DNA of 64,000 nt from Rhizobiales bacterium YIM 77505 (GTDB lineage Bacteria; Pseudomonadota; Alphaproteobacteria; Rhizobiales; Beijerinckiaceae), in contig JQNH01000001.1 in assembly GCA_000745135.1 (NCBI GenBank), forward strand, positions 4,015,501 through 4,079,500, written 5' to 3'. Numbering within the stretch: position 1 is the stretch's first letter; the number at the start of each line of letters is the position of its first letter. Below the pieces are notes generated by a model. It was not told where the DNA came from and did not search any database. It saw only the letters and a list, made by a program, of their open reading frames with translations. Shown piece by piece: positions 1 through 64,000 of the stretch. A program made the position numbers and the translations under genes.

Positions 1-753
1 CGCCTTGCGGCCGGTGAGCTTTTTGCGCGCGGCGGCGACGAGGGCCGCGCAGGCGGCGGAGCCGCAGGCCTTCGTGAGGCCGGCGCCGCGCTCCCACACC
101 CGCAGCACGATATGGTCCGACGCCGTCACCTGGGCGAGCGAGATATTGGCCCGTTCGGGAAAGAGCGGGTGGTGTTCGAGCATCGGCCCGAAGCGGGCAA
201 GATCATAGGACTCGACGTCATCCACCCAGAAGATGGCGTGGGGATTGCCCATGTTGACCACCGAAGGCGAGTGCAGGACGGGAGCGTCGATCGGCCCGAT
301 CTGCAGCTCGATGGCGCGGGTATCCTGGAAAGGGTCTCGCAAGGGAATGTCGTCCCAGTTGAGCCGCGGTCGACCCATGTCGACGGTGAACTCCCGCTCA
401 CCGATCCGCCGGCACGGCAGGAGCCCGGCCCGCGTCTCGAGGAGGAGATCCGGACCGCTCGCGCGGCCCATCGCATGATCCTCCATCAACGCCCAGGCGA
501 CGCAGCGCGTGCCATTGCCGCACGCGCCTGATTCCGATCCGTCCGTGTTGTAGATGCGAAGATAGGCGTCCGTCCCGGGCGTTTCCGGGTCGTGGATCAC
601 CATGAGCTGGTCGAAGCGCGACGGGGGATCGGCGGCCATGGCGCGCGCTTCCCTTGGCTGCACGCGGACCGTCGTGCCGCGAAGATCGAGCACGACGATC
701 TCGTTGCCAAGACCGTTCATCTTCAGAAAGCGACGGTGGGCGAGGGGGCTCAT
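1..753 (-). CDS. dapF: Diaminopimelate epimerase, 3' end beyond the window
   Basis: Converts LL- to meso-diaminopimelate for lysine and peptidoglycan synthesis in the cytoplasm. The reverse strand from an ATG at 753 reads [20 protein letters not shown], the usual DapF opening. Both catalytic cysteine motifs are visible: [13 protein letters not shown], about 80 residues in, and [11 protein letters not shown] close to the left edge. About 251 codons lie in the window and the C-terminus is cut off. It diverges from the gene starting near 922 across a gap of about 170 bp. Identification is firm from the two active-site motifs. Confidence 0.95.
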
Positions 754-921
754 GGACGGATCACAGGGTTTGCGGCCTATATGGGCCAAAACCGAGCCGT
801 CTGCGAGTCTCGGCCAATCGGCCCGCCTCGCGGCCGACACGAAAGAGCCGTATCTTCGAACGAACAGCCGAATGCCTGATTCGGCGGTCGTGCAAGCCGG
901 ATGATGACAGGAACACGAAAG

Positions 922-1596
922 ATGGCTGCGGGACGATTGCTGCGATCGAGCCTCCCCCTCGCAGTGCTTGCGCTCACCGCGGCCCTCCTCGGGGAGGCGC
1001 TGTCGCAAGGTGCTCCCGCGGCTCCTCCGGCAGCGCCGGAAACGCCTTCAGGCCCGCCGCCGCAGGCGGCTCCGGCGGCGCCGGCTTCACCAGCACGACC
1101 GACGCTGGTGCCGGAGCCCGGCGATCCGGGCGATGTGGGCGAGGTCACGCTTCCCGAGAAACCGGCCGTGATGGTGTCGGGAACGAGCACGGCGGATGCG
1201 GGCTTTGCCGCCATCCGGAGTGCGATCAAGCGCCTGGAAGAGGCATTGGTCAGGGCTGGCCTAGCGCCGGCCGGGCGGCCGCTGGTGATCTATCAGCAGT
1301 TCAACGACGACAACAGCTTCACCTACGATGCGTTGATCCCGGTGGAACGGCTTCCCGAGCCGCGGCCGGCGCTCGGCCCCGACATCCGCTTCGGCAGGAC
1401 TCCCTCCGGACGGGCGCTCCGCTTCGTGCACAAGGGACCTTACGACGAGGTGGACTCCACCTACGACATGATCGAGGTCTATCTTGACGCGAAGAACATC
1501 CTCGTGAAGGACCCGATCATCGAGGAGTTCGTGACCGACCCCAAGGACGGGGCGGATCCGGAGCTCGAGCTCAACATCTTCGTGCAGCCACGATAG
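922..1596 (+). CDS. Secreted protein with GyrI/AraC-effector-like domain
   Basis: An N-terminal signal peptide ([16 protein letters not shown]) is followed by a Pro/Ala-rich linker of about 45 residues and then a domain resembling the GyrI-like small-molecule-binding fold (motifs [32 protein letters not shown] near the end). This fold usually sits in cytoplasmic regulators; here it would be exported. I chose ATG 922 because AGGA lies about 9 bases upstream; an ATG at 901 would add seven residues. No operon partner is evident. The ligand is unknown and the function unassigned. Confidence 0.75.
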
Positions 1597-1600
1597 CGGC

Positions 1601-1882
1601 TTACATGTAAAGCGCCATCACGACGGCGATCAGGGCAAAGGCGGCCACCACCGGCAGGCCGAGACGCAGAGCATAGGCGCTCAAGGGCTTGTCGCGGCCC
1701 TGGCCGAAGAGGGCGTTCTCCACGGCCTCCTGCCCCGTGGCGGGGAGGGCCCCGGTCGGCGCACCCGTGCCAGCGCGTCGGCGGCTGGACTGCAGATTGC
1801 CCCAGGCGAGAATTGCGCCGAGCAGAATCGTGCCGCCGACCACCGTGATCACGGCCCACATCAATCCGCTAAAGTCCATCAT
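1601..1882 (-). CDS. Small two-helix membrane protein, unknown function
   Basis: A 93-residue protein with a hydrophobic segment near the N-terminus (about residues 8-27), a hydrophilic Gly/Ala/Arg-rich middle and a second hydrophobic segment at the C-terminus ending ALIAVVMALYM. Two ATGs lie in tandem (1882 and 1879), with GAGAGA upstream on the minus strand. It ends only 4 bp from the 3' end of the convergent GyrI-like gene. I do not recognise the family; it is probably an inner-membrane protein. Confidence 0.6.
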   Translation of the reverse strand: MMDFSGLMWAVITVVGGTILLGAILAWGNLQSSRRRAGTGAPTGALPATGQEAVENALFGQGRDKPLSAYALRLGLPVVAAFALIAVVMALYM

Positions 1883-1995
1883 GGCCGATCTCTCGTTCTT
1901 GTGAGCGGCGCCGTCGAGGCTCCGCTGCTCGGGAGGTTAACCATTGCCCGTTGAGGCGGTTCCTCGGCGAGGAGCCGGCATCCGAGGGCGATTTC

Positions 1996-2024
1996 TTGAC
2001 ATCGCCCTTGCGCGAGCCTAGGTG
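1996..2024 (+). promoter_or_regulatory. Candidate sigma-70 type promoter upstream of ffh cluster
   Basis: A perfect TTGACA (1996-2001) is followed after 17 bp by TAGGTG (2019-2024), a weak -10. It lies in the otherwise empty 1883-2292 stretch. That stretch also contains a palindromic, repeat-like segment near 2150-2280 (CCCTCCTTCGCC... then GCGAGGGGAAGG...). No gene is credible in the stretch. Confidence 0.3.
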
Positions 2025-2292
2025 ACCTTCCGAAAATCGACAGGTGCGAGCTTCTGAGCCGCCGACCGGTCGGGCGCTCTTGACGGACGCCGGCCGGAGG
2101 TCAACGCCCGACAGCGCGGATGCGCCCTCGGGCGTGTTTGGCGTTTGGGTTCGCCCTCCTTCGCCGCGAGGGGAAGGCTGACGAAGGGAGGCGGCGCCAG
2201 CCTTTCAGAAGGCAGCGCCTCCACCCCGCTCTGGTCGCAGTTTCGTGCGGCTTGGCCCTTCCCTCGCGGGAGGGATGCGGAAGGAGAGAGAC

Positions 2293-2505
2293 ATGGCCGC
2301 CGCGCCGTTGCGGATCGAGGATGCGGTCAACACGACTTGCCCCTGGTCGGGTAAGCCGATCGCGGCTGACTCGCTCATGCTCTACCGCGGCACCGTGGTC
2401 GGGTTCTGCAATCCGGACTGCCGGGACAAGTTCGAGAAGGCGGTCCGCCACTTCGAGGACGCGCTGAAGGCGCGGCGGGCCGATCGGGCCCAGAACAGTG
2501 AATAG
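2293..2505 (+). CDS. Small YHS/TRASH-like cysteine protein upstream of ffh
   Basis: A 70-residue protein. It carries CPWSGKPI near residue 16 and GFCNPDCRDKF near residue 38, a Cys arrangement typical of small metal-binding YHS/TRASH-like domains, then a basic C-terminal helix. ATG 2293 has an excellent ribosome site (AAGGAGAGAG) just before it; an in-frame upstream extension would run through repeat DNA and is unlikely. It ends 3 bp before ffh and is presumably co-transcribed. Homologues are sometimes labelled glutathione S-transferase, which the sequence does not support. Confidence 0.75.
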   Translation: MAAAPLRIEDAVNTTCPWSGKPIAADSLMLYRGTVVGFCNPDCRDKFEKAVRHFEDALKARRADRAQNSE

Positions 2506-2508
2506 GCG

Positions 2509-4083
2509 ATGTTCGAAGGTCTTTCCGAGAAACTCTCTGGCATCCTCGACAAGCTCACGCGCCGCGGCGCGCTGACCGAGGAGGATGTCAATGCCGCGCT
2601 GCGCGAGGTGCGGCGCGCGCTCTTGGAGGCGGATGTCGCCTTGGAGGTGGTGCGCTCCTTCACCGACAAGGTGCGCGCGAGGGCTGTCGGGGCCGAGGTC
2701 GTCAAGTCGGTGACGCCCGGCCAGATGGTCGTGAAGATCGTGCACGACCAGCTCGTCACGATGTTGGGTTCGCAGGCCGAGCCCATCGATCTCAACGCCG
2801 TGCCGCCCGTGCCGATCCTGATGGTGGGGCTTCAGGGTTCGGGCAAGACCACGACTACGGCCAAGATCGCCAAGCGCCTCACCGACCGCGACGGCCGCCG
2901 GGTGCTGATGGCGTCGCTTGATACCCGCCGCCCGGCGGCGATGGAACAGCTCGCGGTGCTCGGGCGCCAGGTCGGCGTCGAGACGCTGCCGATCATGCCG
3001 GGCCAGTCCGCGGTCCAGATCGCCCGGCGCGCCCTCGAGGCGGCGCGGCTTGGCGGCTACGACGTGGTGATGCTCGACACGGCGGGCCGCGTCACCGTCG
3101 ACGAGGCTCTCATGGCCGAGGCGGCGGAGGTCAAGGCCGCCACGAACCCGCATGAGGTGCTCCTCGTCGCCGATGCGCTCACCGGCCAGGATGCCGTCAA
3201 CACCGCCCGCGCCTTCGATTCCCGCCTCGGCGTCACCGGCATCGTGCTCACCCGCATGGATGGCGACGCCCGCGGCGGCGCTGCGCTCTCCATGCGCGCC
3301 GTCACCGGCAAGCCCATCAAGCTCATCGGCACGGGCGAGAAGGTCGACGCCCTGGAGGAATTCCACCCGGAGCGGGTCGCCAACCGCATCCTCGGCATGG
3401 GCGACATCGTCTCACTCGTCGAGCGCGCGGCGCAGTCGATTGACGCCGAGCAGGCCCAGCGCATGGCCGAGAGGATGCGCAAGGGCAAGTTCGACCTCAA
3501 TGATCTGCGCGAGCAGCTTGCCCAGATGGAGAAGATCGGCGGCATGGGCGGCATCCTCGGCATGCTCCCCGGCGCTGCCAAGATGAAGGCGCAGATCGAA
3601 CAGGCAGGCCTCAACGACAAGCTGATCCGCCGTCAGCGCGCCATCATCGACTCGATGACCCCGGAGGAGCGCCGCAACCCGGACATCCTGAAAGCCTCGC
3701 GCAAGAAGCGCATCGCGGCAGGCTCCGGCACCAAGGTCGAGGAGGTCAACAAGCTCCTCAAGATGCATCGCCAGATGGCCGACGTCATGAAGATGATGGG
3801 CGGCGGGAAGGCCAAAGGCGTCGCCGGCGCCCTCGGCAACATGCTCGGCCTCGGCGGCGGCATGCCCCAGCCGACTCCGGAAATGATCGCCGAGATGCAG
3901 AAGAAGATGGGCGGACAGCTTCCGCCCATGCCGCCCGGAGTGGGCGGAGGCGGCCTGCCGCCCCTGCCACCGGGCCTCGGCGCGCCCGGCAAGGGTCCGG
4001 CGCTTCCGGGCGGTCTTCCTGGCCTTGGCGGCCCGAAGCTGCCGGGCCTCGGCGGCTTCCCGTTCGGGGGCAAGAAGAAGTGA
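2509..4083 (+). CDS. ffh: Signal recognition particle protein Ffh
   Basis: SRP54-type GTPase that binds signal sequences and 4.5S RNA and delivers ribosomes to FtsY. The N domain covers about residues 1-90. The G domain starts with GLQGSGKTTTTAK at about 107 and has DTRRPAA and DTAGR downstream. The Met-rich M domain lies at about 300-435 (KMKAQIEQAG, RRNPDIL, GSGTKVEEVNKLLK). At 524 residues it is longer than usual (about 450), because of a low-complexity Met/Pro/Gly tail that ends in KKK. Confidence 0.98.
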   Translation: MFEGLSEKLSGILDKLTRRGALTEEDVNAALREVRRALLEADVALEVVRSFTDKVRARAVGAEVVKSVTPGQMVVKIVHDQLVTMLGSQAEPIDLNAVPPVPILMVGLQGSGKTTTTAKIAKRLTDRDGRRVLMASLDTRRPAAMEQLAVLGRQVGVETLPIMPGQSAVQIARRALEAARLGGYDVVMLDTAGRVTVDEALMAEAAEVKAATNPHEVLLVADALTGQDAVNTARAFDSRLGVTGIVLTRMDGDARGGAALSMRAVTGKPIKLIGTGEKVDALEEFHPERVANRILGMGDIVSLVERAAQSIDAEQAQRMAERMRKGKFDLNDLREQLAQMEKIGGMGGILGMLPGAAKMKAQIEQAGLNDKLIRRQRAIIDSMTPEERRNPDILKASRKKRIAAGSGTKVEEVNKLLKMHRQMADVMKMMGGGKAKGVAGALGNMLGLGGGMPQPTPEMIAEMQKKMGGQLPPMPPGVGGGGLPPLPPGLGAPGKGPALPGGLPGLGGPKLPGLGGFPFGGKKK

Positions 4084-4093
4084 CGCGCTCGCG

Positions 4094-4187
4094 CGTCATC
4101 CCGGACGTTGCGAAGCAACGATCCGGGATCGCGTGACGACAGAACGATCCCGGCTCTGCGCGCTTCGCGCTCCGGCCGGGATGACGA
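4094..4187 (+). repeat. Palindromic intergenic repeat, family 1
   Basis: It starts CGTCATCCCGGACG and ends GCCGGGATGACGA, with internal GATCCGGGATCGC and CGATCCCGGC, so the unit can fold on itself. The same blocks recur at 16383-16503 inside the start of soxD, which shows a dispersed family. It fills the gap between ffh and rpsP. Confidence 0.75.
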
Positions 4188-4221
4188 GTAACGATCGGAC
4201 ATACGCAAAGGAGAAACGTCG

Positions 4222-4581
4222 ATGTCCTTGAAGATCCGTCTCGCCCGCGGTGGGGCCAAGAAGCGCGCCTATTACCGCATCGTGGTGGCCGACTCGCGCG
4301 CCCCTCGCGATGGGCGCTTCATCGAGAAGGTCGGCACCTACGACCCGCTCAAGAAGAAGGACGACCCGACCCGGGTCACGCTCGAGATCGAGAAGATCCA
4401 GGCTTGGCTCAAGAAGGGCGCCCAGCCGACGGACCGCGTCCTGCGCTTCCTCGATGCCGCCGGGCTCATGAAGCGTCCGCCGCGCAACAACCCGAAGAAG
4501 GGCGAGCCGGGCAAGAAGGCGCAGGAGCGTGCGGCGGCCCGCGCCGCAGCCGCTGGCCAAGGCGAGGGCGCGCCGGCGTAA
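4222..4581 (+). CDS. rpsP: 30S ribosomal protein S16
   Basis: Begins [20 protein letters not shown], the hallmark of S16, followed by [20 protein letters not shown]. It has 119 residues including an Ala/Arg/Lys-rich alphaproteobacterial tail. The ribosome site AAAGGAG lies about 8 bases before the ATG. It is the first gene of the rpsP-rimM-GNAT-trmD group. Confidence 0.98.
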
Positions 4582-4587
4582 GCCCCT

Positions 4588-5322
4588 GTGACGAAGCAGG
4601 CAGGACGCGCTTTCCCCTCCTCCCTTGTGGGGGAGGAGCGGGAGAGGGGCCGGAAAAGGCGGGCCTCGGCCCGGGAGGCGAAGCCGAGCTGCGGCCACGA
4701 GGCATCCTCCTCTTCATCGGCGCCCTCCGCCCCGGGCGCCCCCTCTCCAACTCTCCCCCACCCAGGGGGAGAGAACAGGGCGGCGCTCCCTGACGACCTC
4801 ATCCTCCTTGGGGAGTTCGGCCGGGCGCAGGGGCTCAAGGGCGAGGTGCGGCTGAAGTCGTTCACGGCGGAACCGGCAGCGATTGCCCGTTATGGTCCGC
4901 TGTTGAGCGATGATGGGCGGCGGTTCGTCATCACCAAAGTGCGGCCGGCCGGAGGCTCGCCGGACATGCTCGTCGCGACGCTGGAGGGCGTGAGGGATCG
5001 CACCGCTGCCGAGGCGCTCAACCGCACCCGGCTCTATGTGCGGCGCGAGCAGCTTCCTTCCCTCGAGGGCGAGGACGAGTTCTTCGCCGCGGACCTCGTC
5101 GGTCTTGCAGCCGTCACTGCCGACGGCGAAGCCGTCGGCACGATCGTGGCGGTGCCGAATTATGGCGGCGGCGATCTCCTTGAGATCGCACCCCGGAGCG
5201 GCGGGCCGACAGCGCTTCTGCCCTTCACGAAAGCCTTCGTCCCGAGGGTTGATCTGGCAGCACAGCGTGTCGTCGTCGATCCACCGGGCGATTTCTTCGG
5301 GAGGGACGATGAACAGCGCTGA
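4588..5322 (+). CDS. rimM: Ribosome maturation factor RimM with repeat-encoded N-terminal extension
   Basis: Assists 30S maturation and binds S19. The conserved protein begins at about residue 70 (LILLGEFGRAQGLKGEV) and continues through the PRC-barrel region (FFAADLVG, GEAVGTIVAVPNYGGGDLLE) to LLPFTKAFVP, giving the normal core of about 175 residues. No ATG, GTG or TTG occurs in frame between the core and the repeat upstream. The only usable starts are GTG 4588 (just after the rpsP stop) and GTG 4627, inside the repeat. The product would therefore carry a 55-70 residue low-complexity Ser/Arg/Pro-rich extension. An unusual start codon near 4790 cannot be ruled out. Confidence 0.9.
   Translation: MTKQAGRAFPSSLVGEERERGRKRRASAREAKPSCGHEASSSSSAPSAPGAPSPTLPHPGGENRAALPDDLILLGEFGRAQGLKGEVRLKSFTAEPAAIARYGPLLSDDGRRFVITKVRPAGGSPDMLVATLEGVRDRTAAEALNRTRLYVRREQLPSLEGEDEFFAADLVGLAAVTADGEAVGTIVAVPNYGGGDLLEIAPRSGGPTALLPFTKAFVPRVDLAAQRVVVDPPGDFFGRDDEQR
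4613..4774 (+). repeat. Palindromic C-rich/G-rich repeat, family 2, within rimM 5' end
   Basis: Two opposed hairpin arms: CCCCTCCTCCCTTGTGGGGG near 4613 and CCCTCTCCAACTCTCCCCCA near 4741. Similar paired arms occur at 34061-34211 and 58101-58270. This copy lies in the open frame that leads into RimM. Confidence 0.65.
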
Positions 5323-5767
5323 GCGGAGGATCCGGCCGGCAAGACGCGACGACCTTCCTGCCATCCTCCGCCTTCTCGCCGACGACGAACTTGGCCGCGA
5401 CCGCGAAAGGGGCCTCGAGCCCGCGGTGGAGGCGGCGTTCGTCGAGATCGAGCAGGATCCCAACAACACCGTCTACGTGCTCGATGACGGCGGCGAGGTG
5501 GTCGGCTGCGCGCAGCTCACCCTCGTCCCCGGCCTCTCGCGGGGCGGGGCGAAGCGCGCCTTGATCGAGGCGGTGCGCGTGGCTTCCTGCCGTCGGGGCC
5601 AAGGGCTTGGGCGTTGGTTCTTCCAGGAGCTTATCGCGATTGCACGGCACCAGGGTTGCCGCCTCGTGCAGTTGACGAGCGACAAGCGCCGTCCGGAGGC
5701 CCATCGCTTCTACGCCTCGCTTGGCTTCGTCGCGAGCCACGAAGGCTTTAAGCTTTGGCTCGAATGA
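5309..5767 (+). CDS. GNAT family N-acetyltransferase
   Basis: A 152-residue acetyl-CoA-dependent acyltransferase. It starts [20 protein letters not shown]; the acetyl-CoA motif is [13 protein letters not shown] (about residues 92-104), followed by [24 protein letters not shown], a typical C-terminal half. ATG 5309 overlaps the end of rimM by 14 bp and has GGGAGGGA in front; the stop overlaps the trmD start as ATGA. It is therefore translationally coupled inside the ribosome-maturation operon. The substrate is unknown; acetylation of a ribosomal protein or a small molecule are both open. Confidence 0.88.
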
Positions 5768-6462
5768 CGGAAGCTCATTTCAAGGCGACGGTCCTGACCC
5801 TCTACCCCGAGATGTTCCCGGGGCCCTTGGGCGTATCGCTGGCGGGCGACGCCTTGGCGCGCGGCCTGTGGGCGCTGGAAACCCGGAACATCCGCGACCA
5901 TGGGATCGGCCGCCACCGGGCCGTGGACGACACGCCGGCGGGCGGCGGGCCCGGCATGGTGCTGCGCTGCGACGTCATCGCCGCTGCCCTCGACGCAGCC
6001 GTCGCGCCGGATGATCCGCGTCCGCGGCTGCTCATGAGCCCGCGAGGGCACCCCTTGACGCAAGCCCGTGTGCGTTCGCTTGCTTCGGGCCCCGGGGTCA
6101 TTGTCCTGTGCGGGCGGTTCGAGGGAGTGGACGAGCGGGTGATTGCTGGCCGTAGCCTCCAAGAGGTCTCGATCGGCGACTACGTCCTTTCCGGCGGCGA
6201 GATTCCCGCCATGGTCCTTCTCGACGCTTGCGTGCGGCTTCTGCCGGGCGTCATGGGCAAGGATGCGTCCGGGGCCGAGGAAAGCTTCGAGGGCGGCCTG
6301 CTCGAATACCCCCATTTTACGCGGCCGCGCGAATGGGAGGGCCGCGCCATTCCCGATGTCCTCCTCTCGGGAGACCACGGCGCCATCGCCCGCTGGCGGC
6401 GGGCCGAGGCGGAACGCATCACGCGGGAGCGGCGGCCGGACTTGCTGGCATTCTCCTCGTAA
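5764..6462 (+). CDS. trmD: tRNA (guanine-N1)-methyltransferase TrmD
   Basis: Methylates G37 of tRNAs using S-adenosylmethionine through a trefoil-knot fold. Visible motifs are [12 protein letters not shown] at the N-terminus, [12 protein letters not shown], the knot [11 protein letters not shown] and [11 protein letters not shown], then [10 protein letters not shown]. The start at ATG 5764 ([10 protein letters not shown]) overlaps the GNAT stop by 4 bp; a TTG at 5755 is in frame but less likely. 232 residues, normal length. Confidence 0.97.
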
Positions 6463-6561
6463 GGTCGCGTGCACGGCTTTCCATAAGACTTTTGCGGCCT
6501 GTTGAACCGGAAGCACGGCTATTGCGTTCACTTGACTGTCAGTCACGAGGGAATCCACGCC

Positions 6562-7191
6562 ATGCCTCGCATCGTCCTGGCGCTTGCCGGGCTGCTCTCG
6601 CTTGCGGCCTTCTTCCCGGTTCAGGCTTCGGCCAATCCCCTTTACTGGGGGGATTACTATCAGCAGTCGTCCAATCCGGCCTATTGGGTCGACCCCCTCA
6701 ATGGACAGCCGCCGGAATACTACGATGAGCAGTTCCGGCCGCAGGCGAGCCCGATTCCGCGGCAGCTCGTCGAGTTCGACCCGCGCTATCCGGCCGGCAT
6801 GATCGTCATCTCGACGAGCGAGCGGCGGCTCTACTACGTGACGCGGCGCGGCGAAGCGATCCAATATGCGGTCGGCGTCGGCCGGCCGGGATTCGAGTGG
6901 TCGGGAACGATGCGCATTACCCGCAAGCGCGAATGGCCCGACTGGCGTCCGCCGGCCGAGATGCTGCGCCGGCGCCCCGACCTGCCGCGCTACATGTCGG
7001 GCGGGCCGGACAACCCGCTCGGCGCCCGTGCCCTGTATCTGGGCAGCAGCCTCTACCGCATCCACGGCTCCAACGAGCCGGAGACCATCGGCCAAGCCGT
7101 GTCGTCGGGCTGCATCCGCATGACGAACGAGGACGTGATCGACCTCTACAACCGCGTCAAAGTCGGCACCCGCGTCACCGTCCTGCGCTGA
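6562..7191 (+). CDS. L,D-transpeptidase (YkuD family), exported
   Basis: Forms 3-3 peptidoglycan cross-links or attaches proteins to peptidoglycan in the periplasm. ATG 6562 gives a signal peptide (VLALAGLLSLAAFFPVQASA), then a Tyr/Asn/Gln-rich stretch, then the YkuD domain from about residue 75. The catalytic motif is complete: HGSNEP with His168 and SSGCIRM with Cys184. GAGGGA precedes the start. An in-frame TTG at 6502 would spoil the signal peptide. Confidence 0.93.
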   Translation: MPRIVLALAGLLSLAAFFPVQASANPLYWGDYYQQSSNPAYWVDPLNGQPPEYYDEQFRPQASPIPRQLVEFDPRYPAGMIVISTSERRLYYVTRRGEAIQYAVGVGRPGFEWSGTMRITRKREWPDWRPPAEMLRRRPDLPRYMSGGPDNPLGARALYLGSSLYRIHGSNEPETIGQAVSSGCIRMTNEDVIDLYNRVKVGTRVTVLR

Positions 7192-7205
7192 GCGCCGCTT
7201 CCGCC

Positions 7206-7229
7206 CACCTCTCCCCATGGGGAGAGGTG
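7206..7229. terminator. Perfect palindrome between convergent genes, likely bidirectional terminator
   Basis: CACCTCTCCCC pairs exactly with GGGGAGAGGTG around a central AT. It lies 14 bp after the L,D-transpeptidase stop and 10 bp from the argG stop on the other strand. There is no T-tract, so it may be a repeat-derived or Rho-assisted terminator. Confidence 0.5.
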
Positions 7230-7239
7230 AGCGGTGGGG

Positions 7240-8475
<1,236 letters not shown>

Positions 8476-8602
8476 CGGGGTCTCATCCATGGGCTGGGCT
8501 GTCGCCCAGCGGCGGGGTTGGGCCGCGACTTACCAGCCGAGACACAGGCGGCGCAACTGGCAGGACAACAGGGCGGGGCAGGTCCGCGATGGGCAAGCAG
8601 CC

Positions 8603-9361
8603 TCAAGGGATCGAGGGCGACTGCTCCAGGGCGAGTTTCAGGTCGAGCCTCTCGATGTCCCAGAAGACCGGCTCGAGCAAGGCGCGGCTGCGCAGTTCGA
8701 GCTCCGTGGCGTCGTCCGCCTGGGGTCGGGAAACCATCCGGTAGCTGACCCAGCCCGTCTCCTCGATGGCCCGCCTCACCATGGGGTCGAGCTCTGGGAT
8801 CTCGATCGCATGATAGAGGGGGTAGGGCGGGCGGGCGCCGACCGTTCTGACGGCCCCGACATCGTCCACGAGCACGATCTTGGCGTCCTGCCACATGGAG
8901 CGCCGCTTCTCCAGTTCGTCCGCGAACTGATCCCTCTCATCGGTCAGGAGCGCGATGACGGGCTGAATGCCGCGGGCGGCCGCCTCCTTGAAGAATCCGA
9001 ACTCTTCCGCCTGCTTGAAGAAGCGGCCATAGGCGCCGTGCCAGAGGTCCACGACTTTCGGCCGTCCATCCGCCTCCACCAGGGGGTCGAACAAATCCAT
9101 CTGTCCCCGGACCGAGGCGAGGTCGACGACGACGCTGCGCTCCGGAAACAGGGAGGCCAAGGTCGGTTCGAAGCAATTGGTGTCGAACAAGACCGGGTTG
9201 CGGGAGGTGCCGATCAGGAAATCGAGGAAGAGGCGCGCGACCAGCGTCTTGCCGACGCGCGGCTGCGGGGACGAGACCAGGTAGATGACGGTGCGCGCTC
9301 TTTTCTCCCCGCCTATGTCTCTCTCGTGGTCCTGCGCTCCAGGGGGTCCCTGTGCCACCAA
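8603..9361 (-). CDS. ParA/MinD-like P-loop protein lacking the signature lysine
   Basis: About 252 residues. The P-loop reads VSSPQPRVGKTLVARL near residue 30. Deviant Walker A proteins normally have KGGVGKT; here the first lysine and the glycines are replaced, while GKT is kept. Later segments (PVIALLTDERDQF, AKIVLVDDVGAVR) fit a Rossmann-type ATPase. No ATG is available; TTG 9361 has GAGGAGG about 9 bases upstream. It is 30 bp downstream of a second ParA-like gene on the same strand, almost certainly co-transcribed. Its role is unknown. Confidence 0.75.
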   Translation of the reverse strand: MVAQGPPGAQDHERDIGGEKRARTVIYLVSSPQPRVGKTLVARLFLDFLIGTSRNPVLFDTNCFEPTLASLFPERSVVVDLASVRGQMDLFDPLVEADGRPKVVDLWHGAYGRFFKQAEEFGFFKEAAARGIQPVIALLTDERDQFADELEKRRSMWQDAKIVLVDDVGAVRTVGARPPYPLYHAIEIPELDPMVRRAIEETGWVSYRMVSRPQADDATELELRSRALLEPVFWDIERLDLKLALEQSPSIP

Positions 9362-9391
9362 AGGGCAGCGCCTCCTCTCAGGGGCGAATGA

Positions 9392-10132
9392 CTACCGCCT
9401 CGATTTCCGCGGCGGCGACAGGACATCGAGGAGCTTCACCCGGTCGAGCTCGGCCTCCACCTGCCGCAGCCAGTTGCGGACATACCCGCGCAAAACAAAG
9501 GAATAGGCCGCCTTCTTGTTCTCCGCCGTCCGGTTCTCCACGAAAGTGGAGAACGGCACTCCGGCAAGTTCCACCTGCTCATAGGCGAGCTCGTTGAGCT
9601 TCGGGATCGAAATTTCGCCGGCGCTCTTCACGTCCCCGAAGAAGGACTGGTAGGTCTCCGGATCCCACTCGAAGAAGGTGGTGTCGTTCACATGGTTCTT
9701 GACCGTGAAGTAGTTGCCATTGGTGACGTAAGGCGCGACAAGCGCAATTTCCTCCAGCGATGACACCGACGGCCCGAGGATGTGGAACATGCAGAAGGTG
9801 AATTGCCGCTCCCGCACCGCCTCGAGAAAGCCGATGTCCTCGAGCGTCCGCAGGGTGGGCCCGAGCCGGCCGGCCCGGATGTCGACGATGCTCACCTTGG
9901 CGCCTACCTCCTGCAAGGTGTCGATGATGCGCATCTGATCGCTGGTTTGCGTCAAATCCACCACCTCGGTCATGTCCGGATGGAAGCGCCGCAGCGTGCC
10001 GCGGGGATACTCGGTGTCGAAGGCACGCGGGGGTGAGCCGTGGGCGGTGAGGTACTCGATGAGCAGCCGACTTACCGTGGTCTTCCCGACGCCGCCTTTG
10101 TCGGCGCCCACGACGATAAGCGCAGGATTCAT
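9392..10132 (-). CDS. ParA/MinD-family ATPase
   Basis: 246 residues starting MNPALIVVGADKGGVGKTT, a full deviant Walker A with its signature lysine, followed by RAFDTEYPRGTL (switch I region) and VSIVDIRAGRLGP (Walker B-like). The C-terminal part (YVRNWLRQVEAEL) is helical. It precedes the degenerate ParA-like gene. There is no ParB, parS-like cluster or chemotaxis array nearby to suggest a cargo. Confidence 0.8.
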   Translation of the reverse strand: MNPALIVVGADKGGVGKTTVSRLLIEYLTAHGSPPRAFDTEYPRGTLRRFHPDMTEVVDLTQTSDQMRIIDTLQEVGAKVSIVDIRAGRLGPTLRTLEDIGFLEAVRERQFTFCMFHILGPSVSSLEEIALVAPYVTNGNYFTVKNHVNDTTFFEWDPETYQSFFGDVKSAGEISIPKLNELAYEQVELAGVPFSTFVENRTAENKKAAYSFVLRGYVRNWLRQVEAELDRVKLLDVLSPPRKSRR

Positions 10133-10199
10133 TGTGCGACCCCCATGTCGGCTGATCTACAGATGGAAGGCGCGGAAGCCAACATGGCCCGTCCCAAGT

Positions 10200-10215
10200 G
10201 TCAAGCTATGTTGAC
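10200..10215. promoter_or_regulatory. Inverted repeat GTCAA-N6-TTGAC in divergent control region
   Basis: A perfect 5-bp inverted repeat with a 6-bp spacer, in the 179-bp gap between the ParA-like operon (leftward) and the DadA-like gene (rightward). It could be a regulator site; short inverted repeats also occur by chance. Confidence 0.25.
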
Positions 10216-10311
10216 GAGGGTCGAAGGACCTCGCTTCGACCAGAGCTCCGACGGAGAGTGCGTCAGGGGCGGGGCTCGTCCGAGAGAGATCTTGCCCCAG
10301 GTGGGGTCGGC

Positions 10312-11571
10312 ATGAGGGGGAACAGCAAGACTGTCGCCGTCATCGGCGCCGGGATCGTCGGCGTCGTCTCCGCGCGCTTCCTGCAGCGCGAGGGCCATGC
10401 GGTCGTCATCGTCGAGGCGGGAAACCCGGGCGAGGGCGCCTCCTTCGGCAACGCGGGCTGCCTCAACGGCTCCTCCATCGTGCCGATGTCGATGCCCGGC
10501 ATGATCCGCCAGGTGCCTCGGTGGCTCATGGATCCCTTGGGCCCGCTCGCCATCCGCTGGAGCTATCTGCCGGCGCTCGCACCCTGGCTCGTCCGCTTCT
10601 GGCGAGCCGGGCAGCCGGAAAAGGTGAAGGCGCAGGCGCGGGCGCTGCGCGCGCTCCTTGCCCCTTGCCTCGACGTCCTCCGCCCCCTGGCGAAAGAGGC
10701 GGGCGCGGAGGACCTCGTTCACCGGCGCGGTCATCTCTGGGTGTACCGCTCCGAGGAGAGCTGGCGGAGCGAAAGGGCCGCCTGGGCGCTCCGCCGCGAG
10801 AACGGGCTTTGCTGGGAGGAATTTCACCGCGATGCCTTGCGTGAGCTCGAGCCGAGCCTATCGCGCGATATCGTCAAGGGGGTTCTGGTGCGCGAGAACG
10901 GGCACACCACCAATCCCCAGCGATTGGTGTCATGCCTCCTGGAGGCGGTTCTGCGCGAGGGCGGACGCTTGGAGCGGGCGCGAGCACTGGGGTTCGAGCT
11001 TGACGGTGCGCGGCTCAGGGGCGTGCGCACGGAGGCCGGCCTTCTTGCTGCGCAAGCCGCCGTCCTGTGCGCCGGCGCCTGGTCGAAGCCGCTCGCCGAA
11101 CAGCTTGGCGATGCCGTGCCGCTCGAGACCGAACGCGGCTACCACCTGATGGTGCGGGAGCCGGAGGCAAGGCCGCGGATCCCGATTATGGACGCGGAGC
11201 GCAAGTTCGCGGCAACCTTGATGGAGGACGGGCTTCGCCTGGCTGGCACGGTTGAGCTCGCTGGCCTCAAAGCGCCACCCAACTGGGAGCGCGCGCGGAT
11301 CCTGCTTCAACAGGCGCACCGCCTGTTCCCGGCCTTGCGCGAGAACTATCCGAAGGAGCGCTTTTCCGTGTGGATGGGCCACCGCCCCAGCCTCCCCGAC
11401 TCGCTTCCTGCGATTGGCCCGTCGCGGCGCTCGCCCGACGTGATCTATGCCTTCGGTCATGGCCATGTGGGCATGGCGGCCGCTCCCATGACGGGCAAGC
11501 TCGTCGCCGAGCTTATTTCGGGCAAGCCGCCGAGCATTGACGTCAAGCCGTTCAGCCCGCAGCGTTTTTGA
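10312..11571 (+). CDS. DadA-like FAD-dependent D-amino acid dehydrogenase
   Basis: 419 residues from ATG 10312. The FAD-binding dinucleotide fold is at the N-terminus (VAVIGAGIVGVVSARFLQREG), followed by VEAGNPGEGASFGNAGCLN, characteristic of DadA relatives. The C-terminal motifs WMGHRPSLPDSLPAIGPS and YAFGHGHVGMAAAPMTGKLV complete the FAD site. Expected reaction: oxidative deamination of a D-amino acid or related secondary amine, with electrons to the respiratory chain. There is no alanine racemase partner, so the substrate is open. It converges on kynA. Confidence 0.85.
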   Translation: MRGNSKTVAVIGAGIVGVVSARFLQREGHAVVIVEAGNPGEGASFGNAGCLNGSSIVPMSMPGMIRQVPRWLMDPLGPLAIRWSYLPALAPWLVRFWRAGQPEKVKAQARALRALLAPCLDVLRPLAKEAGAEDLVHRRGHLWVYRSEESWRSERAAWALRRENGLCWEEFHRDALRELEPSLSRDIVKGVLVRENGHTTNPQRLVSCLLEAVLREGGRLERARALGFELDGARLRGVRTEAGLLAAQAAVLCAGAWSKPLAEQLGDAVPLETERGYHLMVREPEARPRIPIMDAERKFAATLMEDGLRLAGTVELAGLKAPPNWERARILLQQAHRLFPALRENYPKERFSVWMGHRPSLPDSLPAIGPSRRSPDVIYAFGHGHVGMAAAPMTGKLVAELISGKPPSIDVKPFSPQRF

Positions 11572-11589
11572 CGATGCGCCGGGATGGCG

Positions 11590-12438
11590 TCACAGCATCG
11601 TGCGCACGTCCCACAGCTCCGGGAAGAAGGAGCGGTCGAGGGCGGTCTTGAGGTAGCCGACCCCGGCCGATCCGCCCGTCCCGCGCTTCAAGCCGATGAT
11701 GCGCTCCACCGTCTTGAGGTGTCGGAAGCGCCATTGCTGGAACCAGTCCTCGAGATCCACCAGCTCTTCGGCAAGCTCGTAGAGATCAAAATGCTCGTTC
11801 GTCGTGCGGTAGATGGACAGCCAGATGTCGCGCACGGCCTCGCTGAAGCGGTGAGGCTCGGAGAAGTCGCGGCTGACGACCTCCTGCGGCACCGGATAGC
11901 CGCGGCGCTTCAGGAGAATGAGCGCCTCGTCATAGAGGCTCGGCTCCCGCAGGGCTTTCTCCAGCCGTGCATGGATGTCCGGCTTGTGCCGATGCGGCAG
12001 GAGCATCCTGGCGTCCTTGGCGCCGAGCCGAAACTCGACCAGCCGGTATTGGAAGGACTGGAAGCCGGACGCCTGTCCCAGCTCGCCCCGGAACTCGAGG
12101 TAGTCGGCCGGCGTCATGGTCGAGAGCACGTCCCAGGCCCGGATCAACTGCTCCTGGATGCGTCCGACCCTCGCCAGCGACTTGAAGGCCGGCGGCAACT
12201 CGTCCCGACGGATGCACGCCATCGCCGCCTCGAGCTCATGGGCGACGAGGTTGAGCCAGAGTTCCTGGACCTGGTGGATGATGATGAACAGGTGTTCGTC
12301 ATGCTTGTCTGACAGGGGCCTTTGAGCCGCAAGCAGCGTATCGAGCTGCAAGTAGTCGCCGTAGGTCATCCGCCCGGCAAGATCGACATGGATGTCCTCG
12401 CCAACGCGGCTCGCCGGCCCCTTGTGGTCGATCGTCAT
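11590..12438 (-). CDS. kynA: Tryptophan 2,3-dioxygenase
   Basis: Haem enzyme opening the indole ring of tryptophan to give N-formylkynurenine. MTYGDYLQLDTLLAAQ and HDEHLFIIIHQVQELW (distal histidine region) are at the N-terminus; GQASGFQSFQYR and RFRHLKTVERIIG, with the proximal His region, follow. 282 residues from ATG 12438, which has GAAGAGG upstream; ATG 12468 is in frame but without a ribosome site. It diverges from a kynureninase-like gene, which supports tryptophan breakdown. Confidence 0.96.
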   Translation of the reverse strand: MTIDHKGPASRVGEDIHVDLAGRMTYGDYLQLDTLLAAQRPLSDKHDEHLFIIIHQVQELWLNLVAHELEAAMACIRRDELPPAFKSLARVGRIQEQLIRAWDVLSTMTPADYLEFRGELGQASGFQSFQYRLVEFRLGAKDARMLLPHRHKPDIHARLEKALREPSLYDEALILLKRRGYPVPQEVVSRDFSEPHRFSEAVRDIWLSIYRTTNEHFDLYELAEELVDLEDWFQQWRFRHLKTVERIIGLKRGTGGSAGVGYLKTALDRSFFPELWDVRTML

Positions 12439-12585
12439 GGCAGAAGCCTCTTCAGTCGTCTCCGGCATGCCTGGGGCATGGGAGGGGCCACAGATGGACG
12501 GGCCGGATCTCCTCCGCGCCGCGCTCCGCGGTTCCGTTGGGGACACCGTATCCCATGGGACCGTCCGGCTGTAACCTCTGGTGCC

Positions 12586-13770
12586 ATGGTCCACCGCGCC
12601 TTCCCCCTCGACCTCTCCGCCGCCTTCAGCCGCTTCCGCCGGATGAACCGGGAGCGGCTCCACTTCGCCGCCCACAGCCACCATTGGTGGCCCGACATGA
12701 CACGCGAGGCGCAGATCGAAGCCTGGGACGACGCGGCGCGGCTCGTGGACGACAAGTGGGACATGGTGCTGGAGGAGGTCTGGCGGGAGGTCGCGGCTGG
12801 AATCGCGCGGCATCTCAACTTGCCCGATCCGACCACGCTCGTTCCCGCGCCGAACACGCATGAGCTCGTCAATCGCCTGCTCTCGGCCTGCCCCGCCGAC
12901 CGGCCGGCCCGCATTCTGACCACCGATGGCGAGTTCCATTCCTTTCGGCGTCAGATCGAGCGTCTCGCGGAGGACGGGCTCGTCGATGTCCGCTGCGTTC
13001 CCGCCGAGCCGTTCGGCTCCCTGTCGCAGCGCCTCGCCGAGGCGGCGCACAAGGGGTCCTTCGATCTCGTCTTCGTCAGCCAGGTGTTCTTCAATTCGGG
13101 CTATGCTCTGCCCGACCCGGCCCACCTGATCGAAGCGGTCTCAGCCCCTGGGCGCCTCATCGCAATCGATGGCTATCACGGCTTCCTTGCCCGTCCGACG
13201 GATCTCGGCCCCATCGCCGACAAGGCCTTCTACCTCGCGGGCGGCTACAAATACGCCATGGCGGGGGAAGGCATCTGCTTCATGCACTGCCCGCCGGGCA
13301 TCGCGCCGCGGCCGCGCAACACCGGCTGGTTCGCAAGCTTCGGCACGCTCGCGGGGTGGCAGGAGGGCGTTCCATACCCGGAGGATGGTTGGCGCTTCAT
13401 GGGGGCAACATTCGATCCTTCCGGGCTCTACCGGATGCGCTCCGTGCTCCGGTGGCTCGAGGCGGAACGGCTCGAGGCGGCGACGATCCATGCCCACGCG
13501 GTGGCGCTGCAGGAGCGCTTCATCATGGCCATGGCGGAGCACCCCGTCGGCCCCTTCGCGCCCGGGCGCCTCGTGGTTCCGCTTGATGTGACGGCCCGGG
13601 GCAATTTCCTCACCTTCGCTTGCGCGAACGCCGCCACGTGGCATCGGCGGCTGCGGGCGGCCGGGATCGTCGCCGATGTGCGCGGCGACCGGCTGCGCCT
13701 CGGCTTCGGCCTCTATCACACGGGGGCGGATGTGGACCGCCTGATCGAACGCCTGCGCCGGCTGGCCTAA
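12586..13770 (+). CDS. Kynureninase-like PLP enzyme (class V aminotransferase fold)
   Basis: 394 residues. The PLP lysine is probably Lys222 in GGYKYAMAGEG, with the preceding IDGYHGF supplying the ring-binding aspartate. The N-terminal FAAHSHHWWP replaces the NSLG motif of classical kynureninases, so it is a diverged member. Divergent pairing with kynA across 147 bp suggests it cleaves kynurenine to anthranilate and alanine; another class V activity is possible. No formamidase gene is adjacent. Confidence 0.72.
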   Translation: MVHRAFPLDLSAAFSRFRRMNRERLHFAAHSHHWWPDMTREAQIEAWDDAARLVDDKWDMVLEEVWREVAAGIARHLNLPDPTTLVPAPNTHELVNRLLSACPADRPARILTTDGEFHSFRRQIERLAEDGLVDVRCVPAEPFGSLSQRLAEAAHKGSFDLVFVSQVFFNSGYALPDPAHLIEAVSAPGRLIAIDGYHGFLARPTDLGPIADKAFYLAGGYKYAMAGEGICFMHCPPGIAPRPRNTGWFASFGTLAGWQEGVPYPEDGWRFMGATFDPSGLYRMRSVLRWLEAERLEAATIHAHAVALQERFIMAMAEHPVGPFAPGRLVVPLDVTARGNFLTFACANAATWHRRLRAAGIVADVRGDRLRLGFGLYHTGADVDRLIERLRRLA

Positions 13771-13840
13771 CGCACTCCGTTCGTCATTCCGAGCCCGCGC
13801 TGGGGGCGCCTGGGTGGGAATGACGGCGCAACCATTAAAA

Positions 13841-13862
13841 AAGGCCGGGCGAAGCCGGCCTT
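13841..13862 (-). terminator. Rho-independent terminator of rplS
   Basis: An 8-bp stem (AAGGCCGG/CCGGCCTT) with a 6-nt loop. On the minus strand it is followed by TTTTTTAATGG, so it suits rplS, whose stop is 20 bp away. It also lies after the convergent kynureninase-like gene. A small inverted repeat (GTCATTCC/GGAATGAC, about 13783-13824) lies between. Confidence 0.8.
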
Positions 13863-13881
13863 CACGAGGTCGTTAACGCGA

Positions 13882-14286
13882 TCACTCGGCCGCGACTGGA
13901 CTTTCGGCGGCCTTGCTCTGCGCCTCGCTGCTGCGCTCCGCGCGCTCCGCGATACGGGCCGATTTGCCGCGACGATCGCGCAGATAATAGAGCTTGGCCC
14001 GGCGGACCTTGCCGCGGCGCACGACCTTGATTGAATCGATCAGCGGCGAATAGATCGGGAAAACGCGCTCGACGCCCTCGCCATAGGAGATCTTCCGGAC
14101 CGTGAAGCTCTCCTGGAGGCCCGCGCCGGAGCGGGCGATGCAGACGCCCTCATAGGCCTGCACGCGCACGCGGTCGCCTTCCTTGACCTTCACATTGACG
14201 ACGACGGTGTCACCCGGCTGAAAATCCGGAATGTCCTTGCCGAGTTTGGCGATCTGCTCCTGCTCGAGCGTCTGGATGATGTTCAT
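13882..14286 (-). CDS. rplS: 50S ribosomal protein L19
   Basis: [39 protein letters not shown] and [29 protein letters not shown] are diagnostic. 134 residues with an Ala/Ser/Glu-rich tail. It normally follows trmD in an operon, but here it is about 7.4 kb away on the opposite strand with its own promoter and terminator. Confidence 0.98.
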
Positions 14287-14374
14287 GAGTATGCTCCTGC
14301 CGGCGCGCAGGCTTGGGCTTAAGCCTCGGAGCCCCCGCGAGGATTTCGGCGTCCTGTTGTGAGTTAGAGGCGCG

Positions 14375-14403
14375 CCTATACAGGAGAAAGCCAGGTTTGT
14401 CGA
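14375..14403 (-). promoter_or_regulatory. Candidate promoter for rplS
   Basis: On the minus strand, TCGACA (14403-14398) and TATAGG (14380-14375) are separated by 17 bp. This would place the start near 14368 and leave a leader of about 80 nt before the rplS ATG at 14286, consistent with an isolated ribosomal-protein gene. Confidence 0.45.
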
Positions 14404-14703
14404 TAACGAAAACCCTTGTCGCCCCCGGGTGACCAGGTCCCGCGCCTCCGGGAAAAGCGGAGGAGGGCGATGCGAGGGTTGGCGCCTGAACCCCTCTCGC
14501 CCTTTCCCGGCAGCCTGCAACGAAGCGCAGCGAAGTGAAAGGCTGTCGGGGACGCAGCGTAGTGACTCTTGCCGCGCAGCGGCTCTATCTGTCGCGCTAA
14601 CGATACGCTGCTGCCGCGCCGCAAGTCCTGGCGCCGACGTCCGGCCTTCATGCCCCACGATCGCCAGAAGGACAGGACATCCGCCAACCCGCTTCGATAG
14701 GAC
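14404..14703. other. Intergenic stretch with no supported gene
   Basis: About 300 bp between the rplS promoter and the next small gene. Scattered short repeats of the type GAAGCGCAGCGAAGTGAAAG and GACGCAGCGTAGTGAC look like decayed repeat DNA. I see no RNA gene or convincing reading frame. Confidence 0.4.
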
Positions 14704-14952
14704 TCAGCCGAAGGGAGGGCGCTGTCCCTTCCTCACGATGGAGAGTTTGGCCTCGGCGGCGCGGATGCGGGTCATCACCCGATCGAGCTCCACGGCGGTT
14801 GCCCGTTCCTCCTCGACGGCCTGAGCGCTCTCTTCGGGCGTAGCGCTGAACCGGATCCGGGCCTGGGCGAAACGGATGCGCTCTTCCAGGGAAGCGCGCC
14901 TGTCGTGCAGCGCCCGAAGTTCTCGTTGAAGCGCGCTCTCCCTGTCCCGCAT
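14704..14952 (-). CDS. Small coiled-coil protein, unknown function
   Basis: 82 residues from ATG 14952, with GGAGAGG about 9 bases upstream; a TTG at 14970 would overlap that site. The protein is almost wholly charged and helical (RELRALHDRRASLEERIRFA, RATAVELDRVMTRIRAAEAK), with heptad spacing suggesting a coiled coil. No membrane segment or cysteine. It diverges from soxC. Confidence 0.55.
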   Translation of the reverse strand: MRDRESALQRELRALHDRRASLEERIRFAQARIRFSATPEESAQAVEEERATAVELDRVMTRIRAAEAKLSIVRKGQRPPFG

Positions 14953-15088
14953 TCTGATTCGCCTCTCCAAGAAGGCTCGACTTGCCGGCCATGGTCGTCA
15001 AGCTGCATGGATCGGCCGCGGGAGCGGACCTGTGCTTCACATATTCGACGGATTGAATATGATTGGCCTTCCAGCGGCGGAGGTCTCG

Positions 15089-16363
15089 ATGGCAGGGGGA
15101 CAGGGGCAGGGCCACCCTTCGCGACGCATGTTCTTGCGCGCCGGGCTCTCGACCGGAACCGCGATCATCGGGGCCGGCGGCGCGTGGGCGGCGGGCGATC
15201 CTGCGAACCAGCCGCCGAATGTTCCTGACTGGTCGCGATATCTGGGCGACGGGGTTGCCGTTCGAGCCTATGGGAAGCCGTCGAAGCACGAGGCTCACGT
15301 GGTGCGTCGGGACGTGGAATGGCTCACCGCCTCGCGCGAGAGCTCGGTGAGCTTCACGCCCCTGCACGAGCTCGATGGCATCATCACCCCGAACGGCCTG
15401 TGCTTTGAGCGCCACCACGCCGGCATCGCCGAGATCGACCCGGCCGACTATCGCCTCATCCTGCACGGACTCGTCGACAAGCCGCTCATCTTCACCCTCG
15501 ACGACCTCAAGCGCTTCCCGCGGGTCAACCGCGCTTATTTTTGCGAATGCGCCGCCAATTCCGGCATGGAGTGGCGGGGCGCGCAGCTCAATGGCTGCCA
15601 GTACACGCATGGCATGGTCCATTGCGTGATGTACACGGGCGTTCCCCTCAAACTCCTCCTGCAAGAGGCCGGCCTCAAGGCGAACGCCAAGTGGCTGCTG
15701 CTCGAAGGCGCTGATGCGGCTGCCATGACGCGCTCGCTGCCCCTGCAGAAAGCCCTCGACGACGCGCTCGTGGCCTACCGCATGAATGGCGAGATGCTGC
15801 GGCCGGAGAACGGCTATCCCGCCCGCATCGTGCTCCCCGGCTGGGAGGCGAACATGTGGGTCAAGTGGCTGCGCCGCATCGAGGTCGGCGACGAGCCCTG
15901 GCATCACCGCGAGGAAACCTCGAAGTACACCGACCTCCTGGCGAACGGAAAGGCGCGGCGCTTCACCTTCGTGATGGACGCGAAGTCCGTGATCACCAGC
16001 CCGAGCCCGCAGGCGCCCCTCAACCACAAGAAAGGCTTCACCGTGCTCTCCGGCCTCGCCTGGTCGGGGCGCGGCAAGATCCAGCGCGTCGACGTGTCCC
16101 TCGACGGTGGGCGCAATTGGCGCACCGCCCGTCTCGACGGGCCGGTGTGGGACAAGGCCCTGACCCGCTTCTACTACGAGTTCGACTGGGACGGCCGGGA
16201 ACTGCTCCTGCAATCGCGTGCCATGGACGAGACCGGCTACGTGCAGCCGACCAAGGCCGAGCTGCGCAAGGTGCGAGGCGTGAACTCGATCTACCACAAC
16301 AACGGCATCCAGACCTGGCACGTGAAGGCGAACGGGGAGGTCGAGAATGTCGAGGTGGCGTGA
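15089..16363 (+). CDS. soxC: SoxC-type sulfite/sulfane dehydrogenase, molybdopterin subunit
   Basis: Periplasmic molybdenum enzyme of the sulfite oxidase family. A Tat signal is visible (SRRMFLRAG at the N-terminus). LCFERHHAGIAEIDP, FCECAANSGMEWRG (Cys154 as probable Mo ligand), PGWEANMWVKWLRRI and KVRGVNSIYHNNGIQTW match SoxC along the whole length. 424 residues from ATG 15089, chosen for GGAGG upstream. The downstream cytochrome overlaps its end, giving a SoxCD pair. No soxXYZAB is nearby, so sulfite itself is a likely substrate. Confidence 0.9.
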   Translation: MAGGQGQGHPSRRMFLRAGLSTGTAIIGAGGAWAAGDPANQPPNVPDWSRYLGDGVAVRAYGKPSKHEAHVVRRDVEWLTASRESSVSFTPLHELDGIITPNGLCFERHHAGIAEIDPADYRLILHGLVDKPLIFTLDDLKRFPRVNRAYFCECAANSGMEWRGAQLNGCQYTHGMVHCVMYTGVPLKLLLQEAGLKANAKWLLLEGADAAAMTRSLPLQKALDDALVAYRMNGEMLRPENGYPARIVLPGWEANMWVKWLRRIEVGDEPWHHREETSKYTDLLANGKARRFTFVMDAKSVITSPSPQAPLNHKKGFTVLSGLAWSGRGKIQRVDVSLDGGRNWRTARLDGPVWDKALTRFYYEFDWDGRELLLQSRAMDETGYVQPTKAELRKVRGVNSIYHNNGIQTWHVKANGEVENVEVA

Positions 16364-17138
16364 GCGCGTGATCGCACCTTTCCGTCATCCCCGACGCGCG
16401 GATGCGCCGCGCGCTGCGCTTGAGATCCGGGATCGCAAGCCGAACGGGTCCCTCCTTGGAAGCGCGATCCCGGCCCTTCGCTTCGCTGCGGCCGGGATGA
16501 CGATGTGGCTCGCGACGCTTGCTGGGGCGCAGGCGGACGCCTCCGGCAAGCGCTTCAACATCGGGCGCGAGGCCATGGCGGAGGAGATCGCCGGCTGGGA
16601 CATCGACGTGCGGCCCGACGGGCGGGGGCTGCCGGTCGGCAAGGGCACGGTGAAGGAGGGCGAGAGCCTCTATATCGAGCGCTGCGCCGCCTGCCACGGG
16701 GAGTTCGGGGAGAGCGCCGGGCGCTGGCCGATCCTCGCCGGGGGCGAGGGCACGCTCGCAAGCCACGACCCGGTGAAGTCGATCGGCTCCTATTGGCCCT
16801 ACGCGTCGACGGTGCTCGATTATATCCGGCGCGCCATGCCCTTCGGCAACGCCCAGTCGCTCACCAACGACGAACTCTACGCGGTCACCGCCTACGTCCT
16901 CTATCTCAACGACGCCATCAAGGACGAGGCCTTCGAGCTGAGCGACAAGAACTTCCTCTCGGTCAAGCTGCCGAACGAGGCGAACTTCTTCGACGACGAC
17001 CGCGAGACGTCGGAAAAGCATTTCTGGACCAAGGAGCCGTGCATGGCGAACTGTGCCGCCGGCGAAGCGCGCATCGTCGGTCGCGCGCGGGCGCTCGACG
17101 TCACGCCGGAAGAGGGCAAGGCGCCCAAGGTCGAGTAG
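16347..17138 (+). CDS. soxD: SoxD-type cytochrome c subunit with repeat inserted in leader
   Basis: Electron-accepting partner of SoxC. One haem motif CAACH is at residues 113-117, with GRWPILAGGEGTLASHDPVKSIGSYWPY and YVLYLNDAI, as in SoxD; EPCMANCAAG lies near the C-terminus. ATG 16347 overlaps soxC by 17 bp and has GGGGAGG 6 bases upstream. From residue 13 to about 52 the frame runs through a family 1 repeat, and the hydrophobic leader (LRFAAAGMTMWLATLAGAQA) is partly repeat-encoded. ATG 16497 is in frame but would leave too short a signal peptide. Confidence 0.87.
   Translation: MSRWRERVIAPFRHPRRADAPRAALEIRDRKPNGSLLGSAIPALRFAAAGMTMWLATLAGAQADASGKRFNIGREAMAEEIAGWDIDVRPDGRGLPVGKGTVKEGESLYIERCAACHGEFGESAGRWPILAGGEGTLASHDPVKSIGSYWPYASTVLDYIRRAMPFGNAQSLTNDELYAVTAYVLYLNDAIKDEAFELSDKNFLSVKLPNEANFFDDDRETSEKHFWTKEPCMANCAAGEARIVGRARALDVTPEEGKAPKVE
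16383..16503 (+). repeat. Palindromic repeat, family 1, inside soxD leader
   Basis: Shares CGTCATCCC, GATCCGGGATCGC, CGATCCCGGC and GGCCGGGATGACGA with the copy at 4094-4187. The outer arms are inverted. It is open in the soxD frame. Confidence 0.75.
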
Positions 17139-17166
17139 GATCGACTCAGGATCGAGGGAGGCGACG

Positions 17167-18108
17167 ATGACCGCGAAGGCGAACGGCCTCTCCTGCTCGC
17201 GACGCTCTGTCGTGACGGGGCTCGCCGGGACAGCCGCCGCGCTCGCGATGCCAAGCGTGCCGGGGGCCGCCGCTTCCGCCATCCGAATCGGCGCGGCGGA
17301 GATAAGGGTGGTGAGCGATGGCCACCTCGTGCTGCCGCGCAGCCTCGTGATCCTGGAAAAGCCGGAGGAGGTCGATCGCTTCTTCCACGAGAGCGGCGCG
17401 GAGCCGTCGGCTGCCCTGCTGTCCTCGCCCACGCATCCGACCCTCATCCGCGTGGGCGGAGAGCTGATCCTGATCGACGCGGGCGCGGGCCCCCACTTCC
17501 AGGCGACCGCGGGCAGGCTGTCCGAGAACCTTGGGGCGATGGGCGTCGATCCGGCGGGGGTCACCAAGGTGATCTTCACCCATGCCCACGCCGACCATCT
17601 CTGGGGCGTGCTCGACGAGTTCGACGAGCTCCGCTTTCCGAAGGCGAGCTACGTCATCTCGGCTGCCGAATGGGACTTCTGGACGGAGCCCGACACGCCA
17701 TCGCGCGTCCCCGATGTCCTCAAAGGCATGGCCCTCGGCTCCGCCCGCATCCTCAAGCGGCTCGAGGACCGCATCGAGCGGCGCAGGCCCGGCGAGGCGA
17801 TCGGGCCCGGGCTGTCCTTCATCGCCACCGCCGGCCATACGCCCGGGCACGCCGCCGTGCTTGTGGAGAATGGGAGCGAGCAGCTCATCGTCGGCGGTGA
17901 CGTCCTCTCGCATCCTCTCATCGCGTTCGGCCGCCCCGATTGGCAGTCCGGGACCGATTACGACCGCGAGGCCGCAGCGCTGACGCGCAAGGCGCTGCTG
18001 GACCGCCTCGCGACGGAGCGCAGCCTCCTCATCGGCTATCACCTTCCCTGGCCGGCGGCGGGCAGGGTCGAGCGCGCCGGGCCGGCCTACCGCTTCGTCC
18101 CGGTCTGA
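17167..18108 (+). CDS. Exported metallo-beta-lactamase-fold hydrolase, sox-associated
   Basis: 313 residues from ATG 17167, with GAGGGAGG upstream. The N-terminus has a twin-arginine-like leader (CSRRSVVTGLAGTAAALAMP). The metal motif THAHADH is at about 138-144 (His139, His141, Asp143, His144), followed by TAGHTPGHA, GGDVL and a late GYHLP, so all ligands of a di-metal site are present. It follows soxD by 28 bp and is probably co-transcribed; MBL-fold proteins (SoxH and relatives) recur in sox loci, but their substrate is not settled. Confidence 0.82.
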   Translation: MTAKANGLSCSRRSVVTGLAGTAAALAMPSVPGAAASAIRIGAAEIRVVSDGHLVLPRSLVILEKPEEVDRFFHESGAEPSAALLSSPTHPTLIRVGGELILIDAGAGPHFQATAGRLSENLGAMGVDPAGVTKVIFTHAHADHLWGVLDEFDELRFPKASYVISAAEWDFWTEPDTPSRVPDVLKGMALGSARILKRLEDRIERRRPGEAIGPGLSFIATAGHTPGHAAVLVENGSEQLIVGGDVLSHPLIAFGRPDWQSGTDYDREAAALTRKALLDRLATERSLLIGYHLPWPAAGRVERAGPAYRFVPV

Positions 18109-18200
18109 CACGGCGCCTGCCTCCTGAAGCGCGGGTGGCGAAATCGCGGGCCGCTTGTGTTAGGGCCTGCCGTTAAACCTGTGAGACTCGAGAGGCAGAC

Positions 18201-19379
18201 ATGACACAACTTGCCGAGGCGGCGGCTGCGGCGCTGCCGGAGGACGGGACGGCCGGAGCGCTTGCCGGCCGCATCTGGCGCCCCGACGTTGAGGGCCCGT
18301 CGGTGGTGGCCATCCGCGAGGACGGGGTCTACGACGTCTCCCAGGCCTTTCCGACCATGCGCGACCTCTGCGAGGCCGACGACCCGGCCGCCGCGCTGAA
18401 GGCCTATGCGGGCGAGCGCGTCGGTGCGCTCGATACGCTCCTCGCCAATACGCCGCCAGAGAGGCGCGATGCCGCGCGGCCCTGGTTCCTTGCCCCCGTC
18501 GACCTGCAAGCCATCAAGGCGGCAGGCGTTACCTTCGCCGTCTCGATGTTGGAGCGCGTCATCGAGGAGCGGGCGCGCGGCAACCCGGACGCTGCGGCGA
18601 CGATCCGGGCCGAAGTGCAGCGCCTCATCGGCGACGACCTCGCCAAGCTCAAGCCGGGCTCGCCGCAGGCGATGGCCCTGAAGGAGGTGCTCGTCGAGCA
18701 AGGAGCGTGGAGCCAGTATCTCGAGGTCGGCATCGGGCCTGATGCGGAGATCTTCACGAAGGCGCCGCCGATGGCCGCGGTCGGAACCGCCATGGATGCG
18801 GGACTTCATCCGAAATCGGTGTGGAACAATCCGGAGCCGGAGGTGGTGGTCGTCGTCGCCTCCACAGGGCGCATCGTCGGCGCAACGCTCGGCAACGACG
18901 TCAATTTACGGGACTTCGAGGGCCGCTCTGCGCTGCTCCTCAGCAAGGCCAAGGACAACAACGCCTCGACCGCCATCGGCCCCTTCATCCGCTTCTTCGA
19001 CGACACCTTTTCCCTCGACGACGTCCGGCAGACCACGGTGACACTCACCGTCGAGGGGCCGGACGGCTTCCGCCTCGAGGGCTCCTCCTCCATCGCCAGG
19101 ATCAGCCGCGACCCGGCCGACCTCGTCGCCGAGATGATCAACCCGAACCACCAATATCCTGACGGCGCCGTGCTCTTCCTCGGCACCATGTTCGCGCCGA
19201 TCGAGGACCGCGACGAGCCGGGGCAGGGCTTCACGCACAAGGTCGGGGACATCGTCACCATCGCCGCGCCGCAGCTCGGGCGGCTCGTCAACCGCATGCG
19301 CCACTCGCCCGACTGCGAGCCCTGGAGCTTCGGCGCCGGCGCCCTGATGCGCAACCTCGCCAAGCGCGGGCTTCTCTGA
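18201..19379 (+). CDS. Fumarylacetoacetate hydrolase family protein
   Basis: 392 residues. The C-terminal half carries the FAH-fold signatures: VGIGPDAEIFTKAPPMAAVG, WNNPEPEVVVVV and GATLGNDVNLRDFEGRSALL, with acidic metal-binding residues (E/E/D pattern), and GAVLFLGTMFAP. The family hydrolyses or decarboxylates/dehydrates 2-oxo acids and acylpyruvates. The length and long N-terminal part resemble sugar-acid dehydratase-like members rather than true FAH; the substrate is not determined. GAGAGGCAG precedes the ATG. Confidence 0.82.
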   Translation: MTQLAEAAAAALPEDGTAGALAGRIWRPDVEGPSVVAIREDGVYDVSQAFPTMRDLCEADDPAAALKAYAGERVGALDTLLANTPPERRDAARPWFLAPVDLQAIKAAGVTFAVSMLERVIEERARGNPDAAATIRAEVQRLIGDDLAKLKPGSPQAMALKEVLVEQGAWSQYLEVGIGPDAEIFTKAPPMAAVGTAMDAGLHPKSVWNNPEPEVVVVVASTGRIVGATLGNDVNLRDFEGRSALLLSKAKDNNASTAIGPFIRFFDDTFSLDDVRQTTVTLTVEGPDGFRLEGSSSIARISRDPADLVAEMINPNHQYPDGAVLFLGTMFAPIEDRDEPGQGFTHKVGDIVTIAAPQLGRLVNRMRHSPDCEPWSFGAGALMRNLAKRGLL

Positions 19380-19418
19380 CAACGTAAGGCTCTCCTCAGG
19401 AGGGCCGATGACGCCCCC

Positions 19419-20113
19419 TCAGGAGCTTTGCCGGGACCGGCCTCGCCCAAGCCCCGCCTGGAACCAGGTCATCAGGGTGACGATGTCGTAAACGGGGAGC
19501 TCCAACCGCGCGGCGATCGCCGGCGCATGGGGTGCGAAATTGGTGCATTCGAGCACCACCGCACCGAGGTCGGGCGCTTCCTCTTGAAGCCGGCATGCGG
19601 CGTCCAGGACCTCCGCCTCTCGCGTCAGGAAATCCGCCGGCATTCCGCCGAGGACGGCGCGGCGAAAGGCCGTATCAGGGGCAAGGCCGGCCACCGGCGT
19701 ATCGTCCGGCGCGCCCGCGGCTTCAAGGTGCTTCGGCCCCAGCGAGCGGGCATCGAAGGTCAGCACTCCGACGCGGCGCTTGCTCGGCAGGAGCGTCCGA
19801 ACCATCGGGATCTGCAGAAGGGCAGACGTCGCGACGGGTACAGCGAGGCGCTCCGAGAGGGCGCGCTGATAGAGCACGAGGAAGCCGCAGCTCGTGGTGA
19901 TCCCGTCCACGCCTTCTGCGACAAGCCTGCGTCCAGCCTCCACGAAGGGGACAAGCAGACTGTCGTCGTCGAGCGTTGTGGCGCGGAGGGCGCAGGCGCC
20001 GGGGACGACCGCGTAGCGCACGGGAAAGGGCCAGGTCGCGGCATTGCGATATCGCCGACGAAGCGTTCGAAGGCGGTGTCGAGCATCAGGACGCCAATGG
20101 TGGCTTCATTCAT
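19419..20113 (-). pseudogene. Asp/Glu racemase-like gene with a single-base frameshift
   Basis: The reading begins MNEATIGVLMLDTAFERFVG at ATG 20113 and continues, after a one-base shift near 20031-20038, as RYAVVPGACALRATTLDDDS to the stop at 19419. Adding one base in the CGACCTGG stretch would restore a continuous protein (expected PRxWPFPVRYAVV). The second frame holds the rest of the fold (GITTSCGF and VLECTNFAPHAPAI, the two cysteine motifs). Its ATG overlaps the stop of the preceding gene as ATGA. Either a recent inactivating deletion or a sequencing error. Confidence 0.7.
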
Positions 20114-22416
20114 CGCCAGCGCTCCTTGAGCTCGCGCCAAGCACCGGCGAGAGGTCGGAAGACAAAGCGCACCTGATGCCGGCCCGCGGGCAGGGCGACG
20201 GCGCGAAAGAGAACGTTGGCCCGCAACACCGGCGCTTCCTTGCCGTTCACCTCGGCGAACCACCAGGGGTGGTAGGGGTCGTTCAAGACCAGGTAGCCCG
20301 GGGCGGTCGCCTCGACATCGATGATCACCTCCGTATTGCGGTAGCCGGCGATGCGGGCGCTCCCGGCGGCGGGGAGCGCGACAGAAGCCTCGGAAGGAGC
20401 GTCTTCCAGAAGCACGGTCCTCGCAAGATCGGCGGGCGGCCATGCGCCGGTCCGCACCATGGTCGCAAAATCAGCCTTTTGAGCGCCCGTCGCGAAGAAT
20501 GCGCGCGGCATGGCGCGCGGGTTCTCGTAAACATAGCCCTCGACGAGGGAGCCGAGCGGAATGAGGTCTCCCGGAGCGAGTGTCGGGTCGATACGCTCGA
20601 TGGGAACGCCCGTTGCTATGAAGCGCAGGCCCAAAAGATCGGCCAGGGTCGAACGGTAGGACGGAAAGAGCGGCGAGAACCTGCGCTGCTCCGGCAGGGC
20701 TGCATGATCGTCGGCCCCGGTCGCGGCCGTGTAGAGGGAAAGGCGCACGGGATTGTAGCCGAGCACATTGTGCAGTTGGTGCACGAGGCTCGCATTCGGC
20801 CAATGGAAGCCGAGGCCTGTGAGCTCCACGCGGTCAAGGCGCGTTTCCGGCACCGAGAGGCGTTCCTTCAAGGTCGCCAGCAAAGGGCTCGCGCTATGGG
20901 GACGGAGCGCGTCGTAGGTCTCCGGCGGCAGGGCCGTCGACTCGTTCGGGCCGTTGTTCCAGGCAAGGTCGAGGGCAAGGAAAGCGAGGCACGCGCCGGC
21001 GATCCCGCGCTGAGGCAGGCGCGGCAACCCCACCACAAGTCCTATGGCGGCAGCGAGGAAGAGCGCCGCCGTGGCCAGAGGCCAGGCGGCTGTCATGAGC
21101 GTCCCTTTCGCAACCGCCAAGGCCATCCCGATGGCGAAGGGGAGACCGAGGACGAAAGCCTCGATGCCCCAGCGCCTCGGAGCGGCATGCCGCCATGTGC
21201 CGGACGCCCCGCGATGGGCGGCATACCCGGCGAGGAGCGCCGCCACGGCTCCGAGGAGAAAAGTCGCATCGCCGGGACGGCGGAACAGGTCGACGCCGGG
21301 CAAGAGATTGAAGAGGATGGGGAAGACCGGCGTGTAGCGCCCGAGGGCATAGGCGAGCATCACGGCTGCCGCGACGGTGAAGAAGCGGATTTCCCGCGCC
21401 CACAACATGCCGCGCAAGGCGGCCAGAAAGATCAAAACGACTGGGAGCGCGCCGAGGTAGAGAACGCCCATGTTGCGGGCGAAGAAAAGGTCGACCGGTC
21501 CCCAGCGTGGGCTTGGCGGACCCCAATAGTCGAGGAAAGGCCCGTCGGCGCCGAAGAGGTTGGGAATGAAGACGGTGAGCAGGAGCGCGGGATGAAGCGA
21601 GCCCTGTTCTGCGCCGGCAAGCGTGATCGCCGGCCGGTTGGAGGCGGCCGAGAGAAGCGCAGTCAAGACAAGCGGGCCGGCGACGATCAGCGCGCCGACG
21701 GCGGCTGCCAGCGTCAGCGGCGCCAGGCTGCGCCGGACCGCGCGCGACGAGACCTCGGTCCAGCTCCAGACGACGTAGGCCGCCAGCAGCCAGAGGCCGA
21801 GAAAGGCCACCTGGTCGCGGCCAAGCCCCATCAGGCCGGCCACCGCTCCTGCGCCGAAGCCGGCGAGGAGGGAGCCGCGCTCGATCGCTCGCGTGACGAG
21901 CCACAGAGCCACGGGCCAATAGGCGAGGCTCATCACCTGGCCGAGATGCTGGATGCGCCAAGCCGCCGATGCGCCGAAGGCAAAGGCAAAAGCCGCCACC
22001 AGCGCCCCGACGAGATGCCAGCCGCGGTCGCGGAAGAGGAGGATGAGCCCACATCCTCCCAAGCCCAGCATCACGAAAGCCACCCCGTCGGCCTGCCGGA
22101 AGGACGGGTTTGCATCGAACCAGGCCAGGAGGAGATAGGGCGAGAAGATCAGTGATTGCGGATCGGCGATCTGCGGGTGCCCCGAGAAGAGAAAGGGGGT
22201 CCAGAACGGATTCTCGCCTCGGTGCAGCGATTGGGCCAGGAACTGGAGCTGCGGATAAAAATGGGCCTTTGCATCCCAAGGGATGGTCACCGCGCCCGAC
22301 AGCCAGGGGAGGGCAAGTGCGAGCCAGCCGACGCCATAAAGGCCGAGCGCCGGCCACAGCGACCAGGGCTGCGGCTGCGCTGCGCGGGAGGTCTCGTCAG
22401 TCGTGGGCGGGCGCAA
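20110..22416 (-). CDS. YfhO-like multi-spanning membrane protein
   Basis: About 768 residues. The N-terminal two thirds contain some 11-13 hydrophobic helices with loop motifs typical of YfhO/GT-C-like proteins (GHPQIADPQSLIFSPYLLL, SLAYWPVALWL, NLLPGVDLFRRPGDA). The C-terminal third is soluble and ends in a beta-rich YfhO-type domain (GYLVLNDPYHPWWFAEVNGK). The family is linked to cell-surface glycan or lipid glycosylation in other bacteria. The start is uncertain: TTG 22416 lies within the end of ribA; no ATG fits between there and the first helix. Confidence 0.72.
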   Translation of the reverse strand: MRPPTTDETSRAAQPQPWSLWPALGLYGVGWLALALPWLSGAVTIPWDAKAHFYPQLQFLAQSLHRGENPFWTPFLFSGHPQIADPQSLIFSPYLLLAWFDANPSFRQADGVAFVMLGLGGCGLILLFRDRGWHLVGALVAAFAFAFGASAAWRIQHLGQVMSLAYWPVALWLVTRAIERGSLLAGFGAGAVAGLMGLGRDQVAFLGLWLLAAYVVWSWTEVSSRAVRRSLAPLTLAAAVGALIVAGPLVLTALLSAASNRPAITLAGAEQGSLHPALLLTVFIPNLFGADGPFLDYWGPPSPRWGPVDLFFARNMGVLYLGALPVVLIFLAALRGMLWAREIRFFTVAAAVMLAYALGRYTPVFPILFNLLPGVDLFRRPGDATFLLGAVAALLAGYAAHRGASGTWRHAAPRRWGIEAFVLGLPFAIGMALAVAKGTLMTAAWPLATAALFLAAAIGLVVGLPRLPQRGIAGACLAFLALDLAWNNGPNESTALPPETYDALRPHSASPLLATLKERLSVPETRLDRVELTGLGFHWPNASLVHQLHNVLGYNPVRLSLYTAATGADDHAALPEQRRFSPLFPSYRSTLADLLGLRFIATGVPIERIDPTLAPGDLIPLGSLVEGYVYENPRAMPRAFFATGAQKADFATMVRTGAWPPADLARTVLLEDAPSEASVALPAAGSARIAGYRNTEVIIDVEATAPGYLVLNDPYHPWWFAEVNGKEAPVLRANVLFRAVALPAGRHQVRFVFRPLAGAWRELKERWR

Positions 22417-23512
22417 GCGCGGCGAGCGCGTCGAAATCGATGAAATGACCTGCCCGGTCGCGCTTCGAGGCGAGGTAGCGCACGTTCTCGGCGGTCGGGC
22501 GACCAAGGACACGCTGCTCCGACACCACCTCCAGGCCGGCATTCCGGAGGGCGGCGATCTTGACGGGGTTGTTGGTCATGATGCGCACATGCTTCACGCC
22601 GAGCTGGCGCAGCATCTCCGCAGCGAACTCGAAGCGACGTTGATCGAGGTCGAAGCCGAGCATCTCGTCGGCGTCATAGGTATCATAACCCTGCGCCTGG
22701 AGGCGGTAGGCGCGGATCTTGTTGGCGATGCCGTTGCCCCGCCCCTCCTGGTCGAGGTAGAGCAGAATGCCGCCCTCGTCTTCGGCCATGCGGCGAACGG
22801 TGCCGCGCAGCTGATCGCCGCAATCGCATTTCAGGCTGCCGAAAAGGTCGCCCGTCAGGCAGGCCGAATGCAGGCGCACCGACACCGGTCTGGTGAGGTC
22901 AGGGTTGCCGACGATGATCGCCACGTGATCGCGATGCCCCTCGCCGCCCCGGAACACGACGAATTCGGTTTCGGGTGCGCCTTCCAGGGGCACGGGAGCA
23001 CGGCTGACGATCTTGAGGTCCTTGGTCTTGGTGCGGCGATAGGTGCGGATCGCCTCGCTCGGCACGCGGAGGATCGAGGGCGTCGCGGTCTCCGCTGCCA
23101 GGGGGATGACGACCGCCGCTGGCAGCAAGAGCGCAAGCCGCATCAGTTCAAGGGCATCCTCGTCGACCGCCGCGGCGGGGGCCACCGGCGCGTCGAGCTT
23201 GGCGTCGGTCTTCAGGGCCAACTGGCCGATCCGGCCGGGGTCGAGCGTCGGCAATGTGATGGCCCCCGGCTGGCCGCGGTCGCAGCCGAGCCGGCGCAGC
23301 CTTGCTGGCGCGAGCACCAGCCGGCCACGGCCCTGTGCGTAGGAATCGATGTGCGCCGCAAGCGCCGGCTCCAGGGTTTCAGCACTCAGGACGAGAGCCG
23401 CTCCGCCCGAAGCCTCGATCACGACCGGACGCGCGGCACGGATTTCGACAAGGGCGCGCTCGACCGTGGTCAGGCCGGGATCGGTCGGGAGTTCGAGCGG
23501 AAGAGACGCCAT
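22397..23512 (-). CDS. ribA: GTP cyclohydrolase II with diverged N-terminal domain
   Basis: First step of riboflavin synthesis from GTP. The C-terminal half, about residues 170-371, carries the zinc site [20 protein letters not shown] and [19 protein letters not shown], both diagnostic. The first 165 residues occupy the place of RibB in RibBA fusions but lack its acidic metal motif (no DDEDRENEGD-type segment), so DHBP synthase activity is unlikely. 371 residues. Its 3' end overlaps the YfhO-like gene. Confidence 0.92.
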
Positions 23513-23829
23513 GGACGCAAGAACCTTCTGGCCTCGAAGAGGCCGGTGGAGCTTATGCTACAGCTAAGCAGCCCGGCCGAGCCCGACAAGCCGCTTTTGG
23601 AAGAACGGTGAACCAGACCGGTGGCGGACCCTAGCACCGATCGCATCCTGGACGAAGATCCCTTGTGCCACGGCAGCCATGCCATGGGCACAGCTTCGCG
23701 CCGTCATCTTGAACCTTCGCTGAATGCGCATCCGTTCCACCGCCACGCCTCTTGCGGCACGTGCAAAAACCTTGTGTGGTGAGGTTCGTGAGCCGTCAAC
23801 CTGGCGGCGTTCCGGCGAGGGCAGCGCGA
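23513..23829. other. Intergenic region between divergent ribA and cytochrome b561
   Basis: 317 bp. Short frames on both strands have no ribosome site or recognisable domain. There is no FMN-riboswitch-like secondary structure that I can trace. It presumably holds the two divergent promoters. Confidence 0.4.
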
Positions 23830-24381
23830 ATGCCATCGGACGCACCCGCCCGTTACTCATCCGCTCAGAAATGGCTGCACTGGACGATCGCCCTTCTGAT
23901 CGTGGTGATGGTCTTCGTCGGCCTGACCATGGTCAATCTCAACGACGGTCCCCTCAAGAATGCCCTCTACGAGCTCCACAAGTCGACGGGCCTTGTCGTG
24001 CTCACGCTGGCGCTGGTCCGGGTCGGGCTACGGTTGAAACGCGGGGCGCCGCCCCTCGTACCAGATATTCCCGCTTGGCAGAAATTGGCGGCCAAGGCGT
24101 CTCACTATGCCATGTACATGCTGATCGTCTTGGTGCCGGCCATGGGATGGATCGCGACCTCCTATTGCTGCAAGCCGGTCAACCTGTTCTGGACGGTGCC
24201 ATTGAGCTTGCCGATCCCCGATGCTCCGACCATGGAAGCCTCCGCGCCGCTCTTTCGCATCCATTTCGCCTTGGCCTTCACGCTCGCCGCCATCGTGATC
24301 GTTCATGCGAGCGCGGCGCTCTATCACCATTTCGTCCGTCGCGACCCGACCCTGCTGCGCATGCTCCCGGGCTCCGGTTGA
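23830..24381 (+). CDS. Cytochrome b561 family protein
   Basis: 183 residues from ATG 23830. Four hydrophobic helices; haem-ligand histidines are visible in KWLHWTIALLIV, YELHKSTGLVVL, SHYAMYMLIVLVP and FRIHFALAFTLA. The family moves electrons from quinol or superoxide across the inner membrane. It is a single gene, convergent with the response regulator. Confidence 0.88.
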   Translation: MPSDAPARYSSAQKWLHWTIALLIVVMVFVGLTMVNLNDGPLKNALYELHKSTGLVVLTLALVRVGLRLKRGAPPLVPDIPAWQKLAAKASHYAMYMLIVLVPAMGWIATSYCCKPVNLFWTVPLSLPIPDAPTMEASAPLFRIHFALAFTLAAIVIVHASAALYHHFVRRDPTLLRMLPGSG

Positions 24382-24394
24382 GCGGGAGCCCTGG

Positions 24395-25108
24395 TCAGCG
24401 CTCCTGCCCGTCGGGCGAGAACACGTAGCCGGCTCCGCGGACCGTCCGAATGATGCGTGGGTGGTTGGGGTCCGGCTCGACTTTTCGGCGGATGCGCGTG
24501 ATGCGTACATCGATGGCGCGGTCGAAGGCGTCGGGGTCGCGAGCGTTGGCAAGATCGAGCAGCCGCTCGCGGGAGAGCACGCGCCGCGGATGGTCCGCGA
24601 AGGCTTTGAGCAGGTTGAACTCGGAGGTGGTGAGGGGGTGGTCGACGCCCTCCTCGTCCTGGAGCACGCGCGCTTCGAGGTCGAGCCACTTCGTCCCGAA
24701 GCGGACGCGCTCTCGCGGCGCGCCCGCCGCCGGCGCCTGCGATGCCCGCCGCAGCACGGACCGAACACGGGCCAGGAGCTCGCGCAGCTCGCAGGGCTTG
24801 GCAAGATAATCATCTGCGCCAAGCTCCAGGCCCACGACCCGATCAATGGGGCTTGCCGTGGCCGTGAGCATGATGATCGGCGCGCTGATCCTTCCCTTGA
24901 GATCGCGGATGATCGAGAGCCCATCCTCCTGCGGCATGTTGAGATCGAGCACGATCAGGTCGGGCTTGTCCCTCTTGATCGCCTGCCGGAGACTCTCGCC
25001 GCCGTCGCAGAGCGTCACCCGGAAGCCGTGCAGCTTGAGATAGTCGCCGACCATGTCGCGGGCGGCAGCTTCGTCGTCGACGACGAAGATGTGCGGCAGG
25101 GCTTTCAT
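24395..25108 (-). CDS. OmpR-family response regulator
   Basis: 237 residues: an N-terminal receiver (FVVDDEAAARD, phosphoacceptor in LIVLDLNMP, and AKPCELRELLARV, which keeps the conserved Lys), then a winged-helix DNA-binding domain (LTTSEFNLLKAF, DVRITRIRRKVEPDP, IRTVRGAGYVF). Its ATG overlaps the hybrid kinase stop by 4 bp. Last gene of a four-gene sensory operon. Confidence 0.95.
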   Translation of the reverse strand: MKALPHIFVVDDEAAARDMVGDYLKLHGFRVTLCDGGESLRQAIKRDKPDLIVLDLNMPQEDGLSIIRDLKGRISAPIIMLTATASPIDRVVGLELGADDYLAKPCELRELLARVRSVLRRASQAPAAGAPRERVRFGTKWLDLEARVLQDEEGVDHPLTTSEFNLLKAFADHPRRVLSRERLLDLANARDPDAFDRAIDVRITRIRRKVEPDPNHPRIIRTVRGAGYVFSPDGQER

Positions 25109-26859
25109 GGTTCCACTCGCTCGTCCGCCGGCAACAGAATCTCAAAAACCGCGCCTTTTCCAGGCCCTTCGCTACGGGCCTCGATGGCGCCGCCGTGGAG
25201 GTCGACGATCCGCTTGGCGATGGACAGCCCCAACCCGGTCGAGGTTTCGCCTCCGGTGGGCTGAGCCGAGAGGCGCTGGAAGCGGCCGAAGAGGCGCGAC
25301 AGGTCCTCAGGTGTCAAACCCGGCCCCCGATCCTCCACGACGATCGCGGCCTGCGCCCCGCGCCGGGATACGCCGACCCGCACCGCGGCGCCCCTTGGGC
25401 TGTACTTGATGGCGTTGCTGATCAGGTTGTCGACAGCCTCCGACAGGCGGTCGTGGTCGCCAATGACGGTCAGCTTCGGCGTGGCCTCGACAAGGAGGCG
25501 TTGCTCCTTGCGTTCGGCCAGTGGACGGTTCGCCGAGACGACATCGGAGACCAGTTCCCCAAGATCGATCGGCTCCCGGCGGACGCGGATGTCGAGGGCG
25601 TCGCTCATGGCGTCGGCGATGAGCGTATCCACCATTTCGGTCAGCTTCTTTGCGGTGTCGCGCACGTGATCGATCTGCATGCGCGCTGCCTCCGCGGAGA
25701 AGGGCGACCGGTCGAGGAGCTCCCGGAGCATCTCGGCCCGGCCGAGAATGACGCCGAGCGGGTTCTTGAGGTCATGGGCGACGGTGCCCAGGATTTCGCT
25801 TTTGAATCGGTTGGCGCGGCGGAGCTCATGGGATTGTGCCGCAAGTCGTTCGTTGGCGAGGGTCAGCTCGCGGGTGCGCTGCGCGACGCGCTCCTCGAGG
25901 CTGGCATTGGCGGCCTGAAGCTGCTCATAGAGGATGACGTTGTCGAAGGCGATGGAGAGGCGACTGCAGAAGACCTCGACGAGCGCCCGATCCGTTTCCG
26001 ACAGATCCTTGCCGGCTTCCAGGACCACCACGACCTCTCGGCCGCTGCCGGTGCCGATGTAGAGAACGGACCGTTCGGCGAGATATTCGTGGTGGCGCCG
26101 CTCGAAGGCCTGTTCCACGACATGCTGCAGGTGCGGCGCAAGGGTCGCCGAGGCTCCTTCGCCGACAAGTCCGCTGTAGCAGCCGGAGCCGGCCAGGATA
26201 GCAAATTTCGTACGTTCGCTTGGACTTTCGCGCAGCACCAGGATGCCGGCGCATTCGACGTTGAGAAGCGAGGCGAGCTGCGTCAGCACGCCTTCGGCCA
26301 GCCGCTGCATGGACTTGAAATCGAACAACTTCGATGCGGCATCGATGATGATTTCGAGGCCGCGTCGGGTCTCGACCATGCGCTGGAGCTGCTGATAGCT
26401 GCGCAGGGCTGCCGTCAAGGTGGTGAAGAGCTTGTCGGCGGTGAGCTCCGTCTTGGCCTTGTAGTCATTGATGTCGTAATCGACGATGACCCGGCGCTCG
26501 GGCGCCTGCCCGGGCTGGCCCGTGCGCAGGATGATGCGCACCGTCTCGTTGCGGAGCTCGGTGCGGATGAAGTCCACGAGATCGAGCCCGGCGCCTTCGC
26601 TCTCCATCACCACATCGAGGAGCACCACCGCCATGTCGGGATGGGCGCGCAGAAGCTCGCGTCCCTCGCTTCCCGAATAGGCCGACAGGATGTCCAGACC
26701 CTGGCCGTGGAGGGTGTAGTCGTAGAGCGCGAAGCGGGTGCCTTCATGGACAGCCGGATCATCGTCGATGACCGCCACTTTCCAGGCGGCCGTGGCTCGT
26801 GACGGGCGCTGATCCTGGCTGTCCTCGATCAGGGTGAGGAAGTCGTCATCCTCCTGCAT
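25105..26859 (-). CDS. Receiver-DUF3369-histidine kinase hybrid
   Basis: 584 residues. The N-terminal receiver covers about 25-150 (VAVIDDDPAVHEG, VVLLDVVMESEG). A DUF3369/GAF-like domain follows, about 190-320 (IIIDAASKLFDFKSMQRLAEG). A short coiled coil leads to the HisKA domain (GTVAHDLKNPLGVILGRAEM), and the ATPase domain shows NLISNAIKYSP and GLGLSIAKRIV. No membrane segment: cytoplasmic. The gap to the upstream kinase is 3 bp and it overlaps the downstream regulator, suggesting a phosphorelay. Confidence 0.93.
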   Translation of the reverse strand: MQEDDDFLTLIEDSQDQRPSRATAAWKVAVIDDDPAVHEGTRFALYDYTLHGQGLDILSAYSGSEGRELLRAHPDMAVVLLDVVMESEGAGLDLVDFIRTELRNETVRIILRTGQPGQAPERRVIVDYDINDYKAKTELTADKLFTTLTAALRSYQQLQRMVETRRGLEIIIDAASKLFDFKSMQRLAEGVLTQLASLLNVECAGILVLRESPSERTKFAILAGSGCYSGLVGEGASATLAPHLQHVVEQAFERRHHEYLAERSVLYIGTGSGREVVVVLEAGKDLSETDRALVEVFCSRLSIAFDNVILYEQLQAANASLEERVAQRTRELTLANERLAAQSHELRRANRFKSEILGTVAHDLKNPLGVILGRAEMLRELLDRSPFSAEAARMQIDHVRDTAKKLTEMVDTLIADAMSDALDIRVRREPIDLGELVSDVVSANRPLAERKEQRLLVEATPKLTVIGDHDRLSEAVDNLISNAIKYSPRGAAVRVGVSRRGAQAAIVVEDRGPGLTPEDLSRLFGRFQRLSAQPTGGETSTGLGLSIAKRIVDLHGGAIEARSEGPGKGAVFEILLPADERVEP

Positions 26860-26862
26860 CGG

Positions 26863-28953
26863 TCATGCCTCCCCGCCTGTCGCCGCCGACGGCGCGTGCA
26901 CTTCCTCGCGCGGAGCCACCCGCGGAAGATTGATCCTGAACGTGGTCCCCATTCCTGCCATCGAGGAAAGGACGATGCGGCCGCCGAGCCGGCCCGTGAT
27001 CAGGTTGTAGACGATATGAAGGCCGAGCCCCGTGCCACCGTCGCCGCGGCGCGTGGTGAAGAAGGGATCGAAGGCCCGGCGTTGCACCTCCTCGGCCATG
27101 CCGACGCCGTTGTCCCGAAAGACGATGTGGACCTGATCCGGGCCGCTGGTGCGCGCGACGATGCTGATCGTGCCGGGAGTGTCGCCCGGGAAGGCGTGGT
27201 TCGCCGCATTCAGGAAGAGGTTGGTGATGACCTGCCCAAGCGGCCCAGGATAGCTGTCCATGATGATGCCGTCCGGCACATCCACGACCAGGCGAACCTG
27301 CGACGTCTTCAGGCCCGGCCTCAAGCTCGAGACGATCTGGTCGAGCGCTTGCTTGAGATCGAAGGAGCGGCGATCCGCATGACTTCGATCGACTGCCACC
27401 TGCTTGAAGGCTTGGATCAGTTCGCCGGCACGGTGCAGATTGGCGACCAGCTGGTTCGCGGCATCCCGGTTCCCCTCGACAAACTCGGTCAGACGTGAGC
27501 GGCGGATCGCCCCTGCCTCCGCTTCGCGCTGGAACTCCTCGCAGCGCCGTGCAAGGCTCGAGGCCACGGTGAGACTGATGCCGACCGGATTGTTGACCTC
27601 ATGGGCGACGCCGGCCACAAGGCTGCCAAGGGCTGCAAGCTTTTCGGCCTCGATGAGGCTCGTCTGCGTATCGCGCAGCTCCGATAAGGCGGCTTCTGCG
27701 CGTTCCTTCGAGCTGCGCAGCTCGCTTTCAGCCTGACGCTTGGCGATGGCGTTGGCACGGAAGACTTCCACCGCGCGCGCCATTTCGGCTATCTCGTCCC
27801 GGCCCTGAAGCCCCGCAACCCGGTGGTCGAGATCGCCGCGCACGATGGCGTCCATCTCCGATCGGAGCGCCTCGAGTGGGCTGCTGATGCTGCGGGAGAC
27901 GGCAAGCCCGACGCCTCCCACGAGCAGGAGAAAGCCCAGGGCGACGATCGCCACCTTGGCGTTGACCGCGCGCAAGGTGCTGTCGAAGCTGTCCTGGGCG
28001 GCACGCTCGCGCTCCTGAATGGCCGCCGCAAGCTGGGCGGTGGCCGCCGCCATGGCCGCGGCGTTGCCGTCGATGGCCTCCCGCAGCAGCCGTTCCTGCG
28101 TGGCGAAATGCTCGGTGAGAAGCTCGAGTCCACGCCTGATCGCGGTTGCCCGGTCGCGCAGCGCCGTGAGCGCCTTGCGCTGGAGGTCGCCCTCGGCGAG
28201 GTCGATCATCACCGGTGCGGTGCGCTCGATCACCTCGATATTGTGCTTCGCTTCCTCGCCGGCGTCCTGCGACAAGGAAAGATAGTAAGCGTTGGCGGAC
28301 AGCAGCATGGCATTGAACGCCTCGCGGGATTTGCTGAGCGACGCCCAGATGAGCGATCTCGGGCCGGAGGTCGCGCTGTCGATGATCGCGTAAAGGCCAG
28401 CCATGTCCCGCGCCGGACGCAGCACGTCGGTGTCATAGATCGAGGTGAGCGAGGAGCGCACCGCGCGCAGATCGTCGAACCCTGTGATGAAGCGCTCCGT
28501 GATCTCGATCAGGGCCTGCGCCGGCTCCGCCGTCAGCGGGTCGATGGAGGCCTGTGCGCGCAACCTGCTCATCAACGCTTCCCGACGGCGGATGATCTCG
28601 GCGAGGACCACCGGGTTCGGCTGGTTGAAATACCGGTGGATCAGGCTCTGCAGCCGGCCGGCCTCGCTGTCCAATGCGACGAGCAGCTTCTCGGACTGGC
28701 GCACCTGGCGCAGCTCGATCCATGCCCCGCTCAGCGCCTTGGCGCCATCCCATACGAGCCACAGCAGGATGAGGGCCAGGGCCGAGTTGAGGATGGCGAT
28801 CGCCAGGATGCGCCAGCGGATGGGCAGGCTGCGCACGGCGCGCTCGAACCAGGCTCCCCGCAGAGGCGAGAAGGCCTCCCGGCGCGCGGATCGCGAAGCC
28901 CGCGGGAGTGGCGCCGCGAGCGGCTCAGGGAGTTTGGCGGATGCGGTCGACAA
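26863..28953 (-). CDS. Membrane sensor histidine kinase with HAMP domain
   Basis: About 696 residues. Helix 1 is near residues 48-68 (ILAIAILNSALALILLWLVW), then a periplasmic sensor region of about 240 residues rich in helices, a second helix (VAIVALGFLLLVGGVGLAV), HAMP, a coiled coil, HisKA (GVAHEVNNPVGISLTVASSL) and ATPase motifs (FLNAANHAFPGD, GTGLGLHIVYNLI). The start is probably TTG 28953, overlapping the binding-protein gene by 29 bp; GTG 28836 is an alternative. The neighbouring binding protein probably presents ligand to the periplasmic region. Confidence 0.9.
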   Translation of the reverse strand: MSTASAKLPEPLAAPLPRASRSARREAFSPLRGAWFERAVRSLPIRWRILAIAILNSALALILLWLVWDGAKALSGAWIELRQVRQSEKLLVALDSEAGRLQSLIHRYFNQPNPVVLAEIIRRREALMSRLRAQASIDPLTAEPAQALIEITERFITGFDDLRAVRSSLTSIYDTDVLRPARDMAGLYAIIDSATSGPRSLIWASLSKSREAFNAMLLSANAYYLSLSQDAGEEAKHNIEVIERTAPVMIDLAEGDLQRKALTALRDRATAIRRGLELLTEHFATQERLLREAIDGNAAAMAAATAQLAAAIQERERAAQDSFDSTLRAVNAKVAIVALGFLLLVGGVGLAVSRSISSPLEALRSEMDAIVRGDLDHRVAGLQGRDEIAEMARAVEVFRANAIAKRQAESELRSSKERAEAALSELRDTQTSLIEAEKLAALGSLVAGVAHEVNNPVGISLTVASSLARRCEEFQREAEAGAIRRSRLTEFVEGNRDAANQLVANLHRAGELIQAFKQVAVDRSHADRRSFDLKQALDQIVSSLRPGLKTSQVRLVVDVPDGIIMDSYPGPLGQVITNLFLNAANHAFPGDTPGTISIVARTSGPDQVHIVFRDNGVGMAEEVQRRAFDPFFTTRRGDGGTGLGLHIVYNLITGRLGGRIVLSSMAGMGTTFRINLPRVAPREEVHAPSAATGGEA

Positions 28954-29932
28954 GCGATTTCAACTTCGGATCGGTCAGGAGCCGATCGTAAACCTCCGAG
29001 AGGGCGGCCGCGAAGGGCTTGGTGTCGAGCTCGGCATTGACGATCACGCCTCCGAGCTGCGCCTCCCGTTGCGCCCTCTGTTCCCAGAGGCGCCATTGCT
29101 CACGCATATAGCGCGCCGACTCTTGCGCAGCCTCTCGAAAGACGGCCTGATCCTCCGGCGTCAAGCCCGCCCAGGCCTTCTCCGACATGATCAGGACCTC
29201 GGGGCTCATGGTGTGCGCCGTCACCGAGTAGTAGGGCGCCACGCGATAGTGACCCGCGGTGACGTAGGAGGGCCAGTTGTTCTCGGCCCCGTCGATCAGC
29301 TTCGTGGAAAGGCCGGTCATGACCTGGCCATAGGGCAGGGGCACGGGCTCGGCGCCGAGCGTCCTGAAGACTTCGGTCATGAGCTCGGATTGCTGGATGC
29401 GAATGCGCAACCCTTTGAGATCGCTCAACGACCGGATCGGGCGCAGGCTGTTGTAGATCGAGCGGGCTCCGGAATCGTAGAAGGCCAGGCCGACAAAGCC
29501 GCTACCCTCGAAATGCTTCAGGATGTCAGCCCCGATCGGGCCGTCGAGGACACGGTGGAGATGCTCGACGGATCGGAAGAGGAAGGGCATCACCAGCACC
29601 TTCGCCTCCGGCACATAATCGGCAAGGGGCGCAACATTGGTGCGATTGAGGTCGATGGCGCCGACCTTGGTCTGTTCGATGGTCTCCTTCTCCTCGCCCA
29701 GTTGCCGGGAATGGAAGATTTGAAGGCGATGCCTCCCGCCCGTGCGCTCCTGGACGAGTCGGTCGAGGTAGAAGAGTGCCTGGACGGTCGGATAGTCCTC
29801 GGGCTGCGTGTCGGCGACGCGAAAGCTGCGCGCCGGCGCCTCGACGCTCGACATGAGCGCCAACAGGGCCGCGAGCCATCCGGCTCGCCAGATGGCTGCG
29901 CCTCGCCTGCGCGGCGCCGGCCCGCCCCTCAT
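28925..29932 (-). CDS. TRAP-type (DctP-family) periplasmic binding protein, no permease nearby
   Basis: 335 residues from ATG 29932, with an Arg-rich N-region and a hydrophobic leader. DctP signatures: SRQLGEEKETIEQTKVGAID, DLKGLRIRIQQSELMTEVFR (carrying the conserved carboxylate-binding Arg) and GLSTKLIDGAENNWPSY. No DctQ or DctM genes are in the window; instead it is fused by overlap to a sensor kinase. I infer a sensing rather than transport role. The ligand is probably a dicarboxylate or other organic acid. Confidence 0.88.
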   Translation of the reverse strand: MRGGPAPRRRGAAIWRAGWLAALLALMSSVEAPARSFRVADTQPEDYPTVQALFYLDRLVQERTGGRHRLQIFHSRQLGEEKETIEQTKVGAIDLNRTNVAPLADYVPEAKVLVMPFLFRSVEHLHRVLDGPIGADILKHFEGSGFVGLAFYDSGARSIYNSLRPIRSLSDLKGLRIRIQQSELMTEVFRTLGAEPVPLPYGQVMTGLSTKLIDGAENNWPSYVTAGHYRVAPYYSVTAHTMSPEVLIMSEKAWAGLTPEDQAVFREAAQESARYMREQWRLWEQRAQREAQLGGVIVNAELDTKPFAAALSEVYDRLLTDPKLKSLVDRIRQTP

Positions 29933-30115
29933 ATGCCGTCCCAAGCTCGTCTTCAGGACGCCAGCCTAACCGAGAAGCGCCGCCGCATGCAACGTAAGCG
30001 CCTCCCCGAGGCGGAACCGTTGCGCTAATCTTTGCGTCTAGAAGAAGCGCCCCGGCCGCGAGGATCCGGGGTATTCTCGTCTGCTCCCGCCCTGCCCCGG
30101 CGCTCCGGATCGGTC

Positions 30116-31045
30116 ATGGCCCGCCGTCCCAAGGTCAAGAGTATATCGGCCCTCGACGCCGTCCAGCCGTTCCGCTGGCGGATCGGCCTCACTTACGCGC
30201 TGACCTTCCTCGAGGATTTGCTGGAGCTTGCCTATCCCTGGGCCACGGGACTGGCCATCGACGGGCTCCTGGCCGACGATCTGTGGAAGACCCTGCCGAT
30301 CATCCTGGCCTGGTCGATACGCTCCGGCATCGGCCTCTTTCGGCAGATGTACGACACGCGCCTCTACACGGAAATCTACAACGCCATCGCCCAGGAGACG
30401 ATCCTTCGCCAGCGGGCGGCCGGGTTCAAGGCGACCACCGTGGCCGCGCGCTCGGCCATGTCGCGGGATTTCGTGACCTTCTTCGAGAAGGACGTTCCCG
30501 TCGTGGTGACTTCGATCATCGGCATCGTCGGTTCGGCCGCCATTCTCTACTGGTACGACCTCCTCATCGGCGCGGTGGTCTCGTCCTTGTTCGTGCCGGT
30601 CTATCTCGTCAACCGCATCTATGTGCGTCATACGCTCAGGCTGAACGAGGGCCTCAATACGCAGCTCGAGCAGGAGGTGCAGGCCATCGAGAAGGCGGAA
30701 GCGGAGTTGATCCGCGATCACTTCACCAAGGTCCGCCATTGGCGGGTCAAGCTCTCGGATGCGGAGGCCTACAACTGGACCTTCATCGAGGTGATCTCGA
30801 TCGTCGTCTTCGTCGCCATCCTGGTCCGGGCGACCTATCTCGAGCCTGATCCTGGCGAGATCTTCGCCATTCTGACCTATGTCTGGCGACTGATGGAAAA
30901 CCTCGACAATGTGCCGCAGATCCTGCAGCAGCTCACCCGCCTGCAGGACATTCGCAAGCGCATCGAGGCCGGCGCATCGGTCGAGGCGATCGGCGCCGAG
31001 GTGGAGAGGTCGCACGAGGAGACCGCCGAGGCCAAGCGCATGTAG
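30116..31045 (+). CDS. ABC exporter-type transmembrane domain without ATPase domain
   Basis: 309 residues from ATG 30116. Several hydrophobic helices (GLTYALTFLEDLLELAYPW, VVVTSIIGIVGSAAILYWY, LLIGAVVSSLFVPVYLVN, VISIVVFVAILVRATY) arranged like a type-I exporter membrane domain. There is no Walker A, signature or Walker B motif, and no ATPase gene next to it. It either recruits an unlinked ATPase or has a non-transport role. The charged C-terminal tail (EERSHEET-like) is soluble. Single gene. Confidence 0.75.
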   Translation: MARRPKVKSISALDAVQPFRWRIGLTYALTFLEDLLELAYPWATGLAIDGLLADDLWKTLPIILAWSIRSGIGLFRQMYDTRLYTEIYNAIAQETILRQRAAGFKATTVAARSAMSRDFVTFFEKDVPVVVTSIIGIVGSAAILYWYDLLIGAVVSSLFVPVYLVNRIYVRHTLRLNEGLNTQLEQEVQAIEKAEAELIRDHFTKVRHWRVKLSDAEAYNWTFIEVISIVVFVAILVRATYLEPDPGEIFAILTYVWRLMENLDNVPQILQQLTRLQDIRKRIEAGASVEAIGAEVERSHEETAEAKRM

Positions 31046-31073
31046 GCGCGGGGCGGCGCCCGGCGGGCGGCGC

Positions 31074-32258
31074 TCAGCCGGCGGCGAGGCGGACGGCAAG
31101 GCGCGCGAGGCTCAAGTCCGATCCGGCTGGTCCCAGGATCGAAAGCCCGAGCGGAGCGCCATGGCGGGTCACGAGCGGAATGGTGATCTGCGGCACCCCG
31201 GCAAGCCCGGAAAGGCACAGCAGCCGTATAGCGGCATTGCGATAGTCGTTCAGGGCTTCCTCGCTGTCGCTGAGGAGCGGCGCGGTGTCAGGCATCGTCG
31301 GCAAGAGCATCACGCCGTCCTGCCCGAGGAGCTTGCCGAACCGCTCCCGGAACGCGGCACGGCTCATATTGCCCTCGGCGACTTGAGCATCCGTAATCGC
31401 CTTTGCGAAGGCGAAGCGGTCGCCCACCCCCGGGCCGAGGGGCGGCTGAAAGCGTTCGATCATTGTCCTGTGGCTCTCCCAAGCCTCCCGGCCTTGGACG
31501 TAGCGCGTCGCCCAGTAGAGGGTGTCGAAACCCTCGCTCGCGCACTCGACCATGGTCGCATCGCCGAGCATGGTTTCGATCGCCTTGACCGCCGGCGCCA
31601 GGGCAGCCCTCACCTCCCGGTCGATGGCGGCGAATGCGTCGGCGGCGAGCAGGAGCCTGGGCTTCTCAGGCAGCGGAGCGGTATCTTCTCCAAGGAGGAC
31701 TTCACTCACCCGCCCAAAAGTGCCGGCATCGCGCGCGACGAAGCCGCAGGTGTCGAAGCTGGGAGCAAGCGCCATGCAGCCCTCAAGGCTGATGCGGCCT
31801 TGCGTGGGACGGATGCCGAAGAGTCCGCAGTGGCTGGCAGGGGCACGCACCGAGCCGCCCGTGTCGGAGCCCAGGGCGAAGTCGCACATCCGGTTCGACA
31901 CGGCGGCGGCCGAGCCGGAGGAGGAGCCGCCAGGAATGCGATCCGGCGCGGCGCCATTCAGGGGCGTGCCGAAATGGGCGTTCTTGCCGTTCATGGAGAA
32001 GGCAAGCTCGTCGGTGTGCGTCTTGCCGACAAAGCGTGCGCCAGCGTCCAGCACACGCTGCACCGCCGCGGCATGGCGACCCTTGTCCTCCGACATGGCC
32101 AGCATGTGCGGCGAGCCGCAGCCGGTGCGGTAGCCTGCCACGTCGAAGATGTCCTTCACTCCGACCGTCAGCCCAGCAAGCGGCCCTGAGAGCGCATTCG
32201 CGACTGCAACTGGCGGGTAGGGCACGAAGGCGCGGGCGGGATCCTCAGACAGCAGCAT
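31074..32258 (-). CDS. Amidase signature enzyme
   Basis: 394 residues from ATG 32258. The Ser-cisSer-Lys triad is visible: Lys in GLTVGVKDIFDV, cis-Ser and nucleophile region in GGSSSGSAAAVS and LGSDTGGSVRAPA. It hydrolyses an amide or carbamoyl bond; it is not GatA, because no gatC/gatB partner is present. It ends the racemase-transporter gene group (43 bp after the racemase), suggesting its substrate is brought in by the adjacent ABC importer. Confidence 0.9.
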   Translation of the reverse strand: MLLSEDPARAFVPYPPVAVANALSGPLAGLTVGVKDIFDVAGYRTGCGSPHMLAMSEDKGRHAAAVQRVLDAGARFVGKTHTDELAFSMNGKNAHFGTPLNGAAPDRIPGGSSSGSAAAVSNRMCDFALGSDTGGSVRAPASHCGLFGIRPTQGRISLEGCMALAPSFDTCGFVARDAGTFGRVSEVLLGEDTAPLPEKPRLLLAADAFAAIDREVRAALAPAVKAIETMLGDATMVECASEGFDTLYWATRYVQGREAWESHRTMIERFQPPLGPGVGDRFAFAKAITDAQVAEGNMSRAAFRERFGKLLGQDGVMLLPTMPDTAPLLSDSEEALNDYRNAAIRLLCLSGLAGVPQITIPLVTRHGAPLGLSILGPAGSDLSLARLAVRLAAG

Positions 32259-32301
32259 CGTGTCTTCTCTCGTCCCGGATGGAAACGTCGGCATGCCTCC
32301 G

Positions 32302-33036
32302 TCAGCGCGGGGCATCATCCGCGAAGCACCCGGAAAAGGGCTTCGGCAGCGGAAAAGCGTAGCCGCCGCGCTTGGAGGTCCGCAAGCCGAGGGCTCCGAG
32401 CCCCTCGACAAGCTTCACCGCGGCTGCCACTCCGTCGACGACGGGCACCCCATGCTCTTCAGACAAGGCCCTTGCGAGATCGGCCATGCCCGCGCACCCG
32501 AGCACGATCGCCTCGGCTCTGTCCTCACGGATCGCCGCCCCGATCTCGGCCGAGATGTGCTGCCTTGCGTTCGAGCCGGACTCTTCGAGGGCCAGAACCG
32601 GCACCTCGGCGGCTCGGACGCGTGCGCAGCGGTGCGCGAGACCATATCTTGCAAGGTTGTGCTCGATCGCCGCGATCGAGCGGGCGAGCGTCGTCACCAC
32701 GGAGAAGGCTCCAGCGACGAGGGACGCCATGTGGAAGGCGGCCTCCCCGATGCCGACGACCGGCGCTGCCGCCACCGCCCGCGCAGCGTCCAATCCCGTG
32801 TCGTCGAAGCAGGCGATGACGTGACCTGCGACGCCCGCCGCCTCCGCTTCGCGGATGAGCCGGAGCATGCCCGGCACGGCGAAGGCTTCGTCGTAGAAGC
32901 CCTCGATCGAGGCCGGCCCATCCGGCGGGTTCCAGGCAAGGATGTCCGTCCCTGGCGCCGCGACGGCCTGCGCCGCCGCACCGATCTTCGCCGTCATTGA
33001 GGCTGTTGTGTTGGGGTTCACGACGTGGATCTTCAT
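32302..33036 (-). CDS. Aspartate/glutamate/hydantoin racemase family protein
   Basis: 244 residues starting MKIHVVNPNTTASMT, typical of hydantoin racemases. The two catalytic cysteines are in VIACFDDTGLD and IVLGCAGMADLA. It lies 8 bp downstream of the DppD-type ATPase gene, so it is part of the same operon. With the amidase it suggests processing of a chiral hydantoin, carbamoyl- or amidated amino acid. Confidence 0.87.
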   Translation of the reverse strand: MKIHVVNPNTTASMTAKIGAAAQAVAAPGTDILAWNPPDGPASIEGFYDEAFAVPGMLRLIREAEAAGVAGHVIACFDDTGLDAARAVAAAPVVGIGEAAFHMASLVAGAFSVVTTLARSIAAIEHNLARYGLAHRCARVRAAEVPVLALEESGSNARQHISAEIGAAIREDRAEAIVLGCAGMADLARALSEEHGVPVVDGVAAAVKLVEGLGALGLRTSKRGGYAFPLPKPFSGCFADDAPR

Positions 33037-33044
33037 GCGCGCGC

Positions 33045-34046
33045 CTATCCGGTCGGCTCCAGCTGGGGCGCCAGGGTGGCGGCGGCCTCGGTGCGAATGC
33101 AGCGGGCGCGCTGGCTCTCCTTCACTGCCACGAGGGGCGGCCTATCGGCGCGGCAGGGCTCGATGGCCAGCGGGCAGCGCGGCGCAAAGCTGCAGCCGGG
33201 CGGGAGGTTGGCGAGGTCGGGAGGCGCACCCGGGATCGCCTCGAGCCGCGCACCTTTGGCGAGCGCTCCGTGGGCGCGGCTCTTGAGGAGCCCGATCGTG
33301 TAGGGATGACGGGGCGCGCGGATGAGGTCGCGCGCCGTCCCCTCCTCGACGATGCGCCCGGCATACATGACAAGAATGCGGTCCGCGACTTCGACTGCCG
33401 CGCCGATGTCGTGAGTGACGAAGATGATGGAGAGCCCGAGGTCGCGCTGAAGCTCCCGCAGCAGAAGCAAGATCTGGATCTGGACCGTGGCGTCGAGCGC
33501 GGTCGTCGGCTCGTCGGCGAGCAGCAGCTTGGGCCGGCAGGCGAGGGCCAGGGCGATCATGGCGCGCTGGCGCATCCCGCCGGACAGCTCATGCGGATAG
33601 GCGTCGAGCCGGCGCTCCGGCGAGGGGATGCGCACCCGCCGGAAAAGATCGAGCGCGCGCTCCCGGGCGGCCGCTCGGCTCACGCGCTCGTGGCGGCGGA
33701 TCGCCTCCACGATCTGCTGGCCGACGGTGTAGACGGGATCCAAGGCGAGCAGCGGCTCCTGGAAGATCATGGAGACCACGGCGCCGCGAAAATCGGCAAG
33801 CTCACGGGCGCTCATGGCGAGCACGTCGCGCCCGTCCACGGTAATCGAGCCCTCCACCCTCGTGCGCCGCTCCGGGTTGAGGCGCATGAGGGAACGCAGC
33901 GTCACGCTCTTGCCCGAGCCTGATTCGCCGATGAGGGCTACCGCCTCACCGCGGCCAAGGTCGAGATCAACGCCGTCCACGGCACGCACGGCGCCGCCCG
34001 CGAAGGCGACCTTGAGGTTGCGGATGGAGACGATGGGGGTGGTCAT
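33045..34046 (-). CDS. Peptide-type ABC importer ATP-binding protein (DppD class)
   Basis: 333 residues. Walker [16 protein letters not shown], signature [15 protein letters not shown], Walker [13 protein letters not shown] and H-loop FVTHDIG. The C-terminal oligopeptide-transporter extension has the Cys cluster [16 protein letters not shown], which in this class binds an iron-sulfur cluster. It pairs with the DppF-class ATPase upstream. Confidence 0.95.
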
Positions 34047-34060
34047 GGGGCGCGGACGGT

Positions 34061-34211
34061 TTCCCCTCTCCCTTGAGGGCAGGGGGCAGGGATGAGGGAC
34101 GCAAAGTCGGCGCAGTTTCGTTCAGCGTGGGCCTGGGCTGCTCGTCCAGCCCCACATCCTTCACCGGAGAGCTCTACGCCTTCCCCCATCCCTCCCCACC
34201 GGAGGGAGAGG
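34061..34211 (+). repeat. Palindromic repeat, family 2
   Basis: Opposed arms CCCCTCTCCCTTGAGGGCAG near 34063 and CCCCCATCCCTCCCCACCGG near 34182, filling the 193-bp gap between the two ATPase genes. Architecture matches the copies at 4613 and 58101. Confidence 0.55.
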
Positions 34212-34239
34212 ATCTTCCGATGCGCATCGACCAAGGCCA

Positions 34240-35286
34240 TCATGCCTCCTCCTCATGCACCTTCGGCGCCCGCGAATGGCCGGAGTTCGGCGGCACCATG
34301 AGGCAGGCGGCGCGGTGGGGACCGCCGGCGTCGTAGAGCGCCGGCTCCTTCCTGGCGCATATCTCCTCCGCAAAGGCGCACCGGGTGTGGAAACGGCAGC
34401 CGGGGGGCGGATTGATGGGGTTCGGCGGATCCCCCGAGAGCGGCGCTTCCTGCGTGCGCCGGTCGGGGTCGAGCGAGGGCATGGAGGCGAGGAGCGCCGC
34501 CGTGTAGGGATGGCGCGGCCGCTCGAACACCTCTTCGACCGTCCCGAGCTCGGCAACCTTGCCAAGATACATCACCATGACACGGTCGGAGATGAAGCGG
34601 ACGACATTGAGGTCGTGGCTGATGAAGATGTAGGTGAGGCCGAACTCCTCCTTGAGGTCGAGGAGCAGGTTCAGCACCTGCGCCTCCACGGATTTGTCCA
34701 AGGCCGACACGGCCTCGTCGAGAATGATGAGGCGGGGCTGGAGCGCGAGCGCGCGGGCGATGTTCACCCGTTGCCGCTGGCCGCCCGAGAGCTCGTGCGG
34801 GTAGCGTTCGGCGAAGCGCCGCGGGTCGAGGCCGACCCGGGCAAGGAGATCGCGCGCCCGTCCAATCGCCTCATGGCGCGGGACGCCGTGCACCTGCGGG
34901 CCGAAGGCAATCGACGCCTCGACGGTCAGGCGTGGGTTGAGGGACGAGTAGCTGTCCTGGAACACCATTTGGGCTTGGCGGCGGAACTCGCGCAGGCCCA
35001 GACCTGCGCCGACGCGCTCGCCGTCGAAGACGATCTCGCCGCCGTCGGGCGAGATGAGATCGAGCACGAGCCGCGCCGTGGTGGACTTGCCGCAGCCGGA
35101 CTCCCCGACGACGCCGAGCGTCTCCCCCTCCAGCACGTCAAAATCGATCCCGTCGACGGCCCGCACCACAGCCTTGGATGCGAAGAGCCCCTTCTTCACC
35201 GGGAAGTGCTTCACGAGCCCATGCACGGAGAGCAGGGATTGGCTCGGAGCGTTGCGGTCCTTGGCGTGGAGCGCGGAGGCGTTCAT
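34240..35286 (-). CDS. Peptide-type ABC importer ATP-binding protein (DppF class)
   Basis: 348 residues. Walker [17 protein letters not shown]-loop [13 protein letters not shown], signature [15 protein letters not shown], Walker [13 protein letters not shown] and H-loop ISHDLN. The terminal Cys-rich segment [16 protein letters not shown] is of the oligopeptide type. It lies 61 bp after the dppC-like gene and is separated from the DppD class gene by repeat DNA. Confidence 0.95.
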
Positions 35287-35347
35287 GGGGTCGCCCTCGT
35301 CACGCCTGCGCCTCTCTCTCCGGAAGGGCGGTTCTGCGTCACCTCTG

Positions 35348-36235
35348 TCATTGCTTCACGTCCATGGCCGATCGCAGGCCGTCGGAGAAGAGGTTGAAGG
35401 ACAGGGAGGTGATGAAGATCATCACTCCGGGCAGGGCCGCCACCCAGGGCTGGACGTAGATCGCCGTGCGCAGCGTATTGAGCATCAGACCCCATTCGGG
35501 CTCGGGCGGGCGCACGCCGAGGCCGAGGAAGGAGAGACCCGAGGCCAGGATCATCGAAACCGAAATCAGGCTGGTAGCGTAGACGAAGATCGGCCCGAGC
35601 ACGTTGCCAAGGATGTGCACGCGCACGATGGTAAGCGCCCGGGCGCCCGAGGCGCGTGCGGCTTCCACGAAATCGCGCGAGCGCACCTGCGTCGTCACCG
35701 CCTCGGCAACCCGGGCGATGGGCGGGATGAACACCACGGTGAGCGACAGCAGCGCGTTGCCGAAACCGGCGCCGAGCGCCCCTGACAGGGCCACCGCCAG
35801 CAGCACCGACGGGAACGCGTAGAAGACGTCGATGGTGCGCATGATGAGCGTGTTGACGCGTCCGCCGACATAGCCCGCGAAGATGCCGATGCCGCTGCCA
35901 AGAAAGAAGGCGATGATCACGGGCGTGACGCCCATGAAAAGGGACAGGCGCGCCCCGAAGATCAGACGCGAGAGCATGTCGCGGCCAAGCTCGTCCGAGC
36001 CCAGCGGATAGCCGGGCGTGCCGAACGGGCGAAGCCGGCGAAGGGTCATGCCGGCATAAGGATCCTTCGGCGCGATGTAGGGCGCGAGCACCGCCGTAAG
36101 CAGGATGAGGAGGAGGACGAGCCCGGCGCCGATCGCCACCGGGTCGCGCCGCAGGCGCCGCCACACGCCGGTCCAATACCCCGCGGTCGGAGTTCGGGCG
36201 GCAGTCAATGATGAGCCTTCCGCAAGCGAAGCCAC
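35348..36235 (-). CDS. Peptide-type ABC importer permease (DppC class)
   Basis: 295 residues. An N-terminal cytoplasmic segment, a first helix ([20 protein letters not shown]), the family signature [17 protein letters not shown], then the permease core with the EAA-type loop [20 protein letters not shown]. Starts at GTG 36235, 3 bp after the dppB-class stop, so coupled translation is likely. Confidence 0.95.
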
Positions 36236-36238
36236 CGC

Positions 36239-37210
36239 TCAGCCTCGTTCGATGCGCGGATCCAGCGCCGTCTGCAGGATGTCCACGATCAGGTTGAGGA
36301 GGACGAAGAAAAGCGCGAGCACCAGGATCGTGCCTTGCAGGAGAGGCAGGTCACGCTGGAAGATGGCCGCGTTGAGCAAGAAGCCCGTTCCCGGCCAGGA
36401 GAACACGGTCTCGATCAGGATCGAGCCGCCGAGAAGGTAGCCGAGCTGCAAGCCCATCACGGCGAGCGCGGTCGGCGCCGCGTTCTTCACTACATGCCTG
36501 AAGATGCCGCGGTCGGTCAGCCCCTTGGCGCGCAGTCCGACCACGAATTCCTGGGCCAGGATCTCGGCGACCAGGGCGCGCACCGTCCGCGCGACGATGC
36601 CCATCGGGATCACCGACATGGTTACGGCCGGCAGGATCATGTGGCGCAGATGCGCCCAGTCCCAGGCCCAGTCGGTCGAGCCGCCCGGTCCGGCGCCGGT
36701 CGGCGGCAGCCAGCCAAGCTCCGCGGCAAAGATGATCACCAGCACCATGCCGAGCCAATAATGGGGAACGCTGACGCCGAAGACCGACAGGGCAGAGGCC
36801 AGCTTGTCGACAAAGCTGTCGCGGTAGTAGCCCGCCACGAAGCCGAAGAGCGCCCCGAAGAAGAAGCCAATGGCCGTCGCCAGCACGGCCAGGCGCAGCG
36901 TGTTGCCGACCGCCTTGAACACTTCGGCGGCCACCGGCCGGCCCGTGGCAATGGACGTGCCAAGATCCCCGTTCACGGCGCGCCACAGCCACCGGCCGAA
37001 CTGTTCGATATAAGGGCGGTCGAAGCCATAGACCGCAAGCAACATCTTCTGCAGGTCCGCTGAAGCGTCGGGCGGTAGCACCGAGACCAGAGGATCGCCG
37101 GGCGCGATATGCACGAGCGCGAAGCACACGATCGCGACCCCAAGCAGGATCGGGATCGTGTAGGTGATGCGGCGGGCGAGGATCGAGAGCATGGATGCGT
37201 TCGCGCTCAT
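36239..37210 (-). CDS. Peptide-type ABC importer permease (DppB class)
   Basis: 323 residues starting with a helix at ARRITYTIPILLGVAIVCFA, then the GDPL motif, the DppB hallmark YIEQFGRWLWRAVNGDLGTS and the loop EFVVGLRAKGLTDRGIFRH. It should follow its binding-protein gene directly, but an IS481-family element now lies between them. Confidence 0.95.
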   Translation of the reverse strand: MSANASMLSILARRITYTIPILLGVAIVCFALVHIAPGDPLVSVLPPDASADLQKMLLAVYGFDRPYIEQFGRWLWRAVNGDLGTSIATGRPVAAEVFKAVGNTLRLAVLATAIGFFFGALFGFVAGYYRDSFVDKLASALSVFGVSVPHYWLGMVLVIIFAAELGWLPPTGAGPGGSTDWAWDWAHLRHMILPAVTMSVIPMGIVARTVRALVAEILAQEFVVGLRAKGLTDRGIFRHVVKNAAPTALAVMGLQLGYLLGGSILIETVFSWPGTGFLLNAAIFQRDLPLLQGTILVLALFFVLLNLIVDILQTALDPRIERG

Positions 37211-37296
37211 GTCGTCCTGGACCGGAGATGGCCCGAGCTGGAGCAGGGAAAGGGCATCCGGACCCGCACGCGGTCGTGAGCCCCTCCCCGCCTAGA

Positions 37297-37332
37297 TGTC
37301 GAAGCTATGAAGGTTGTTCATCCGGGGCTGAG
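37297..37332 (+). repeat. Left inverted repeat of the IS481-family element
   Basis: Begins TGTCGAAGCTATGAAGGTTG. Compared with the complement of the right end it shares TGTCGAA, GTTGTTCA and CTGAGG, with mismatches between. Confidence 0.85.
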
Positions 37333-37381
37333 GTGTGAGGCTGGGGTTGCGAAGCCAACCAACCCCGACCGGAGCACCCGG

Positions 37382-38320
37382 ATGAACGTTCACCAGCATG
37401 CCCGCATGACGGTCCATGGTCGAGCCCTTCTCGTGTCGCGCATCCGCCAGGAGGGCTGGCGCGTGAGGGATGCGGCTGGCGCCGCCGGCGTCTCGGAGCG
37501 AACTGCCTACAAATGGCTGGCGCGCTTTCGGGCCGGCGGCGAGCGGATGCTTCACGACAGGAGCTCGGCGCCGGCCCGGCCGCGTCGTCGCCTGTCGCCC
37601 GAGACCCTCGCCGCCATCGAGCGGCTGCGCCGCCAGCGCCTCTCCGGCCCGGCGATCGCCCGCCAGCTCGGCCAGCCGCGCTCCACGGTCGGCGCCGTGC
37701 TGCGCCGCCTCGGGCTCGGGCGCCGCGCGGCCATTGAGCCCAAGCCCCCGGTTGTGCGTTACGAGCGGGAGCGGCCCGGCGAACTCATCCATCTCGACAC
37801 CAAGAAGCTTGGACGCATCGCCAGGCCAAGCCATCGCGTCACCGGCAACCGACGCGATCGGGTCGCCGGCACAGGGTGGGAGCACCTGCACGTCGCCGTG
37901 GATGACGCCTCGCGCCTCGCCTACACCGAGGTGCTGCCGAGCGAGCGCAAGGAGGACGCCGTGGCCTTCCTGTCCCGGGCGCTCGCCTTCTTCGCAGCCC
38001 ACGGCGTCCGCGTCGAGCGCGTCATGACCGACAACGGCTCGGCCTACAAAAGCTTCGCCTTCCGCAACCGCCTGGCCGAGGCAGGCCTGCGCCATATCCG
38101 CACCAAGCCCTACACGCCCAGGACCAACGGAAAAGCCGAACGCTTCATCCAGACCAGCCTCCGCGAGTGGGCCTACGCCCGAACCTACCAGACCTCTGCC
38201 GAGCGAGCCCACGCCATGCAGCCCTGGATCACCGCCTACAACTCCACCCGACCCCACTCAGCCCTCGGCGGAAAACCACCCCTCAGCCGCCTGAACAACG
38301 TGCTTGGATTCGACACCTAG
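37382..38320 (+). CDS. IS481-family transposase
   Basis: 312 residues from ATG 37382 (MNVHQHARMTVHGR). An N-terminal helix-turn-helix region (VRDAAGAAGVSERTAYKWLARF), then the RNase H-fold core with the acidic triad in HLDTKKLG, RVMTDNGSAY and NGKAERFIQ, ending ITAYNSTRPHSALGGKPPLSR. It appears intact. Its last codon and the TAG stop fall in the CCTAGA target duplication, so the host target supplies the stop. Confidence 0.93.
   Translation: MNVHQHARMTVHGRALLVSRIRQEGWRVRDAAGAAGVSERTAYKWLARFRAGGERMLHDRSSAPARPRRRLSPETLAAIERLRRQRLSGPAIARQLGQPRSTVGAVLRRLGLGRRAAIEPKPPVVRYERERPGELIHLDTKKLGRIARPSHRVTGNRRDRVAGTGWEHLHVAVDDASRLAYTEVLPSERKEDAVAFLSRALAFFAAHGVRVERVMTDNGSAYKSFAFRNRLAEAGLRHIRTKPYTPRTNGKAERFIQTSLREWAYARTYQTSAERAHAMQPWITAYNSTRPHSALGGKPPLSRLNNVLGFDT
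38281..38315 (-). repeat. Right inverted repeat of the IS481-family element
   Basis: Read on the minus strand it begins TGTCGAATCCAAGCACGTTG and continues to CTGAGG. It overlaps the 3' end of the transposase gene. Confidence 0.85.
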
Positions 38321-38357
38321 ACCTCCCTCCGGCTATCCGGGGATGACACCGACAGTG

Positions 38358-40007
38358 CTACTCCATTGACATGGTGGCGATGTCGATGAACCAGCTCTGC
38401 GGCTGCACCACGCCCTTCACCTTCGGCGACATGGCCCGCGGGCCGACGTCATGCGCCACCCAGACGAAGGGCGCTTCCTCGACGATGCGGGCATGGAGCC
38501 TGGCGAGCGCCGCATCGCGCGCCTTGGCGTCGAAGGCGGTGCGGGCATCGGCGATCAGCTTGTCGAACTCCTCATTGCCGAAATAGCCCCAGTTGTTCGA
38601 CACCGGCGGGAAGGTCTTCGTGGACGTGAAGCGCACCATGCCGAAGAACGGGTCCATGGCGGCGAAGGTCACGTTGATGGCATTGGCGCCCCGAGCGGAA
38701 GCATCCTTCGCCCCATGCCGCCAGTTGGTGAAGAGGGTGTTCCACTCGATCACATCCAGCTCGACGTCGAAGAAGCATTCCTTCAGCGCCTGCTGGAGGT
38801 ATTCGTTCATCGGGATCGGCTGCATCTGGCCGGACCCTGAAGCCGATGTCTGGACCTTCACCTTCACTGGCTTCGCGGCGGAATAGCCGGCCTCCTGCAT
38901 CAGCTTCTTTGCAGTGGCCGGATCGTACTTGATCTGGAACTTGGGATCGCCATGCCAGGGATGGCCCTTCTCATAGGTGCCGTACGCCTCGGCCATCATG
39001 CCGCCGAGGAGCTCCTTCAGCTCCGTGCGGTTGATGCACAAATTGGCCGCGTGGCGAACCCGCCGGTCGAGCCAGGGCGAGCCTTCCACGAAAGAGAGCT
39101 GCCAGGGCCAGACATGCGGCTGCTCGTTCTGGTAGATGACGAAGCCTCGGCTCTTGATCTGCGGCACCGCGTCCGGGGCGGGCGCCTCGATCCAGTCGAC
39201 TTGGCCGGACAAGAGGGCCGCCGTGCGGGCGTTCGCCTCGGGCAGCGGCAGGAGAACGACCCGATCGATCCTGGGGCGGCGCTTTTCGTCCCAGTAGTCC
39301 GGGTTCTTGGCGAGCTCGAGCCGCTCGCGCGGGACGAAGCGCGTGACCCGGAACGGGCCGGAGCCCGAGGGATCGGCGGCAAAGGCCGCCCAGGCCTGCT
39401 TCGCGCGTTCGGCCGGATCGGTCACCGACGCCGGCACCGCCTTGAGTTTCGCCTCCCAATGAGTCGGCGAGGCGATGAACAGGTTCGTCAGGTTGATGGG
39501 CAGGAACGCGTCTGGCTCGGAGGTGGTGAGCTCGACCGTCATGTCGTCGATCTTGCGCGCCGACCGCAAGGTGGGCATGCGCGACGCCGTGACGCCGACT
39601 TGGCTCGCATCGAAATGCGGCGCGGTCTTGTCCAAGACCTTCTGCACGTTCCAGACGACGGCGTCGGCATTAAGGGGCGAGCCATCATGGAACTTCACGC
39701 CAGCTCTCAGCTTGAAGATCCACTTGGTCTTGTCCGCGTCGTCGGCTTTCCACTCCGTCGCGACGCCCGGAATGACGACCGAAGGCTCCTTCTCCTTGGA
39801 CAGGTCCCACTGGGTAAGGCTGTCATAGATCGGAATGCCGGTGAAGCGGTTGCCCTCGAAGCCCTGGTCCGGCTGGCCGAGCGTACGCGGGATATCCGCG
39901 GCCGTCATGCCGATCCGCAGCACCTTCTCCTGGGCAAGCGCCAGAGGAGCGCCGAACCCGGCCGCGAGAAGGCCGGCGACGAGCGCCGTGCGACGAAATC
40001 CTGTCAT
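38358..40007 (-). CDS. Peptide/solute-binding protein of ABC importer (SBP family 5)
   Basis: 549 residues from ATG 40007, with AGGGGAACAGGG upstream. A signal peptide (ALVAGLLAAGFGAPLALAQ) is followed by family 5 features: LTQWDLSKEKEPSVVPG-like start region, FKLRAGVKFHDGSPLNADAVV, and a C-terminal lobe (IVEEAPFVWVAHDVGPRAMS). Transcription runs towards the IS481 element and the permease genes; the binding protein would normally be the most abundant product. Confidence 0.93.
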   Translation of the reverse strand: MTGFRRTALVAGLLAAGFGAPLALAQEKVLRIGMTAADIPRTLGQPDQGFEGNRFTGIPIYDSLTQWDLSKEKEPSVVIPGVATEWKADDADKTKWIFKLRAGVKFHDGSPLNADAVVWNVQKVLDKTAPHFDASQVGVTASRMPTLRSARKIDDMTVELTTSEPDAFLPINLTNLFIASPTHWEAKLKAVPASVTDPAERAKQAWAAFAADPSGSGPFRVTRFVPRERLELAKNPDYWDEKRRPRIDRVVLLPLPEANARTAALLSGQVDWIEAPAPDAVPQIKSRGFVIYQNEQPHVWPWQLSFVEGSPWLDRRVRHAANLCINRTELKELLGGMMAEAYGTYEKGHPWHGDPKFQIKYDPATAKKLMQEAGYSAAKPVKVKVQTSASGSGQMQPIPMNEYLQQALKECFFDVELDVIEWNTLFTNWRHGAKDASARGANAINVTFAAMDPFFGMVRFTSTKTFPPVSNNWGYFGNEEFDKLIADARTAFDAKARDAALARLHARIVEEAPFVWVAHDVGPRAMSPKVKGVVQPQSWFIDIATMSME

Positions 40008-40306
40008 CCCTGTTCCCCTGTTCAAATCGCTGTCTCGGCGCAGCAAGCCACATGCCATCCCTCCGCGGGGCGGGCGTCAAGACCCGCCCGGCGATTCTTG
40101 CCTAAGTTTTCGGCAACAGCCTTCCACAGGGCGGGGACAGCGATTGCCGCCCTGCGCGCCTGTGCTACCGTTCCCTTTCAGGGTTGGCGTCTCATCGGGG
40201 ACGGGCGCATCCAGGGTGGATGCGAGGGCGGTGATCGAAGCGGCGTCGGTGTTTCTGGCTTCGGGCTCTTCGCTTCCCGAGGCCCGAACCACAACAGGAG
40301 CGGAGA
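40008..40306. other. Divergent control region, no gene
   Basis: 299 bp between two divergent importer operons. It includes a GC hairpin (GGGCGGGCGTC/GACCCGCCC near 40067-40090). No reliable promoter boxes could be assigned. Confidence 0.35.
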
Positions 40307-41521
40307 ATGGCTGAGCAGAGGGTATCCCGTCGCGCAATTCTCGGCGGGCTGGCAGCGGGCATCGCCGCCCCGCACATTGCGCGGGCGCAGGGGCAGGGTC
40401 CGATCAAAATCGGAGAGCTCAACTCCTACACCCGATTGGCGGCCTTCTGCATTCCTTACCGCAACGCCATGCTGCTTGCCCTCGACGAGATCAACGGCAA
40501 GGGCGGCGTGCTCGGGCGCAAGCTGGAATTCGTCATCCGCGACGATGGGGGCACGACCGGGGACGCCACGCGGGTGGCGGAGGAGCTCGTCACCCGCGAG
40601 AATGTTTCGATGCTGGCGGGGACCTTCCTGTCCAATGTCGGCTTGGCGGTCGCCGACTATGCCAATCAACGCAAGATGCTGTTCCTCGCGTCCGAGCCTC
40701 TCTCCGACGCGATCACCATGGCACAGGGCAATCGCTACACTTTCCGGGTCCGGCCCTCGACCTACATGCAGACGCGGATGCTTGTGGAGGCGGTCAAGGA
40801 CAAGCCTGTCCATCGCTGGGCGATCGTCTGCCCGAACTACGAGTATGGGCAGTCCGCGGCGGCGAACTTCAAGCGCCTCATCAAAGAGGTGAATCCCAAG
40901 GCGGAGATCGTCGCCGAGCAGTATCCGGCGCTCGGCCGCGTGGATGCCGGCGCGACGGTCAATGCTCTTGCCCAAGCGCGGCCGGAGGGCATCTTCAATG
41001 CGCTTTTCGGCCCCGACCTGCCTCCCTTCGTCCGTGAAGGCAACACGCGGGGCTTGTTCGAGGGCAAGACCGTAGCGAGCCTCCTCACCGGCGAGCCGGA
41101 ATATCTCCTCACCTTGGGCGAGGAGACGCCGGAGGGTTGGATCGTCACCGGCTATCCTTGGGACCAGATCGAGCTGCCCCAGCACAAGGCGTTCGTCCAG
41201 GCCTACCGGGCCCGGTTCAACGACACGCCCCGGCTTGGCTCCCTTCTCGGCTACATCGTCGTCTACATGGTGCGCGACCTGATCGCGAAGACAGGCAGTC
41301 TCGATACCGAGAAGATGATCGCAACCTTCGAGGACATGGCGTTCGACACCATCATCGGCCCCGTGACGATGCGCGGCATCGACCACCAATCGACTCACGG
41401 CGCCTGGGTCGGCGAGACGACCCTCAAAGGCCGGCAGGGCGCCATGAAGAACTGGCGCTATGTGGACGGCGCGACGGTCATGTTCCCAGAAGCCGAGGTG
41501 AGAGCGGTGCGGAAGGCGTGA
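40307..41521 (+). CDS. Branched-chain amino acid-type ABC binding protein
   Basis: 404 residues. A twin-arginine-like leader SRRAILGGLAAGIAAPHIARA; then IKIGELNSYTRLAAF, AMLLALDEINGKGGVLGRKLE and DDGGTTGDATRVAEELV, typical of LivJ/LivK-type type I binding proteins. Two lobes with the hinge region WAIVCPNYEYGQSAA. GGAGCGGAG precedes the ATG. First gene of the livJ-HM-G-F-type operon; the ligand may be an amino acid, amide or aromatic acid. Confidence 0.92.
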   Translation: MAEQRVSRRAILGGLAAGIAAPHIARAQGQGPIKIGELNSYTRLAAFCIPYRNAMLLALDEINGKGGVLGRKLEFVIRDDGGTTGDATRVAEELVTRENVSMLAGTFLSNVGLAVADYANQRKMLFLASEPLSDAITMAQGNRYTFRVRPSTYMQTRMLVEAVKDKPVHRWAIVCPNYEYGQSAAANFKRLIKEVNPKAEIVAEQYPALGRVDAGATVNALAQARPEGIFNALFGPDLPPFVREGNTRGLFEGKTVASLLTGEPEYLLTLGEETPEGWIVTGYPWDQIELPQHKAFVQAYRARFNDTPRLGSLLGYIVVYMVRDLIAKTGSLDTEKMIATFEDMAFDTIIGPVTMRGIDHQSTHGAWVGETTLKGRQGAMKNWRYVDGATVMFPEAEVRAVRKA

Positions 41522-41605
41522 GAGGCGTCCCGATCCAGACCGTCACGGCCGGGCTCGCCCCGGTCGTCCTCGTATCCGAGGCCGCAGCCGCGCCAAGGCG
41601 CCAAG

Positions 41606-41624
41606 GCCCGGTTCGAAGCCGGGC
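41606..41624 (+). terminator. Stem-loop between binding protein and permease genes
   Basis: GCCCGG and CCGGGC enclose a 7-nt loop TTCGAAG. It sits in the 123-bp gap before the permease gene and may hold back read-through or protect the binding-protein mRNA. No T-tract. Confidence 0.4.
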
Positions 41625-41644
41625 GTGACGCGGTGCAGGTGCTC

Positions 41645-43636
41645 ATGGACCTCTCCTTCGTCGTCATCCAGATCCTCACCGGGCTCGCCAGCGCCTCGTC
41701 GCTGTTCATCATCGCGAGCGGCCTGACACTCGTCTTCGGCGTCACCCGCATCGTGAACTTCGCCCACGGCTCGCTCTACATGCTGGGGGCCTATTTCGCG
41801 GCGACGATCATCTCGCGCCTCCTCGATCTCCATTACGGTCCGGTGAGCTTCTGGTGCGGCGTCCTCCTCGCCGCCTTGGGCGTGGGTGCGCTCGGCGTCG
41901 TCATGGAGGTCGTGCTGTTGCGGCGCATCTATCGCGCCCCGGAGCTGTTCCAGTTGCTCGCCACCTTCGGCGTCGTCCTCATCGTGCAGGACGTGGTGCT
42001 GAAGGTCTTCGGTCCTCAGGACATCCTCGGCCCCAGAGCGCCCGGCCTGCGCGCTCCCGTGGAAATCCTCGGGCGGCGCTTCCCGTCCTATGAACTCGTG
42101 ATGATCGCGGCTGGGCCCACGGTGCTCGGGCTGCTCTGGCTCCTGTTGCGGAAGACACGTTTTGGCGTACTGGTTCGAGCAGCGACCCAGGACCGGGAAA
42201 TGGTCGGCGCGCTCGGTGTGAACCAGCGCCTTCTCTTCACCGGGACCTTGTTCCTCGGCGCGTTCCTCGCCGGGCTGGGCGGGGCGCTGCAGATCCCGAA
42301 GTCGCCGGCGACGCCGCGCATGGATCTCGACATCATCGCCGAGGCCTTCGTCGTCACCGTCATCGGCGGCATGGGGAGCATTCCCGGCGCTTTCCTTGCG
42401 GCCATCATGATCGGCCAGCTCCAGGCCTTCGGCATCCTGATCTTTCCCAAGGTCACCCTGGTGCTCGTCTTCCTCCTCATGGCGCTCGTGCTGGTGGTGC
42501 GTCCTTATGGGCTTCTGGGCCGTCCTGAGGGGCCAGCCCCCGCGCACGCGGCTGCGTTCAATGGCGCGCCTCGGCCCTGGGGGCCGACCGAACGCAGGAT
42601 CGCCCTGGGCACGGTAGCTGCGCTCGCTCTCCTGCCTCTTGCGGGCGATGCCTATCTCCTCAAGGTCGCGACCGAGATTTTGATCCTCGGTCTCCTCGCC
42701 TTCTCTCTCCATTTTCTGGTTGGCACGGGCGGTCTCGTGAGCTTCGGCCATGCCGCTTATTTCGGTCTTGGAGCCTACGGGGCGGCGCTCGCCTGCAAGC
42801 ACCTCAGCCTGCCGATGGAGCTGGCCCTGCCGCTCGCGCCCATCGCCGCAGCGCTCGGCGCTGCAGTTGTCGGGTTCTTCGTGGTGCGATTGTCAGGAAT
42901 CTATCTTGCCATGCTCACCCTCGCCGCCGCGCAGATCCTCTATGCGGTGGCATTCCAGTGGGTGGAAGTGACCGGAGGCGACAATGGGCTTGTCGGCATA
43001 TGGCCCTCATCCTGGGCATCCGATCGGACGATCTATTACTATCTGACGCTGGCCTTCAGCGTGGCGGCCATCGCTGCCTTGCGGCATGCCATTTATGCTC
43101 CATTCGGCTACAGCCTGCGGGCGACCCGCGATTCGGAGCTGCGGGCGGATGCCATCGGCATCGACGTGCGCCAGCAGCGCTGGCTAAGCTTTATTCTTGC
43201 CGGATCAGCGGCCGGGCTCGCGGGCGGGCTCTACGTGTTCCTGAAGGGCTCCATCGACCCTTCCGCGCTCGGCATTCCGGTGTCCGTCGATGCGCTCACC
43301 ATGCTGCTCCTTGGCGGGTTGCAGACGGTCATGGGGCCGGTGGTCGGTGCCGCAGTGCTGCATGGCCTCAAGGACCAGATCATGCCGCTGACGGATCTGT
43401 GGCGGCTGTTCTTGGGCTGCAGCATCATCGTTCTGGTGCTCCTGTTCCCGAACGGGCTCGTGGGCGCATACGAGGCCCTTCGCCTTTCCTCTACCGCGAC
43501 GAAGGGGGCGGCGAGCGCCCGCAGGCGCGAGCCGGACGGCGCACAATCGCGCCCTCGTGCTCCCCTCGAGGCGCTCGCCCGATCGCGAGCATCTGGGGCG
43601 GGAGGCGAGACTTCGAAAGCGGACGAGACGGTATGA
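41645..43636 (+). CDS. Fused LivH-LivM branched-chain amino acid-type ABC permease
   Basis: 663 residues. The first half (to about 300) is LivH-like: GLTLVFGVTRIVNFAHGSLYMLG and EAFVVTVIGGMGSIPGAFLAA. After a Pro/Ala-rich linker (GRPEGPAPAHAAAFNGAPRP) the second half is LivM-like: LVGTGGLVSFGHAAYFGLGAY and DSELRADAIGIDVRQQRWLSF. A Ser/Arg/Ala-rich tail follows. Two normally separate subunits are one chain, fixing their 1:1 ratio. ATG 41645; GTG 41633 also possible. Confidence 0.95.
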   Translation: MDLSFVVIQILTGLASASSLFIIASGLTLVFGVTRIVNFAHGSLYMLGAYFAATIISRLLDLHYGPVSFWCGVLLAALGVGALGVVMEVVLLRRIYRAPELFQLLATFGVVLIVQDVVLKVFGPQDILGPRAPGLRAPVEILGRRFPSYELVMIAAGPTVLGLLWLLLRKTRFGVLVRAATQDREMVGALGVNQRLLFTGTLFLGAFLAGLGGALQIPKSPATPRMDLDIIAEAFVVTVIGGMGSIPGAFLAAIMIGQLQAFGILIFPKVTLVLVFLLMALVLVVRPYGLLGRPEGPAPAHAAAFNGAPRPWGPTERRIALGTVAALALLPLAGDAYLLKVATEILILGLLAFSLHFLVGTGGLVSFGHAAYFGLGAYGAALACKHLSLPMELALPLAPIAAALGAAVVGFFVVRLSGIYLAMLTLAAAQILYAVAFQWVEVTGGDNGLVGIWPSSWASDRTIYYYLTLAFSVAAIAALRHAIYAPFGYSLRATRDSELRADAIGIDVRQQRWLSFILAGSAAGLAGGLYVFLKGSIDPSALGIPVSVDALTMLLLGGLQTVMGPVVGAAVLHGLKDQIMPLTDLWRLFLGCSIIVLVLLFPNGLVGAYEALRLSSTATKGAASARRREPDGAQSRPRAPLEALARSRASGAGGETSKADETV

Positions 43637-44412
43637 GCCTGCTCGACGTCCACGGCCTGACCAAGGCCTTCGGTGGCGTGGTCGCCGCGCGCGACGTGAC
43701 CTTCTCCGTCGCGCCGGGAGAACTCGTAGCGCTGATCGGCCCGAACGGGGCCGGCAAGACCACGACCTTCAATATGGTCGGCGGGCAGCTCGCGCCGGAC
43801 AAGGGCGAGGTGCGTCTTGCAGGAGAAGACGTGACGCACTTGCCGCCGCGGGAGAAGTTCCGGCGCGGCGTTGGACGAACCTTCCAGATTGCGCAGACCT
43901 TCCTTTCCATGACCGCCGCCGAGAACGTGCAGATGGCGCTCATGAGCCGTCACGGCGAGGCGCGAGCGCTGCGCCCTCCCGCGGGACGGCGACACCGGGA
44001 GGAGGCGCTCGCTGCGCTTGAGCGCGTGGGTATGGCCGGCACCGCCGACCAGCCCTGCGCTATGCTCGCCTATGGCGACGTGAAGCGCGTCGAACTCGCG
44101 ATCGCGCTCGCAGGAGAGCCGAAACTCCTGCTCATGGACGAGCCGACCGCTGGCATGGCCCCGCGCGAGCGCGCCGCGCTCATGACGCTCGCCGCCACGA
44201 TTGCCCGCGAGCGCAACATCGGCGTGCTCTTCACCGAGCATGACATGGGCGCCGTGTTCGGCCATGCCGATCGCATCCTGGTTCTGGTGCGCGGCGAGGT
44301 CATCACGAGCGGCCGTCCGGACGAGGTCCGCGCCGATCCGCGCGTGCGTGAAGCTTATCTCGGCGAGACGGGTGCAGCAGTCGCGATGCGCGCGACTCAA
44401 AAGAGAGCCTGA
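43633..44412 (+). CDS. Branched-chain amino acid-type ABC ATPase (LivG class)
   Basis: 259 residues. Walker A GPNGAGKTTTFNMV, a conserved GRTFQIAQTFLSMTAAENV, signature LAYGDVKRVELAIAL, Walker B LLLMDEPTAGMAP and FTEHDM. The signature is LAYGD, the variant usual in LivG. Its ATG overlaps the permease stop by 4 bp. Confidence 0.96.
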   Translation: MSLLDVHGLTKAFGGVVAARDVTFSVAPGELVALIGPNGAGKTTTFNMVGGQLAPDKGEVRLAGEDVTHLPPREKFRRGVGRTFQIAQTFLSMTAAENVQMALMSRHGEARALRPPAGRRHREEALAALERVGMAGTADQPCAMLAYGDVKRVELAIALAGEPKLLLMDEPTAGMAPRERAALMTLAATIARERNIGVLFTEHDMGAVFGHADRILVLVRGEVITSGRPDEVRADPRVREAYLGETGAAVAMRATQKRA

Positions 44413-44413
44413 A

Positions 44414-45127
44414 ATGACGGCTCCTCTTCTCGCCGTCGAGGGTCTCTCCGCCTATTACGGCAGCGCCCAGGTTCTCTTCGACGTTTCGCTCGCACTGGTC
44501 CCTGGGGAGGTGCTGGCGCTGATGGGCCGCAACGGCGCCGGCAAGTCCACGACGCTCAAGGCCATCATGGGGCTGATCGCGGCGCGCGCTCATCGCCTGG
44601 AGTTCCGGGGGCGCTCCATTCTCGATCTGCCGAGCTATCGCATCGCTAGGCTCGGTCTAGGCTACGTACCCGAGGAGCGGCGCATCTTCACGGACCTCAC
44701 CGTCTTCGAGAATCTGGAGGTCGGGCGTCAGCCCCCCCGCTCGGGGCGAACGCCCTGGACGCCGGAGCGGCTCTTCTCCATCTTCCCGAACCTTGCCGAG
44801 ATGAGTGGCCGGCGGGCAAGCGAGATGTCGGGTGGTGAGCAGCAGATGCTCACCATTGCCCGTACCCTCATGGGCAATCCAGACGCGGTGCTGCTCGACG
44901 AGCCATCGGAGGGATTGGCGCCCGTGATCGTCGAGCTCATGACGAAGGCGGTGCTTGCTATGAAGAGCGAGGGGATCGCGGTCCTCCTTTCAGAGCAGAA
45001 CCTGTCCTTTGCCGCGGCTGTCAGCGACCGCGCGATGATCATCGAGCGTGGGCAGATCCGTTACGAAGGCAGCTTTGCCGAGCTTGCGGAGAGCCAGGAG
45101 GCGCGCGAAGCCTATCTGGAGGTCTGA
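44414..45127 (+). CDS. Branched-chain amino acid-type ABC ATPase (LivF class)
   Basis: 237 residues. Starts with YYGSAQVLFDVSLAL; Walker A GRNGAGKSTTLKAIMG, GLGYVPEERRIFTDLTVFEN, signature MSGGEQQMLTIAR, Walker B VLLDEPSEGLAP and LSEQN. One base after the LivG stop. Last gene of the operon; it converges on the sulfonate island. Confidence 0.96.
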   Translation: MTAPLLAVEGLSAYYGSAQVLFDVSLALVPGEVLALMGRNGAGKSTTLKAIMGLIAARAHRLEFRGRSILDLPSYRIARLGLGYVPEERRIFTDLTVFENLEVGRQPPRSGRTPWTPERLFSIFPNLAEMSGRRASEMSGGEQQMLTIARTLMGNPDAVLLDEPSEGLAPVIVELMTKAVLAMKSEGIAVLLSEQNLSFAAAVSDRAMIIERGQIRYEGSFAELAESQEAREAYLEV

Positions 45128-45147
45128 GGCTCTTTGGGACAACCGGC

Positions 45148-46038
45148 TCAGCGCGTCTCCTGAACTGCCCCGCGCAGGCGGGCGGCGATCGCCGCCGGAA
45201 TCGCGGAGGGGGTCGGGACGACCGCGACGCCGGCCTCCTCGAGCGCCTTGCGTTTCGAGGCATAGGAGCCGCGTTCCCCCAGGACGATGGCGCCGGCATG
45301 TCCCATCTTCCTGCCCGGCGGCGAGGCGGCGCCGGCGATGAAGGAGACCGCAGGCTTGCTGATCGTTCGCACGTCTTCGGCCGCCTCCTCTTCGAGGACG
45401 CCACCGATCTCTCCGACGATCACGATCGCCTCGGTGCGGGTATCCTCGTCCAGGCTGCGGACGGCATCGCGCGTGGTGGTGCCGATGATTGGGTCGCCGC
45501 CGATACCGATGAAGGCAGAAATGCCGTGACCGGCCTGAACGAGATTGAGGCAGACGAGCGTGCCCAGGCTGCCCGAGCGGGAGACGACCCCGATGCGGCC
45601 TGGACGGAATACCCGCTCGTTGAAGGCGGGCATGAAGCCGACGAAGCACTCGCCGGGCGTGACGAGGCCAGCGGTGTTCGGTCCGAGGACTTGCGCACCC
45701 GCCTCCCGCGCCGCCGCAAGGAGCCACATGGCGTCCTGCACCGGCACATGCTCGGTCAAGATGACGAGCTTCTTCACCCCCGCCTCGATGGCATCGAGCG
45801 CGGCGTCCTTGACGCCATAGGGCGGGATGAAGAGGACGCTCACATCAATCCTGCCGTCGCGCATCGCTTCCTGGGCCGATCCCCAGACGGGCAGGCCAAC
45901 ATGCCGTGCGCCGGCCTTCGCCGGATTGACGCCGCCGACGATTCGGGTGCCGTAGTCGCGCATGCGCTCGGCCCAGAAGGTGCCCTGCCGGCCTGTGATG
46001 CCCTGGACCAGGACCCTCTCATGCGCGCGCACGATCAT
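45148..46038 (-). CDS. SucD-like CoA ligase alpha subunit, putative sulfoacetate-CoA ligase
   Basis: 296 residues resembling the alpha subunit of ADP-forming succinyl-CoA synthetase: QGITGRQGTFWAERMRDYGT, the CoA-binding fold, VVSRSGSLG, GIGGDPIIGTTTRDA, GEIGGVLEEEAAED and the phosphohistidine motif KMGHAGAI (His near 245). It overlaps the beta-subunit gene as ATGA. It sits behind an acylating aldehyde dehydrogenase and a TctABC transporter, not with TCA genes, so I infer sulfoacetate rather than succinate. An unrelated carboxylate cannot be excluded. Confidence 0.82.
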   Translation of the reverse strand: MIVRAHERVLVQGITGRQGTFWAERMRDYGTRIVGGVNPAKAGARHVGLPVWGSAQEAMRDGRIDVSVLFIPPYGVKDAALDAIEAGVKKLVILTEHVPVQDAMWLLAAAREAGAQVLGPNTAGLVTPGECFVGFMPAFNERVFRPGRIGVVSRSGSLGTLVCLNLVQAGHGISAFIGIGGDPIIGTTTRDAVRSLDEDTRTEAIVIVGEIGGVLEEEAAEDVRTISKPAVSFIAGAASPPGRKMGHAGAIVLGERGSYASKRKALEEAGVAVVPTPSAIPAAIAARLRGAVQETR

Positions 46039-47159
46039 CGCGCCGCCTCCACCGCCGCACGAACCGCGTCGTCCATGCGCTCGTAAGGCTCGAGGCCAAG
46101 CCGCTCGCGCACCAGGGCAACGGCCTCGTCCTCGCCCGTGCCATGGATGGTGAAGAACACCGGCACCGCAGGCTTCACCGCATCCCAGGCGTCGAGGATG
46201 CCGCCCACCATGACGTCAGTGCGGGCAAAAGCGCCGCAGAAATTGACCACGAGGCTTCGCACGCGCGGATTGGCGAGCACGATCTCGAGCGCCGGCTTGC
46301 CGAGCGTGTAGGCTTCGCCGCCGATCTCGAGGAAATTGGCCGGCCGGCCGCCGAGATGGGCGATCACGTCCATGGTCGTCATGGTGAGCCCGGCACCGTT
46401 GGCGAGGACGCCGACCGTGCCATCGAGCTCGATGTATCTGAGGCCTTGCGCCTGTGCCCGCGCTTCGAGCTCCGTCAGGCGCTCGGGGGCGCCGGCCGCC
46501 GCAATCTCGGCCCGGCGCTTCACGCCCGAGTCGTCCATGATGAACTTGCAATCGAGGGCGACCAGCCTTCCGTCCTTCGTCGCGGCGAGAGGGTTGACCT
46601 CGACGAGCTCCGCATCAGTGTTCCGATAGACATGATAGAGGCGTTGGATGACGTCGGCGAGGTGAGCGCGACCGACGCCGTCGATCTCGGGCAGCCGCGC
46701 GGCGAGCGTCGCCTCATCGATGCCCTTGCGAATGTCGACAGGAAAGCGCAGCAGCCCTTCAGGGCGCCTCGCGGCAATCTCCTCGATGTCCATGCCGCCT
46801 GCGGTCGAAACCATGACCAACGGACCCTTCGTCGATGAATCGTTGAGGACGGCGACATAGAGCTCATGGACGATCACCATCTGCTCCTCGACGAGGACCT
46901 TTTCGACCGCATGCCCGCCGATCTCCATTCCGAGGATGCGCTCGGCTGCCGCTCGCGCCTCCTCAGGGGAGGCGACGAGCGCGATGCCGCCGGCTTTGCC
47001 GCGCTTGCCCGCCGGTACCTGTGCCTTCACGACGGCGGGGCCGCCCAGCATCTGCGCCGCGAGGCTCGCTTCATCGGGGGTGCGCGCCACCTGCCCGCGC
47101 GGAGTGGCGATACCCGCCGCCGCAAGCAAGGGCTTCGCTGCATGCTCCTCGAAGTTCAT
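46035..47159 (-). CDS. SucC-like CoA ligase beta subunit, putative sulfoacetate-CoA ligase
   Basis: 374 residues with an ATP-grasp domain: KAQVPAGKRGKAGGIALVAS, EKVLVEEQMVIVHELYVAV, AELVEVNPLAATKDGRLVALDCKF (Mg/ATP site), then the C-terminal ligase domain TVGVLANGAGLTMTTMD and VVNFCGAFARTDVMVGGIL. With the SucD-like subunit it would form an acyl-CoA from a carboxylate with ATP. Two-subunit ADP-forming sulfoacetate-CoA ligases are known in other sulfonate pathways, which supports the inference. Confidence 0.82.
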   Translation of the reverse strand: MNFEEHAAKPLLAAAGIATPRGQVARTPDEASLAAQMLGGPAVVKAQVPAGKRGKAGGIALVASPEEARAAAERILGMEIGGHAVEKVLVEEQMVIVHELYVAVLNDSSTKGPLVMVSTAGGMDIEEIAARRPEGLLRFPVDIRKGIDEATLAARLPEIDGVGRAHLADVIQRLYHVYRNTDAELVEVNPLAATKDGRLVALDCKFIMDDSGVKRRAEIAAAGAPERLTELEARAQAQGLRYIELDGTVGVLANGAGLTMTTMDVIAHLGGRPANFLEIGGEAYTLGKPALEIVLANPRVRSLVVNFCGAFARTDVMVGGILDAWDAVKPAVPVFFTIHGTGEDEAVALVRERLGLEPYERMDDAVRAAVEAAR

Positions 47160-47187
47160 CTGTCGTTCTTCTCCCGACGGCCGCGCC

Positions 47188-48630
47188 CTATTTTCCCCAT
47201 TTGGCCCAGTAGGCGCCGAACAGTTCCTCCTCGGACGGTTTGTCTTCCGGAATGGTCATGACGAGCTGGGTGACGTTCACGAAACAGCGCCAGTTGAGGT
47301 TGTCGTCGAGCGAATTCTTCTGCCAGCTGCCGCAGCCCATGGAGAGGGTGAAGGCGAGGCCGTTGTCGAAGCCGCCGCCATTGCCAAAGGTGTGTGCCTG
47401 GTTGACGAGGACGCGCACCACGTCGGTCTCCGCCGCAAGCTCGCGGGCGCGAGACAGATCCTTGGTGTGAATGCCGATCGAGTGGCCCTTGCCCTGATGC
47501 TCGAGGATCGCCCGGCCGACCCGCTTGGCCTCGGCGAAATCCTTCGCGCGGTAGACCGTGAGGACGAGGGACAGCTTCTCGCCCGAGAGCGGATACTCCC
47601 GTCCGACTCCGGTCTCCTCGACCATGAAGAAGGACTTGTCTCTCGCTGCGTCCGAAAGATTGAAGGCCTGGGCCAGAACGCGCGCATCGCGGGCGATGAC
47701 GTTCCGGTTGAGCTTGCCGTCGATCCACAAGCGCGAGACGATCCGCTCCTTCTCATCGGCCGAGCAGACATAGCCGCCGGCGCGCTCGAGGGCGGCGATC
47801 GCCGGGTCATAGATCGAATCGAGGATGACGAGCGCGTTCTCGGAAGAGCAGGACGTCGCATTGTCGAAGGTCTTGGAGGCCGCGATCTTCCTGGCCGCAT
47901 CGTCGACATCCGCGGAGTCGTCGATGACGACCGGCACGTTCCCCGCGCCCACGCCGATTGCCGGGGTTCCCGACCGATAAGCCTCGCGCACATTGGCCTG
48001 GGAGCCCGTTGCGACCACAAGATCGACCTGCCGCATGAGTTCAGAGGTGGCCTCGCGGGTGACGGGGGCAGGCAAGATCTGCACGAGGTCGGGCGGCGCG
48101 CCGATCCTGGCAAGCTCGGCGCGCATGCCGTCCACGGTTGCGGCCGTGGCCTCGTAGGCAGCAGGAGAGGGCGCCACGATGATGGCATTGCCGCCCTTCA
48201 CCGCCATCATCGCCTTGTTGACGGGCGTTGCGGAAGGGTTGGTGGAGGGCGTGATCGCGCCGACGACGCCGACCGGCTTGGCGAATTTGACGAGGCCTTT
48301 CTCGGGAACTTCCGCAATGATGCCCGTGGATTTCACGCGCAGGAGGTCGCGCAGCGTCCCGAAGGTCTTGCGCTGGTTCTTGATGACCTTCGACTCCACG
48401 TTGCCGATGCCGGTGACCTGGACGGCAAGCTCAGCGAGCGCGCGGGCGTTCTGCGGCTTGTAGATGGACCATGCGAGTGCGGTGACAGCGTCGTCGAGCT
48501 TTTCCTGCGTCAGGGGCTCGAGCTCTCGCATGGCGGCGCGCCCCCTCGCGACGAGGGAAGCGACGAGCTGGCGCGGATCGGCTGATCCGGCCGGCTCGGG
48601 ACTCTCCAAGGAAACGGCATGGACAGTCAT
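47188..48630 (-). CDS. sauS: CoA-acylating aldehyde dehydrogenase, putative sulfoacetaldehyde dehydrogenase
   Basis: 480 residues. The nucleophile is Cys261 in NATSCSSENALVI, the arrangement of acylating aldehyde dehydrogenases (EutE/AdhE type). VGVVGAITPSTNPSATPVNKAM and GVGAGNVPVVIDDSADVD are the usual companion motifs; the C-terminus has THTFGNGGGFDNGLAFTLSMGCGSW-like glycine-rich sequence. Expected reaction here: sulfoacetyl-CoA + NAD(P)H -> sulfoacetaldehyde + CoA, as SauS does. ATG 48630 overlaps the tctA stop (ATGA), tying it to the transporter. The assignment rests on Xsc in the same island. Confidence 0.82.
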   Translation of the reverse strand: MTVHAVSLESPEPAGSADPRQLVASLVARGRAAMRELEPLTQEKLDDAVTALAWSIYKPQNARALAELAVQVTGIGNVESKVIKNQRKTFGTLRDLLRVKSTGIIAEVPEKGLVKFAKPVGVVGAITPSTNPSATPVNKAMMAVKGGNAIIVAPSPAAYEATAATVDGMRAELARIGAPPDLVQILPAPVTREATSELMRQVDLVVATGSQANVREAYRSGTPAIGVGAGNVPVVIDDSADVDDAARKIAASKTFDNATSCSSENALVILDSIYDPAIAALERAGGYVCSADEKERIVSRLWIDGKLNRNVIARDARVLAQAFNLSDAARDKSFFMVEETGVGREYPLSGEKLSLVLTVYRAKDFAEAKRVGRAILEHQGKGHSIGIHTKDLSRARELAAETDVVRVLVNQAHTFGNGGGFDNGLAFTLSMGCGSWQKNSLDDNLNWRCFVNVTQLVMTIPEDKPSEEELFGAYWAKWGK

Positions 48631-50156
48631 GGAGCTTCTGCCCTTTCGACAGGCGCGGCTCCGCGTGGCCCTCTTGCGCGGAGGCTGCCGAGGATGGGAA
48701 GGAGGAGGGTGAGGAGCGTGCAGGCCATGACCGCCCCGGCGATGGGGCGCGTGAAGAACACGGTCCAATCATTGCCGAAGCTGATCATGGAGTTCATGAA
48801 GGCTTCCTCCGCAAGGGGGCCGAGAATGACGCCGAGCACCAGCGGGGCGATGGGGAAGCGGAAACGCTCGAAAAGATAGCCCAACACCCCAAAGCCGATC
48901 ATGAGCCAAAGGTCCGTGACGTTGTTGCGGATCGAGAGCGCCCCGATGAAGCAGAACACCATCACGAAGCCGGAGACGATCGCCTCTGGCAGATCGAGGA
49001 TCTTGACCAGCGGGCGGATCGCGAAGAAGCCGATCACGGCCATGAGGAGGAGGCCGAGGAAGAGCGAGGCGAAGATCGCATAGACCATGCTCGCCGAGGT
49101 CAGAAACACCTGCGGCCCTGGCTGCACGCCATGCAGCATGAAGGCGCCCATGATGACCGCCGTGGCGCCGCTCCCCGGCACGCCCAACGCCAAGAGGGGG
49201 ATCAACGCTCCGCCGACGGACGCCGTCGCGGCGCTTTGGGGCGCGACGATTCCCTCGGCAATGCCGCTGCCGATGGCGGCGCGCCGCTTGCCGAACTGGG
49301 ACTCGACCCCATAGCTCACGAAGGAGGCGATCGTCGCACCCGCCCCCGGGATGATTCCTATGATGTTGCCGATGAGCGAGCTTCGGACGAACATCGCCTT
49401 GAGGGCGACAATCTCGCGCCAGCTCGGGAGCTCCGTCCTGGCGCCCGCCACCGTCTCAATGGGCTTGCCTGCGTAGCCGCGCTCCAGGCGCGAGAGCACT
49501 TCGCCAACGCCATAAGCGCCCACCATCACCACCAGGAACTCCACGCCGTCCGCAAGGAGGCGGGAGCCGAAAGTGAAGCGGTAGGAGCCGTAGATCGCAT
49601 CGGTGCCGACGCTGGCAACCAGCAAGCCAAGGCTCAGGCTGAGGAGAGCGTTGCTGAGCGAGCCGCGTCCGAGGGCGACCACGCTCGCAAGCCCAAAGAG
49701 CAGGATCGCGAAATACTCGGGAGAGGAGAAACGCAGCGCAAATCCGGCGATCGGCTTCGTCAGCGCCACCATGATGATGGCCGACAAGAGGCCGCCGAGG
49801 AGGGCGGCAACGAGCGTCCATCCCAGCGCCTTGGCCGGCTCCCCGCGGCGAGCCATGGCATAGCCGTCCCAGAGCAGGGGCACATGGATCGGCTCGCCCG
49901 GAATGCGGAACAGGATGGACGTGAAGGCTCCGCCATAGGTGCCGGACACATACATCGCAGTCAGCAGGATGATGGCTGGCGTGATGTCCATTTTGTAGGT
50001 GAAAGGCAGGAACAGCACGACACCCATCACGAGCGTCAGGCCCGGCAGAACGCCAACAAGGAGGCCGACAATGATGCCGCCCACGAGCATCAGAAGATTG
50101 TGCGGCATAAGGCAGGCCACAAATCCGCTTCCGAGCTGGACAAAAGAGTCGAGCAT
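48627..50156 (-). CDS. tctA: Tripartite tricarboxylate transporter large membrane subunit
   Basis: 509 residues with about 12 helices. TctA motifs: GVLPGLTLVMGVVLFLPFTY, GGAFTSILFRIPGEP, IIPGAGATIASFVSYGVESQ and IALGVPGSGATAVIMGAF-type segment. Secondary transporter channel that works with TctB and the binding protein TctC. In this operon the cargo is inferred to be sulfoacetate; TTT systems of this type have been linked to other sulfonates such as sulfolactate. Confidence 0.93.
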   Translation of the reverse strand: MLDSFVQLGSGFVACLMPHNLLMLVGGIIVGLLVGVLPGLTLVMGVVLFLPFTYKMDITPAIILLTAMYVSGTYGGAFTSILFRIPGEPIHVPLLWDGYAMARRGEPAKALGWTLVAALLGGLLSAIIMVALTKPIAGFALRFSSPEYFAILLFGLASVVALGRGSLSNALLSLSLGLLVASVGTDAIYGSYRFTFGSRLLADGVEFLVVMVGAYGVGEVLSRLERGYAGKPIETVAGARTELPSWREIVALKAMFVRSSLIGNIIGIIPGAGATIASFVSYGVESQFGKRRAAIGSGIAEGIVAPQSAATASVGGALIPLLALGVPGSGATAVIMGAFMLHGVQPGPQVFLTSASMVYAIFASLFLGLLLMAVIGFFAIRPLVKILDLPEAIVSGFVMVFCFIGALSIRNNVTDLWLMIGFGVLGYLFERFRFPIAPLVLGVILGPLAEEAFMNSMISFGNDWTVFFTRPIAGAVMACTLLTLLLPILGSLRARGPRGAAPVERAEAP

Positions 50157-50190
50157 CAGGCCGGCCTCATGGACTCTTGTGCGCCGCCGC

Positions 50191-50727
50191 TCACCACAGG
50201 CCGACCACCAGATCGGTAACCCGGTCGAAAGGCGGGGCGCCGCGCGGCAGCGAGACGTAGACGATCTTCAAAAAGACGATGGAAACAACGAGCGCGCCCG
50301 CGACGCTCGCGATCCACACGGCGGCGTGCCGGCGATAGCGGCCGAGATAGCTGAAAAAGGCAAGGTAGAGGATGGTGGTCAGGACGAAGCCGAGCACGGG
50401 GATGAGCGCACCATAGGCGATCGTCAGGGCAACGCCTCCTGCAAGAAGGAAGGGCGAACGCGGCAGTTCCGCCTCCTCTTCGTCAGAACGGTCGAGGGCC
50501 TCGGCGACACCCCGCGCTTCGCCACCGATCCCGGGTCGGAAGGTCCGCGCGATCTCATAGAGGCAAACGACGGCCATGAGGCCGATCGCGAGCTTCGGCC
50601 AGAAGTCGGGGCCGAGCTCGCCTGGACGGGCGGTGTACTGTATCCGGTCGGCGGCGGCATAGAGCGCCGCTGCCAGCGCAAGGCCGACGCAATAGGGCAG
50701 GGCCGATCGAAGCTGGGCGCTGGTCAA
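50191..50727 (-). CDS. tctB: Tripartite tricarboxylate transporter small membrane subunit
   Basis: 178 residues, four predicted helices (ALPYCVGLALAAALYAAADR, FWPKLAIGLMAVVCLYEIAR, FLLAGGVALTIAYGALIPVLG, AAVWIASVAGALVVSIVFLK). PGELGPDFWPK is the conserved TctB loop. The start is TTG 50727: GGGAGGCG lies 5 bases upstream and no ATG is available. It is 34 bp from the tctA start. Confidence 0.88.
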   Translation of the reverse strand: MTSAQLRSALPYCVGLALAAALYAAADRIQYTARPGELGPDFWPKLAIGLMAVVCLYEIARTFRPGIGGEARGVAEALDRSDEEEAELPRSPFLLAGGVALTIAYGALIPVLGFVLTTILYLAFFSYLGRYRRHAAVWIASVAGALVVSIVFLKIVYVSLPRGAPPFDRVTDLVVGLW

Positions 50728-50761
50728 GAATTCGCCTCCCTCAGCTCGTCTGCCAACGCCC

Positions 50762-51739
50762 TTAATGCGTCGCGGTCGCCCTCTTCATCTCTTCGAGCTG
50801 CGCCTTCAGAAAGGCGTCGGCCCTGTCGGCGCCAATGAAGCTGTCGGGGTCCGCGAACTGGTCCTGGAGAAACTTCTTGTATTCCACCGACGCTGCGACC
50901 TTTGCGAGAGCGTCCGCGAGTGCCTTCAGCCGGTCGGGCGGCGTGCCGGCCCGGACCACGATCGCGCGGAACTGAGGCAGGGCCACGGGATAGCCGAGTT
51001 CGTGCGAGCTCGGTATTTCCTTGAAGCTTTCGGACCGGGTCGTTCCGAAGACCAGGAGGGGGCGCATCTGTTTGCCGCTCAGGAACTGCGCCACGTCGCC
51101 CGCCTGTTCATAAAGAGCGTCCGCATGGCCGCCGAGAATCGAGACGTAACGCTCGCTCGGCCGGGAGAAGGGTACCTGGACTACCTTCACGCCCTTGCTT
51201 TCGAGCACCTTCAAGGAGAAGTCGTCGACGCTGCCGAAGCCGAGCGTCGCGACCTTCAGCTTGCCTGGGCTCGCCCTGGCTTCCTTCTCGAAGTCCGCCC
51301 AGCTCTTGAAGCGGCTGTTCTCGGCCACGAACAGGAACGAGGGCGCTTGGAGCATCACCGCCGCCGGGGTGATGTCCTCCAGCTTCCAGCGGGCATCCGA
51401 TCCGGCGAGGAGCGCGTGGGTGTCGGCGATGTAGACCGCCATGGAATGACCGTCAGCAGGCGCCGCCAGGAGCTTCGCCATGCCAGTGGCGCCAGTGCCG
51501 CCGGGCACGTTCACCACCGGAACGCCCTGTCCGAAGATGGTTTCGAGCTGTTTGCCCACCATGCGTCCAAGCTGGTCGGCGCCGCCGCCCGGTCCCCAGG
51601 GCACGATGAATTCGATCGGGCGTGACGGATATCTGTCTTGCGAGCGCGCGCCGCTCCAAGGTGTTGCGACGATTGCCGGGGCAAGAACTATTCCGATGAG
51701 AATGGATCGGCGCAGAAGCGAGATCGCGGACCCTAGCAT
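50762..51739 (-). CDS. tctC: Tripartite tricarboxylate transporter binding protein
   Basis: 325 residues with a signal peptide (ILIGIVLAPAIVATPWSGA). Typical TctC/BugD features: YPSRPIEFIVPWGPGGGADQLGR and VVNVPGGTGATGMAKLLAAP, ligand-contact loops, and a C-terminal helix region. First gene of the tctCBA-sauS-sucCD-like operon. Its upstream 170 bp lacks the TAGGGCCAG motif found before the taurine genes, so it is probably controlled separately. Confidence 0.93.
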   Translation of the reverse strand: MLGSAISLLRRSILIGIVLAPAIVATPWSGARSQDRYPSRPIEFIVPWGPGGGADQLGRMVGKQLETIFGQGVPVVNVPGGTGATGMAKLLAAPADGHSMAVYIADTHALLAGSDARWKLEDITPAAVMLQAPSFLFVAENSRFKSWADFEKEARASPGKLKVATLGFGSVDDFSLKVLESKGVKVVQVPFSRPSERYVSILGGHADALYEQAGDVAQFLSGKQMRPLLVFGTTRSESFKEIPSSHELGYPVALPQFRAIVVRAGTPPDRLKALADALAKVAASVEYKKFLQDQFADPDSFIGADRADAFLKAQLEEMKRATATH

Positions 51740-51909
51740 CCAGTTCCTCCCAAGCGCCCCGGCTCGCCTCTTATGGAGGGCTGTTCTCCGTCCGCTAGGC
51801 TAGGCTTCCCTGTCGAGGGCGCAATAGAGCCAGTCCGCCCCAATGGGTGGGGCCAGCGGAGGTCGCCTCGACCAGTTCTCGTGGGGCGTGAGCATCGATC
51901 ATCGTCGCA

Positions 51910-53268
51910 TCAGCTGTAGGACGACAGAACCTTGCGCAGGATGGCGACCATCTCGTCGATCTGCTGGCCCTCGGCCACGAAGGCCGGCGCAATGATGCCG
52001 GCGTCGCCCGTCGTCTTGATATGGAGCCCGGCATCGAAGAGGCGCTTTTGGATCTCATGACCGCGGGCCCCTGGCTGGTTCGCCGGCGCAAAATCAAGGC
52101 CAGCGATCATGCCGTAGCCGCGGATATCGGTGATGACGGGCAAGTCGCTCAAGGAGAAAACGGCATCGAGGAAATAGGCCGACATCTGCGCCGCGCGCTC
52201 GAACAGGCGCTCGTTGTCATAAATGTCGAGCGCAGCAAGGGCCGCCGCGCAGGCGGCCGGATGCGCAGACCAGGTGTAGCCGTGGAAGAACTCGACGGCG
52301 TTTTCCGGCGCTTGCTGGACGATGGTGTCGTAGATCTCCTGCTTGACCGCCACTGCGCCCATCGGCTGAGCGCCGTTGGTGATGGCCTTCGCCATGGTCA
52401 TGATGTCGGGCGTGACGCCAAAGCTCTGCGCGGCGAACGCCTTGCCCGTGCGTCCAAAACCAGTGATGACCTCGTCGAAGACAAGCAGGATGCCGTACCC
52501 GTCGCAGATCTGGCGCAGACGCTCCAGATAACCCTTCGGCGGCACGAGCACGCCGGTCGAACCAGCGATCGGCTCGACGAAACAGGCGGCGATGTTGTCG
52601 CCGCCGACCATCGTGGCGATGCGGTGGAGGTCGTCCGCCAGCTCAGCGCCGTTTTCCGGCTGGCCCTTGGTGAAGCGGTTTTCAGGCAGCCAGGTATGTC
52701 GCATGTGAACCACCCCCGGGACGCCAGTGCCGAAGGCGTGCCGGTTCTTCATCATGCCGGAGAGGGCGACGCCGCCGAAATTGACGCCGTGATAGGCCCG
52801 CTCGCGCGACACGAACATGGTGCGATGGCCTTCCCCACGCGCCCGGTGATAGGCCAGGGCGATCTTCATGGCTGTATCGACGGACTCGGAGCCGGAGTTC
52901 ACGAAAAACACCCGGTTGATCCCGTCCGGCGTCAGCTTGGCGATCCGCTCCGCCAGAGCAAAGGCCTTCGGGTGGCTGCGCGTGAAGCTCGGCGTGTAGT
53001 CGAGCTCGAGGAGCTGCTCATAGACCGCCTGCGCGATCTCGATCCGGCCGTGGCCGGCCGGCGTGGTGAACAGCCCCGACGAGCCATCGAGCACCTGGTC
53101 GCCGGCGACGCTCGTGTAATAGACGCCCTTGGCCCGGCTGAACATCTTGGGATCGGTCTTGAAGTCCCGATTGGACGTGAAAGGCATCCAGTGATGGTCG
53201 AGGCTCGCCGGCATCTCGCCCAAGGAGCGTTCGGCGCAGGGAGCGAGGCTGGTCGCGGCAGACGACAT
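51910..53268 (-). CDS. tpa: Omega-amino acid:pyruvate aminotransferase, putative taurine:pyruvate aminotransferase
   Basis: 452 residues, class III PLP aminotransferase. DHHWMPFTSNRDFK at the N-terminus matches omega-amino acid:pyruvate aminotransferases; VFFVNSGSESVDTAMKIA and LLVFDEVITGFGRTGKAFAAQ bind PLP, and the lysine lies in IMTMAKAITNGAQPMGAV. It resembles the beta-alanine:pyruvate type more than the classical Tpa of Bilophila, but divergence from tauR and linkage to ald and xsc point to taurine. ATG 53268 has GAGGAG upstream. Confidence 0.83.
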   Translation of the reverse strand: MSSAATSLAPCAERSLGEMPASLDHHWMPFTSNRDFKTDPKMFSRAKGVYYTSVAGDQVLDGSSGLFTTPAGHGRIEIAQAVYEQLLELDYTPSFTRSHPKAFALAERIAKLTPDGINRVFFVNSGSESVDTAMKIALAYHRARGEGHRTMFVSRERAYHGVNFGGVALSGMMKNRHAFGTGVPGVVHMRHTWLPENRFTKGQPENGAELADDLHRIATMVGGDNIAACFVEPIAGSTGVLVPPKGYLERLRQICDGYGILLVFDEVITGFGRTGKAFAAQSFGVTPDIMTMAKAITNGAQPMGAVAVKQEIYDTIVQQAPENAVEFFHGYTWSAHPAACAAALAALDIYDNERLFERAAQMSAYFLDAVFSLSDLPVITDIRGYGMIAGLDFAPANQPGARGHEIQKRLFDAGLHIKTTGDAGIIAPAFVAEGQQIDEMVAILRKVLSSYS

Positions 53269-53346
53269 GGGGATCTCCTCAGAACCGGGATAGCCGCACC
53301 CGGGGCGGGCGATGCGCCACCCTTCGAGGAGCAAGGCGCCGTGAGG

Positions 53347-53357
53347 TAGGGCCAGAT
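53347..53357 (+). promoter_or_regulatory. Candidate TauR operator, tpa/tauR control region
   Basis: TAGGGCCAGAT, followed by CGGCACAATCGG. It lies in the 188-bp region between divergent tpa and tauR. The core TAGGGCCAG recurs upstream of ald and tauA and is therefore a plausible regulator site. Confidence 0.5.
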
Positions 53358-53456
53358 CGGCACAATCGGTTGGACACGCCCTCAATGCGGCGGTTGACGC
53401 GAGGGCGCGGACTTGGAAACCATGTCTCTCCGGCAAAGGGAGCCTCAGCGTCGGCG

Positions 53457-54977
53457 ATGGGCGGACGAGTCGACCAAGCCATGTGGAACCGCCTCTTCGA
53501 GCTGTCCTCGAAAGGAAGCGGTCCCCTGCAGGCCCGCATCCGGCAGACCGTCGTCACCGCCATTCTCGATGGACGCTTGTCGCCCGGCACGGCGGTGCCT
53601 TCAAGCCGGGAACTTGCCGAGCAGCTCGGCGTGGCCCGCAATACGGTGGTGCTCGCCTATCAGCATCTCGTCGACGACGGCTTTCTCGTCTCGCGGGAGC
53701 GAAGCGGCTACTTCGTCAACAGGGAGGTAGCGGCGCACCGCGCCGAGGCTGCGACGCGGCCGTTGAGCGAGGGCGCGAAGCCGCCTGACTGGAAGACGCG
53801 CTTTGCCGTGCATGCCTCTCTCCAACGCAACATCGTCAAGCCGAACGATTGGCAAAGCTACCCCTATCCCTTTCTCTACGGCCAGTTCGACCCGACCCTC
53901 TTCCCCACCACCGACTGGCGTGAATGTTCGCGCCGGGCGCTCGGATCGGTGGAGCTGAAGGGTTGGGCCCCGGATCTCATCGACGGCGACGACCCGCTTC
54001 TCGTCGAGCAGATCCGAACTCGTGTGCTGCCGAGGCGAGGCGTGTGGGTGACCCCGGCGGAGGTGATGATCACCATTGGGGCGCAGCAGGCGCTGTTCCT
54101 GCTCGCCGAACTCCTGGTCGGCGACAGCACGAAGGTTGGTGTGGAGGATCCGGGCTATCCGGACGCTCGCAACATCTTCTCGATCAAGACGCCGCATGTA
54201 GTCCCCCTCAGGGTCGACGGGGGCGGGGCGAGGATCGAGCCAGGTCTCGGAGAATACGACTACCTCTATCTCACGCCGAGCCATCAATGCCCGACCACGG
54301 CGACCATACCACGCGAGCGCCGCGAGGCGCTCCTCGAGCTCGTCGCCGAATGCGACGGGATCATCATCGAGGACGACTACGAGACGGAGACGAACTTCTC
54401 CGAGAATCCGACGCCCGCCCTGAAAAGCCTCGATGCCAACGGGCGCGTGATCTATGTCGGCAGCCTCTCCAAGATGCTCGCCCCGGGCTTGAGGCTCGGT
54501 TACATCGCCGGGTCCACTGAGCTGATCCGCGAGGCGCGGGCCCTGCGCCGGCTGATGCTGCGCCATCCTCCGGCCAACAACCAGCGCACCGCGGCGCTGT
54601 TTCTCTCCCTCGGCCATCACGAGGCGCTCGCCCGGCGCCTGGCCCATATCCATCGGGACCGCGCGCAGGTGATGCGTCGCGCCTTGGAAAAGCTCCTGCC
54701 GGACTTCTCCTTTTCTGCAACCGACGGCGGCTCGAGCTTTTGGATCGAAGGACCTTCATGGCTCGATGCACGTGTCCTCGCCGAGAGGGCGCGAGCGCGC
54801 GGCGTGCTGATCGAGCCGGGGGACGTGTTCTTCATGGGTGAGGAGCCGCCGCGCCGTTTCATGCGTCTTGGCTTCTCGTCCATCGCTGCCGATCGCATCG
54901 AGCCTGGGATCGCGATCCTCGCCGACCTCGTGGCGGGCATTCGCGTCGAGGCGGAGAAGCGGGAACTGGCGCCATAG
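53457..54977 (+). CDS. tauR: MocR-family transcriptional regulator, TauR-like
   Basis: 506 residues. A GntR-type winged helix-turn-helix (GPLQARIRQTVVTAILDGRL, SSRELAEQLGVARNTVVLAY) joined to an aminotransferase class I-like domain with the PLP lysine Lys339 in GSLSKMLAPGLRLG. TauR proteins of this class activate taurine genes in Rhodobacterales and Rhizobiales. ATG 53457 was chosen; ATG 53481 is equally usable, neither with a strong ribosome site. It diverges from tpa and precedes ald. Confidence 0.85.
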   Translation: MGGRVDQAMWNRLFELSSKGSGPLQARIRQTVVTAILDGRLSPGTAVPSSRELAEQLGVARNTVVLAYQHLVDDGFLVSRERSGYFVNREVAAHRAEAATRPLSEGAKPPDWKTRFAVHASLQRNIVKPNDWQSYPYPFLYGQFDPTLFPTTDWRECSRRALGSVELKGWAPDLIDGDDPLLVEQIRTRVLPRRGVWVTPAEVMITIGAQQALFLLAELLVGDSTKVGVEDPGYPDARNIFSIKTPHVVPLRVDGGGARIEPGLGEYDYLYLTPSHQCPTTATIPRERREALLELVAECDGIIIEDDYETETNFSENPTPALKSLDANGRVIYVGSLSKMLAPGLRLGYIAGSTELIREARALRRLMLRHPPANNQRTAALFLSLGHHEALARRLAHIHRDRAQVMRRALEKLLPDFSFSATDGGSSFWIEGPSWLDARVLAERARARGVLIEPGDVFFMGEEPPRRFMRLGFSSIAADRIEPGIAILADLVAGIRVEAEKRELAP

Positions 54978-54988
54978 AAACGGGGTCG

Positions 54989-54997
54989 CTGGCCCTA
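54989..54997 (-). promoter_or_regulatory. Candidate TauR operator upstream of ald-xsc
   Basis: CTGGCCCTA on the plus strand, i.e. TAGGGCCAG on the minus strand, 84 bp before the ald ATG. GAAATTC follows at 55012, also found next to the tauA site. Confidence 0.45.
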
Positions 54998-55080
54998 TCT
55001 CCCTGCCGGGTGAAATTCTAGCTTCGCGGCATCGGGCGCCGGCGAAGGCCGTCTGGCGCGTTGCAGGAGCTCAACCCCGC

Positions 55081-56199
55081 ATGCTTGTGGGCGTCCCCAA
55101 GGAGATCAAGGTCCGCGAGTATCGGGTCGGCTTGACGCCGACGAGCGTGCGGGAACTCGTCGCCCACGGCCATGAGGTCGTTGTCGAACACGACGCCGGC
55201 GCAGGGATCGGCATGTCCGACGCCTCTTACGAGGCTGCAGGCGCAGTGGTGGTGGCCACGGCGGCGGAGGTGTTCGAGCGGGCCGAGATGATCGTCAAGG
55301 TGAAGGAGCCGCAAGCGGAGGAGCGCAGCCGCCTGCGCCCCGGCCAGGTGCTCTTCACTTATCTCCACCTCGCTCCCGATCCCGACCAGGCGCGCGACCT
55401 CCTGGCGAGCGGCGCCACATGCATCGCTTATGAAACCGTCACCTCGCCTTCCGGTGGCCTGCCCCTCCTGGCTCCCATGTCCGAGGTGGCGGGCCGTATG
55501 GCCATCCAAGCGGGCGCTTATTTCCTGGAAAAGGCTCATGGCGGCCTTGGCGTGTTGCTCGGCGGCGTGCCGGGCGTGGATCCCGCCAAGGTCGTGGTTC
55601 TCGGCGGCGGCGTGGTCGGCACCCATGCCATTCACATCGCCCTCGGCATGGGGGCCGACGTCTGGGTGCTGGACCGGAATGTCGACGTCCTGCGCCGGCT
55701 GTGGGTTCAGTTCGGCCGGCCGCTCAATACCGTGTTTTCCACGCGGGATGCGATCGAGAAGCACGTGGTCGAGGCCGACCTTGTCGTCGGCGGCGTGCTC
55801 ATTCCCGGCGCGGCGGCGCCAAAACTCGTCGGCAGGGATCTCATCGGCCGCATGAAGCCTGGATCGGTGGTGGTCGACGTGGCGATCGACCAGGGCGGCT
55901 GCTTCGAGACCTCGCACCCCACCACTCACGACGAGCCCACCTACGTCGTTGACGGCGTCATCCACTATTGCGTCGCCAACATGCCCGGCGGCGTGCCGCG
56001 CACCTCCGCCTTCGCCCTCAACAACGCGACGCTGCCCTACGTGCTCGCCCTTGCGGACAAGGGCTGGAGGCGCGCCCTCGCCGAGGATCCGCATCTTCGC
56101 GCCGGTCTCAATGTCCATCGCGGGCAGGTGACGCACGAGGCGGTGGCTGCCGCCCTCGGTCGGCCCTATGTGGAGCCGCTGGCAGCGCTCACCGCATGA
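55081..56199 (+). CDS. ald: Alanine dehydrogenase
   Basis: 372 residues. MLVGVPKEIKVREYRVGLTP is diagnostic; EKAHGGLGVLLGGVPGVDP and VVVLGGGVVGTHAIHIALGMGA bind NAD, and DVAIDQGGCFETSHPTTH closes the active site. Converts alanine made by the aminotransferase back to pyruvate plus ammonium, keeping taurine deamination going. 68 bp before xsc, same strand, likely one operon. Confidence 0.96.
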   Translation: MLVGVPKEIKVREYRVGLTPTSVRELVAHGHEVVVEHDAGAGIGMSDASYEAAGAVVVATAAEVFERAEMIVKVKEPQAEERSRLRPGQVLFTYLHLAPDPDQARDLLASGATCIAYETVTSPSGGLPLLAPMSEVAGRMAIQAGAYFLEKAHGGLGVLLGGVPGVDPAKVVVLGGGVVGTHAIHIALGMGADVWVLDRNVDVLRRLWVQFGRPLNTVFSTRDAIEKHVVEADLVVGGVLIPGAAAPKLVGRDLIGRMKPGSVVVDVAIDQGGCFETSHPTTHDEPTYVVDGVIHYCVANMPGGVPRTSAFALNNATLPYVLALADKGWRRALAEDPHLRAGLNVHRGQVTHEAVAAALGRPYVEPLAALTA

Positions 56200-56267
56200 G
56201 GCGAGGCAGCGCAGAAGCCCGGCGCGCAGACAGCGGCCAGCCCAACGAAGCCATTCTGAAGGAAGCC

Positions 56268-58049
56268 ATGCTCATGAGAATGACCACCGAGGAAGCCTTC
56301 GTGAAAGTGTTGCAGATGCATGGCATCCAACACGCCTTCGGCATCATCGGCTCTGCCTTCATGCCCATCTCCGATCTGTTCCCCAAGGCGGGCATCACCT
56401 TCTGGGACGTGGCGCATGAGGGCAATGGCGGCTTCATGGCCGACGGCTTCAGCCGTGCAACAGGCAAGATGGCCATGGTGATCGGCCAGAACGGCCCCGG
56501 CGTCACCGGATTCGTCACGGCCATCAAGACCGCCTACTGGAACCACACGCCGATGCTCCTTGTGACGCCGCAGGCGGCGAACAAGACGATCGGCCAGGGC
56601 GGCTTCCAGGAGGTCGACCAGATGGCCCTGTTCCGTGACATGGTCGGCTACCAGGAGGAGGTGCGCGACCCAAGCCGGATCGCCGAGGTCCTCAACCGCG
56701 TCATCCTCAAGGCAAGACGCCTCTCCGCCCCGGCGCAGATCAACGTACCGCGCGATTACTGGACGCAGGTCATCGACATCGCGCTCCCGCAGATCGTCGA
56801 GTTCGAGCGTCCGTCGGGCGGCGCGAAGGCCATCGCGGAAGCCGCGCGGCTCCTGTCCGAGGCGAGATTTCCGGCCATCCTCTCCGGCGCCGGCGTCGTG
56901 CTTGCCGGCGCGATCGACGAGGTCGTCGCCCTGGCCGAGCGTCTCGACGCGCCCGTCTGCTCGAACTACCAGCACAATGACAGCTTCCCCGGGAGTCATC
57001 GTCTCGCCTGCGGGCCGCTCGGCTATAACGGGTCGAGAGCCGCCATGGAGTTGATCGCCAAGGCCGATGTGGTGCTGGCGCTTGGCACCCGCCTCAATCC
57101 CTTCTCCACCCTGCCCTGCTATGGGATCGACTACTGGCCGAGGGCCGCCAAGGTCATCCAGGTCGACATCAACCCGGACCGGATCGGCCTGACGAAGCCC
57201 GTCACCGTCGGGATCTGCGGCGACGCCCGGCTCGTTGCGCGCCAGATTCTGGACTGCCTTTCTCCCTCTGCCGGAGATGAAGGCCGCGAGGAGCGCAAGG
57301 CACTCATCCATCATACCAACTCGGCGTGGCTGCAGACCCTGTCCAGCATGGATCATGAGGAGGACGACCCTGGCACGACCTGGAACGTCGATGCTCGCCG
57401 GCGCGAGCCCGACCGCCTGTCGCCGCGCATGGCCTGGCGCGCCATCCAGGCAGGGCTGCCCAAGGACGCCATCATCTCGAGCGACATCGGCAACAACTGC
57501 GCCATCGGCAATGCCTACCCCACCTTCGAGAAGGGGCGCAAATACCTTGCGCCGGGCCTATTTGGTCCGTGCGGCTACGGTTTTCCGGCAATCGTGGGTG
57601 CCAAGATCGGCTGCCCCGACACGCCGGTCGTCGGCTTTGCGGGCGACGGCGCCTTCGGCATCTCGATGAGCGAGATGAGTTCGATCGGCCGCGAGGGCTG
57701 GCCTGCGGTGACCATGGTGATCTTCCGCAACTACCAGTGGGGCGCGGAGAAGCGGAACTCGATTCTCTGGTACGATAACAACTTCGTCGGCACCGAGCTC
57801 AACCCCAGCCTCTCCTACGCGCGGATTGCCGAGGCCTGTGGTTTCAAGGGCGTCGTCGCGCGCACGCAATCCGAGCTCACCGACGCGATCCGCACTGCGT
57901 GCGATGCTCAGAGGAGCGGCGTGACCACCTTCATCGAGGTCATCCTGAACCAGGAACTCGGGGAGCCCTTCCGGCGCGACGCCATGAAGAAGCCGGTTGT
58001 GGTCGCCGGCATCGACCCTGCCGACATGCGCCCGCAGCCGGTGGCCTGA
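56268..58049 (+). CDS. xsc: Sulfoacetaldehyde acetyltransferase
   Basis: Thiamine-diphosphate enzyme: sulfoacetaldehyde + phosphate -> acetyl phosphate + sulfite. 593 residues. MTTEEAFVKVLQMHGIQHAFG and IIGSAFMPISDLFPKAGITF are the characteristic Xsc opening; the ThDP motif GDGAFGISMSEMSSIGREG runs to NYQWGAEKRN near residues 459-490. ATGs at 56268, 56274 and 56280 are all in frame; 56268 suits the AAGGAAG ribosome site. Both arms of the island meet here. It is convergent with pta, whereas xsc-pta is often a co-directional pair. Confidence 0.97.
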   Translation: MLMRMTTEEAFVKVLQMHGIQHAFGIIGSAFMPISDLFPKAGITFWDVAHEGNGGFMADGFSRATGKMAMVIGQNGPGVTGFVTAIKTAYWNHTPMLLVTPQAANKTIGQGGFQEVDQMALFRDMVGYQEEVRDPSRIAEVLNRVILKARRLSAPAQINVPRDYWTQVIDIALPQIVEFERPSGGAKAIAEAARLLSEARFPAILSGAGVVLAGAIDEVVALAERLDAPVCSNYQHNDSFPGSHRLACGPLGYNGSRAAMELIAKADVVLALGTRLNPFSTLPCYGIDYWPRAAKVIQVDINPDRIGLTKPVTVGICGDARLVARQILDCLSPSAGDEGREERKALIHHTNSAWLQTLSSMDHEEDDPGTTWNVDARRREPDRLSPRMAWRAIQAGLPKDAIISSDIGNNCAIGNAYPTFEKGRKYLAPGLFGPCGYGFPAIVGAKIGCPDTPVVGFAGDGAFGISMSEMSSIGREGWPAVTMVIFRNYQWGAEKRNSILWYDNNFVGTELNPSLSYARIAEACGFKGVVARTQSELTDAIRTACDAQRSGVTTFIEVILNQELGEPFRRDAMKKPVVVAGIDPADMRPQPVA

Positions 58050-58100
58050 TCGGCTTTCGCCCGAGTGAAAGCGCGCCCATGCCCGCGAAGCGCGACCCAG

Positions 58101-58270
58101 CCCTCTCCCCCCTTGTGGGGGAGAGTTGGAGAGGGGGGTCGCCGGGCATGGAGCGCCGGCGGCTCAGGCATGAGCGCGTCGTAGAAGCCGTCCGGCTCAC
58201 CTTCCCAGAAGGCGCTCCGACTTTGCCGACCCCCCTCCCTACCCTCCCCCGCAAGGGGGGAGGGGGAGGT
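58101..58270 (+). repeat. Palindromic repeat, family 2, between xsc and pta
   Basis: Arms CCCTCTCCCCCCTTGTGGGG near 58101 and CCCCCCTCCCTACCCTCCCC near 58231, each followed by its own complement. It lies between the convergent xsc and pta genes and may serve as a bidirectional terminator. Confidence 0.65.
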
Positions 58271-58324
58271 GGTGCGCCAGGTCGCGGCGGGGGCGAGCGG
58301 CGGCGGCCGGCGGCGCCGGACCAA

Positions 58325-59311
58325 TTAGGCCGTCGCCGCCACGACGGCGCAGGTGGTCACGATGTCGTCGACGCTGGCGCCTCGCGACAGGTCGCTGATC
58401 GGTTTCGCGAAACCCTGGAGGAACGGGCCGATGGCCTGCGCGCCGCCCATCCACTGCACGAGCTTGTAGGCGATGTTGCCGGCGTCGAGGTTGGGGAAGA
58501 CGAGCACGTTGGCCCGCCCCGCCACGGCGCTTCCTTCCTTCACCTTCTTCGCAGCCACGATCGGGACGATGGCGGTGTCGGCCTGGAACTCGCCATCGAC
58601 CGCAAGCGCCGGTGCGCGCTCACGCGCGAGCGCCACGGCGCGACGCACCTTGTCCACATGAGCGTGCTGGGCGCTGCCTTTCGTCGAGAAGGAGAGCAGC
58701 GCCACGCGGGGCTCCTCGCCGAGAAGACGCGCCGCGCTCGCCGCCGAGGCAAGCGCGATGTCCGCAAGTTCCTCGGCAGTAGGGTCGACATTGACGGCGC
58801 AGTCGGCGAAGACGAATGCCTTCGATTCCTTTCCCAGGCGATCGGGAACGATCATCACGAAGTAGCTCGAGGGCAGAGCAACGCCTTCCGCGAGTCCGAT
58901 CGTCATCAGGCCGGCTTCGATCACCCGCCGCGTGGGATGCGCAGCGCCTGCCACCATGACGTCGGCATCGCCCTCGCGCACCATCATGCCGCCGAAATAG
59001 AGCGGCTTCGCCATGAGCCGCGTCGCCATTGCCGAAGTCAGGCTCTCCCGACGGGCGGCGAGCGCGGCGCCATAGGCGCGGAGGCGCGGATCGGACTTCG
59101 GGTCCGCATGGGCGATGCCGCTAAGATCGACGCCCGCTTCGGCGGCGACACGCTCGATCGTTTCGGCGGCTCCGAGGAGGATCGGCGCTGCGATGCTCTC
59201 GTCCGCGAGGCGCCGCGCCGCGTGGAGGATTCGTATGTCTTCCCCCTCGGGCAGGGCCACTCTCCGGCGTCCCTCCCGAGCGCGGGCGATGAAACGCTGA
59301 GGCCAATCCAT
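58325..59311 (-). CDS. pta: Phosphate acetyltransferase
   Basis: 328 residues, the short single-domain form. [38 protein letters not shown] and [18 protein letters not shown], with [18 protein letters not shown] near the end, are diagnostic. Turns acetyl phosphate from Xsc into acetyl-CoA. Divergent from citrate synthase with only 47 bp between start codons. Confidence 0.95.
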
Positions 59312-59358
59312 TCCCGCCTCTCGGTTGTCTGCTCCTGCTCCCTTTATCGAGACCAGCC

Positions 59359-60507
59359 ATGACTGAAACAGCCGAGCCCATCAAGATTCACCGTGGCCTG
59401 AAAGGAGTCTATTTCGACCGCTCTGCGTGCACCTTCATCGACGGCAAGGCGGGCGAGCTGCGCTATCGGGGCTATTCTATCCATGATCTCGCGGAGCGCT
59501 CGACCTTCGAGGAGACGGCTTACTTGCTCCTCCATGGCGAGCTGCCGACGAAGCCACAGCTCGCACGCTTCGACGCACAGTTGAAGGAGGCGCGTCGGCT
59601 CCCTGCCGAGGTCTATGAGATCATTCGTCTGACGAAGTCGGCGCATCCCATGGACGTGCTGCGCACAGCCGTGTCGGCCCTTGCCTCCTTCGATCCGGAG
59701 ACGGGCGACAATTCCCGGGAGGCGACCCTGCGCAAGGGCGTGCGCCTCACCTCCCAGGTGCCGATGATTGTTGCGGCGCATGAGCATATCCGCAACGGCC
59801 GGGAGCCCGTGGCGCCGGACGAGCGCCTGAGCCACGCCGCGAACCTCCTCTGGCTGCTGCGTGGCGAGACGCCGAGCGCCGAGGCCATTCAACTCATCGA
59901 CCGTGACCTCATCCTCCACGCCGAGCACGGCTCCAACGCCTCCTCCTTTGCTGCCCGCGTGGTCATCGGCACGGAGGCGAACATCCACGCCGCCGTCGCG
60001 GCCGCCCTCGCGGCGCTGTCCGGTCCAGCCCATGGCGGCGCCGCGGAGGACGTCATGAAGATGGCGCAGGAGATCGGCGATCCTGCCAATGCCGAGGCGT
60101 ATGTGAGGGCCAAGCGAAAGGCGGGCGAGCCGGTGACGGGCTTCGGCCATCGTGTCTACCGGGCCGAAGATCCCCGAGCGCGGCACATGCGCGCCGGGGT
60201 CGAGCGGCTGTCGAAGGAAATGGGCGAGCCCATCTGGTTCGAGATCCTGCAGGCCGTCGTCAAGGCGATGGCGCCCTACGCTCGCCATGGCGTCAACGTG
60301 AATGTCGATTTCTACTCCGGCGTCGTCTACCACCTGCTTGGCATCGCCCGCGACCTGTTCGTCCCCATCTTTGCCATCGGTCGAGTGCCGGGTTGGACTG
60401 TGCAGATTCTGGAGCAGCTCGAGGCCAATATTCTTATCCGCCCCTTGACCCTTTACACCGGACCGGAACCTCGTCCCTATGTGCCGATCCACCAGCGCGG
60501 CGAATGA
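59359..60507 (+). CDS. Citrate synthase (short type) within sulfonate island
   Basis: 382 residues, of the short citrate/2-methylcitrate synthase type. [27 protein letters not shown] opens it; the catalytic residues are His190 in [12 protein letters not shown], His264 in GFGHRVYR and Asp317 in NVDFYSG. It condenses acetyl-CoA (or propionyl-CoA) with oxaloacetate. Lying between pta and tauABC it probably draws acetyl-CoA from taurine or sulfoacetate into the TCA cycle; a methylcitrate role is less likely, as no prpB/prpD is present. Probably an extra copy besides a housekeeping one. Confidence 0.9.
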
Positions 60508-60514
60508 CAGGATG

Positions 60515-60553
60515 TAGGGCCAGATACGGCCGAAATTCACGCGATCTGGCCCA
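60515..60553 (+). promoter_or_regulatory. Candidate TauR operator upstream of tauABC, inverted repeat
   Basis: TAGGGCCAGAT (60515-60525) and its near complement ATCTGGCCCA (60544-60553) are 18 bp apart, between the citrate synthase stop and tauA. GAAATTC lies between them. This is the fullest of the three sites. Confidence 0.55.
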
Positions 60554-60675
60554 TTGCTTGCAAGAATCCCGGGCGGCGTAATGGGACGGTCCTCGGATCG
60601 AGGGACCTACGGGCTCCGCCGCATGTGGGCGCACCAGGGTCGGCGCGGCGCAGCCGGCAAGGAGAGGGGAGTTGC

Positions 60676-61686
60676 ATGAACAAGAGGATGTTTCTCATGG
60701 CGGCGTTGGCCGCTGGCCTCGCCGCGCCCGCCGCGCTCGCCCAGTCGAAGGAGGTCGTCATCGCCCACCAGGATATGGTGGTGCCCTTCCGGGTGCTGAT
60801 CGACAGCCAGGAGATCGAAAAGGCGACCGGCTACAAGATCACCTGGCGGAAATTCGGCGGCGGCGGCGACGTCATCCGCGCCATGGCCTCGGGGGACGTC
60901 CACATTGGCGAAGTCGGCTCGAGCCCGGCCGCCGCGGCGGCCGCGCAGGGCCTCGACGTCAAGGTGTTCTGGATCCTCGACGACATCGGTGACGCCGAGC
61001 AGCTCGTCGCCCGCAATGGTTCGGGCGTGAACAGCATCAGGGATCTCAAGGGCAAGAAGATCGGCGTGCCCTTCGTCTCCACGGCCCACTACCAGCTGCT
61101 GTTCGCCCTCCAGGACGCCGGGGTCAACCCGCGCGAGGTGCAGATCCTCAACATGCGCCCGCCCGAAATCGTGGCCGCCTGGGAGCGCGGGGACATCGAC
61201 GCCACCTTCGTCTGGGATCCGGCCCTCGCCAAAGTCAAGGCCAGCGGCAAGGTCCTCGTATCGGCGGGCGAACTCGCCAGGAAAGGGCGGCCAACCTTCG
61301 ACGCCATCATGGTCCAAGGAGCCTGGGCGGAGAAGAACAAGGAGTTCGTGACGAAGCTGACGCAGCTCATCGCCAAGAAGGATGAGGAATATCGCGCCAA
61401 CAAGGCGAAATGGACGGCGGACTCGCCTGAGGTGAAATCGGTCGCGAAGGTGTCCGGCGCTGACCCCAAGGATGTGCCGGAGGCGATGGCGGCGTATCGT
61501 TTCGTGCCGGCGCGCGAGCAGGCCTCGACGGCCTGGCTCAGCGGGGGCAAGGAGAGTGGCGTTGCAAAGGCGCTGGCCGACACGGCCGCCTTCCTCAAGG
61601 AGCAGGGCCGCGTCACCGACGTGCCGGCCGATTTCAGCAAGTTCGTCACGGACGAGTACGCCAAGGCAGCGGCTGCCACGAACTGA
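60676..61686 (+). CDS. tauA: Taurine-type ABC binding protein
   Basis: 336 residues from ATG 60676 with AAGGAGAGGGGAG upstream. Signal peptide MFLMAALAAGLAAPAALAQ, then TauA/SsuA-like sequence: EIEKATGYKITWRKFGGGGDV, GDVHIGEVGSSPAAAAAAQG, DLKGKKIGVPFVSTAHYQLL and AAWERGDIDATFVWDPAL. In E. coli and relatives TauA is periplasmic and specific for taurine. First gene of tauABC. Confidence 0.93.
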   Translation: MNKRMFLMAALAAGLAAPAALAQSKEVVIAHQDMVVPFRVLIDSQEIEKATGYKITWRKFGGGGDVIRAMASGDVHIGEVGSSPAAAAAAQGLDVKVFWILDDIGDAEQLVARNGSGVNSIRDLKGKKIGVPFVSTAHYQLLFALQDAGVNPREVQILNMRPPEIVAAWERGDIDATFVWDPALAKVKASGKVLVSAGELARKGRPTFDAIMVQGAWAEKNKEFVTKLTQLIAKKDEEYRANKAKWTADSPEVKSVAKVSGADPKDVPEAMAAYRFVPAREQASTAWLSGGKESGVAKALADTAAFLKEQGRVTDVPADFSKFVTDEYAKAAAATN

Positions 61687-61862
61687 TGGACGGTTCTCAT
61701 CCCCGACAGCGCTCGCCGAAGGCAGCGCGAGGGCATGGGCGCCTAAAGGACGGATCCGCTGCACGTGGAGGCGCCGCTTCACGACGGCATCGTCGCCTTA
61801 AATCCCTGCTCTTGACGCCGCAGGATGGCGGGCTGGGAGGACCCTGGAGGACTTGAGCACCC

Positions 61863-62648
61863 GTGTCGCTTCTGGAGATCAAGGATCTGACGGTTCGCTA
61901 TGGCGGGCGAGCCGGCATTATCGAAGCGCTGTCGCATGTGAACCTCACCATGGGCGACGGCGACTTCGTCGTCGCCATTGGTGCTTCGGGATGCGGGAAG
62001 ACGACGCTGCTCTCGACGATCGCCGGGTTCCTCGCTCCGAGCGACGGGCAGGTCCTCCTGAACGGCGCACCGATCGAGGGACCGGGCGCTGACCGCGGGG
62101 TCGTCTTCCAGCGCCACGCCTTGATGCCTTGGCTCAACGTGGCGGACAATGTGGCCTTCGGTCCGAAGATGCGGGGCGTACCGGCAGCCATGCGCCGCCG
62201 GATCGCCCTCGAGAAGCTGGCGCTCGTCGGCCTCGAGGAGTTCGCCGACCGGATGATCTACGAACTCTCCGGCGGCATGCAGCAGCGGGTCGGGATCGCA
62301 AGAGCGCTGGCGAGCGACCCCGACGTTCTGCTCATGGACGAGCCTCTGGGCGCCCTCGACGCCCTTACGCGCGAGCAGGCGCAGGAACTCATCCTCGATG
62401 TCTGGCACCGCACGGGGAAGATGGTCTTCTTCATCACTCATAGCGTCGAGGAGGCGGTGTTCCTCGCCACCAGGATCGTCGTCATGACCCCGCGTCCGGG
62501 GAAGATCGAGCGCGTGATCGAGGTCGGTTTCGGCCGCCGCTACATCGAATGCCGCGACGCCCGCGCCGTGAAGTCGGATGGCGACTTCATCCGCTTCCGC
62601 GAGGAAGTGCTGGCGCATATCCACCGCCGCGATACGACAGTGGTATGA
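61863..62648 (+). CDS. tauB: Taurine-type ABC ATPase
   Basis: 261 residues from GTG 61863. Walker [17 protein letters not shown], a TauB/SsuB Q-loop [20 protein letters not shown], signature [15 protein letters not shown], Walker [15 protein letters not shown] and [16 protein letters not shown]. 176 bp separate it from tauA, a longer gap than usual. Confidence 0.94.
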
Positions 62649-62659
62649 GGAGGCGCGCA

Positions 62660-63526
62660 ATGGCCAAAGCCGCTCCCCTGGCCACACCCGTCGTTGTGAG
62701 AGAAGGCTTGCCACGAAAGCAAGGCGGAAAGCCAAAGGTCAGCCGCTACGTGACTCCCGGCGAGGGGTCGAGCGTCGTCATGAGCACGCTGACCATAGTC
62801 GCGCTCATCTCCTTGTGGTGGCTTGCAACGCATCTCGGCTGGATCCGTCCCCTGTTCCTGCCGAAGCCCGAAGCCATCTGGGGTGCGATCAAGCAGTCGC
62901 TTGCGGGCGAACTCGACAACCACACCCTCTGGGGGCACATCGGCTGGAGCCTGGCGAGGGTGGTGAGCGCCTTCGCGCTTGCCGTCGCGACGGGCGTTCC
63001 AGTAGGCCTCATGATGGGGATGAGCCGGATTGCGCGCGGCATCTTCGATCCGCCGATCGAGTTCTATCGGCCGCTGCCCCCGCTCGCTTACTTGCCCTTG
63101 ATGATCATCTGGTTCGGCATCGGGGAGCTTTCGAAAATCCTGCTCATCTATCTGGCCTGCTTTGCTCCGGTGGCGCTCGCCGCGCGGGCCGGGGTGCGTT
63201 CCGTGAGCCAGGAGCAGATCCACGCCGCCCTCTCGATGGGGGCGAGCCGATGGCAGGTGGTGCGCTACGTCGTCCTGCCCTCGGCCTTGCCGGAGATCCT
63301 GGTTGGGCTGCGGATCGGGATGGGGGTCGGCTGGACGACGCTCGTGGCGGCGGAGATGGTTGCGGCAAACGCTGGGCTCGGGCAGATGGTGCTCAATGCC
63401 TCGAACTTCCTGCGCACCGACGTCGTCATCATGGGCATCATCCTCATCGGCGTCTTCGCCTACGCCTTCGAGCTCCTCATGCGCCGCCTCGAAGCCTGGC
63501 TCGTGCCCTGGAAGGGCAAGGTGTAA
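62660..63526 (+). CDS. tauC: Taurine-type ABC permease
   Basis: 288 residues from ATG 62660, which has GAGGAGG 6 bases upstream; ATG 62645 overlaps the tauB stop and is also in frame. About six helices after a basic N-terminus; LFLPKPEAIWGAIKQSLAGE and the EAA-loop region HAALSMGASRWQVVRYVVLPSA followed by ALPEILVGLRIGMGVGWTTLVAAEM identify the SsuC/TauC type. Ends the sulfonate island. Confidence 0.93.
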   Translation: MAKAAPLATPVVVREGLPRKQGGKPKVSRYVTPGEGSSVVMSTLTIVALISLWWLATHLGWIRPLFLPKPEAIWGAIKQSLAGELDNHTLWGHIGWSLARVVSAFALAVATGVPVGLMMGMSRIARGIFDPPIEFYRPLPPLAYLPLMIIWFGIGELSKILLIYLACFAPVALAARAGVRSVSQEQIHAALSMGASRWQVVRYVVLPSALPEILVGLRIGMGVGWTTLVAAEMVAANAGLGQMVLNASNFLRTDVVIMGIILIGVFAYAFELLMRRLEAWLVPWKGKV

Positions 63527-63772
63527 GGCACCGTCCGATGGAATGTGGAATGGTCGGGTGAGGCCAGGATCGGATCCGGGCTTAAACCTTCCCTTAACCT
63601 TACGTCGGGCTTAACTCATTGCCAGGCGTCGCCGAACGTTAAGCGTCTTGGCGAGCTCATATTTTGGCCAGAATCGAGGGCGACCAACGGACGTGGCACA
63701 GGTCCCGCCAGAACGACCACAAGACAGGGTGGTCTCTCTTCACTGGACCGCCCGACAACAAGGACGCTTCGC

Positions 63773-64000
63773 ATGAACCCGGCTGACGCCGCCCAAGGCG
63801 CGCAGATCGCCCACGACATGTCGCTCTGGGGCCTCTTCTGGAGCGCCCATATCGTCGTGAAGCTCGTGATGCTGGGGCTGCTGGGCGCCTCCATCTGGTG
63901 CTGGGCGATCATCGTCGACAAGACATTGCTCTTCGCTCGCACCAAAGCCGCCATGGACCGCTTCGAGGAGGTGTTCTGGTCCGGCCAGTCCCTCGAAGAG
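63773..64000 (+). CDS. tolQ: TolQ (MotA/TolQ/ExbB proton channel), 3' part beyond the window
   Basis: 76 codons in the window from ATG 63773 (MNPADAAQGAQIAHDMS), then SLWGLFWSAHIVVKLVMLGL and LGASIWCWAIIVDKTLLF, the first helix of TolQ. Part of the Tol-Pal complex for outer-membrane constriction. AAGGA lies about 8 bases upstream. The 246 bp before it is AT-richer, with several TTAA words. Confidence 0.9.
   Translation, partial: MNPADAAQGAQIAHDMSLWGLFWSAHIVVKLVMLGLLGASIWCWAIIVDKTLLFARTKAAMDRFEEVFWSGQSLEE

Follow-up and report, generated by a model that had tools for sequence, protein, structure and literature searches.

A REP/RPE-like palindromic repeat stands directly behind soxC in the window, a stretch of 64,000 nucleotides from Rhizobiales bacterium YIM 77505. 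Sequence comparison makes it likely that this repeat is translated from the overlapping soxD start codon as part of the SoxD leader, with its frame kept by selection and the leader removed afterwards. The soxC–soxD junction has received at least five kinds of repeat, in about 12–13 events.

The element would be a non-autonomous palindrome of the REP/RPE type that settles shortly past the stop codons of genes. Since soxD begins 17 nt before the end of soxC, there is no free spacer behind soxC, and because of this overlap a repeat at this site would be coding. Arrivals would fall in about codons 6–50 of SoxD, which form the n-region of the signal peptide. Ribosomes would initiate at the overlapping ATG and read through the repeat, giving a leader of about 63 residues as against about 20–30. 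The n-region would tolerate tens of arbitrary residues because they are discarded; signal peptidase should remove the leader, so that the mature cytochrome would be unchanged. Selection would purge out-of-frame cases or force a new start, and the identity of the inserted residues would matter little. The window strain seems to lack part of the native hydrophobic core, for which residues of the repeat would stand in, forming a weak core.

The soxC–soxD overlap

The identity of soxC (15089–16363, forward strand) as the sulfite dehydrogenase subunit of the Sox system is unambiguous, as its product matches TIGR04555 with 654 bits (cut-off 420) together with PF00174 and PF03404. Its start at ATG 15089 is our reading of the sequence, and its stop is TGA 16361–16363. 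The open reading frame of soxD (16347–17138, forward strand; 263 amino acids) specifies a mono-haem cytochrome c with matches to PF13442 (residues 101–184) and PF00034 and a single CAACH haem site (codons 16683–16697). The protein matched none of the NCBIfam SoxD models and is named SoxD because its gene adjoins soxC; the assignment to SoxCD combines the SoxC model match with the adjacent cytochrome c, and SoxY genes are found elsewhere in the genome. Judged from its sequence, the SoxD core is intact and under purifying selection, with dN 0.126 and dS 0.73 against the congener and dN/dS ratios of 0.17 against L016 and 0.09 against L010, which average over the time before and after the insertion.

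The ribosome site of soxD, GGGGAGG, lies within soxC (16334–16340, forward strand). The duplex energy is −11.5 kcal/mol at ATG 16347, compared with −1.7 at 16497 and −4.1 at 16503. These energies agree with a start at 16347, which the sequence-only reading had proposed, noting the ribosome site and the overlap. Shine-Dalgarno strength was dropped as independent proof of this start, since its bases double as soxC codons; for the same reason the conservation of the ribosome site and the ATG is partly that of soxC itself. The congener G001, with its out-of-frame repeat, also retains both.

SoxD relatives comprised the best 80 of 315 in a contig search and both genomes of the genus, and further 106 of 397 in the order, 45 of 199 in the family and 170 of 391 in the family of G314. 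DNA was taken for part of them, at most 30 loci per search plus 140 stretches. This resulted in 301 loci with soxC and a SoxD core; L272 was left out, its stretch containing no soxC. The overlap was present in 296 loci, which were reduced to 243 distinct junctions by merging identical ones, and the five loci without it (L137–L141, 44–53% identity) were left out. A 17-nt overlap carrying the soxD start ATG, located at 16347–16363 on the forward strand in the window, is common to all 243 distinct junctions, and the Asn codon that carries this ATG is AAT in 243 of 243, as against 628 of 2164 other Asn codons among the last 200 soxC codons; both counts hold partly by construction because loci were recognised via AATGT near the soxC stop, a criterion by which five of the 301 loci, all distant paralogs, were lost. 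In the insert-bearing loci the junction Asn is AAT in 16 of 16, compared with 40 of 143 of the other Asn codons at the ends of these soxC genes. Reading from the overlapping ATG is in phase with the SoxD core in 242 of the 243 junctions, for intervening lengths of 43 to 589 nt. The start assigned earlier at 16347 is thus conserved among relatives, and a later start with another leader, which would speak against it, is seen only in the congener.

In eleven loci (L118, L144, L147, L151, L154, L165, L172, L175–L177 and L186) the overlapping start opens an extra cytochrome c domain. This domain precedes the usual core of these di-haem SoxD proteins, so the junction also marks the gain or loss of a domain. 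The eleven were left out of the hydropathy comparison (231 loci, also without the out-of-frame L016) and of the tree (232 loci, L016 kept).

A 121-nt palindromic element behind soxC

The CGTC-tagged inverted-repeat element at 16382–16502 (forward strand) corresponds to SoxD residues ~12–52 and starts 18 nt 3′ of the soxC stop. Its length is exactly 121 nt and it is in frame in the leader, as had been noted from the letters alone. The outer pair of arms consists of CCGTCATCC, placed at 16382, and GGGATGACG, whose end is at 16502; the inner pair is CCGGGATCGC/GCGATCCCGG. Parts of the element recur in the genome, with 11 matches when itself is included. In the whole genome (4.19 Mb) there are 12 occurrences of the 13-nt core of the element, GGCCGGGATGACG, and 0 of the reversed control, by which a chance repeat was rejected; at least two of the 12 sites (L315 and L321) resemble chance matches in coding sequence. 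The left end of the element is recognisable at six of the 12 sites, that behind soxC included. In all six recognised copies a neighbouring gene on one or both sides has its 3′ end 6–19 nt away, as taken from a simple GC3-based reading of the ORFs.

A second copy of the family, at 4094–4187 on the forward strand, lies 10 nt past the stop of a gene ending at 4083, which we take from its sequence to be the signal recognition particle GTPase. This other full copy in the window precedes an ORF starting at 4222 and is an intergenic counterpart of the soxD insert.

Folded as RNA, the element was moderately more stable than its shuffles (z −2.23; 5 of 200 shuffles equally good), and the DNA fold of 16378–16503 gave z −1.92, with 5 of 200 shuffles equally good. 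A known RNA family was rejected, as Rfam gave 0 matches at the repeat site. A resident Y1 transposase was rejected as the mover in the window's genome (G000): a search for PF01797 (Y1/tyrosine transposase) at E ≤ 0.001 found nothing in G000 or in the congener G001, and the model had a match in 5 of the 14 genomes searched, in three of them above the cut-off.

Recurrent insertions at one junction

In 16 distinct junctions an insert lies between the stop of soxC and the hydrophobic core. These inserts were first chosen by eye from unusual leaders, which was not blind, and inverted repeats were then looked for in them. Unrelated elements occupy this site in the window and in its congener G001 (L016, identical to L090). 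The other inserts encode peptides of the type RESGNP..RFRGDE or similar (L043, L051, L072 and L247), RHPEV.. (L066 and L252), LTPxLSP..GRG (L064 and L080), xPSKDEL..FDxLR (L077/L078) and STRLE..PSFET..PQDEV (L275/L276). The insert of L217 resembles a rearranged copy of the last type, and that of L204 is doubtful and decayed. The first clear palindromic arm lies 6–42 nt from the soxC stop in 14 junctions, namely the window (18 nt) and 13 others, and 75 nt from it in L064; in L204 such an arm was looked for and none was seen. We inspected 31 further junctions with 150–400 nt from soxC to the core but did not count them. In 30 of these the hydrophobic core is close to the start, most of the added length being linker behind it, and the remaining one, L045, has a long leader that is not clearly repeat-like.

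Four insert types besides that of the window were searched for in host genomes. Among the matches listed, the L043 type has 65–72 in each of five genomes, the L276 type 69–77 in G587, G627, G854 and G856, with 38 in G598 but 2 in G001, and the L064 type 120 in G608, 15 in G761 and, for the hosts of L077 and of L078, 1 and 0; the L016 insert has 19 in G001 and 0 in G000. These match counts exceed the number of places because palindromes match on both strands. On the tree of 232 loci, parsimony required 13 changes between presence and absence of an insert, or 14 when counted by family. The soxCD junction as a hot spot for insertion was dropped, being the sole junction sampled, and the insert rate cannot be taken as an unbiased estimate, because some genera were chosen partly for looking repeat-rich.

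Eleven of the 12 clear insertion events are in frame (P = 4.7e-5 if random), or 12 of 13 with L204 (P = 1.7e-5). Counting L043, L051/L072 and L247 as a single old insertion that was later lost in places leaves 9 of 10 in frame (P = 3.6e-4). All these P values assume a chance of one in three for an in-frame insertion. A single case such as that of the window would be in frame one time in three by chance alone, and an assembly error might give the same picture. We consider either explanation very improbable, since the arrangement recurs in other genomes with different repeats, and the other copies of the repeat in the genome stand at distinct loci, each with flanks of its own.

Probable translation through the repeats

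All 15 in-frame insert loci are free of stop codons in the frame used. Both other frames contain stops in 10 of these loci, which is not so in the other five. In L276, L217 and L072, the stretch from the repeat to the hydrophobic core lacks a start codon, and each repeat has one start codon inside it; therefore a substantial part of the repeat, at a minimum, would be translated. L275 and L276 seem, from their sequences, to share one insertion, and both inserts remain open at a soxC dS of 0.68. The dN/dS of insert plus leader was 0.64, 0.93, 0.67, 0.91 and 0.51 in five pairs, compared with 0.17 and 0.09 for the core of the window's SoxD; the insert values are indicative only, as the palindromic alignments are short and include some native leader, and the pairs L051/L072, L043/L051 and L043/L247 possibly represent separate insertions. 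Stop-free frames together with high dN/dS of the inserts indicate that the frame has been retained and the residues are loosely held; such rather free variation is expected for a disposable leader.

The one exception is the congener G001. With its insert out of frame, the only possible soxD starts are a GTG or ATG inside the repeat or a GTG just behind it; among these are the ATG of CTCAGCATGAGG, which belongs to the end of the repeat itself, and a GTG four codons further on. As judged from its sequence, G001 shows that the overlapping soxD start can be lost. Such a case would suit a reading in which the repeat is an untranslated intergenic mRNA hairpin and soxD of the window starts at 16497 or 16503, at a codon supplied by the end of the repeat or its flank. 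Two in-frame ATGs (codons 51 and 53; 16497–16505, forward strand) do stand exactly at the 3′ end of the repeat, the hairpin beats its shuffles, and many REPs at N-termini have been argued to be possibly extragenic on this same ground (PMC3733652). However, an untranslated repeat predicts random phase, which the excess of in-frame events contradicts, both ATGs have weak ribosome sites, and the three loci that have no start behind the repeat and ahead of the core also speak against it. Moreover, the leaders from 16497 and 16503 would have no K/R before their best hydrophobic window, and their 12-residue Kyte-Doolittle values of 0.88 and 0.64 lie outside those of all 216 insert-free relatives. 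We therefore regard an untranslated repeat in the window as unlikely. Translation solely from behind the repeat was rejected as a general rule by phase, leader hydropathy and the positions of start codons.

The SoxD leader of the window strain

With translation from 16347 through the repeat, ten K/R precede the best hydrophobic window of the leader. The probable hydrophobic core, by hydropathy, is F46–A61 (16482–16529, forward strand), of which F46–T52 is encoded by the repeat and M53–A61 is native. Cleavage presumably follows A63 (AQA), a site read by eye from the AxA rule. The earlier suggestion that the core is partly repeat DNA holds for F46–T52, but it needs correction in that the leader is only weakly hydrophobic. 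The best 12-residue Kyte-Doolittle window, L36–A47, lies wholly in the repeat and reaches 1.40 (mean of F46–A61, 1.37), whereas the minimum in the 216 relatives without insert is 1.80 and the median 2.47. The hydrophobic stretch is the weakest of 231 at Kyte-Doolittle widths 8, 10, 12 and 15 and the third lowest at width 18; on the Eisenberg scale its rank varies with width between 2nd and 11th lowest. Without the element the native part of the leader is 75 nt, compared with 94 nt in the nearest uninserted relative (L010). This difference suggests that the insertion probably removed some of the native core and that residues of the repeat replace part of it.

Because the hydrophobic stretch is the weakest at four of the five Kyte-Doolittle widths, export of SoxD in the window strain may be impaired. 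In the stronger form of this idea, the insertion damaged the leader, and SoxD would be made but poorly exported, in an early stage of decay, which is compatible with read-through of the repeat. The shortened native part would fit such damage as well. On the other hand, the core of the protein is under purifying selection as described above, soxC is intact and SoxY genes are present in the genome, and damage of this kind appears doubtful to us.

Comparison with known repeats

RPEs are palindromes of 105–146 bp that are found in frame within conserved protein genes of Rickettsia, and translation was shown for gmk, as described in PMC2229807. By that description the soxD repeat is alike, being a genome-repeated palindrome of 121 nt, in an alphaproteobacterium and in frame in a conserved gene. 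It differs from RPEs as described there in that it is confined to a presumably cleaved signal peptide and occurs in other bacteria, the Hyphomicrobiales; its coding state follows from the overlap with the upstream gene; and several unrelated families occupy the one site. The resemblance to Rickettsia pointed out by the sequence-only reading is supported, but the case is neither unique nor specific to this element, since other repeats lie at the same junction. Overall, that earlier interpretation is partly supported; it had used neither the gene overlap as an explanation nor the weakness of the hydrophobic stretch.

CGTC REPs have CGTC ends and paired units, lie near gene 3′ ends and are common in alphaproteobacteria (PMC3733652). 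Families 1–4 have a terminal CGTC (or TGTC/CCTC), a stem of 8–9 bp with A–T/T–A as its first two pairs and a loop of 4–5 nt; they are not tied to tyrosine transposase genes, and a CCA tail fits most, but not all, of them (PMC3733652). The soxD element shares the paired units, the CGTC (16383–16386) and GACG (16499–16502), the position of its copies near gene 3′ ends and the lack of a tie to a tyrosine transposase (PF01797 in G000 and G001, above), and its right unit ATCCCGGCC/GGCCGGGAT has the stem with A–T/T–A first pairs. Unlike those families, however, it has a right-unit loop of 14 nt rather than 4–5, and CGC instead of CCA after the right-unit stem. As it fails in loop and tail, we call it CGTC-like and not a member. 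The inserts of L043, L051, L072 and L247 have an 8-bp stem (with one G–T pair in L072), a 4-nt loop (GAAA in L043, L072 and L247, GCAA in L051) and CCA; an exact CGTC ahead of that stem was not found in these four.

REPs have been recorded at the N-termini of ORFs, and for many of them translation was left open, as they may be extragenic, although some RPE-1-bearing N-termini are expressed in R. conorii (PMC3733652). In Yersinia, an RU-2 element in YPO1552 forms part of a signal peptide (PMC2759123). That case is one insertion in a putative exported protein, whereas in SoxD, a conserved cytochrome, insertions are recurrent and frame statistics could be drawn from them. In the literature that we searched, we found no case of one conserved overlap repeatedly invaded by unrelated repeats with the frame kept.

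A single conserved overlap that different repeats have entered about a dozen times is a natural test of the translation of N-terminal repeats, and the phase test addresses, for one junction, the question left open in PMC3733652. The overlap also points to a simple origin of signal peptides that are long and variable, and of start codons that have shifted, and it is a warning for gene callers that pick starts by length or homology. More tentatively, and with somewhat less than even confidence, we propose that exported leaders of overlapping genes are general landing pads in alphaproteobacteria, where repeats rebuild signal peptides and starts, and that the repeat in the window is a working part of the SoxD core. 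Insertions that would break most other coding sequences would survive in leaders because the product is cut off. If this is true, palindromes would repeatedly lengthen, rebuild or replace signal peptides together with their start codons.

Other genes near soxC and soxD

The best SoxY match of G000 lies at contig positions 4006627–4006956, about 24 kb upstream of soxC and outside the window. In G001, G721, G605, G880 and G761, a SoxY is located about 4–5 kb from soxD, and the sox cluster of G000 seems spread out. Directly 3′ of soxD, at 17167–18108, is a gene for a protein of the metallo-beta-lactamase fold with a leader that looks Tat-like by eye. It is closest to AidB-type lactonases, with 144 bits, far under the model cut-off of 360.
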